DNA of 43,275 nt from positions 1-43,275 of the forward strand of contig BRYA01000499.1 of NCBI GenBank assembly GCA_030267965.1, given 5' to 3'. Made by a program: the position numbers and the translations under genes. This DNA is from Triparma columacea (lineage: Eukaryota > Sar > Bolidophyceae > Parmales > Triparmaceae). The notes under the pieces were generated by a model that did no database searches, was not told the DNA's origin, and saw only the letters and a list, made by a program, of their open reading frames with translations. This document shows positions 1-43,275 of this stretch, piece after piece (the first letter of the stretch is position 1; each line of letters starts with the position of its first letter).

Positions 1-413
1 AGGTGTACGAGACACGCTTCTCAGCAGGGTGGGTGGCAACACCATCCTTGCGCGTGATGTGATCACGTGGCAAGTTTTTCGCGAAGTAATGAGCAGGCGG
101 GAGCGGCGAAGCGAGAGAGAAATCCCAACCACCCGCAAGAGGCGTAGCCTCTTGTGTCCAGAGTGACGCTGATGGCCAGACAGAACCGAAAACCAACACT
201 GTGTATGCTAAAAGAGGCCTGGTGAACAGACATATTGCATAGCGTCCGGAAGAGTTTATAGTCTTCTTCCTCGACTGCAACCTGTGTTGCACGATAAGTT
301 AAGCGATGTGGGTGTTCCTGCTTTGTTTATCGATTTTTCCTCCTAATCCTTCTCCTTCCCCCTTCTAAACCCATGGATTCATTCAAAGATAACCCGTCCT
401 CCTCACCGAACCT

Positions 414-1997
414 TCATTCGAACTCTTGAACCATGTCGCGGATAAAGCTTTCTCCCCACAACCTCAAGTTTTTCGCTGCGTCTGTTTGTAACTTGTTCCA
501 TTCAGACGTTGAAGTTGCAGGGAAAGGCCCTGAAGTTGCGTACGCCGCTAAGAGTGGCCCCCCTTTCCTCTTGATATATTCCAGATTCTTCCATTTTTCG
601 TCATCTTTCCCCTCTTTTTCGACCTGATCACCAGTGAACCTAGCTTTGATCTCGATTTTTGACTTGTTAAATCGCCAGTCTAAGATCTCCGTTACTACAA
701 GGGGTCGATAAGGCGTGGTCTGCTTGTGCTTCTGCCGTTTCTGTGGGCGTTCCCCGCTTGCACTCTCGAGGTTCGGAGAGACTGATACCTGCCTAAAGTT
801 TCCCGCGTCTTCGAGGAGGAGGCCTTCTTCTCCGGGCTCTGACACCGAGGGTCCTATCGACGTGAGGCCTAGCACCTTCACATAATCCATGACAGCATCG
901 CTCTTCCACCGACCATAGACTTTCACCTGTTCTATCGTCCTCCCCTGGTTAGTGAGCAATACAGCGAAGGTCGTTCTTCCCGAATGGCCTGTGAACATTT
1001 TAGGGTCGATAGAGAGCTCTCCCTGAGGGACCTTTCCTGCTGCCTCTCTCATAACGGCCACAAATTTACCGTTGTCTATCCTTTCCTTCCCCCCCTTTCC
1101 GTCTCTAACTAAGCATATTGGGTCTTGCTCCGTAGCCCCACTGTCGATCATCTGTGCAACAATGCCCGCAAGCGAGCGTACGGCACATAAATCAAGCGAA
1201 CCGGGCTTACCGAAGGCGGGGTGATGAGGGTAGGTGATAACTTCTCCATTTTCGCCGTTCTTTTGGTGGCGATAGGTCACTGATCCCACCTTCGCATGCT
1301 CGAGCAGGTGGTCCTCTAGGTTCGAGGTAGCACTTACACAAGAGCCTGCCAACCTCCCCCTGTCCACGAGTAGCTTATTACTGCTGTCGTACAAACTTAT
1401 GTCTCCCAGTGACACTCCCAATTCCATGCCGTTCACGTACTCCGACTCTTCTCCCACGCATTCGCAGCCTCTCCATGCCATGATGCACGCTCCCAATATT
1501 AGGAGGGCTGCTCTTGACTGAATTCTCAACTTCATGGGGCTCTCCGCAGAAATGGGAGCGACCAATGAAGATACCTCCTTGATAACGAAGGTGTTGAGTG
1601 GCTGTTTGTGACACACCGCCCCGTCGCGCTTTCGCAGTTCTCTGAGTAGGTCCCAAATAGGTCCTAAGTACTTCTCTCCTTCTGCTCGCAGGGTAAAGGG
1701 CGCGTCCAAGCCTCGAGTTACAAATTCCTTCTTGACCGAGCCAAGATAACCTTGGAGATTTTTCACGCCCACAAAATTTCCCTTTCTTCCTCGACGTGTG
1801 TCTCTAAGAAACATAACGAAGGCTTTACCTAGCGTGCTTCGGAGCCCTGGGGAGTAGCCAGCCATCCAAATGTCATATACGCCCTCTCCTACTCTGTTCA
1901 CAAAATCAACCCACTGACTGAATCGTTGCTCATGCTGTTTCTTTCTAGATACGTTAGAATCAACTATCTCGTCCGCAGCGTTCAAGTACTGTATCAC
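414..1997 (-). CDS. Tyrosine recombinase of DIRS-like element
   Basis: This is the integrase-equivalent, expected to cut and rejoin DNA through a 3'-phosphotyrosine intermediate. Counting from the first codon of the open frame, the catalytic set is visible: Arg176 in AWRGCEC, His338 and Arg341 in TGHSGRTTFA, Trp364 in the His/Trp position of YGRWKSD, and the nucleophile Tyr372 in MDYVKVL. The N-terminal 150 residues look like a core-binding domain, and the C-terminal about 150 residues are an extension rich in Lys, Glu and Ser. The frame is open from 1997 but its first codon there is GTG; the first in-frame ATG is at 1865. It may therefore be translated from a spliced message, since an acceptor-like CCCAG lies just upstream of the frame, or by another non-standard route. 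Confidence 0.85.
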   Translation of the reverse strand: MIQYLNAADEIVDSNVSRKKQHEQRFSQWVDFVNRVGEGVYDIWMAGYSPGLRSTLGKAFVMFLRDTRRGRKGNFVGVKNLQGYLGSVKKEFVTRGLDAPFTLRAEGEKYLGPIWDLLRELRKRDGAVCHKQPLNTFVIKEVSSLVAPISAESPMKLRIQSRAALLILGACIMAWRGCECVGEESEYVNGMELGVSLGDISLYDSSNKLLVDRGRLAGSCVSATSNLEDHLLEHAKVGSVTYRHQKNGENGEVITYPHHPAFGKPGSLDLCAVRSLAGIVAQMIDSGATEQDPICLVRDGKGGKERIDNGKFVAVMREAAGKVPQGELSIDPKMFTGHSGRTTFAVLLTNQGRTIEQVKVYGRWKSDAVMDYVKVLGLTSIGPSVSEPGEEGLLLEDAGNFRQVSVSPNLESASGERPQKRQKHKQTTPYRPLVVTEILDWRFNKSKIEIKARFTGDQVEKEGKDDEKWKNLEYIKRKGGPLLAAYATSGPFPATSTSEWNKLQTDAAKNLRLWGESFIRDMVQEFE

Positions 1998-2347
1998 TGG
2001 GCATAATCGAGATAAAGCGACCAGGCGCCCGCAGGTGTATGGGTGAGAAACTTTTCCAGAATGTCGTTATGGTCAAAGTTCGAGGAAAAAAGATTTGGAA
2101 GATGAAATGTCCGCATCCATGCCCACAGCCCGAATTCGCAATCTCATACGTCAATGATACTCGAAAGTACCCAAAATTTCTTGTTGACCCCCTCCAATCC
2201 TCCACCTCCCACCCCAACAGTCCCCTTCCCTCAAATCCTGAGTGACAGGAATCCCAGTGGATCTTCTGCCTCAGAAATTTGCTCTTTCCCCGAAAATGCT
2301 ATGCCGAGCCAACGACATGTAATCTTCTCAAAAATGGTCCGCCGGAG
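1998..2347 (-). other. Spacer between RT/RNase H and recombinase frames
   Basis: No convincing coding sequence. On the minus strand it ends in a pyrimidine-rich tract and CCCAG just before the recombinase frame opens, so it may hold a 3' splice site that brings the recombinase into a spliced transcript. Part of it is open in a different frame from the recombinase. Confidence 0.4.
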
Positions 2348-4834
2348 TCAATCCTCCCTGTGGTCCACTTCTCTGCCCCGCCGATAGACGAGTTGTCCAT
2401 GGTGCACTATTCCCGTCTCGTTATTAATATATCCGTAATAACAATCAGAAGGGTCTGGATCCGGCCATGGGGTGGTCTGAGTCGCCTCCAATGCCAGAGT
2501 TAACATCTCTCTTTCGAGGTCATGGGGAACCTGCATCACGACAACCTCGTCCCAAGACGAAGGGTCAATCCTCTCAGTCCTCTCCGCGCCGGTGAGCAGG
2601 GCCACAGCCTTGTCTCTGAGTTCGCTGTCTAGCAGTTCCTCGTCAGTCTTCCTGCTGCACATATCGGCGACCTTGTTTTCCACTCCTCTGACATGACAAG
2701 AAGTAGGTACGTAGCATCCTGTCTCGGCATGTTGATAAACATTCCGGATGATATTAAGACCGGCAGCGGACTTAACTCCAAGTTTATTAATATTTCCTAT
2801 CGCGGTGACATTGTCGCAAAAGGTATGTAAAACTAAACCTGTCCTCGCCCTGCCGTTTCCACACAGCACTCGATACAGGAGCCGGAGCTGGCAAGCAATG
2901 CCAAGCAATTCCAGTTCGTTGATGGTGATCGTTCCATCATCGCCTTGCCTCCTCATCATAGAGTCGTCTATAAGGTCGGGGAACTTCACCCGCCAGATGT
3001 ACAGTGTCCTCCCTTCACGGAAAAACCCTCCCATGCCAAACTTGCTGGCATCAGTGTAACCAAAATGAGTAGCCGAAAGTGCTTCCGCAATGCTAGGGAC
3101 GTACCAAAGCGGCATGGGGACCGGATCATTTAGGAACTCCTTCCACTCAAACACCCTCTCAATCATAGATGGGAGAGGTTGAATGAAGTATGAGCCACCT
3201 CTCTTCTCCACTGGGCAGCAGGACAACATCCTCCATATGGCGCTCATCTCAGCGCGGCCCCCAGTACGGCACTGAGAGACGTGCGTCAACTTCCCCGTTA
3301 TTGAGGCGAGTTCGTCGACGTCGATCCACTTATTACCGTTGCCGAAGTTCTTATCGAGCAGAGCGATAATAGCGTGCGCTCTACGGCTGGAAACCGTAAT
3401 GGTGAGCGATCGAGCGTCCACTACCAGTCCGAGAAAGGTGCACACTGATCTAGACACGAAATCGTCCTTCTTCTTCTCCGCGGCTGGGGAGGGCCTGAAA
3501 GCACTGTCTTCCCCCTTTTTGCAAGGTCGAAAGGCTTTATATAGGCAACTCATCAAACCACGTCCCGTCGTGTGATAGTCCCTGGTGAGGTGAGCCTCTA
3601 AAAAGTCATCGACATATACTTTTGCATCATGGTCGCAAGCTGACCCCTCTTTCCCTCGACACAGGGTGAAAGGGAAGTCTTCCTGTGGCCGACCGTCCTC
3701 TTCCTGAAGCACCCAATCAGAATGGGGTGCACTCTCCAGTTCCTCTTCCTCCCATTCTCCTGTGTCTGAGTAGAGCGCCGAGGCTGCCTCCGAAAGCAAG
3801 GGAGCGTGGCTTGGGCTAGCGCGTCCACCTTGCACAAGTCTTAGACATAGCAGAACGAGCGGGTCCTCCTTCGAGTTCGTCAGAAGCGATGAGAACATCG
3901 GCACGTGGCTCAACCGAGTATGAAAACGAAAGAAGCAAGCCCCGACATCGACCTTCCTTAAGCTTAATCGCTCTCCTGGATGTTGTTGGGCCATCCAAAC
4001 TATTGCATGCAGGATCCCTGGAAGAGCAAGTGCGCAGTTAACCGGGGTACGCTTCCTTAATAGCCCCATATCGATCATGTCGTTGACTGATACTGTCTGA
4101 CCCTTCCACTTCAAACAAGGCTTACTCATGTTACGGAGAGGACGATGCTTCTTCTCGCCGTCCTCTTTGATCTGCTCCATGATAAGGTAAGGCGATAGTG
4201 CAAAGTTCCCGAGGGACTTCGCCGCGTCCAGTGTAACGACGAGTGCATAGCCCTTATCAAGTTCGTCTGCCACTTGGTTAAGGAAGGCGTGTCTCTTCTC
4301 TCCTGAGAGCTTACTCATGGAGGCAGTTATATCGTCGCACATGAGCAAACTATCTAGCTCTCCGTTTTCCAGCTCGTGGAGCCACGGTGGGGCCCAGCCA
4401 AGAGTTATGAAGCTTTCCATGTTCTCCTCTCGGGGTGCAATAATCTTCAGGTGCTTCCAAATGCCGTTCCGTTTCATCTCCGCCACTGATCTGAGCTCAC
4501 TTCCAGGCTGAGTCCTGTAGCCTCCTCTAGTCCTGAGGTAACCCTCTAAACCTAATTTCTTCAAGGTGGCGCTCTCCTCCCTGATCACCTTCAGGTTGAA
4601 CCTGTATATGTTGTTCCTGTTCTTGCCGATGAATCGAGGTAAGTCGCGCCTTGCCACGTGTTCCCAGGCAGGCAACTCCGACACGCAGTCTAACCTCCCT
4701 CCCATCTTCCCGTCCTCCCCATAAATTACGTCTCTCCCTGATAACGTCACTCCCTCTGAAACCTCCCCTCCTACCTTCCCCAAGCTGCCCGACACTGTAT
4801 AAGGTAAGTGAGAGGGCGTGCTTGGTGCAGGCAT
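2348..4834 (-). CDS. Reverse transcriptase / RNase H of DIRS-like element
   Basis: 828 residues. The reverse transcriptase fingers and palm span roughly residues 150-480, with motif A around KVDVGACFFRF (Asp near 296) and the catalytic YVDD box at about 407-410. The RNase H domain follows at about 590-760, with the acidic residues in TDASKFGMGG, NELELLGIA and FCDNVTAIGN and a final Asp in ENKVADMCSR. The RT motif spacing and the RVVQGG-like LRLVQGGRASPSHAP block resemble DIRS-group RTs rather than Gypsy or Copia. No protease, integrase or methyltransferase domain is seen. The ATG is immediately preceded by the Gag-like TGA stop, and the two frames are the same, so this protein is made either by stop readthrough as a Gag-Pol fusion or by reinitiation. 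Confidence 0.9.
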   Translation of the reverse strand: MPAPSTPSHLPYTVSGSLGKVGGEVSEGVTLSGRDVIYGEDGKMGGRLDCVSELPAWEHVARRDLPRFIGKNRNNIYRFNLKVIREESATLKKLGLEGYLRTRGGYRTQPGSELRSVAEMKRNGIWKHLKIIAPREENMESFITLGWAPPWLHELENGELDSLLMCDDITASMSKLSGEKRHAFLNQVADELDKGYALVVTLDAAKSLGNFALSPYLIMEQIKEDGEKKHRPLRNMSKPCLKWKGQTVSVNDMIDMGLLRKRTPVNCALALPGILHAIVWMAQQHPGERLSLRKVDVGACFFRFHTRLSHVPMFSSLLTNSKEDPLVLLCLRLVQGGRASPSHAPLLSEAASALYSDTGEWEEEELESAPHSDWVLQEEDGRPQEDFPFTLCRGKEGSACDHDAKVYVDDFLEAHLTRDYHTTGRGLMSCLYKAFRPCKKGEDSAFRPSPAAEKKKDDFVSRSVCTFLGLVVDARSLTITVSSRRAHAIIALLDKNFGNGNKWIDVDELASITGKLTHVSQCRTGGRAEMSAIWRMLSCCPVEKRGGSYFIQPLPSMIERVFEWKEFLNDPVPMPLWYVPSIAEALSATHFGYTDASKFGMGGFFREGRTLYIWRVKFPDLIDDSMMRRQGDDGTITINELELLGIACQLRLLYRVLCGNGRARTGLVLHTFCDNVTAIGNINKLGVKSAAGLNIIRNVYQHAETGCYVPTSCHVRGVENKVADMCSRKTDEELLDSELRDKAVALLTGAERTERIDPSSWDEVVVMQVPHDLEREMLTLALEATQTTPWPDPDPSDCYYGYINNETGIVHHGQLVYRRGREVDHRED

Positions 4835-7006
4835 TCAGGCGGTCTCACCCTTGGCCCCATCATCCTTGGCCTTGGTTCCCTTGTCCTTCTGGTACTTGTT
4901 ACCCTTCTTACCCAGCTCACTTTTCAAGCTCAGTTTGAGACCTGACAACCTAGTCAATAGCGAGCAGGGCATCCTGACCGTCGTGCGGTGGTCCCTCTCC
5001 ACCCCATCCTGGTCGCAACTAATGCATAAGCCCCCAGCGTGGAGGTGAAAGCAAGGGTCGTTCCCGTAGGCATTCCTCTCCTCCTCCGTCATCTTCTCCT
5101 TCCATAACCTCCAGCCTCCCCCGAAGCGCGGTACTGACCCAAATCTCTCACCGTACTTACCGGCGGCAGTGCGGCAAACTGGATCTTCAACCCAGTCTCT
5201 CATAAGTGCGAAACCGTCGATGTCCGCCGCTTTAATCTCTGCGTCCCTGAGGTACTGTTGTCCCTTCGTCCCCTTGATGCACGCGTCGCTCGGTGACTGA
5301 GTGGGCTCCTTCAACCAGTGTCCGATCATGCCTGAAATGTCGACCTCCCCCGTCTGGAGGGGCGGGACCTCGAAGTTGTGGGCTCCATTTTTGTCTCCGA
5401 TGGCAACCATCAAGTTGGTGATTGAATCGAAGACCTGGCGATCAAACTGTCGGGCCATCAGCGTAAGCAAGCTGCAGCCTGCCTCCTGGCCTGTGGGTCT
5501 CGTCTGAATCTTGCGAAACTCAGGGTCAAATCTCTGACGTACCACGCAGGCTGATAGGATAGCCACCGTCGTTTGGCAGTGTCTGGCGACCGCTGACGTC
5601 TTACCAAAGAAGATGCAGAGGGATCCGTACACTACAAATGCTGCCTTGAGCACTGCTTCCGCACTGTTGCATTCAGCAGCCTCAGCGAATGAGGGTAAGA
5701 GCTCCTCAAATACTTCCTTGCTTTGCGGTAAGGTGCCCTTCGTCTTCTCGAATACGTGACCCAGTCTTGCCACGCTCATGCAGGGTGCGCTAGCTAGCCT
5801 TTCTGGGCCGGTTCTGGGGCTCGAGGCTGCCCCGTCGAAGATGTGGTTAGATACCATACTCCTGGTCACGTCGCGTAGATTCTTCCCTTTAAGAAAGAAC
5901 CCGTACTTCACGGACTCCACAGAGCCGTCAATACTGGTGATGGCGAGGACCGACCTCATTTCCTTCTCGAGTAGGTTCGTCAGGATGTTGTACTGAGAAT
6001 GGTCCGCACTGGCTTTGACTGAGATCGAGCCCAGAGCCATGAGCCCCGGGGCCACCTTGAGTGGGTCCCCCGTCATACCCATGGCGTTCATGGTAGATGC
6101 CAGAGAGTCAGTGGTGAACTCGAGGAACGGATACTTCACAACCTCCGAGGTGGAGAGTGTGACGCGAGGTGCGACTAACCTGGCTGCGGTAGCTGCCGCT
6201 TGAGCCTGGTCTGCCGTTGCCTGGGCGGCCGTGGCCTGAATCTTCCCTGCTGCCTCGCAGAATATGGTGGCCGCGCTCTCCATCTGTTGGATGACCACGG
6301 CTTTGTCCGCGTCCTCGAGGGGGTCCAGCGACAGGCCGGCGACCCCTGCGATGCGCTTACCTTCCGAGGGCCCACTCTGGTGGAAGCATGCGGTGACCAG
6401 GGCCATGAGGTTGGCTTTGCTGTCGCCGAGGGTGATGCCTTCCTGAGCCAGTTCCTCTGCAGCCTCATCAATGGCATCCTTGAGGGCCGTCAGGTGCCCC
6501 GGGGTGTGGCAGCGGTAGGCGTTAAATGGAGTGCTCAGCTTGACTTCCACCCTTGAGACGAGGCGCACGTCAGACATGACGAAGGCCGGAGCTTGCACCA
6601 GTGAGAGGTCAATGGTGCAGGTGAAAACGGCTCCAATGGGAACAGCCGAGGAGATCCCCGTGGAGCGCAAGATGTAGTACGTGTAAATCTCCTCTGCGAG
6701 GGCAACGGCGTACCTAGACTGGTTACCTGTGTTGACGAGCACCCCGAGTGTTTGAAGTTGTGGGGTGTCGAAGGAACCCGCCTGGTGAGGACGAAGAGCA
6801 AGCACAATCGTCTGCGCGAGGCCTCCAGGGGAGACCAAAAGATGGGCCGGTGTCCCCGACTTGTAGAGGCTCTCGGAGGTTACTTCCATGGCGGCGAGGG
6901 CCTTGGCGACATGGTTCATGCAGGTAGACATAGAGTTTGACATGCTGCAACGGGGAGCGTCGCGATGACCGAGTTGAAGGGTCAGTATGTGTTCTCTAGT
7001 GTGCAT
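4835..7006 (-). CDS. Gag-like protein of DIRS-like element
   Basis: 723 residues starting at an ATG at 7006. By position it is the structural (Gag) protein that would package the RNA. I see no strongly conserved capsid motif. The C-terminal part has a Cys/His cluster (CFHLHAGGLCISC followed by further His and Cys near HRTT and MPC) that could be a zinc-binding knuckle, followed by a Lys-rich tail. The middle contains an Ala-rich stretch (about residues 240-275) likely to be helical. The frame ends in TGA at 4837-4835 and the next codon is the ATG of the RT frame. The assignment rests mainly on gene order and the basic, Cys/His-containing tail. Confidence 0.6.
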   Translation of the reverse strand: MHTREHILTLQLGHRDAPRCSMSNSMSTCMNHVAKALAAMEVTSESLYKSGTPAHLLVSPGGLAQTIVLALRPHQAGSFDTPQLQTLGVLVNTGNQSRYAVALAEEIYTYYILRSTGISSAVPIGAVFTCTIDLSLVQAPAFVMSDVRLVSRVEVKLSTPFNAYRCHTPGHLTALKDAIDEAAEELAQEGITLGDSKANLMALVTACFHQSGPSEGKRIAGVAGLSLDPLEDADKAVVIQQMESAATIFCEAAGKIQATAAQATADQAQAAATAARLVAPRVTLSTSEVVKYPFLEFTTDSLASTMNAMGMTGDPLKVAPGLMALGSISVKASADHSQYNILTNLLEKEMRSVLAITSIDGSVESVKYGFFLKGKNLRDVTRSMVSNHIFDGAASSPRTGPERLASAPCMSVARLGHVFEKTKGTLPQSKEVFEELLPSFAEAAECNSAEAVLKAAFVVYGSLCIFFGKTSAVARHCQTTVAILSACVVRQRFDPEFRKIQTRPTGQEAGCSLLTLMARQFDRQVFDSITNLMVAIGDKNGAHNFEVPPLQTGEVDISGMIGHWLKEPTQSPSDACIKGTKGQQYLRDAEIKAADIDGFALMRDWVEDPVCRTAAGKYGERFGSVPRFGGGWRLWKEKMTEEERNAYGNDPCFHLHAGGLCISCDQDGVERDHRTTVRMPCSLLTRLSGLKLSLKSELGKKGNKYQKDKGTKAKDDGAKGETA

Positions 7007-7052
7007 TCGTCGTGTGTTTAAGAGTATGTTTTTTTGTGTTGTGAGCTTGCTC

Positions 7053-7175
7053 CATTCATTTATTTTTGGGGTCTACGGAGGTCTATCTTCCTCGTGAGCA
7101 GCCAGCTTATGTTACAGGGGCAGAACGTGTCGCATTCATTTATTTTTGGGGTCTACGGAGGTCTATCTTCCTCGT
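7053..7175. repeat. Pair of 43-bp direct repeats upstream of Gag-like gene
   Basis: Two identical 43-bp copies at 7053-7095 and 7133-7175, 80 bp apart, each running from CATTCATTTATTTTTGGGG to TCTTCCTCGT. They lie just 5' of the Gag-like start on the element strand. They may be terminal or split-direct-repeat parts of the retrotransposon, or duplicated promoter elements. Confidence 0.85.
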
Positions 7176-7949
7176 CAACAATTTTCCCCACTGGTCTTCA
7201 GCGCCGCCAAACGACTTTCCCTCATTGGTGTTCAATTTTGGGATTATCTCTTGATATCGAGGATCATATCCTCAGCGGGCTGCCGTGGTGCATTTGTGAA
7301 AATTATGGTGTTCTGCTAACTAGCTCGGCCGTATTATACTCGCAACTTAAAACTCTTAAATTCGACTTTTTGTTACTCTAACTGCTTTGTGCCAAAGCGA
7401 TTTATCGGGACAAACCCGCCAACCATTAAAAAATTCTTCCTCTACGCGACGCTACTCCTGTTATGGGGCCGTAGGCCCAAGGTGAGCGTTCGCACTTACT
7501 TTTAAACTGTGTTTAAGCAGGGAGGATTAAATTTTGGTCTCTTCGAGCAGATGGCGTAACTCCTTTCTTCTCTCAAAATTCCTATCAGGTTTCGGGCAAA
7601 AAAATAGTTTATTTTATTGTACAAAACACGTCCCCAACAACACCTCCCGTCCCTCCCCCCCTTCCTCGTCCCCTCCTCCATCTCCTCCTTTCCCTTTCCC
7701 TCCTCCCCCTTACCATGCATATATGTTTTAAAAAACGATGATCCCCCACCCCTTCTCCCCCCCCCAATCGCCGCCCTATCCACTTCCCCACAAAGTCCGC
7801 CACCCTAACCTTCCCGACCCCCTTAACCTCCTCCCTTCTCCCCCCCCTTCTAACCCTCTCGTAATTTCCTCCGTCCCTGACCCCCGTGCTTATCGGTAAG
7901 TAAAACCCGTTTATACAACAACAAATTGCGAAGCTAAATGTAGAGTGCG
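7176..7949. other. Gene-free flank between retrotransposon and NIPA gene
   Basis: 774 bp with no supported gene. It contains a hairpin GGGCC-GTA-GGCCC at 7466-7478, with the same GTA loop as the hairpin at 136-154. A strongly C-rich plus strand (about 7640-7860) is probably the 3' flank of the NIPA gene. Confidence 0.6.
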
Positions 7950-9418
7950 CTACACCCTCTCGTTAATACCCTTCGTGTTAATTGACCCTGCGATGGAAGC
8001 GTTAATCGTTTCCGCTGCTCCTTTCTCAGCCATGTCTAGGGCAATGAATTTATTTTTAGGATCTGACACCTTGAGGAGAGGCATCCCGGGAGATGATGAT
8101 GAACCGCTCTCTGGAAAGCGGAGACGGGGGAAACACCATGAGAGGATTTTGACGGACTTCCACTCTTCGAACTTGAACTGTGACGACGGAAGGGTGGGTT
8201 GTTTTTAGTCACTTTTTCTTGTGCTGCGTTTCTACCTCCTCTTTTTTCTTATTCTTACCTGTTTGTCAACCATGAGAAAGTAGACCCCGCCGAATAGAAT
8301 GGCCAAGCCTAGCGGATACAAAGTCATCTGAACCGGTCCTTGAGCCTTGAGTCTGTCAATCATGTGATATCTCACCATCGACATAACGGTAGCACTTACG
8401 ATGTAAGAAACGACGAACATGGAGGCTGAGTAGGTAGCGTCGAAACGCTTCATGCAGTGACTCAAGAAAGCAAGGCCGGAAACGCCAACTGCAATGGCTA
8501 GGAGAACGAATAAGGGAACTTGCCAGTGGAAACGGTCCGATGTTGCAACCAGATCGAGGGCGTCCTGGAGAGTTGAGGGGGGGAGGGGAGAGGATTAGGA
8601 AAGCGGCGATCGAACGGCCAAAGGCCAAGGGTTGTTAATAAAAATTTCGCACGTCATCTTGTACTCCTGTTAACGACAAAAGGTCCCCCCCCAACACGCT
8701 CACCTTAACAAACATAAGTAACCCCGATATTGAACCTCCCCCAATCCCCCACGCCACCTTATTAGCTCTCTTCCAGTCCTCCCTCTTCCTCGCCACGTAG
8801 CATACGCTTGCAAAGTAGACGGCGAATGAGATAACGAATGCAACCATTCTAAAACTCCTGTAGATATCGTTGAAACCGTCGATCTCTAAAGGCTCGTCAC
8901 TACCATGGTCCCCGAATATAGTAACGATTACCTCGCCGAATACAATCATAAATGCAGCTAGGACTTGAGTAAGGTGAGGGAGATCACCGGTTATGGAGGG
9001 GGAGAATATTATTACCCAAACTAAGGTTAGACCGGAGAATGGGGCTAGGAGAGAGGGGGAGGCAAATGCCATTGCACCGACACCACCTGGAGAGAGGAAA
9101 ACATTGGGGAGGGGGGGGGGGAGAGAGAGTTGTGAGTGAGATTGAAATTAAAAGGAGGGGAAGGAAATTTCGGCGGGTTAAGGGTGACTCACATGCGGGG
9201 TTGATAATTCCCATCCCAATCATACCAATCGCGTGTATAAGTTTGCTCTTATTTACAAGTTCTTGGTTGAGTGATTTCGTGATGTCCTCCGACATGGTTG
9301 GTTCTGATTTAGGTGGTAAGGTTTTCCAGGACTTCCGTATTAATAACTTTGAGAACGCACCGACGAAGGAACCGATGACGGAGAGGGTTATTCCGATTAA
9401 CCATCCTATTTCTTTCAT
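7950..9418 (-). CDS. NIPA-family magnesium transporter homolog (DMT-type membrane protein)
   Basis: Four exons on the minus strand: 9418-9193, 9086-8704, 8564-8259 and 8177-7950, phases consistent, 380 residues. The protein is a multispan membrane protein of the NIPA/DUF803 branch of the drug/metabolite transporter superfamily, whose animal members move Mg2+ across plasma or endosomal membranes. Visible hallmarks are the N-terminal helix starting MKEIGWLIGITLSVIG, the conserved INPACGVGAMAFASPSLLAPF block formed across the first splice junction, and EVIVTIFGDHG. About eight to nine hydrophobic helices are present. The soluble tail after TM9 is encoded by exons 3 and 4. Ion specificity cannot be judged from sequence. 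A second family member lies at 25036-26840. Confidence 0.85.
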
Positions 9419-9586
9419 TGGGCCTTGTTAGAAGCTTGTGACACCAAAATTCAGTCCAAACTTCTCAAAAGTTTTTGACACGCATGTAAATTCTTCGAAT
9501 TCAAAAGGGTTAAATTAGCCCATAAAAGTATTCCCTTGCCTCCCCCCTCTTTCCTTTTCGCCTTCCCTCTTCTGTTCTCCCCCTAA

Positions 9587-11266
9587 TTACCTCCCCCCCC
9601 CACCATTGGCTTTCCCTTCAATCCCCGCCACGCATTCCACTACGATCTCCAGTGCTTTATCAACTCCCTCATCCTCCCCCTTCTCTAAAACCTTCCTAAA
9701 AGCCTCATGTTGAACCGTGCATCCTATCCTCGCCATGCACATGGTAAGTGCTAAACTCGCCTTCGCGCATGTCGTATCTGTTTTACAGTTAGCTAGAGCC
9801 TCCTCTAAAGATTTGCACTTATTAGAGATCTCCTTTAAGTTCTCCTTCGCCTTAATCCTCTCTTCCTCAGTAACGACAACCGGGACCTTCTCGTTACTAA
9901 TAATAGTCTCCCAAGTCCTCTCACTCTCCCCTCTCTGTTTCTTCATATCCTCGCTAGGCATAAACTCCATAGCTCGAAAACTCGTATCCCCCTTCCTAAC
10001 AGCCCACGGCATTTTAACCGTCCTCGCAAACACCGCTTCAGGCGTGTCGGCCGCTGGTCTAACGTCAACTTGAATGCACTTAATTTTCCCGTGTTCCCCC
10101 TTCTCCACCATCCCTGACCCTTCTTTACTCGAGGCTAAGGACTCGTCGTAGTAGTAGTCGATCACGTACCGGACGCGGGTACCGTTGGAACGGAGGACTG
10201 TCCAGTCGTGACGATCGAAGGGGAGAGGGTGGAGGAGGTAGGACTTTAAACGAGCTTTTGGTGAAAGGTCTGTGGGACGACCGATGAACTGGAAAAAGGG
10301 TGAGGAGATGGAGATAAAGAGGGAGGGGTTAGGGATGGGAGGTAAGAGAGTCAATATTGAATGTCGTTCCCGAATTACCCCAAAAAAACCATCTCTCCAC
10401 CCTTCCCTCTCACCTTCTCAAGTTTCCCGTCCTTATACCCTTGCACCTCCTCCCACTCCATAACCTTCCTCCACGTAGTTTCGTTCATGTTATTATGTAT
10501 AGCGACGACCGCCGGTATGTCCTTCTCTGTGGTTGTGTCTACCTTCTGTTTGCGGTTTATTGAATTCCAGAACATTTGAGGGGAGGGGTAGGTCCAGGTC
10601 TCGGTTGAGGTACCGCCCTTGGGGATTGTACTACTCTCCCTCTTGGTGCTATGGGTGAGAGGAGGAGTGGATGGAAGGGGAGGGGGGTGAGAAGTTAGTA
10701 GTTAGATGGGAGGATTTGGAGTTGTAGTTGTAGTGTGCCTGCGTCTCCATTTCCGTCTCCATTTCCGTCTCCATTTCCGTCTCCATTTCCGTCTCAATTT
10801 GCAGCTTCATTCATTCCACAGTCCTCTAATCTACGCTCCTTTTATCTCGTCTTATCTCCACTCTCCCTCTAATCTCCACTCACCTCAAGTTTGAGGACTG
10901 GTTCTGAGAGGGCAGGTTGTTTGCATGGACTGGCATCATATTTTTGGGGTCTATCTTCTGGCTGTATACGTTGTATACTGAGGTGTTGGAGGAGGAGTTG
11001 GAGGAGGTGGAGGAGGAAGAGGAGGAGGAAGAGTTTGAAGAAGAAGGAAGGTTGTCCGACTGTATTTTCTCTTCTTTAGTAATTACAGGACATAATGAGC
11101 GTAGTCTTGATGTTGGTTCGATATTTTGAGATTTGATAGGGCATTTTGAAGCCATTTCATCGTTATTTGATGTTATATTAGTGTTTAAAGAAGAATTATT
11201 GTGACTATTAGAAACATTAGACGCAGCATTGGACAGAGGAGAGGGAATTGACGAGTTTTGGCCCAT
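9587..11266 (-). CDS. HCCS: Holocytochrome c synthase (cytochrome c heme lyase) with C-terminal twin-CX9C domain
   Basis: Exons 11266-10884, 10648-10414 and 10288-9587, 439 residues. The enzyme attaches heme to apocytochrome c in the mitochondrial intermembrane space. Hallmarks in order: two Cys-Pro heme motifs (KCPIKS, Cys42; LCPVI, Cys59), a Ser/Asn-rich linker, [30 protein letters not shown], the heme-binding region [22 protein letters not shown], and [12 protein letters not shown] followed by [10 protein letters not shown] and DVRPA. The start is the first ATG in frame (MGQNSS, a possible myristoylation site); the codon 12 bases upstream is GTG. After the canonical end the protein runs on for about 130 residues and ends in a CHCH-like domain with Cys364-X9-Cys374 and Cys380-X9-Cys390. 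Divergent from lumazine synthase. Confidence 0.93.
10742..10800. repeat. 12-bp tandem repeat in HCCS intron 1
   Basis: About five copies of CGTCTCCATTTC in a row, the last one diverged, inside the first intron of the heme lyase gene (10649-10883). Confidence 0.9.
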
Positions 11267-11447
11267 TTTTATACACACACGCTATAAATATGTTCGACAA
11301 GGCTAATGGGATTATTCAAAAGGTTGACGAATAGAGAGAAAGCTTCTAACGAGGAATAAAGGAGAAGTGAGTGAATGACGAGGAAGGAAAGAGGATTCCG
11401 GACTCCACCTCCAAACTTTTTTAAGCTCATCAAACAACACAAACAAC
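11267..11447. promoter_or_regulatory. Divergent intergenic promoter region HCCS / lumazine synthase
   Basis: 181 bp separate the two start codons of oppositely oriented genes, so both promoters and 5' UTRs must fit here. No TATA box is evident; this is inferred from geometry only. Confidence 0.45.
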
Positions 11448-12549
11448 ATGATTAAATCAATAATCCTCAGCATCACTTTAGCATACGCCTCCTCATTCCA
11501 TATACCAACAACAAATTCACTATTAAGATCATCAGTAAGTGCTTTTAGAGATAGATCCAATGTCTCTCTGCCATCTGGCGAAATTAGCTGAGTCTTCTGA
11601 ACCTATTTATACACACATACAATCAACAACTTCGACGCAAAATACCATTAATGTCTCAAACATATAACACTCGTCATATACATACCAACAACTAATCGCC
11701 AAAAGCCTCACAACACCCTTATTATCACACACAACCAACCACAATTAACCCTCCAACTAACCCCCCCATTTCCCTCCCCTTCCCCCCAGCTTTCCGCCAT
11801 TGATTCCAACACCGATCTAACCTTTCCCCCCCTCGATGGTTCCTCTTCCCGTATCGGTATAATCCGTACCCGTTGGAATCCCACTTACGTTGACTCCCTA
11901 GTCACAGGTGTTAAGGAAAGCCTGAAGGAATGCGGGGTTAAGGAGGAGAACGTCTTTGTTACGGAAGTACCAGGAGCGTATGAACTACCGTATGCGGCAC
12001 GGTGAGTGGGGGGGGGATTAGGATGATTAGTATGACAACGGAATGACTATGATAAGGCAATGACAGTGGTAATGAGCAAAGCGATGCTTCGATTCAGGCT
12101 TGGCTTGTCAAAAGAAAAGTCCCATACCTCCCTCTCCTAACCCTCATCTACATTCCCCCCCCCCCCTTCCCCTCCACACTCTCCCCCCCTCCAGTCTCCT
12201 AGCCCTTTCCGGTACAGTTGATTCAATCGTTGCCGTCGGCACTCTTATCAAAGGCGACACCCAGCACTTCGAGTACATCGCCGACGCCACCTCGAACGGT
12301 TTAATGTCCGTCGGTCTCCAAACCAACGTCCCCTGCGTATTCGGCGTCCTAACCTGCAACACCGAAGAGCAGGTAAAAGCAAGAGCCACGGGTGAAGGCA
12401 ACCACGGACAAGGGTGGGGGAAAACCGCGGTCGAAATGGCGCTGCTTAGGAAGGACGCGCTGGGAGGGGGGAAACAACAAACTATGGGGTTCGGGGAACT
12501 CGTGGATGTTAAGGGGGGTTCACTACCATCTAAGAGCATCGGATTCTAA
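11448..12549 (+). CDS. ribH: 6,7-dimethyl-8-ribityllumazine synthase, plastid-targeted
   Basis: Exons 11448-11534, 11790-12001 and 12195-12549, 217 residues. It condenses 5-amino-6-ribitylamino-uracil with dihydroxybutanone phosphate, the penultimate step of riboflavin synthesis. Family blocks are all present: IRTRWNPTYVDSL, VTEVPGAYELPYAAR, VGTLIKGDTQHFEYI (catalytic His in DTQHFEY), VPCVFGVLTCNTEEQ and AVEMALLRK. Exon 1 encodes a signal peptide ending in AYASSFHIP, the Phe-containing cleavage motif of secondary red plastids, followed by a Ser/Thr/Arg stretch, so the protein should go to the plastid. The short first exon was found by phase and the GTAAGT donor at 11535. A longer C-terminal tail than bacterial RibH ends in PSKSIGF. 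Confidence 0.93.
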
Positions 12550-12765
12550 AGTAGGGAGAGGATGGCGGGTGGATTTATTAAATCATTTTTATAAGCAGGT
12601 GTGCGAGAAGCTAGAAGCATGACAAAGGAAGGGCTAAAGGAGGGGTCGAAAAGTATTTTAGGCGGGGGAGGTAGTGGGCGAAAAAAGGCTATGGTTTAAC
12701 GTTGAAAGTGTGTCTTGTTCTTTCTTTCTTTTTCACACACCCTTCCCCCGCTCTCCTTCGTTTGG

Positions 12766-12881
12766 TCTTCACATGGTCTTTGCCGTTTCTCTCCTTTTCT
12801 TAATCCTCTTCATTTGTTTGTTTGTTGTCTTCACATGGTCTTTGCCCTTTCTCTCCTTTTCTTAATCCTCTTCATTTGTTT
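12766..12881. repeat. 54-bp direct duplication at the 3' end of the F-box/SPRY gene
   Basis: Copies at 12766-12819 and 12828-12881 differ at one base (G/C). The second copy encodes the last residues and stop of the F-box/SPRY protein; the first lies just downstream of the stop. Confidence 0.9.
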
Positions 12882-15037
12882 AACCCTACTCTCAAGTCCT
12901 AACCTCTCCATAATCTCTTCCCTCCCCCCCCCCAGTTCCCCCGTGTCAAAGACGAACGGTTCCTCCCCAAAGTTAGCCCAAACCGGTCTATTCGAGTCCA
13001 CCCCGACCGTCGGAAAAAGTTTATCCCTAACCCCAACCCCACAGAAAGCGTACCCCAAGAACCTCCCGTTAAGCGTAAAGAATATCCTCCCCCCATCCCT
13101 CCCATAGTACATCCCGCATCCCACCGTATCCCCGTGTCCCCACTTCGGTCCGAACTCCCTGACCATATCACCATTGTTCCTGAATATACCACCATCGTCT
13201 GAATGGTACCCGAAACTATTAGCGTCCCAACCTGGCATTTTATCCGTCAATGGGAACTCCTCTGTTGACAACCCTACCGCGATACACTCCACGACACCGT
13301 GCTCAGTTCGTGATATAAAAACCGGCTCACCCGAGGAGGTAAGAGTACTCTCGATGAGAGGGTCACGATCTAATACTGTGACTTCAAAATACGACCATAG
13401 TCTAGGTGTAAGGTCAACCTGTAGGTCTGGTTGGTTTAACTCCTTACCACCACCTACATTGTCTGGTTTTAGGTAATGGAGGTTATGACGTGACCCTTTC
13501 ATCACACCTTTATCTGAACGTTTACGGTTTACAACGAGAGGTGAAGTGAAGGGACGGAGTGGTGGGGGGGGGGAAACGGTACGGGACGTTAGGAGAGACG
13601 CTGCACGGACTGTTGCGTTGTGTTTTGGGGGGGGGGGAGGGGGAAGTTATGGTTTAGTTGAGGTGAGAAAATTAAAGTACCTACCGTAATTGATGTGTCT
13701 ACAGCCAGAGGTGCACTTACCTATCTCCGACACTGCTGAAATGAGTGGTAGCAGGGGTTTAAGTGTGGGGGAGTTCGGTATAAGATGCTGCATTTTGTTC
13801 GCCCTTCTCCTCGGTTTGACTACTGGGAACGGTAGCTCAGAGCGCATGCATCGGTCCCCGAGTCCGACTGTACCGGTGTACTGGATAACGGTCTTCCCGT
13901 GGAGGGAGTACTGGATGAAGGAACAACGGGAAAGGGTGGTGGGGTCTATGCACGTGGGCTGGGGGATTAGGAGGGAGGTTAAGAGGTGCATGGACGGGGG
14001 ATCAATTGGGACGGACTTGTTGGGGAAGAGAGTCTTGGGGGAGGAATGGGGGGACATGTTGAAGCTAAGGGAAGCGGGCGTGGGGGGGGTTGGGTTAGTG
14101 AATGGTAATGCTTTTTGCCACATCTCAGCGCACATCTCACCTCACTAAAGGGGGGACCTGGTCGGCCGTGAGGCCGTGCAGGCTTGTGGGCGTGTGTAGT
14201 TGGGGGAGTGAAAAGAGGGAGGACGACAGGGAGGTGTCGTCCCTAACGGTCAGCGGGGTGTAGGGGTCTACGACCTTGGGTACGAAGGGGTGGGAGAGAA
14301 TGTAGCCAATGTGGAGTTGGTAGGAAGTGGTGATGGAGCGATAACGGAGGGAGGTGGCGGAAAGAGAGCGGAGGTCCTTTCGGCTGAGGTAAGTGCACAC
14401 GAGCAACATCTCATCCTGGGGGGGGGGAGGGGGGGCAAGGGAGGGAAGGGAAGGGCAATAGGGATGATGTTTAGTGCGTGAAATGGGGTGAAATGGGTTT
14501 TCCTTCTCTGTCGTGAAGCGCAACCCCCTTTGCTCCCCCCACAAACCCCTCTTTATCCCTCACCTCGCATAATGGAACACAGTCCCTACTCGTCCTTCTC
14601 ACAAAGTTCTTGGATGACCTTAGGAAGAAGCACTTGGGGTCAAAAGTTGACCTCTTTGAAGACTTGCTGTTAGTGCTAACCCTCTTTGGCGGGGTAGGGC
14701 TGGTAGGTAGTGTAAAAACTTTCTGAAGTGCTTGGTTAGGAGATTCAGTTGGAGATTGAGTTGGTGTGTGTGGAAACGTTTGCGATGAGGGCTGATAGTT
14801 TGGAGTCTGAGGAGAAATTGTAGAAGACATTAGAGGAGAATATGGTGAAATGTAATGATCCTTTTTAGATGAAGTGAAGGCATCGGGAGTGAAGGGATCG
14901 GGAAGAGTGTCGGGAATTTTGTCATTTTTCGCGTCTTTTTGAAGGATTGTGTCGATAGATTTCCCCCAGATGAAGGAATACATACTAAGATCATCTTCGT
15001 CATCAATATCATCTCGTTCTGTGAGAGAATGGAGCAT
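12831..15037 (-). CDS. F-box and B30.2/SPRY domain protein
   Basis: Exons 15037-14564, 14415-14141, 14064-13721 and 13609-12831, 623 residues. Residues 1-158 are low-complexity Ser/Pro/Thr-rich. An F-box-like helix pair follows at about 159-195 (DEMLLVCTYLSRKDLRSLS), suggesting recruitment to an SCF ubiquitin ligase. The C-terminal SPRY domain (about 410-600) shows YFEVTVLDRD, VGLSTEEFPL, GYHSDDGGIFRNNG, GDTVGCGMYY and IFFTLNGRFLGYAF. F-box plus SPRY proteins of the Fbxo45 type use SPRY to pick substrates; the substrate here is unknown. The exon 2 donor could be one of two overlapping GTGAG sites; the chosen one gives the phase that joins exon 3. The first in-frame ATG was taken as start. The basic tail (KRIKKRRERAK) comes from a duplicated DNA segment. 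Confidence 0.8.
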
Positions 15038-15407
15038 ATTTGGGAGATATTTGGGTTGAAGCTGAAGATGGATTTCGTGAAGGCAGTTGCAATTTTGAAG
15101 CCTCAAGACGTTAATGAAGATTGTTAATGTCTTTGAATGGAACTAATAAGCCACAAAAACGAGATTGGATGTTTTAATGGAGATTTAAGGCCTAAACTGG
15201 GACAAAAAAGAGCGAGGAAATCTCAACTTCACCATCTGCCATCAAAAGGCAACTTGTTTTACAGTCCAGAACTCAGGTTTTTGGTTTTCAACTTCTTTCC
15301 ATTTCAGCAAAAACAACTAAAAGGACAGTATGTCATTTGTTTCTGTCCGACACAGTATGGGCTTAACAACATTTATTCTATGACTTATCGCGCCGACATT
15401 TCCCCTT
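15038..15407. other. Intergenic region between PDE12-like and F-box/SPRY genes
   Basis: 370 bp; no supported gene. It must contain the promoter of the F-box/SPRY gene and the 3' end of the PDE12-like transcript. Confidence 0.5.
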
Positions 15408-17679
15408 TTATTTCCACTTGATCTCCACGCAAAGCAGTAGGTGATCGCTTGGCATCATTTCATTAGGCATTGCAGTAAACCCCTCAACATCCTCACGCTC
15501 CAGGCAGGGGGCCGCGGCGCGGCTCAACGAGAAGTGGAGGGAGGAGGGAAAGATGTAGTCGAGCTGGGCAATGAAACCGACTGCATAATTGGTGAAGGGA
15601 GGGGTGCCTGTGGCGTTAAAGAGGGTTGGGAAGGCGAGCGGGAGCTGGGTGTGTGGGGGGGGGAGGAAGGGGGGTTAGAGGTGTGTTTGGCGGTGTGTTT
15701 AGCGGTGTGTTTAGCGGTTTGTTTGGCAGTGTGTTTGGTGGTGAGTCACGCGACGGCAAATGGTGCAACGTTGCAGTGTGCCACTTGCAATGTGCCCACG
15801 TGCAACGTGCCATGCACAACACACAACGTGCGCAAAAGCTTACCTCTACTGGAGGGGGGGGCGGTAATGTGGCGTCGATGTCCTCCTTGTTTGGGGGGGG
15901 GGGGAGGACACCCCTCTCCCCCCAAACAAGACGGTGGAGGTTAGAAAAGCAATCGTCATGGGCAGGAGTGTTGGGGAGGACTGCGCGATTCGTCATCAAC
16001 TGACAAGCTCCAGAGGGAGGGTCAGAGTTAAAGTCACCACCCACGATTATCCCAGCGTCGTCTCTAGCGGCGAGCAGTGATGCACGGTGGAGGATGAAGT
16101 AAGTCTGCAGGAGCCTGATGTGGTCAGCGAGAGGGTGGTAGAAGAGGTGCGTATTCGTCACAACGACCTTCTTCCCGTTCTTGAGGCTGTGGAGGGTGGC
16201 AAAGAGACAAACCGTTCCGACCTTTGTAGACATTATTTCGTGGAGATTCTTGTGGGATTCAATGAAGGTGGTGAGGCCGAGGAGGCCCCAGTCAGAGTTG
16301 GGGGTGGAGGTGGGGGTGGGGGTAGGGGGGGGAGTAGTTGGGAGATCCCTGACGGGGATGCACTGGGCGGGCGAGAGGAAAAGAGCATCGACGAGAGTGG
16401 TTTTAGTTATTATTAGCGGAAGGGGCGTGTGTCGCTGCAGTATCCCTCACCTCCTTTTCAACCAGTTCAAATTCGTCAGTCCTCCAAAATATGGCGACGC
16501 CCTCCCTCTGCTTCCCACACTTCTCCCCGAAGGCGCCCTCGTAGCCGAGGGCGGAGAGCACGGGGGAAAATAGGGCTTCATAGGCAGTCGTGTCCACTTC
16601 TTGAAGCAGAATTATTGTCGGACTATGGTAGATCAATTCGCAAAGGATCAGAGGCATCCTGTGGGACGAGTGAAGAAACTTTGGGCTTGTGTAGCTCCAC
16701 ATCGTCTTCTGCTGGGCCTTTTGAGATGTATAGAGGTCAGCGAGAATGTTGTAGGTGACGATGCGGAGGGAGGAAGAGGGGAGAGGGGTGGAGAGGAAGG
16801 ACGCTCGATTTGAGAAGAGGGGGTTGGTAGCAGTGGGGACGGGAAGCACGGGGTTGGGGAAGGTGACAGTTACGGGGAGTCCAATGGCGGATTCGGTAGA
16901 GGGAGTTATTCGACACCTTATCCGGTGCCCGACATCCTCAGGAGATGGAAGGTAGTGAGGGGCGGAAGGGGCAGAGGGGAAAGAAGGGGGGTTGGGGGAA
17001 GAGGTCGTCCAGGAGTATGATAGGGTAATGTGAGGGGGGATGTCGGTCATCGAGATTGCAACAGGAGTGTTGGCGTAAAGGTCGTACTTGGAAGAGAGGA
17101 AAAGGTTAATTGATGTCGAGGGGATAAGGGGGGGAGAAAGGATGAGTTTGAAGGGCTTGGTGGCGACCGGAGCTGTACCAGGAATTGGTTCGTGGATTGG
17201 AACAGGAATGTTGAAGACCTGGAAGGGAAGAGGGACGAAGCGGCGAGCGAAATGGGGGATATGGGATATGGGGGTGAGGAAAGAGAGCAGTGGAAAGTGG
17301 AATGGGCTGTTCTGTTAATAGAAGCTCCCATCGCTCTTACCACATTAGCATCCTCCGCCTCCTTCCAAAAGTCCACAGAATTGAGGATGGAGGGGGAGAG
17401 AGGGAGAGGAATGGGAGTTGAAGAGATTTTCGTTATTGTAGACAGTGTAATTATTGCGTCTTCAGGCACATGAGCGCTCAACCCACCCTTCTTCAACCAT
17501 TTCTTACGCACATTCAGGAGGAGACGGGTAAGGGATGAGGTCACAGGCTCCTTTGTATCTCGGGACAAAGTCAGTGTGTTGGTTGTAGGATTTGATGGGT
17601 CATGTATCGTGAACTGAGTGTTTGTAGATAGGAAAGTGATACCTACCCATGCCTCTGTCTGGCAATTCGTCACCGACAT
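15408..17679 (-). CDS. 2',5'-phosphodiesterase 12-like EEP nuclease
   Basis: Exons 17679-17341, 17218-16451, 16362-15844 and 15644-15408, 620 residues. PDE12 is an exonuclease-endonuclease-phosphatase family enzyme that degrades 2',5'-oligoadenylate and trims poly(A) tails, mainly in mitochondria; the family also contains CCR4-type deadenylases. The PDE12-type N-terminal beta domain is present (SMTDIPPHITLSYSW, PEDVGHRIRC), then the catalytic core: VTYNILAD (metal-site Asn), ILLQEVD (Glu), GYEGAFGEKCGKQREGVA, VVTNTHLFYHP, GGDFNSDP (Asp/Asn), AQLDYIF and MPSDHLLL (Asp-His pair), ending IKWK. All catalytic residues are intact. An acceptor-like CCCCCCACAG 8 bp before the ATG and a GTAAGT donor at 18107 imply a 5' UTR intron. 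No clear mitochondrial presequence is seen. Confidence 0.88.
15681..15740. repeat. 12-bp tandem repeat in PDE12-like intron 3
   Basis: Five 12-bp units of the form GTGTGTTTRGCG lie in the intron between exons 3 and 4 (15645-15843). They are followed by an unusual stretch rich in GTGCAACGT-like words (15755-15830). Confidence 0.8.
15886..15930. repeat. Short inverted repeat inside PDE12-like exon 3
   Basis: Arms CTTGTTTGGGGGG (15886-15898) and its exact complement CCCCCCAAACAAG (15918-15930) flank a G-rich loop. The segment is in frame and codes for a Gly/Pro-rich insert between the DDCFSNLHRL block and the next conserved part. Confidence 0.85.
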
Positions 17680-17685
17680 GGAACT

Positions 17686-18107
17686 CTGTGGGGGGAAACA
17701 AGACTGAAAAAATGTCCAAATTTGGAAAATTTGTCAAAGAGTGATTAGAATTCACAAAATTTGTTTCAAAATTATATCTCTGATTGTTAATATCTTCAGA
17801 AAAAAGTTTGTATGATCTGATGTTTTCGGATGAATCTGAAATTGAAATGTATTTAAAGTATTCACCTAAATTTTTAAGTAGCGTATTGATTATTTAATTT
17901 TATCATATTAAAATCTTTATTGCAATTCTGATGATATTAGTTTGCAGATGAATAAAAATAATTATTTCCCTCTCTTAATTGGACTCTTGTATTATTGATA
18001 CTTCTTATTTATTTTAATATTTGATACAACTATTACATCATATATATTATCATAAGAAAAATATTTATATAAAGCTATAAAATCAAAAAACCCAAAAGCG
18101 GACTTAC
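17686..18107 (-). other. AT-rich probable 5' UTR intron of the PDE12-like gene
   Basis: 422 bp of very AT-rich sequence in an otherwise GC-richer region, bounded on the minus strand by a GTAAGT donor at 18107 and a CCCCCCACAG acceptor at 17686. No coding capacity. Together with the sequence to 18234 it also separates the divergent PDE12-like and nitroreductase genes. Confidence 0.6.
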
Positions 18108-18234
18108 CCCGTCAATATTGTGATTCTTAACGGCCCGACAACCTCTTTATACTTCAGATATCGTATTTTAATCGGCTTGGACTAAGCCAAATCTTAGATT
18201 TTTTCGACCCCACAAGTCTATAGCCGACACAGCG

Positions 18235-19438
18235 ATGCTGTGTTCTCTCTCCAGATGCCGAGTCCTCGTGAATGAGCGTGTCCTCGCGTGCTCCTTCACA
18301 TCCAACACTCCCTTCACTGAAATAGCCCAGTCTCGCCGATCTACTAAGCGCTTCAATCCCTCCCTCCCCATCTCCCCCTCCATTCTCGAAAGCATCCTTG
18401 CGGATACCCTCCGAACCCCGACCTCCTTCAACCTCCAGCCGTACGCATGTGTGTTGGTGAAAGAGGATTCAGCAAAATCGTCTTTGTCGACCGCGATGTT
18501 GGGTGGGAATGTTTTCAGGGTGAGGGATGCTCCTGTTACTGCTGTTTTCCTTGCAGACCTTGAGCCTTCAAAGCGTATAGATAAAATAATGAGCATCGAG
18601 AAGTCCTATAGAGCGCCCGAGTACAACGCGATGATGCCTCTTGCGGCAGGCTACTTTACAGGGGAGGTGAGAGGGGGGGGNNNNNNNNNNNNNNNNNNNN
18701 NNNNNNNNNNNNNNNNNNNNNNNNNNNNNNACTAGAGATTTTTTTGTGTGAGGGTGTGTGTCAGTCGTCCGTTGTGTGTTAATCGTTCGTCAATCTAATG
18801 CCTTCCACGTTACCTTCCAAACAGGGCCCGTGGCTTGGAAATGCGATAAAAAATGCAGCTGCTGCAGCAATGAGTCCTGTGAAGGTGAGAAGAGAGGAGA
18901 AGTAAAAAAGAGACGCCGCAAATAGACCCGCCGATTCACACAAACCCTAACCATACCCTTTTGGCTTGTCGCGTCCCTCCCCCTCCCTCCCTCTCCCCCA
19001 GCCTATGCCCACTGTATCCAAGGTTAACGCATGGTCAGGCAAGAACACTGCCATGGCTGCCATGTCTTTCATCCACTCTTCGACATCATTCGGCCTCGCC
19101 ACCTGCGCAATGGAGGGCTACGACGTGCTTAGGTGAGAGTTGAGGGAAACTGCGCACATTTACTCGCGAGGAGCGAGTCAAGCAAGGTAATAAAACAATA
19201 ACACACACCTGCACTGACAACCAACATCGCGACCCTTCGGCTGTCACTTCGTGTCGCCCGCAGAGTACGAGAGGCCTTGCGTATCCCTGATAGATATGAG
19301 ATCCCCCTAATGGTCAGCGTTGGTTATAGCATGGACGAGGAGTTCGAGGAGGAGATCAAGAGGACGAATAGGCTGGAGTTGGGGGAGGTTTTCTTTGACG
19401 ATACATTTGGGAATCCAACATCGCAAAGTCGTGCATAG
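18235..19438 (+). CDS. Nitroreductase-family flavoprotein
   Basis: Exons 18235-18666, 18825-18884, 19002-19132 and 19264-19438, 265 residues. Nitroreductase-fold proteins bind FMN as dimers and reduce nitro compounds, quinones or other acceptors with NAD(P)H. Family features: AQSRRSTKRFNP near the start (the Arg-Arg-Ser FMN phosphate contact), RTPTSFNLQPY, AMLGGNVFRVRDAP, the AWSGKNTAMAAMSFI helix, SFGLATCAMEGYD, and IPDRYEIPLMVSVGY. The actual substrate is unknown. The N-terminal 25 residues contain ACSFTSN, which could be a weak plastid signal but is not convincing. A run of 50 Ns (18681-18730) lies entirely in intron 1, so coding is unaffected. Convergent with the lumen protein gene. Confidence 0.85.
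18681..18730. other. Assembly gap (50 N)
   Basis: Fifty undetermined bases following a run of eight G, within intron 1 of the nitroreductase-like gene. The true length is unknown. Confidence 0.99.
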
Positions 19439-19584
19439 GATAGGCTGGGAATGTGGTCATAATAGATCTCTTTAGCTTCAAATAAGGAACGTTTTTCTCG
19501 TTTTAATCGAACAAATACGTGTGAAGTTGCTTTGTTCACTTTCTGTTTGATGCCCTCCATCTCCCCCGCTTCCCTCCCACACAC

Positions 19585-20538
19585 CTACAGATAATCGAGT
19601 TTCTCGAATTTGATATTCAACCCCAAGTTGGCTGCGTAGACATACCTGTTGAAGGCATCTCCTCCCTCCTTGTAGAGTTCCTTTGCCCTGGACCCACCCT
19701 TCTTCCCTCCACTAGAGGACATAGTCCTGTACTCGGCGACGATGCTGCAAAGAAAGAAACGTGGTGCGAATGGGTGTCAGGGAGTGAACAGGGAGGACAA
19801 GAGATGACGAGTACCTAACCCTATTCTCACCTTCTCAGCGTGGCAACCTGCGGGGGAAGGGATGGGGGGGATGTAGTTACGATTAGTATAGACACTTGCC
19901 CTCCCCGTCCTTAGTCGACCCCTAGCCTCTCCCCTATCCTCACCTCCTTCTTCATCGCCCTTGTCTTCTCACTCTCTGCACGATCTGAGAACGCAGCAGC
20001 ATAGAGGTCCATGGCCGTTAAGACCCGTGCATCGGAGAACACCCCAGCACTTGCAGCCCTCTCCGCGAACCCCCCGTCAGCTTTGGCCTTGTCCTCCTTC
20101 GATTTCTGTGGGCGGTAGGGGTAGGGTGGGTGGTGGCTAAGCATCGAGGGAGGCGTCGCAACTGATCCTTTCCAGACTCACCTTCCTAGGCTCTGCAACG
20201 ACGACCGCGAGGGCCCTCATGTCGCCCGATCCAACGGCACTGTAGAGCTCCTTTTTGTAGGCTTTGGCACCTGCCTTGATTCGAGGGACATAGCGCTCGG
20301 AAGCAAACTCCACCTTCTCGTTGCCAGTAGCAAGCGATGCTTGTGGAAAGCAGGCAGCAGCCATAGTCGCTACAGTGGTCGTGACAAAGACCTGCCTCCT
20401 TGACAAGGATATCTGCCTTGACATGTCAGCAGCTGTTGAGGCTGCATGATTCCTAGCGTCTATTTTAGAAGGAACCTTGGGGAAAGAATACGCTGTAATT
20501 AGGGGTAAGAGGAAGGCGAGGAGGGTTACGCGAACCAT
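19585..20538 (-). CDS. Thylakoid lumen protein with tripartite targeting signal
   Basis: Exons 20538-20182, 20105-19944, 19847-19831 and 19744-19585, 231 residues. The N-terminus shows three stacked signals: an ER signal peptide ending AYSFP (ASAFAP-like), a transit stretch, and a twin-arginine thylakoid signal (SRRQVFVTTTVATMAAACF then ASLA cleavage). The mature protein of about 160 residues begins TGNEKVEFASERYVPRIKAG and is predicted helical (AYKKELYSAVGSGD, FSDARVLTAMDLYAAAFSD, NRYVYAANLGLNIKFEKL). I recall similar conserved lumen proteins in diatoms but cannot assign a function; the helical make-up is reminiscent of PsbQ/Psb31-type extrinsic proteins, which is only a suggestion. The third exon is a 17-nt micro-exon, required to keep phase. 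Confidence 0.75.
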
Positions 20539-20793
20539 TACAAAAAACCTTCCCCTTTCATTTGTGTAGCAAACCCAAATGTGCGTTCAGAGCTCTTCAC
20601 GCACCCAAAAAAAGCCCCTCAGGCGCACAAACGACTTTGGAGATTGTAACAATTGCCAAATATTACACGAGCTCCTCAAATCTCCCAAACATCTCTCCAC
20701 ACCAAACTCAAGACGTTGCCTGATTTTAACCCTCAGTTTCTGCTCTTTCCTTCACTCACCCCCCATCTTCTGGTCCCCCTTCCCCCCCCATAG

Positions 20794-21776
20794 ATGACAT
20801 CAAAAGCATGCACTGCCGCAACTTATTTCTTATACCTCACAGGCCTTGTATTCTGGTCTGGAATCACAGTCCCCAGTGCCCTGGAATCATTCGATCTTGA
20901 TCACTCTCTCACAGCCTACACCGGGGCGGTCGCTAGGGACCCGTTAGCCATTCAAGTCTACACAGTTTACTGTCAGGTTATAGGATCCATGTTTCTTGTC
21001 TATGCAAGGTGGGAATAATGTGAATCCTTTGTGCACCCTTTGTGCACATGAAGCGGCTCACCTCCCCCCCCCCCACCGCCCTCAGCGTGAATTTTTTTGA
21101 TGGCCATAAAGGAATCCTCATCTCCTCCCTTATCGTGGCCTTCACGACTTCGAAGCACACCCTTTACGACGGCCTTGACACTCCTATTCTCGTCAAAATC
21201 TTCACTATCCTCAATCTCGGAGCCTCCCTCCGCGCCTACGCTACGCCCAGCTCAGGTAATGTCGATTCTGCAGACTCATTCTCCTTCCTTTTCTACGCCT
21301 CCACGGCCGTGGTCTTCGCATACGACCCTGTGCAGCCGCTCGTCGATACCTTTCCTAGCATTGAGCCGGCTACCCCTCTCCGTGCCCTCGCCATCACACA
21401 GATTGAAGGTAAGATTGGGGGGAGGCGCACAATCGGCGCAGCGCGAGAAGATCGGGAGCACAGAAACGATACAGAACTAGCGATGCAATCCAATCTTACA
21501 TCTCTTTACAACTCGCTTCACTCGTTCGCTCTTTATGACAATCCCTCCAACACAGCAATCACGCTCTTTGCCTTCGCAATATGCGTCAACATTAAGTGGG
21601 GCCGCCCGTCAATCAAGATGTTCTCTGCCACCTTCTCTCTCTTCCCATTCCTCATCTTCAAGCACATTATGGTCGACTTTGCTGGCCCCCCACCTGCTGT
21701 TGGTTACGTCTGGACAGCCCTTGCCTTGTGGCTGTTCAAGGACAGCGTCACGGAAAAAACATCCAAGCATGAGTAG
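20794..21776 (+). CDS. Multispan membrane protein of unknown function
   Basis: Exons 20794-21008 and 21086-21776, with a possible further intron 21409-21480 (72 nt, multiple of three, GTAAGA to CTAG). That gives 301 residues unspliced or 277 spliced, in frame either way; the optional segment is Gly/Arg-rich and looks non-coding. I do not recognise the family. About six hydrophobic segments are visible: TAATYFLYLTGLVFWSGI, VYCQVIGSMFLVY, ILISSLIVAFTTS, SFLFYASTAVVFAY, AITLFAFAICV and AVGYVWTALALWLF, with a charged C-terminus. An acceptor-like CCCCCCATAG lies directly before the ATG, so a 5' UTR intron or an additional N-terminal exon is possible. The exon 1 donor is GTGGGA. Confidence 0.6.
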
Positions 21777-22574
21777 CGGCGTTGAGGTTGGGCATACGTA
21801 GGGGTATTTTGGTGCGAATGTGATGTGACTCAAAGAACACAGAAACAACACAGTAAGGATGGAAAAACCAATAAAAACACTTTTTTCTTTATTCTCTTTA
21901 CGCCTTCCTTCCATCCAACCACGCGATTGCCTGTCAATCACTGCCGCCCTCCCCACGCAACCCCCTACTCTTCCGCCTTCTGCTTGGGGCTTGGCCTGGG
22001 GGAAGGGTGGAGGTTAGTGTACGGAGGCTACTATCAGATTAAACCTCACAGTGTAGAGGTAAAGTCAGCGAAACCAACGTGTATTGTTCTTCGAAGCTCT
22101 GAATGGCTTCCGATCCCATGGGAGGGAGAACGGAAGTAAAGTGAAGAGTTCGGTATGTTTATTTATGCGGACACGTGTCAATTTTACGCACCTTACGAGA
22201 TTTGTTGGTGCATATTGCAGAGCTAATCGCATATTCATGACGACAACACGTCATATATTGCCTCATTTGCTTCTCTGAATGAATGGGAGATCGTTGGCTC
22301 TGCAGAATTTGTCATCTAAAGGAGTCTTTCGCCAACTAAATTCATAAATTCGATATAGTGTGACTCTTCTCTCTTCAATAATCATATTAAGATACCAAAC
22401 ATACTCTTCATTGAAGAGCTTTGATTCATCATAATTTTTGCTCATCTTCTGCAACTTATTTCAACCTCACGGTTAGAGTTTTCCCTTATACTCTAAAGTC
22501 TAATAACTCGTCTTCTGAGACCTGAAAACCCTACTGTTACCAAAACGAAACGTCAATCATCAAAACGATTAAAA
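21777..22574. other. 798-bp intergenic region, mostly featureless
   Basis: Downstream of the membrane protein and upstream of the DUF1995-like gene. The right half is AT-richer. The only open frame of note is a 60-codon minus-strand frame from an ATG at 22445 to a stop at 22263 (begins MSKNYDESKLF), with no recognised similarity; I do not call it a gene. Confidence 0.5.
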
Positions 22575-23540
22575 ATGGCCACCTCAACGAGGGTCAGCTC
22601 TTGCCTCCTCCTCCTTCTCCTCCTCTCCACCCTTCCCTCGAACACACCACTCTCGCTTCTTCCTCGCCTTCCATCTACCCCAGATCAAATGGTAGCCAAC
22701 GCTGCCACGAGTATAACCACTGCAAGAACCTCCGGGCTAAGTAGGCAAACTGTTTCCATCATAATCCCCGAGCTTCCCACTGTGGGTCCAGCAGACCTCG
22801 ACCCGTGGCCAGGAGGTACGCGTCAGATGAGCCGCGAGGCTCAGCCACTGATCGAATCTTTGCTGAAGCTAGTCACTGGTTGCGATTCCGTATCATCCAC
22901 TATGCTTGACTCGGAGAGTGGGGCGATGCAGTTTGTTGGTGAGGGGGAAACCGCGGCCGACGACGTGTGCGTCCTGGCTTTCGCCGATATCGAATCCTTT
23001 CCCACCCTAATGAAGTTGGACGAGGACTGCGGGGAACGCCTGATGATTCTCATCAACCCCCAGTTCAACTCTGTCGCAGATTTCAGCCTCTTTGCGAGGG
23101 GGAGGGCAAAGTCATACTTCGGTGACACTGTTCTCACCGACAAGTTTCCTTACTCGTTCTGCCTCCAAGAGCAAGCCGTGCGGTCGGAGGACTGTAAGAT
23201 TGTTTATAACGCTGGCGTCGGATGGGGCGCTTTCGCCCTCACTGACTCGACCTATGAGGGCATGAACATGGTAGACGCCGGTGATAGCATGCCACTACAC
23301 GACAAAGCAGAGACAGAGAAGCCAACGTATCAATGGATTGAGGAGGTGAGATGGGACGAGCGACAATATCACATGCAAGTCAGAGAGCTGGTGAGGGTGA
23401 CGACACATAAGCATGATTCTCGAGCATTAATATAACCGCGTTTCACGCCTTCCTTACCGCAGCGCCTCAACAAAAAGCTACCGGATCCCATTTTCATAAG
23501 AAAGATCAAGGAGGCGAAAGAGAAACTGCAAAATAATTAA
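22575..23540 (+). CDS. DUF1995-like protein, probably plastid
   Basis: Exons 22575-23390 and 23463-23540, 297 residues; an alternative GTGAGA donor at 23346 would shorten exon 1 to 23345 and give 282 residues, also in phase. The N-terminus is a strongly hydrophobic Leu-rich signal (CLLLLLLLSTLPSNTPLSLL). The mature part resembles the DUF1995 family of plastid proteins, which includes the Arabidopsis photosystem II assembly factor LPA3: LPSTPDQMVANAA, SIIIPELPTVGPADLDPWPGG, a region with ILINPQFNS, then KIVYNAGVGWGAFAL and TYQWIEEVRWDE. The match is by family memory and moderate. A role in photosystem assembly would be inference only. Confidence 0.6.
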
Positions 23541-23698
23541 TCACGTTTGTTTCTTTTTGTACTTTTGCGTTAAAGGCTAAACCTCCCAACTCCAAGGAAC
23601 TTAGTTTTCGGAATTTCGTGACGTCAATCCTTTTTCACTGACTACTTTCTTGACAGACTTGACTGACTGTGCTGCCATCAAAATTGACTTCATTGGGG

Positions 23699-24874
23699 AT
23701 GATGATAACTCGGTTATTTTCACTTATAGCGACAATATTGCTGTATTCACCGACAACATCTTTCGCACCCTATCGTCCGGGATGCCCAAAACGCTCCCTA
23801 AGAAGGTTAATCTCCACACACTCAAATTCCCTTCGGAGATTGGAAGCTAAAACCAGAGACGACGAGGATACCAGGACGCCCAATCGCGTGGTATGGGTCA
23901 TAGAGGACGACTCTATGCTTCTTAAGGCAACAGTACAGTATTTGCGAGAGAATACAGACTATGAGATTGAACCCTTCCTTGCTGCAGAGCCTTGCATGAA
24001 ATTGTTAAACAAGTACGGGACAAGAAATGCGCACAGGGGGTCTGCGAGCGGCGATGACGGCCAGAATAGTGGAACATTTAATGAAGGAGTATTGCCGAGC
24101 TGTATTATATCGGATATTCAGATAGAAGATCAAATGTCAGGTTTAGAATTCCTTGAATATGTGCGCGATCACCCGATAGAGAATGTGAAGGGGCTTCCGT
24201 TTGTTCTTCTCACAGCAAGGGGAATGACAGACGACAGAATAGCGGGATATCAAAAGGGAGGTGAGTTGAGGAAAGAGGAGGAGCGCAGTGATGATGGTGG
24301 TGAGCGACATGAGAAACGTGCAATGCGAAAAGAAGCCAACCTCCCCCCCTCTCCCCCCACCTGCCCCCCCCCCTACAGCAAATGCATACCTACCCAAGCC
24401 TTTCTCTCCCGAGGAGCTCAAGGCAATACTGATTGGTTTGGTGTCTCGCAATTTAGCCTCAGCCTCATCCTCAGCCGCCGCCACCTCATCACTCGACGGT
24501 TTCGCACCCCCCCCCCCCCCTACGTCAAGTGTGACGCTCTCACCTCGAGAATCAGAGGTCTTAAAGTTGTTGTCGCTCGGTCTAACCAACAAGGAAATGT
24601 CCTCCAACATGTTCGTCTCGGTGCGCACAGTTGAGGTGAGAATTCGGAGGGGAATTGCGACGAGTATTTCGTGGGAGGAGGAACGTAAAGCACAACAGGC
24701 TTGGGCACTGTCCATAAAATCCTCGCTTTTGCTCACAATCTCTCTGGCTGTCGCCCCCTCCCCCTGCAGAGGTACGTGAGCGATCTGTTCAAGAAGACGG
24801 GGACGGGGAGGAGGACCGAGCTGGTTAGGTGGGCCCTCAAATACGGATTTGTCGACGTCGATGAAAGCGGATGA
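23699..24874 (+). CDS. Plastid-targeted NarL/LuxR-type response regulator (Ycf29-like)
   Basis: Exons 23699-24260, 24379-24635 and 24770-24874, 307 residues. Signal peptide MMITRLFSLIATILLYSP ends at TTSFAPYRP, an ASAFAP-type motif, so the mature protein should enter the plastid. The receiver domain (about 62-210) has the acidic pair Asp70-Asp71 (VIEDDSML), phospho-acceptor Asp139 (CIISDIQIED), Thr172 (LLTARG) and Lys195 (YLPKPFSPEEL); it has an insertion of about 20 residues before the phospho-Asp strand. A Ser/Ala/Pro linker leads to a LuxR-type helix-turn-helix (LSPRESEVLKLLSLGLTNKE, FVSVRTVERYVSDLF). It is expected to bind plastid promoters after phosphorylation. Start: first ATG of an ATG-ATG pair. 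The in-frame codons upstream have no ATG. Confidence 0.88.
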
Positions 24875-25035
24875 AATAGCAAACCAAAACACTGAATTTT
24901 ATTTTGAAAAGCATTATTTTTCTGGTTTTGTATTTCCATTGTCGCCCACATTCTATCTTACCCTCCCCCACCTCATCTACAAAGGAATCCTAACAAAGCA
25001 TATTGGCCCCTCTCTTTTATCACCCTCCCAACTTT

Positions 25036-26840
25036 TTACAACCTGTTCCCGGCCATAATCTCCTCAGTATTACTTTTGCTCCTCCCGCGCTCCCTGAAGG
25101 CCGTAGTCAGCCTCTTCCCTTGCTCATCGATCGTCCCTTCGAATTTCCTTATCGGGTCCTTCTCCATGATCCCCAGCAGAACGGGGTCGGTCGTAGTCCC
25201 CCAGACGCTGACCATCCTCGTCTTTGTTTTCACTCCATCATCCTCCCAGCTGAACCCCCTCGCCCTGTTACTACTTAATGGGGGAGGGGTAGCGGAGGAG
25301 GGGCTGTGAAGCTTGACAGTCTCTCTCTCGTCCATCTCCTTCGAAGCGGACTCGATGTCCCTTTCCTTGGGTGAGGGCGCCAGCATGTAGACTCCCACAA
25401 AGACCACCACGACCCCTAACGTGAACCCCAACATTTGCCCCGGGGTGAAGGAGTTGAACTCCTCAAAGTAGATGCCACCGGAGAGAATTGAGAAGAAGGT
25501 CCAGAACACCTGAAGGACGGGGATAATAAAGAGACCGTCGAACATGCTCAGCGCAGTATTCATCCGAGTGAGCCAGAAGCTCGTGCTCGCCAACCACATG
25601 ATGAGGACAAAGTAAGTGAACCAGTTGGTGAGTTGCGTCTATGCGAGAAGAGCGAAGCGATGAGGGAAGCAATGAGGGAAGCAATGAGCGAAGCGAATGG
25701 AGGAAATGGGTCGCGCTTATGGGTCAAGGGTACGATGCCAGAGATGCCGCCTCGCCAGTCTCCAAAACTCACATCTCCCTCCAGGGAAGCCCTGAGCAAA
25801 ATACTCAGACACTTGGCCTGCACGACGCTCTGGGTACCAATTATAGCCGAAAACGTAGCGTAAAGGAGGGGCAGGTAGAGGTTGGAGTGGGCTACCAACT
25901 AGGGGGGATGCGACAGAACGTTGGTTAGAGATAAAGATAAGTTCATGGGGATTAACCGCGAGAGGATCGCGATGCCTCCTCCGCCGTCGCACCCTACTCC
26001 TCCCCCCCCCCCTCCTCCACCGCATCAACATCCTCCCGTCACCAACCCCTTGGCTTGGGGCCCTCTCAACCCCCTACCCCTCGTTCTCACCTCCCCCACT
26101 TTCACCCTGTCATCTATTCTCTTGTAAATAAAACGGGACGCGATAGCGAGCACAATCATGCAGCCCGCGTAGCCGTTGAAGTCTCCGTCGTAGAAGGAGA
26201 TGAGGTCGTCCGCTGTGTAAACCACAGACGTGTGGGAGGAGAAGTTGACTACGATGGCGTTGCCGAGAATTATGATGAAGGTGGCGAGGAGAGTCGAGCG
26301 GGTTACCTCCTCGCCGAGGACGACCTTGCCGAAGAAGACGTTCGAGATGAACTGAGCGCTCCCGAGGGCGGCGAGGAGGCTCTGGGCAGCAAAGCCGAAG
26401 GAGACAAAATTTAACAGACTACCAGCGACAAAGACAAATGTACCCAGGTACCATATGGGCACCTTCTTGGGAGGAGTGTTCAGCGAAGATGCGCTTTGGG
26501 CCTCCAGTGCATGGGTGTGGCCAAGTTTCTATCGTTAAGGTTCGCCGGAGAAGGGGGGTTGGGGAGTTGGTGTTAGAGGGGTAATTTGAGGCCATTACGG
26601 TACACGAGGGACGCTTTTTGTATAGGAGGAGGGGAACATGTATAGAATGACGGGTTTAAGCACTTTTAGGGGGCATAATTGGACGATATTTGAATGCTGC
26701 GGATATGACCAAGTTAATTCCTCAATTTAATCTAGTTTAAAGAACACATTTTGATTAAAAATCCTTACCATAAGGTTAGTACCGCCATTGATACATACAC
26801 TACCACAAAGGTTTAGTACAACACCAACAACCCATCCCAT
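25036..26840 (-). CDS. NIPA-family (DUF803) membrane transporter homolog
   Basis: Exons 26840-26769, 26528-26091, 25898-25773 and 25638-25036, 412 residues. The first exon (24 codons, MGWVVGVVLNLCGS) was recovered because it joins exactly into NLMKLGHTHALE, the loop expected after TM1. Other blocks are LLNFVSFGFAAQSLLAALGS, VVLGEEVTRSTLLAT, YTADDL, GTQSVVQAKCLSILLR, NTALSMFDGLFIIPVLQVFW and GQMLGFTLGVVVVFVGVYML. These place it in the NIPA-like Mg2+ transporter group within the DMT superfamily, but in a different subgroup from the gene at 7950-9418. The C-terminal 110 residues are a soluble, charged tail (contains KERDIESASKEMDERE). It is head-to-head with rbfA, only 100 bp away. Confidence 0.85.
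25654..25700. repeat. 12-bp tandem repeat in NIPA-like intron 3
   Basis: Four units of GAAGCRATGAGG/C in a row in the intron 25639-25772. Confidence 0.85.
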
Positions 26841-26940
26841 GGGACTTCAAAATGGGATCTTGGGTATGGCCCGATCACAATTTTTGGGAAGACCGAGACA
26901 GAGAAATGAAGAATTCGGTGAACCTGCCCTCATTTCTATC
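26841..26940. promoter_or_regulatory. 100-bp divergent promoter NIPA-like / rbfA
   Basis: Only 100 bp separate the two start codons, so both transcripts must start within this interval or within each other's 5' region. No TATA box seen. Inferred from geometry. Confidence 0.45.
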
Positions 26941-27866
26941 ATGAGGACATTCTTATATCTTATAACGCTATTACTCACATCAATTATTATCAACGTGACA
27001 TCATTTACTCCATTACACCGTAGTACACGACTTAAACCTTCTGTACACGCATCCTCAGCCCTATTCATCCAACGCCAATCAGCTCGGGATGGGCAAGACC
27101 GCTCTAAGCGCCAGGAGAGGATGGGGCGGGAAGTTAGGGGGGAGATTGCGCAGATTATATTCAATGGTTATGAGGTCAAGGTGCGTAATTTACCCAAAGT
27201 GACCCATGGACCTTGAAATCAACGGACTTCACCTCCATCACCGACATCACCCCTCACCCTTTTTCACTCCCTCGTACCCAAATCGGCAACTGAACAGAAT
27301 GGATCGACGCTGCCATTTGATCTACGCTCAACTATATCAATACTCTCGGCTGACGTTTCCCCAGACCTTCGTCAAGCAAGAGTCAGCGTCAGCATAAGGG
27401 ACTCTGACGAGGGGGAGGTGAGCAAGGCGTGGTGACGACCAAATGGTTGGGCTGCAACGGATCGCATCCGTGCTCCCCTATATACCTGGCTAACCTAACA
27501 CCCCCCCCCTCCCCCCCTCCCTCACCCCCCCCCCCCCAAAAGGTTGGCAAGCGGAGGGCGTTCAGTTGGCTCGTTGACAACAACAGCAGCATTAAACACG
27601 CCCTCTCTCAGCGATTGAAGCACATGAAGTCCATCCCCTCTTTAACATTCGTCCAGCAGGACGTGGGCGGAGCTGTCGACGTCATGAACATTATAGATAA
27701 GATCGGGAAGGGGGCCAAGAGGGAATCACTGGGGATGTACGGGGGGGACGATGACGAGCTACCAGAAGGATGGGAGCTTGAGGACGAGGAGGAAGATGAG
27801 GATTTGGAGAACGACGACGATGGCGACGACGATGACGATGACGACTTTGACTTTGATTTGGAGTGA
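26941..27866 (+). CDS. rbfA: Plastid ribosome-binding factor A with acidic tail
   Basis: Exons 26941-27180, 27298-27417 and 27543-27866, 227 residues. RbfA binds the small ribosomal subunit and helps 16S rRNA 5'-end maturation. Signal peptide MRTFLYLITLLLTSIIIN ends at VTSFTPLHR, implying plastid import. The KH-like RbfA domain follows: RQERMGREVRGEIAQII, then ISILSADVSPDLRQARVSVS (the strand that carries the typical SPDLR) and LSQRLKHMKSIPSLTFVQQD. Exon 2 was placed by phase: donor GTGCGT at 27181 and acceptor AACAG at 27297. The last about 40 residues are almost purely Asp/Glu, ending DFDFDLE, which is absent from bacterial RbfA. Confidence 0.87.
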
Positions 27867-28030
27867 CTTTGACAGGTTAAATCATGGACTTGCATTTGGA
27901 ACGACGCGACAATGGAGGGTTTTTTTGGTTAAATCGCGACAACCTCGAACTCTTCCTCGCAAATATTCAGATAGGCGATTACGTACATTTTTTCTGAATA
28001 AAGTTCCCGGCTTTTCGCATAACTTTTCCC

Positions 28031-28351
28031 ATGGGCTCATCCTCCTCAAAGACCTCAAATTTAGACCCTTCCCGCATCTCAGGCTCCTTTCCAGTGGTAA
28101 TTAAGGGTTGTGAGAAAGTTTCGTCTGATCTATTTGCTTGTTTAGAGACAAAGGGAGAACGTGCCGACTCAGGTTCAGCAGAAAATAACCCTAAATCGGG
28201 ACTCCTTGTGGGAACAGTCGACGAGTGCGCTGCCTTGATCAAGAAGTACAACGACTGCTACGAGTCTAAGATCGGAAATAGAGCAAACGAGAAGTTTAGA
28301 AAGGTGCAGGAGAGGGTCCCGGAGGAGTACAGGTTCCAGGGAAAGCAGTAG
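28031..28351 (+). CDS. Small twin-CX9C (CHCH) protein
   Basis: Intronless, 106 residues. Two CX9C motifs, Cys27-X9-Cys37 and Cys66-X9-Cys76, define the coiled-coil-helix-coiled-coil-helix fold oxidised by the Mia40/Erv1 relay in the mitochondrial intermembrane space. The 28-residue spacer between the motifs is Gly/Ser/Glu-rich and longer than the usual 5-15 residues. The start MGSSSSK has the form of an N-myristoylation site. It is not clearly any one of the COX17/19/23 or CHCHD subfamilies. The methyltransferase start codon follows only 68 bp after the stop on the same strand. Confidence 0.75.
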   Translation: MGSSSSKTSNLDPSRISGSFPVVIKGCEKVSSDLFACLETKGERADSGSAENNPKSGLLVGTVDECAALIKKYNDCYESKIGNRANEKFRKVQERVPEEYRFQGKQ

Positions 28352-28419
28352 CGCTACATCAAGGCAACCTCGGCACCAGGCGAAGCAGTACTACGGCACC
28401 AGAGGCCTCCCACCAAACC

Positions 28420-29623
28420 ATGGCCCACGCCGCGAGAAATCCGGTTGAGTTTGATCGCAAGTTCAGAGCTGCCTCAGATCAAGTCTCTGACCTCACCTGC
28501 TACGTGTGCTGGACGAGCCTCAGGGGAGAGGCATGCGACTGCGGGGGTCTTATCTGCCACTTCTCTCCCGACACGTGCGGCTCCCACCTCAACGCTTTGC
28601 TGAAGGGGAGGAGGAGAGGGTGTGGGTTCGGGGACAGATGCAAGAAGGTCCACCTCACCGAGGAGGCTGTCATGAGCAAGGTCGAGCCCTTCCTTAAGAC
28701 AGCGGTTCCTAAACCTCAAGCTTCCACCGCTATGCTATCACGCGCCGGGATCCCGAACCCCAACCCCGAGGAGAAGAAAAAGTGCACTGTCCCCCCCCAA
28801 GTAGTACTCGAACGGATCAAGAAGCACGCGGACAAGAGCCCGTACCTGCAGCGTTTCCTGTCCTCCCCCTTCCTCTCCGACTTCCTCAACGACAATGACC
28901 TCCGCCTCCTCCTCGCCTCCTCCAAGAACCGGGCCAAGGAAATCTGCGAGGCCTTGGCAGCCTCAGACAGGGTCCTCGAAATTTTATCTCGCATCCCCCA
29001 AGCTCGGGGCCCCATCACGGTCTTCGACGTTTGCAGCGGGAAGGGTTTCCTCGCGGCTATCCTTTCATTCCTACTCCCCGACTGCAGCATAGTAATGCTC
29101 GACGCGGACGGTGCAATGAAGGTTCCTCATGTCAACAGCCGTCCGAATCTATCCTTCCTCCAGGTCGACATCTTCTCAACGGAGTGCGCAAGGCTAATCG
29201 AGAGGGAGGTGAGGACGGGGGAAGGGGGAGATTGTATTGACGGTTGCAAATCCAACATACTTACAAAACTCTTTATCCCCCCAGACTGGAGAGGGAGGTG
29301 CTTGCATTTTGGTCGGTGTCCACCTTTGCGGCAACCTCTCCCCTCGGCTGATTGACCTTGGGTCCTCGATACCCTGTAGCTTGGGGTACGTGCTCTGCCC
29401 CTGCTGCCTGAAGGGGAAGCTTGGGAGCGACTGCAACGACGCGGGGAAGAAGCTGGGCCATGGGGGGAATTACAAGGTGCTTGTTGATACGATGAAGGCA
29501 GAGGCGGAGAGGAGGGGGGAGGAGGGGGCCGACGTCAAGATAGAATTTGATGGGGAGATGATGAGTCCAAAGAATGGCTTCATCGTGAGTAGTAATGTAT
29601 GCTTAATGTGTAGTGAAGGTTGA
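28420..29623 (+). CDS. SAM-dependent methyltransferase with N-terminal Cys-rich zinc finger
   Basis: Exons 28420-29208 and 29285-29623, 375 residues. The N-terminal part is Cys/His-rich (CYVCWTSLRGEACDCGG; then GCGFGDRCKKVH, a CCCH-like cluster). The catalytic domain has a SAM-binding motif I (VFDVCSGKGFLAAILSF) ending in the acidic LDADG, and the blocks VGVHLCGNLSPRLIDL and GYVLCPCCLKGK. The HLCG and PCC blocks are shared with the Trm13/METTL25/GSTCD-like group, several of which act on RNA. The substrate is not known; an RNA target is inference from the zinc finger and the group. The 3' end lies in a fresh tandem duplication, so the natural C-terminus may be ...SPKNGFIVSS rather than the 10-residue longer tail read here. 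Confidence 0.75.
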
Positions 29624-29693
29624 TGATGATGAGTCTAAAGAATGGCTTCATCGTGAGTAGTTAATGTATGCTTAAAGTGTAGTGAAGGTTGAT
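29557..29693 (+). repeat. Tandem duplication of about 68 bp at methyltransferase 3' end
   Basis: Copy 1 at 29557-29624 and copy 2 at 29625-29693 abut exactly and differ by two substitutions and one inserted T. The inserted T gives copy 2 an in-frame TAA relative to the start of the unit (FIVSS stop), whereas copy 1 reads ten codons further. Confidence 0.92.
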
Positions 29694-29719
29694 ACTCTAT
29701 ATCCAAAACCCTCCAATAA

Positions 29720-31956
29720 TTACATACAGCTATAACCCTCAACGACCACGTCGGCGTCCTCCTCCCCGCCCCTCTCCCCAACGAGCATCGCGTTCGCCCT
29801 GTCAACATCGTCAACCCTCTCCTCGATCTCCTCCTTCGTATACCCCGGGATACAAGTGTTCCTGACCTTCAGGAGTTCCATGCACTTGTCAATGTCGGAC
29901 TTGACGAAAATCGTCTTGTCGAACAACCCCTTCAGGCCCCACTCCGGCAGGAGCAAGTACAGCCCCTCGACGATGACAACGTCGTGTTTCTCCCTTTCGT
30001 AGGTGTGCGCCCCCTCAATGGGGTCCCCCACGGCATGGTCCCAACCGGGGAGAACTACCGCAACTTCATCTCCCTCGACGACCCTCTTCAAGTCACCCAG
30101 AAGTTTCCCTTCGTCGAACGTCCCCGGGCTCCCCCTCCTGTAAACCTCCTCCTTCGTCTTGAGTTCCTTTAGTGGTTGGTGGTACCCGTCCATCGGTAGG
30201 TTCAGGACTTGCGCGTCTCTCCCGATCTCGGAGGCTAGCTCACGTGAGGCACTGCTCTTCCCGCTCCCCGGTCCCCCCGCTATACCCACGACATAAGGCC
30301 TACCCTTCTCCCTACCCTTTATCTCCTCCTTAACCGTCTTCGCGACCGCAACCACCCAAGAGGTGGGCTCCCGCTGCTTGGACTTCTTCTCCCACTCTAT
30401 GACCGTGGGTAGTGGGACGAGGTGAAACTTGGCGGTGGCCGCCCCGACCCCCTTGTCCTTTATGTCAACCTTAACGGAGATGTCAGGGTTGCACTCCTTC
30501 ATCGTTGCCTTAAAACTCCATTCTACCCCCGAGTGTTCGCTAGCGAAATTCCGGAGCACGGTAGCGTGGTCGAACCCCGCGGACGACGGGTCCCCCCCCG
30601 CGTTGCTGGGTATAACGAACTCAGCGTGCTCGAGACCCTCGGGGTAAGGGCTCCCTACCTTGGGGGCTGGTATCTCTACGGCTTGGACGAGGTTACCGTT
30701 GAAGGGGATGCCGGGGTTTATGGAGTAGGTGGAGATCATTCGACCACCTATCGGACCCTCGACGAGGAGGGTGAAGAGGTCAGGGGAGGAGTTAAGGGAG
30801 GAGGTTAGTGTGGCGTAACTTTCCTCTGTAGCTGTCCTCCAGCAGACGTGGTCACACTGGTAGTCGGAGGTTTCTATAGAGTGGTCGGTAGACAGGGAGG
30901 AGGTCAGTTCGGAGAGGAAGGAGGGAACGTTGGCAAGGAGGTCCGCGTGGAAGGAGGCCGCAAACTTCTGACGGGACTTCTTGAGCTTCTGACGCTCCTT
31001 CTTCTTGCGGTTCTTCTCGCTAGCCGAGGAGGAGGAGGAGGTAGACGGTGGGGCGGGGGGAGGCGAAGGGGGGGAAGGACTCTTAGTGTCTGAGGACGAG
31101 GAGGCGGCAGCGGCCTCTTGAGAGCGGCGGAGCCTTCTCCTCTCTCTTGAGGTGAGCGCAGGGACCTATGAAAGGTGTGTGAGCGTGGTTAGTGTGTGTG
31201 CTGTGCTTTTCTTTTGTTCGCAGCAAAAAGTTTCGACCTTCTTCTTACCTTCTCCGTTTCCGCCCCATTTATTTTCTCCTTCTCCACCTCATTTGTTTTC
31301 TCCTTCTCCTCACTCTCCTCCTCTTCCTCCTCCTCCTCCTCCTCCTCCTCACACCCCTGCTTGTCATTCGCTTCTCCATCTCCCCCCTCCTCTTTGACCC
31401 TAACTGGAGGCCACTTCCCTTGAAGGTCCCCCCTCTCCTCAATCATTTTGTCGATAACATCCCCAAAAATGTCCATTGCAAGCTTGTCTTTATTTTTCAA
31501 AGTGTCCAAACTCAACTTAGCAGCTTTGACCCTTTGCTGCTTCGTAGCTCTAACCCCTCCAGTAGTAATTTCCTCCGAATTAAAGAAGGATATTAGTCCC
31601 ATAATGATGGACTTAATTGACCACATTGGCGACCAAAGCTCGGGATGAAAGTCACTCATACTGAAGCAGATTTTGGCATTCACAGCAAACCTCCCCGTCT
31701 CTGTTCTCATTATTACGCTCGGAGGACTCAGGGGATAGTTCCTAGGGAATTGTAGTACGCCGTGGTACACTCCACCTTCATAATCAGTGGAGTGAAAGAC
31801 TGGTCCGTGGAGAAGGAAGTGGCAGTGTAACCGGTTTGAGTCAAGGGGACGTGCGTGGAATGAGAGGGATGATGGTGATTGTGATGGTGAGCGTGATTGT
31901 TCTTTGTTTATTGATGCATATTCTCGTGTTATTCTTCTTATAGCTGTAGATGACAT
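29720..31956 (-). CDS. Predicted fusion: UBE2J-type ubiquitin-conjugating enzyme, YecM domain, P-loop uridine-kinase-like domain
   Basis: Exon 1 31956-31249, intron 83 bp, exon 2 31165-29720, 717 residues. Residues 1-155 are an E2 of the UBE2J/Ubc6 type: DYEGGVYHGVLQFPRNYPL, RTETGRFAVNAKICFSMSDF with active Cys97, then HPELWSPMWS. A Glu/Lys linker (12 Glu in a row) follows. Exon 2 opens with a Ser/Pro/Lys linker and a YecM domain (about 300-495: SDYQCDHVCWRTATEESY, VEIPAPKVGSPYPEGLEHAE, AKFHLVPLPTVIEWE). It ends in a P-loop kinase domain of the uridine/pantothenate/phosphoribulokinase group (GGPGSGKSS at about 533, LNLPMDGYH, RRGSPGTFDE, LPGWDHAVGDP, VIVEGLYLLLPEWG). Exon 2 has no Met before the YecM core, and the linking intron is typical in size and phase 0, so a separate start is unlikely. 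The C-terminal membrane anchor usual for UBE2J is missing. Confidence 0.72.
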
Positions 31957-32124
31957 GGTTTATGGAGGAAAAAGAGAGGAAAAGGAGAAGCCACCTAAAA
32001 AGCCTACTAAATAGCCTCCCTTTCCAAGTTTAGAGCAGAACAACCTTTCGTCGGGGTCACTTTTGAGTTCTCTTCACCCAAACTTCATCCAACTTCCTCT
32101 TCATCTCAGACAGTTCGCTCAAAA
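31957..32124. promoter_or_regulatory. Divergent intergenic promoter E2 fusion / MYND gene
   Basis: 168 bp between two opposing start codons; no TATA box recognised. Inferred from geometry. Confidence 0.4.
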
Positions 32125-33498
32125 ATGGAATCTCAATCAGCGGCACAATCGTCACACAATTCATCAGAGACCACAAATGTGGCAGTATCTAGTTGGGACG
32201 ATTTGACAGACGGTCAGCAGTTGTGCATAGATTGGGCTCGTGTGCAAGACTGGGATCGCATCAAGGGGTATGCCAAGGAACATGGTCCTGAGGTTTTGTT
32301 AGGAGTTCATTCAGATAAGAATTCGGTAGCTTCAGTCCTCACAGAGGCCTCACATCACCAAAACGTTGAGGTGGTCAAGCTTACCTTAGAGGCCGGCTTC
32401 GACAACAAGGAAGCCATGAACCTGGCAGCAAATATATCAATGAGGAATAGTGACAATTCAACAATCTTGAGATTGCTCTTAGAACATGGACTTGACCCCA
32501 ATATGGACCTACGATTCGAAGGGGTGGAGAAAGACTTTTGCAACCTTTTGATTTCTGCTGCTTACGAGGGACACATTGATCAGGCCATAACACTTCTCGA
32601 TCATGGAGCAAATGTGAACAAGATAGTGGTTGCCTCTAATGGAGATGTTGCTTCACAACTTACTTTTACTATGAGTTATGGAGCACACGACTTATTCAGG
32701 CTGTATCTCACGCGCGGTGCTATCCCAACCACCAGCGACGTGTTTCATGCGTTTAATAATTGCCTCGGAGCGTGCAAAGGATTACACCCTAAACTTAGTA
32801 GAGATGTCGCAATAAAGATGTTCACAACATTTCTTCATCTCGGAAAGCCCGATTCCGACGTAGTACAAGACCAATTCAATTTGCACCCTCCTTCAAGACG
32901 AGATCCTACAATCGCCAACATCACAAAACATTACCTTCAAGGCCGTCCCTTCTGCTGCTTTGTTTGCGAGGCTCTAACTGCTAAGGAGCGTGACAAGCTG
33001 CTAATGTGTCCCTGCCGCACTGTCGCCTACTGCTCGAGGGAGTGCCAGCTCAAGCACTGGAAGGAGCACAAGGTGCTATGCACGGGACCGCTGAACGAAA
33101 GGGGGGAGAGTGAGGCAATGGTCAAGAAAAGATCCAAGACAGGGAAGGGAGCGGCGGCGGGAGGAGTGAATGTGGGAGCAGCGGATGTGGGAGTAGCGGA
33201 AGGAGCAGGTGCGACGGGGAAGAATGGCAAGAAGGGCAAGAAGGGCAAGAAGGGCAAGAAGGGCAAGTATTACCTTGACCCAGAGAGTCTTAGGTTCCGG
33301 GTTGGCGACAAGGTTCAGTGCAGGATAGGTTCCGACCCTGCAACGGGTTGGGTTAACGGTACTGTCATGCAGCTTTTCTACAGGGAGAACAACTGGCCAC
33401 CTGGGCAGGTGGCGCCATACAAAATTGCACTAGAGGATGGGACGGACATATACGCACCAGAGGACATCCCGGAGGTCATCAGAAAGCCGCCCAGTTGA
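32125..33498 (+). CDS. MYND zinc-finger protein with ankyrin-like repeats and C-terminal SH3-like domain
   Basis: Single exon, 457 residues, start in AAAAATGG. Residues about 60-240 form ankyrin-like helical pairs (LRLLLEHGLDPN, LISAAYEGHIDQAITLLDHG, ANVNK). The MYND finger at about 276-314 has the full ligand set: CFVC, CPC, YCSREC and HWKEHKVLC. After a Gly/Lys low-complexity linker with KKG repeats (about 360-385), the end (about 390-457: FRVGDKVQCRIG, WVNGTVMQLFY, YKIALEDGTDIYAPED) is a small beta domain of the kind often attached to ankyrin/MYND proteins in heterokont algae. MYND fingers bind proline-rich partners; the partner is unknown. No SET domain is present, so it is not a Smyd methyltransferase. 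Confidence 0.85.
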   Translation: MESQSAAQSSHNSSETTNVAVSSWDDLTDGQQLCIDWARVQDWDRIKGYAKEHGPEVLLGVHSDKNSVASVLTEASHHQNVEVVKLTLEAGFDNKEAMNLAANISMRNSDNSTILRLLLEHGLDPNMDLRFEGVEKDFCNLLISAAYEGHIDQAITLLDHGANVNKIVVASNGDVASQLTFTMSYGAHDLFRLYLTRGAIPTTSDVFHAFNNCLGACKGLHPKLSRDVAIKMFTTFLHLGKPDSDVVQDQFNLHPPSRRDPTIANITKHYLQGRPFCCFVCEALTAKERDKLLMCPCRTVAYCSRECQLKHWKEHKVLCTGPLNERGESEAMVKKRSKTGKGAAAGGVNVGAADVGVAEGAGATGKNGKKGKKGKKGKKGKYYLDPESLRFRVGDKVQCRIGSDPATGWVNGTVMQLFYRENNWPPGQVAPYKIALEDGTDIYAPEDIPEVIRKPPS

Positions 33499-34045
33499 GA
33501 AGGAGCGGGGTTTGTATGTGTGTGGGGGGGGGGGAGGGAAGGGGTGTGCATTGATGGGTTACAAGAATGGTAGGGGTAAGAAGAAGTGAGCGGGGATTTA
33601 TGGGGCTAACAGGATTTGGGGTGTGGAGGTGGACGAGAACGAGACGTAATTTATTGTTGTTGATGCATCAAACCTTTTCATTATCAACGACAAGATGTGC
33701 AATTAATCACGGGGTGCGGAAGAATTGGTTGGGGGTGAAGATTGGGGGTGAAAAAGACGAGAAGTCCAATTCCCATCTCCTTTTTTACCCAACATCTCTC
33801 TCCTCATTAATACAATATTTTATAGATGTAAGTATGTAACAACGATGAATAGAGCAGCAAATGTATCATAAATATTGGATATAAACGTAAAACAAAAGAA
33901 ATAATGTCATCCCATCACTCCGCTCGAAAAGGAGGACAATCAAAATTAGGTCCAAATTCAACTAATCTCAACACTATTATACACAACTAACACAACAATA
34001 ACACCTACAATACACACCTCAACAGAATCACACAACCATAAACTA
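33499..34045. other. 547-bp intergenic region, AT-rich on the right
   Basis: No supported gene. A 90-codon plus-strand frame at 33567-33839 has no recognisable domain and an unlikely composition, and is not called. The region must hold the nucleoporin promoter. Confidence 0.5.
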
Positions 34046-36084
34046 ATGGCATTCTCATTTGGTGCAACAGCAGCACCAGCACCAGCACCCGCACCAGCAG
34101 CGGGGGGATTCAGGTGAGGGGGAAGGGGAGGAGGAAGGTCAATGAAGGTTTTGGGGGGGGGGGGGGTAGAGGGTGGGGGAGATGCTATAAGAGGGTGTGA
34201 GAGGGGGCTTTGCTTTATCAAAGTCTAGCCCAGCTTAACATGAACGAGCGCCAAGGACATTTGGAGAGCAGGATAATTTGGACGACCAAAGGTATACACC
34301 CAAACTACATCCTCGCCCTCTCCCTAATCCCCCTCCCCAACCCCCCTCCCCCTCCCTCTCCGCACCAGCTTCGGCGCCCCCGCTCCGGCCCCAGCTTTTG
34401 GAGCCCCCGCCCCTGCCCCCGCTTTTGGAGCCCCCGCCCCTGCCCCCGCTTTTGGCGCCCCCGCCCCTGCCCCCGCTTTTGGCGCCCCCGCCCCTGCCCC
34501 GGCCTTCGGGGCCCCCGCCCCAGCCCCAGCCTTCGGGGCCCCCGCCCCAGCCCCGGCCTTCGGGGCCCCCGCCCCAGCCCCAGCCTTCGGAGCCCCGGCT
34601 CCTGCCCCCGCCTTCGGGTCGTTCGGTGGCGCTCCCTCAGCTGCCGCTCCAGCATCAGGTTTCGGTGCCTTTGGTTCCGGCGCCTCTCAGCCCGCAGCGG
34701 CGCAGCAGGGTCAGCAGGCGGCAAACACCATAAAACCCAGGACCAAGTACGCCAACCTACCCCCCCAGCTCAAGGCACACCTCGACCAGCTCTTTGAGGT
34801 AAAGAACAAGACCGGCAAGGGCCTGAGTGATATTTCAGGCGTGAAGATTGACCCCCCAGGCATGGGCGTTTCCGGCGCTTCCTCCACCCTCACCGAAGGC
34901 AACGATCTATCCGTGGCTGCGGGGGAAGAGAAGAAGGAGGAACCCTCGTCCGACGACAGCCTCGCATCCCTGGTTCCGATGCTTACGGAGATCAGCCTCA
35001 ACCTGCAGAGGCAGACCAAGGCGCTCGAGAGCGTTGAACAACAAACAAGAGGGGAGTGCCAGAGTGTCATGAAGGTGAGAGAAGGGAGGGAGGCAGGAAC
35101 AAACGCAAGATGCATCGATTGAGCGGTAAAAGAGGGTATCATACGATGTATAACACCTAACCCCCCCACCCCCACCCCCCCACCCACTCGTAGGATGGGC
35201 TATGGGTCATGGAGAGGGTCAAGGACAGGCAAAACATAATCGCCAAGATGAAGGGCGGCGACAAGCAAGCGGAGGCGGGCAAGTCCACTGATCCCAACAT
35301 GATCAGCCTGCTCCCCAGGAGCGAGACGGTCCCGCCCAACTACCTCTGGGAGCTCCTAGGCAAGCTAACCAACGACGCCCAGGCAACCGAGGCTAACGTT
35401 AACGCTTTGAGCAAGCAGATGAACAGCGCCGTGCGCCGGAGCGGCGGGGGGGTCGCCCAGGGGGACACGGAGGGGGCGGGGGGGACGGACGTCAGGGAGA
35501 GGATACAGGGAATCATCACCAACAACCACAAGCTTTTCTTCGGACTTGCGGGGAGGGTCAGCGTTAACAACAGCAAACTCAAGGTCAAGAAGATACGCAT
35601 CCTCAGGGGAGGGTACGCGAGCGGGAACAAGGCGGTTGAGAAACTCCAGGGGCTAGGGGCGCAGGGGGGAGACAGACTTGACAAGAAGCTGAAGGAGGAA
35701 ATCAACAAATTCAGAGTTCAGCAAGCACAGACGGCACTAGCTGCAGGGGCACCGGGGGCACCCGCTCCAGCAGCTGCTGCCGGGTTCGGGGCTTTCGGCC
35801 AGCAGCAGACCACTACAGGTGGGGGATTCGGGGCATTCGGAAGCCCCGCTGCAGCTGCCCCGACAGCAGCCTCGGGGGGATTCGGAGGGTTCGGTTCCCC
35901 CCAACCTCAGGCTACGAACCAGCAGACGGGGGGAGGGTTCGGAGGATTCGGAGGATTCGGGGGGACGGCGGCGACGACGACGACAACACAGGGTTTTGGA
36001 CAGAGCAGCTTGCAGGCGGGATTCGGGGGAGGGGGATTCAACAATTTAGGGACGAAGAAAAAGGGAAAGGGGAAGAAACGGTGA
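34046..36084 (+). CDS. FG-repeat nucleoporin, Nup58/Nup45-like
   Basis: Exons 34046-34113, 34369-35074 and 35194-36084, 554 residues. The N-terminus MAFSFGAT leads into nine near-perfect AFGAPAPAP repeats, then GFGAFGSG. The central helical part (about 140-430; LPPQLKAHLDQLFEV, LTEISLNLQRQTKALESVEQQ, VPPNYLWELLGKLTNDAQATEANVNALSKQM, NNHKLFFGLAGRVSVNNSKLKVKK) matches the coiled-coil of Nup58/p45, which pairs with Nup54 and Nup62 in the central channel. The C-terminus has further FG repeats (GFGAFGS, GFGGFGGFGG) and a basic end KKKGKGKKR. FG repeats bind transport receptors. The repeat is open in all three forward frames and on the other strand; the chosen frame is the only one that joins through both introns. 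Confidence 0.83.
34369..34611 (+). repeat. Nine 27-bp tandem repeats coding for AFGAPAPAP
   Basis: In-frame GC-rich minisatellite at the start of nucleoporin exon 2; neighbouring units are nearly identical, indicating recent expansion. Confidence 0.95.
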
Positions 36085-36166
36085 TGAGGGGAATGGGATT
36101 TTCAAATGAATTTGTTTTAGAGAGAAACGTTTTTTAGCTCGGGGACGTTGTTATCAAGCACTCGAC

Positions 36167-39100
36167 CTAGAGCAATTCGAGCTTGCCCATGGTGCCCTTG
36201 ACGCTCTTGACGAGTTGCGATACGAATTCCTCGTGCATCATGCAAGTGTTGTGAGGCATCAGCCACCCCTTAAATGGCCCGCGGTTGAAAATGTTCTTGT
36301 ACTCATCCCTAACCGTGAAGTCGATGGGTTTATAGTCGACGATGTTGGACGACATAAACTTGAGGTACAGGTCAAGGCCGCCTGGGTCTGCAAATCCTGA
36401 AGATTGGTTGTAAACCGGGTACCCTCCGACAGGGAGGTCGCCGTGGCTGTGGGGTTTGAACATGGCGTGCTTCATGAAGAAGTTCATGGTGTTATGATAT
36501 GACACGTCCTGCATCTTTTTGTGCTTGTCGGTGTCCCAAAGATCGCCATACTTCCCCCCCGCGTACGTGTTGAGGTCGTCGACTGCGTCGTTGAACATCT
36601 TGTCGCCCCTCAACAGCTTGGCAGGACCGGGGTGGGGATCGAGGAGACAGGGGGAATCACGAGGGTACCCGACACGATAAAAATCGTACATGTTCCAAAC
36701 GTGCTCAAGGTCGGCCTTGAAATTCTTGTTGTCCTTTCTCGAATCTCTCTCCATGTTCATACTGACTGGCGGCTTCGTAGTGTCCCACTTCTTCGTGTTG
36801 GACTTGCTAATTTTACTGCAGCACGGACCGCAAATCGGCTGACAGCAAAGAGGCGAGATAACGGCACAGCAGCAGCATGGGAACGGGAAGCCGCGCCAAC
36901 ACAAATTTCCAATCTGCCCTGGAGAAGACATCCCAAAACCGTCGACCGTGAAGAAATAGGACGGGTAGCGATTCTTCATGCGCATCTGGAGGAGGACCTC
37001 GATGGAGAAGACAATGCCACCAGAGTACGAACCGAAGATCCATTTTCTGTCCCCGACGGCATCGAGGATGGCGTCCGTGTACATCTTACCGATGGCTCCG
37101 GAGCTCTGGTAAACGTCGGTCCCGGTGTAGTGGGGATTCTCGGGCAGTAAATGTCGTGGTCGGGTCCGAACTCACGGCAGAAGACGTTCCAGGCGCCAGA
37201 GAGGCCAGACATTGGATGCATGCAGACAATCGGAACGGCGTCCGACTTCTTGCCCTTGACCATGTGTTTGATGAATGGATACTTTACCTGCAACGAGCGT
37301 TTGTGATAAGTTAGAGGGAGGGAAGGGATGGGAAGGGGATGGATTGTTCAACGCCTTCAACACCACGACACTACCATGCGCCCAAGGCCCCGCAAATCCA
37401 ATTCTACTCTCACCTCCTCCACCTTGCCGTCAATGACCTTCACCCAGTCCCCGATGGTCGGAGAACGAAGAAAGTCGGCAATGTTGGGCATATCTTTCCC
37501 GAGCATTGTGGACAATGAAGAAATCACAGTGACTGTTGAGATGCTGTCAAGGCCCTGATTGATTAGGGACTCATCGTCATTGGGGGAAGGAGGGTCCTTG
37601 AGAATGCTGGTGATGACGTCGACGAGGGCAGCCTTTGTGTCGACTTCTCCACTGTTGGAAGTCAGCTTTGACATGGCAAGGGTTAGGGTTACTTCCTCAT
37701 TTTGAGCGGAGATACTTGCTTCCGCCATCCTCAAAGTGATTTCGTGGAGGCTGATGGAGGAGGAAGAGGATTCAGTAGGATGGACCTTCGGGGTGCCTTG
37801 AGCCTGAGCGATTAGCGGAACGATGATCAGGGTTGAGAATACAGTAAGTACGATATGGTTCTCATCGCCTTGTCCCGTCTCACCTTCTCAAGGGTTGCCA
37901 TGTTTCCCTCTTTGAGCTTCTCCAAAGACTCCTCGGCGTGGGAGGGGTTGAACAAGATAGCCGAGAGCTTTTCTGCCTCAGCTTGGACCGTGGTCTTGCC
38001 CTCTTCAGGCAAGAGGGATTCGGCGCTGAGGAAGTTGCGAGCGGGAGCGTTCCTCTGGTTTGCTTTGAACTCAATGGTGACGCTGCGAAGGGTGCGAAAT
38101 GTTGTCGGTCGGGTTGAGGTTAGGGCCGACGTGTTGGAGGGTCGACATACTTCCTCTCACCTCTTGCAATTGTTCTCCTTCGCAAAGTCCCCAACGTACG
38201 CCATCATTCGCTGTTCCACGCCCCTGCCAAGCACGCGGCAACTCATGAGGAAGTTGTCAAGGACAAGGGACTCACTTGATACGGAGAAAAATAGGACGCC
38301 AACGGTCCCATAGTCGCCATGCTTGTCCTTGACGTTGACGATACGGACCTGATTGTCAGGGCACTTGTCGAAGCGGAGAGTAGTGAAGTTAAACTGATTT
38401 GCACGCTGGCTGAGCTGAACCACCCTCGTCTTGTCATCCTCAGTCTTGCATTCGGTAATCTCAACCTCTATGTTGAGGCTCTTGACATAATCTGCAAAGC
38501 TCAGCTGCGCGGGGGGGGGGCAGGGGACGGGGTGTCAGGAGAGAGAGAGAAGAATTGAACACAGCAGGAAAGGGGTGTGCTCCCTCACCTTCTCGTTGTT
38601 TGCACGTTCAGCCTTTCTCTTCTTCTCGTCCTCGTACATCTCACCACGCTTCAGGTCCTCCTTTGTCTTTTTGAATACGTCCAGGCTCCAGAGGTTGCGA
38701 GCGTACTCCTCACGCTCCGGGGATTGCATTGGGATGTTGAAGGTTTCAACTCCGTTGGCATTGGAGGAGACCTCCGCGATTTCAACCTCATTGTCGTCAA
38801 TAAATATGGCGTCGGTGAGCTTGACGAGACTAAGCTCGCTCAACATTTCTTTAATGAGCTCACTCTTGGGCTTATCAAAGGTAATCCTCTTGGCCGTGAA
38901 GTCAGACAAGGAAAGCGGCCACTGCGATGGAGGGGGGAGGAGGATGTTAGGGGACGTCGTCAGTTGCCTGGGCTCCTAGTTCGTTATCACTCACCTGCTT
39001 GTGGGCCTGAAACATATCGACGACGTCCGCCTCACTTTGTTTCGAGCAAAGGGCAAGGAGGAGACCGTTGTCTCTGCGAAGAGGAGGAGGGAGGTGTTGT

Positions 39101-40058
39101 TTAGATTCATGGCGGTGGCGGATGAGGCAAGAAGAATGGTAACATAAATAACTAAAAATCAGTTCTCACCTCGCCTTCTTCAAAGTCTCCATTAGGACGA
39201 CGTTCCCCACGACGTCCTTGGCGTTGCCCTCTCCAGTGACGCCCTGCCAAAGGGTATTGTCAGCGTCAACTACGCAGAGCTTGGCTCTGGTTGGATTCTT
39301 GAGGTAAGCGATCGCACGAGCAATGGTAGAAGAGAGGTGGGAGTAAGAAGCCGGTGAGTACGGAACATAGGCGATCTCCTCAGTCTTGGGCGTGAGGGTG
39401 ATGAGGGATTCGGGAACAAAATCCAACAGATCGAAGACAATTATGGTGGGAGACGTTGCTTTGTTCATCTTCTCAAGGAACGCCTTGTAGGAATTCGAAG
39501 ACGGCTTGGGTGAGGGGCAGCTCATCACGACAAGGGGAGGGGCGTCATCGGGATAGCCCGTGATGGCCATCTCTAGATCCTTTAGTGAGCTTGAAATATC
39601 CTTCTCCCTTATGCAGAGCACGTTGGCTGTGTTGACTGAATCCTTTGTTTCGAAAAAAATTGAGGCCGGGGAGAGGAGGCTCTGCAACGCTTGGTCAAAG
39701 CCGGCGTATTCAACTGTTGGGGCAGGGGGGGGGGGGGTCAGAAAGGAGTTCGACCAAGGAGTAGAAGGAGTTCGACCAAAGAGTAAAAGGTCATTTCGCG
39801 ACATTGTCGCGTAAAACCCGAAGAAGTAAGACAAAGGAGCGGGAGGTTAGAGATAAAACCAGATCAGCCGATGCCATCCTCATTAGAAGGCTTACTTTTC
39901 TGGCATGGTTTCAACTTTTCTCGGGGGAGCCGGGGGAGATCTCCGATCTTACCTTTTATGTCATCTGAAGACGTAGCAAGCATCAAGGAGGTGACGAGGG
40001 AAGCATGGGTCTGCTCGAGAGTCCAAGCAGTTCCAGCGACATTGACTTTGAAGGTCAT
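36167..40058 (-). CDS. FkbH-like HAD/GNAT enzyme fused to acyl carrier protein and thioesterase
   Basis: Exons 40058-39953, 39713-39170, 39073-38995, 38921-38589, 38504-38161, 38082-37884, 37803-37414 and 37287-36167, about 1,038 residues. The FkbH part (1-535) has YAGFDQALQSLLSPASIFF, the HAD loop VVDADNTLWQGV, ALCSKQSEADVVDMF, IFIDDNEVE, and the GNAT half (RANQFNFTTLR, HGDYGTVGVL, CRVLGRGVEQR). FkbH proteins dephosphorylate 1,3-bisphosphoglycerate and load glycerate on a carrier protein. The ACP follows with its phosphopantetheine Ser near 622 (NQGLDSIST). The thioesterase has MHPMSG, GSYSGG (nucleophile) and a late His in NTCMMHEEF, plus a Cys-rich insert. Exon 8 shows a one-base phase break near 37145. 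The start is tentative: an acceptor-like T-run and AG about 40 bp upstream allows a further exon. Confidence 0.82.
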
Positions 40059-40569
40059 CCCCACTTCCAAGGAAATGCGACTGATACGATCCGCCGCTAA
40101 AAAAAATTAACCCCCCGCTTTGTATTATTAATCAAATAGACAAATATCGAGGGATTGTGCCCGAGAAACGTAAGAGTAGCTTCGGGAGCACTCGAATAGT
40201 GGGCGTACTACGGCCAAAGTGACACAAATCTCATTCGGGAGAGCTGTTTTTTGAAGACCCTTGAAGGACTGGGGCTGCAAGGACGTGTGCTGAGCAGGTA
40301 GGTTTCAGGAGAGGATCAACGGAAGAATATATGCGTTAGAGGGGTGGAGGAGGCGTAGATGGACAGAAAGTTGGAAGAAAAATACCCTGAGGAGAGAGGC
40401 AGCGACTGTGGGTGTGTTGGATTCTCAGAAGTGGCCTAAATGCCGGCTTGAGTGATCGAGGGTAACATCTCTCTCAAAGATCGGACGAGACCGGCAGTAT
40501 TCTCACTCTCACCAAACGTACGCATGCCCCTACAGATTCTAAATCCCGCGAGAGTTGAGCTCACAGCAC
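40059..40569. promoter_or_regulatory. Divergent intergenic region FkbH-ACP-TE / START-like gene
   Basis: 511 bp between opposing start codons; no open frame of significance. On the minus strand TTAATTTTTTTTAG at about 40100 looks like a 3' splice site, suggesting a 5' UTR intron or upstream exon of the FkbH gene. Confidence 0.4.
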
Positions 40570-43275
40570 ATGGACACGAAAAATGAATCCCCAGGAGGGA
40601 GAGAAGACCGTGTGAGTGAGACTCATATACTTCAGGTTGATGCCCCGGTGTCCGATAGCTGCCATTCAGAACGCGATCTAAGCCATGAGAGGCAAGTTAC
40701 TCCGTCTTCGTCAATTGAAAGACCTCATGGGGACGCTGGACGAGGTGAGTTCGTGTCAGTGGGTTTTAGGGGTGGAGACGCTTGATATTTTATAGGGAAA
40801 CGAGGACGATATGTAGGAGCACGCGTGGAAATCTTTTCATTTTGAGTAACAAACGCCATAATCGCCATTACCGCAGACTCTGAAAGTGGTCATGAGAACG
40901 CCGGACGAGGTGAGTTGTATGTTGAGAGCCGGAAGAGAGAAAGGGCAATTTAATATTCTAGGAGAGAGCCGGAGAGTCGCGGAAGGGCGCGTTGAAACTT
41001 TGTGATTTTTCTCACTTTTGCAATGTATTGTGTTGTCCCCTTCACAGTCTCTAAATCTAAAAGCGCTCACGAGGACGCTGGACAAGACCAAGGTAAGTTC
41101 GATTCAGGGAGTCGTAGGGGGGGAGACCCTTGATATTCTACACAGAAACGCGCGCCGGTCTGCGGCGACTGCATGGGATCCGTCTCTGGCGACCGCATGG
41201 GATCCGTCCCCGGCGACCGCGTGGGTTCCGTCTGCGGCAACCGCATGGGACGCTTCTGCGGCGACCGCGTGGGGCGCTTGATATGCTACACAGAAACGAG
41301 GAGCACGCGTTGATATCTCTTCATGTTGATTAACAAACCCCATTATCGCCATTACCGCAGACTCTAAAAATGGTCACGAGGACGCCGGGAGAGGTGAGTT
41401 GTGAGTTGAGAGCTGGAAAGGAAAAACACATTTTGATACTCTAGGGGAGAGTGGGAGAGTCGCGGGAGGGCGCGTTGAAACTTTGTAGTTTTTTCTCACT
41501 TTTGCAAAAATATTGTCCCCTTGCAGTCTCTAAATCTAAAAGCTCTCACTTTGACGCTGGACGAGACCAAGGTAAGTTCGTTTCAGGGGGTTGTAGGGGG
41601 GGAGACCCTTGATATTCTACATGGGATCGAGGAGCACGCCTGAAAATCTTTTCACTTTGACTAACAACCACCATATCGCCATTACCGCAGACTCTGAAAA
41701 TGGTCTTGAGGACGCCGAACGAGGTGAGTTGTGCGTTGAGCGCCAGAAGAGAAAAATACAGATTAATACTCTAGGGGAGAGCGGGAGAGTCGCGGGAGGG
41801 CGCGTTGAAACTTTGTAGTTTTTCCTCACCGCCTGCGTGCGGAATGCGCGGAGCCGTTTGCGGAGGGCCTGCCCTCGGCGTCAAGCTCGACGGGCGGCGG
41901 CCACGGCGCATGCACGCGCGTGCCGGTCTGCGGTGACCGCATGGGATCTGTCTCCGGCGACCGCGTGGGTTCCGTCTGCGGCGAACGCTCCGGCGACCGC
42001 ATGGGTTCCCCCTGCGGCGACCACATGGGGCGCTTCTGCGGCGACTGCATGGGTTCCGTCTCCGGCGACCGCGTGGGGCGCTTGATATGCTACACGGAAT
42101 CGAGGAGCACACGTGGATATCTCTTCATGTTGACTAACAAACACCATAATCGCCATTACCGCAGACTCTAAAAATGGCCTTGCAACTGTCAGCCACGCCA
42201 CTGCCGCTCAGTCCATGACATTAGATCCTGTCAGGAAAAAAGACCCCCTGCAGCCCCTCTTCAGCCCCAATCACACACCCTCCGCAATACACGGCCCCGT
42301 AGATATCGATTACACAGCTCTTGGACCCGAGCAAGGCAAACTTGTCAAGCTTCTGGAGGAGAGAGGAGCCGTTGAAGGACTCATCGACACTTCCACTGGC
42401 GTCGATGTGAAAGTTCTAGGGCTTGCTGGTGTATTCCACAACAAGCGTGATAAGATTATTGACTATATCCTCACCGATTGTGAGCTGGGCAAGTTCCGGA
42501 GGAAGACCCTCCAGGAGTATGACTTAAAGGAAGGAGTCATTCATAGGCTCGTCTACTGGCAGCACTACAGCAGCGGGAATAAGTTTGTCGAATTTCTCCT
42601 CGACGTCAAAGCCGTATCTCCTGACAAATCGACTAGCATTATGGAATTAACATCCCTCGATGAGGATGACCTTTCTGATGAGGCAACTGCGATGCTAGTC
42701 GAAATTCTAGCGTCAATAGAGACCAAGACTGTTCAACGAGGTGTCATTAAGGGGGAGCTCAGCTTCACAGATTTTGAGTTTGGACAAACTGCAGTCACCA
42801 TGGTGGGAACTCTTAAGGCAGAGGAGAGAGCAACAGAGATGAAATCAGAAGTTGATGTTCGCACAAATAAAAGCTCAAAGAGTGCGCGCCCTGCGCGCCC
42901 TAGTTTCAAAAGTGACGGGAAAAGCGACACTAAGTCTGCCTATACCTCACTGAAGGGAATTCTCATTGATGTAATGGATGAGTTCAGACAGCCTGCTGTC
43001 ATTGATGAGAGGAGGAGAAGACACTTTGTGGAGGAGGTCATGCCGAGAGCACCGCACCTGACAACAGAGGAGGACGCAATGTTGGAGAGGGTTGGGAGCC
43101 TAGAGAAGGAAGTCCACACAAAAGGGAAGAGAATCAAGGGGACACTGAAGGAGGGCATTGACAAGTTCCTGTGGAGAGAGGGTGGGAAGGTTTGGGGAGC
43201 CTACAGTGTCACCTTGGACAAGTCAGCAGAGGCTGTGTTGGCAGAGCAATCAGTTTTTGACACATATGATGCTTC
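40570..43275 (+). CDS. START-like-domain family protein with tandem mini-exons (3'-truncated by window end)
   Basis: Exons 40570-40744, 40877-40909, 41048-41092, 41361-41393, 41527-41571, 41691-41723 and 42165 to beyond 43275. 491 residues are visible. Exons 2-6 are 33 or 45 nt, all phase 1 at both ends, and code for variants of DS(E/K)NGHEDAGR and VSKSKSAHEDAGQDQ, a hydrophilic modular linker. Exon 7 carries two globular-looking regions: one around AGVFHNKRDKIIDYIL, VYWQHYSSGNKFVEFLLDVKA, and the start of a second with TTEEDAMLERVGSLEKEV and FLWREGGKVWGAYSVTLDKS. The WREGGKVWG block recalls a START-like family widespread in heterokont algae, often in long signalling proteins; this is from memory and moderate. 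The later sequence is outside the window. Confidence 0.65.
41160..41281. repeat. 24-bp minisatellite, first block
   Basis: About five copies of a 24-bp GC-rich unit of the form GGCGACCGCATGGGATCCGT plus four bases, inside the intron after the first 45-nt exon. Confidence 0.9.
41928..42083. repeat. 24-bp minisatellite, second block
   Basis: About six to seven copies of the same 24-bp unit family as at 41160-41281, preceded by unrelated GC-rich sequence (41826-41927). It sits where the third unit of the exon array should have its 45-nt exon and following intron. Confidence 0.88.

Follow-up and report, generated by a model that had tools for sequence, protein, structure and literature searches.

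Can a ubiquitin-conjugating enzyme (E2), a YecM domain and a small-molecule kinase be parts of one protein in Triparma columacea, and what might such a protein do? The question is raised by a stretch of 43,275 nucleotides of contig BRYA01000499.1 (assembly GCA_030267965.1), here called the window, in which the initial annotation had joined these domains across an 83-bp intron. Its coordinates, minus strand, intron length and phase 0 join were all found to be correct. Pfam and homologues identify one protein composed of a UBE2J-type E2 with its catalytic Cys intact, a YecM domain and a P-loop kinase of the PRK/URK/PanK group, as had been claimed, and this three-domain architecture is almost certainly that of a real single gene. 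The spliced product has 717 aa, comprising, from N- to C-terminus, the E2, a basic linker, YecM and a FrcK/PanK/uridine-kinase-like kinase; YecM and kinase lie in the same exon without interruption. The features are as follows.

31249..31956, minus strand: exon 1, UBE2J2/Ubc6-type E2 and the linker's acidic N-terminal portion; 708 nt, phase 0
31954-31956, minus strand: start ATG of the E2
31564-31929, minus strand: UQ_con domain; Pfam 5.8e-13, over the curated cut-off
31645..31668, minus strand: J2 active-site loop CFSMSDFH, with Cys97 (catalytic), Ser99, Asp102 and His104
31555..31575, minus strand: Thr-flap EEITTGG of the J2 family
31166..31248, minus strand: predicted intron, 83 bp, phase 0, GTAAG...CTAAC...TTTCATAG, holding the E2-frame stop that ends at 31189
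29720..31165, minus strand: exon 2, linker, YecM and kinase in a single open frame of 481 codons plus stop
30977..31021, minus strand: conserved basic linker SEKNRKKKERQKLKK, directly N-terminal of YecM
30389..30943, minus strand: YecM domain (PF06185); Pfam 6e-20, over the curated cut-off
29738..30340, minus strand: P-loop small-molecule kinase of the PRK09270/FrcK-PanK-UCK group; Pfam PRK 6.6e-07
30254-30277, minus strand: Walker A
30179-30190, minus strand: DGYH motif
29951-29971, minus strand: VEGLYLL motif

Directly past the stop codon of the gene, a unit of about 69 bp is present in two tandem copies with 97% identity (29557-29693). On the other side, a divergent neighbour on the plus strand (32125-33498), encoding an ankyrin-repeat and MYND-finger protein, lies 168 bp from the E2 start.

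The initial annotation had proposed a search for other proteins with UQ_con, YecM and PRK, and one was found. Among 30 proteins recovered with exon 2 (7991 candidates scored), only P0004 carries all three domains. This is TrVE_jg6882 of Triparma verrucosa, a single predicted protein of 642 aa, from a species whose gene models were built with BRAKER2 and RNA-seq according to PMC10328945. The same search returned P0002, which is 98% identical to exon 2 across 339 residues starting at the internal ATG, and the relative P0003, with 59% identity. The architecture had been considered undescribed. No description was found in the literature searched (open-licence papers, titles and abstract starts), and public records list the three-domain protein as a hypothetical protein and a Chaetoceros E2-YecM as a "UBC core domain-containing protein"; the T. 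verrucosa protein, however, means that the architecture is not unique. Viral contigs gave 98 pattern matches and no relatives, and phage records gave one 32.9% match, confined to the kinase part.

The E2 part has a wider family. When it was searched against proteins of 0.55-1.75 times the full length, 28 proteins were found, 27 with YecM, and P0004 was the only match also bearing the kinase. A profile search gave 202 matches, from the best 120 of which P0059, P0060 and P0061 were added. By Pfam annotation, therefore, at least 30 database proteins combine UQ_con and YecM. Species names are attached to three of them, P0004, P0037 (MMETSP1447, taxid 420782, Chaetoceros dichaeta) and P0042 (C. debilis); transcript collections are the source of P0037, P0042 and P0050 (the last also from MMETSP). 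A Walker A motif is present in P0004 and in none of the other 29, which are 417-514 residues long, implying that E2-YecM does not need a fused kinase. The C-terminal part of P0039 is unlike the others and its E2 very similar to that of P0037; it may be real or chimeric.

Phylogenetic trees fit this picture. In the E2 tree (80 rows, a quick method without bootstrap; P0059 and P0061, which missed the pattern, left out), 29 E2-YecM rows, namely 28 of the 30 and T. columacea, form one clade with P0083 (SH-aLRT 100). P0083 is an E2-only protein, 75% identical to the T. verrucosa protein across 23% of the latter. The placement of the UBE2J paralogues of the same genome was not used, since their branches are long. 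The YecM tree (60 rows) groups T. columacea, P0003, P0004, P0009 and P0014 in a clade (95/91), which is adjoined by 45 other eukaryotic YecMs (90/82, not starred), the named members of which are diatoms; stand-alone and UBR-linked YecMs are scattered amid the E2-fused ones. The simplest reading of these sequences is that E2-YecM predates the split of Parmales and diatoms, with losses or duplications afterwards. As judged from the same comparisons, the conserved unit is E2-YecM, onto which the kinase was apparently fused in the Parmales lineage.

The E2 itself resembles a well-characterised enzyme type. A PDB search gave Ubc6 and UBE2J2 as the best matches, and Cys97, Ser99, Asp102 and His104 correspond to Cys87, Ser89, Asp92 and His94 of Ubc6. 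The T. columacea E2 has the UBC fold with the catalytic Cys, the GRF motif, the insertion with His and the Thr-flap. J2-type E2s place ubiquitin onto hydroxyls, and a 2024 EMBO J paper (PMC11649903) traces hydroxyl ubiquitination by Ubc6/UBE2J2 to these same elements (GRF, active-site insertion with His, Thr-flap), the His acting as general base. Residues were counted in an alignment of all 30 Pfam-defined E2-YecM proteins and the T. columacea protein (31 rows). All 31 rows have the catalytic Cys followed by Ser (+2), Asp (+5) and His (+7), and all have the Thr-Thr of the flap, two residues N-terminal of which stands E in 22 rows and D in 9. GRF is found in 30/31 rows (ARF in P0037), and an aromatic residue at +6 from the catalytic Cys likewise in 30/31.

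What is missing is the membrane tail. A tail was scored as hydrophobic when a 13-residue segment within the last 40 residues reached a hydropathy mean of 1.8 or more. By this criterion, no C-terminal hydrophobic tail was detected in the 30 E2-YecM proteins or the T. columacea protein, and 43 of 47 E2-only proteins were positive (P0089, P0097, P0110 and P0138 fell below the threshold). The top score among the 30 was 1.75, barely below the threshold of 1.8. An earlier hydropathy threshold, so strict that it missed anchors among the comparison proteins, had given 0/28 against 3/37. In the T. columacea protein, the hydropathy maximum over 19 residues is 1.27 and is located in the UBC domain. The genome (37.85 Mb in 789 contigs; the gene's contig is C442) also contains a separate UBE2J2-like match (L003), whose adjoining ORF, probably the next exon, has a hydrophobic tail, and another J-like gene that also encodes a tail (L004); a further gene (L005) is read as UBE2J1-like. 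By these sequence criteria the fused E2 is a J2-type enzyme without the ER tail anchor and is predicted to be soluble.

Between the E2 and YecM lies the basic linker. A K/R-rich stretch directly ahead of YecM is present in the T. columacea protein and in 30/30 relatives, and the structure model of P0004 has a helix (230-275) at the linker. The YecM assignment rests on a profile score above the cut-off and on the YecM fold. Of 11 YecM positions counted, ten are kept in 31/31 rows and the Asn of NPD in 30/31; in alignment, E. coli YecM carries all eleven residues. The T. columacea genome has a single YecM, and short stand-alone YecM proteins exist, such as P0077 of Cylindrotheca. No function for YecM and no biochemistry of eukaryotic YecM were found in the literature searched. 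Bacterial neighbourhoods were surveyed at 60 loci by ORF clustering; the YecM cluster occurred at 53/60 and every other cluster at no more than 7/60, so the YecM neighbourhood gives no functional clue. In E. coli K-12 (1955500-1962500), yecM is flanked by cutC and a divergent argS. One bacterial YecM ORF, of Bacteriovoracaceae (L074:3383-4402, plus strand), has an N-terminal extension, which we take to resemble a CYTH/adenylate-cyclase-IV domain.

The kinase belongs to the PRK/uridine kinase superfamily (PF00485), scoring 29.8 bits against a cut-off of 22, and in addition to Walker A and DGYH it shows an RRG region, GWDH and an RN-IPGYT region. Its scores lie under every listed NCBIfam cut-off (PRK09270.1-2, 103.1 of 227; udk, 47 of 220.3; panK, 51.2 of 235), so the substrate is not assignable. 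Among 30 rows picked by the DG[YF]H pattern, a choice that makes any count of DG[YF]H itself circular, Walker A and EGLYL are each found in 30, R..IPG in 29, RRG in 27 and GFDH in 26. The kinase tree (33 rows) has a branch (93/90, not starred) that sets the YecM-linked kinases, together with P0015, apart from the rest without resolving them as a clade. Some related kinases, P0024 and P0025, are joined to a DUF1749 alpha/beta-hydrolase-like domain. The idea of a separate kinase gene in diatoms was dropped; the separate kinases found bear no species name.

How might these parts work together? The E2 would transfer ubiquitin to hydroxyl groups in the manner of Ubc6/UBE2J2, with the basic helix taking the place of the ER tail anchor. 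A small ligand or partner bound by YecM may set where the E2 works, so that in this soluble E2 YecM would fill the role of the UBE2J2 membrane anchor. It is reasonably probable that YecM is a targeting or sensing module of this kind. The ligand read by YecM might in turn be made or used by the kinase, which would link metabolite phosphorylation with ubiquitin transfer; functional coupling of the kinase to the E2 is proposed only tentatively. Of all links in the chain the kinase is the least certain, being absent from 29 of the 30 database E2-YecM proteins, and the fusion suggests co-expression rather than coupling. For the whole chain, that is, a fused gene, a hydroxyl-type E2, YecM aiming or sensing, and a kinase supplying or using the ligand, the chances appear about even.

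A different reading, which is possible though not favoured, is that the kinase is an independent enzyme on a shared polypeptide, uncoupled from E2-YecM. The 29 kinase-free E2-YecM proteins agree with it, as do related kinases without YecM, including tandem duplicates (P0005-P0008, also P0010, P0011 and P0013), one MMETSP transcript (P0020) and the DUF1749 fusion P0024. The pairing of YecM with the kinase, however, has been kept in diverged sequences (T. columacea, P0003, P0004, P0009, P0012 and P0014), and no second kinase of the group was found in the T. columacea genome at E<=0.001, weaker matches occurring at three places (17.6-20.2 bits, E 0.005-0.03). The same evidence bears on the initial annotation, which had regarded parts encoded at separate loci in relatives as an argument against the fusion. 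For E2 and YecM, joined in 30 database proteins, this argument does not apply; on the kinase side, 29 of these proteins lack Walker A, and YecM-free kinases exist.

It is also conceivable, if rather unlikely, that YecM, the kinase or both are non-catalytic regulatory domains of the E2, acting as nucleotide or metabolite sensors or as dimerisation modules. Enzyme domains fused to signalling proteins often turn into non-catalytic regulatory ones. The T. columacea kinase, however, has kept Walker A, DGYH, EGLYLL and the IPG region, and eleven YecM residues are almost completely retained, which fits a preserved activity or binding.

Could two neighbouring genes have been falsely joined, the intron lying in a 3' UTR and YecM-kinase having its own transcript? 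Without splicing, the E2 frame adds 19 residues and ends at the stop at 31189, and the two exons are markedly unlike in GC3 (0.50 in exon 1, 0.74 in exon 2). The window holds 3 spans with GTAAG, CTAAC and YAG, and 20 Markov-simulated sequences hold 1.85 on average; with a frequency so near chance, the motifs alone are weak evidence for the join. An in-frame TAG, however, abuts exon 2 on its upstream side, and the earliest in-frame ATG (30739) lies within the YecM core, which bears out the earlier remark that the exon has no start codon ahead of this core. In 30 proteins, moreover, E2 and YecM follow each other in a single chain, three of these sequences deriving from transcript collections, and the T. 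verrucosa gene model contains the same fusion. A joining artefact is thus very improbable and nearly refuted, by homology and not by splice motifs. On the strength of these homologues, the T. verrucosa three-domain protein and the 30 E2-YecM proteins, the predicted fusion is beyond chance or an accident of prediction.

The plastid translocon of ochrophytes derives from ERAD and has an E2 of its own, and the possibility that the T. columacea protein is the E2 of this SELMA import machinery was rejected as scarcely credible: the E2-only protein P0083 and P0045 are extended N-terminally with a hydrophobic stretch, but 26 of 29 aligned rows begin at or within the UBC domain, and in T. columacea a TAA stands two codons 5' of the ATG and the UBC domain starts at the N-terminus of the protein, leaving no room for a bipartite plastid leader. 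The extensions of P0045, P0046 and P0055 may be choices of the gene caller. The hydrophobic stretches ahead of the E2 in P0045 and P0083 could represent either a leader or such an effect.

YecM may be connected to the ubiquitin pathway in a second way. In two Thalassiosira proteins, P0068 and P0079, a cysteine-rich N-terminal module is followed by an oxygenase-like region and then by YecM at the C-terminus. Scored as a whole sequence, P0068 is matched in its N-terminus by the UBR box of UBR4 (0.0032) and by FBXO11 (0.081); its best single stretches in two alignments gave 0.12 and 0.025. Pfam reports YecM alone in P0068, zf-UBR being absent, and the structure model (mean pLDDT 49.8) is confident in YecM only; the label "UBR-box-like" is therefore given to this sequence with moderate confidence. 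The label "oxygenase-like" comes from HxD...H...R motifs recognised by eye, and no oxygenase profile of Pfam matched P0068 or the ORF of the T. columacea genome described below.

In T. columacea, another contig (C466) encodes UBR-like and oxygenase-like parts, with YecM absent. A 201-codon ORF (L081:1557-2162, minus strand) contains the C-terminus of an inositol-monophosphatase-family domain (Pfam 3.2e-10; 3'(2'),5'-bisphosphate nucleotidase 1jp4, 6.5e-09) and a UBR-box-like part (phmmer: FBXO11 6.9e-05, plant BIG 5.2e-04, UBR4 0.0014), for which Pfam did not report zf-UBR. A presumed intron separates this ORF from the oxygenase-like exon, their joining being backed by the Thalassiosira proteins. 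The two fusion patterns lead to a speculative and quite improbable picture of an ochrophyte ubiquitin branch, in which a soluble J2 E2 with YecM would work with a UBR-box/2-oxoglutarate-oxygenase-like partner, and the fused kinase and the bisphosphate-nucleotidase-like domain of the UBR protein would produce and clear a phosphorylated metabolite. The oxygenase would create or expose a hydroxyl to which YecM brings the E2; the metabolite would be a signal or even the ubiquitin acceptor.

In the open-licence literature searched, no paper pairs "YecM" with "ubiquitin-conjugating" or "UBR box" with "YecM". The lasting fusion to a soluble J2-type E2 gives the bacterial YecM family a functional context, and it provides a well-delimited protein with which to ask if metabolites steer ubiquitin or accept it. 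That one gene combines the three parts, and that E2 and YecM are joined in diatoms as well, points to a possible, hitherto undescribed connection of ubiquitin tagging with metabolism. Chaetoceros is a culturable diatom genus, and the presence of E2-YecM in it makes these proposals testable.

Ubc6 and UBE2J2, the ERAD E2s of the J2 family, are anchored C-terminally, whereas the T. columacea E2 carries a linker, YecM and a kinase instead. E. coli YecM (PF06185, PDB 1k4n) is a single domain of 188 residues; in T. columacea it is fused to an E2. The closest kinases, FrcK-like/PRK09270 kinases, type I pantothenate kinase, uridine-cytidine kinase and yeast YFH7, have here a relative fused to YecM and an E2. 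BIRC6, UBE2O and UBE2Q are likewise E2s built into larger proteins, and none of this kind is known to have YecM or a small-molecule kinase. The nearest counterpart is TrVE_jg6882 of T. verrucosa, which has the three domains in identical order, an E2 that is 63% identical over 161 columns, and a shorter linker.
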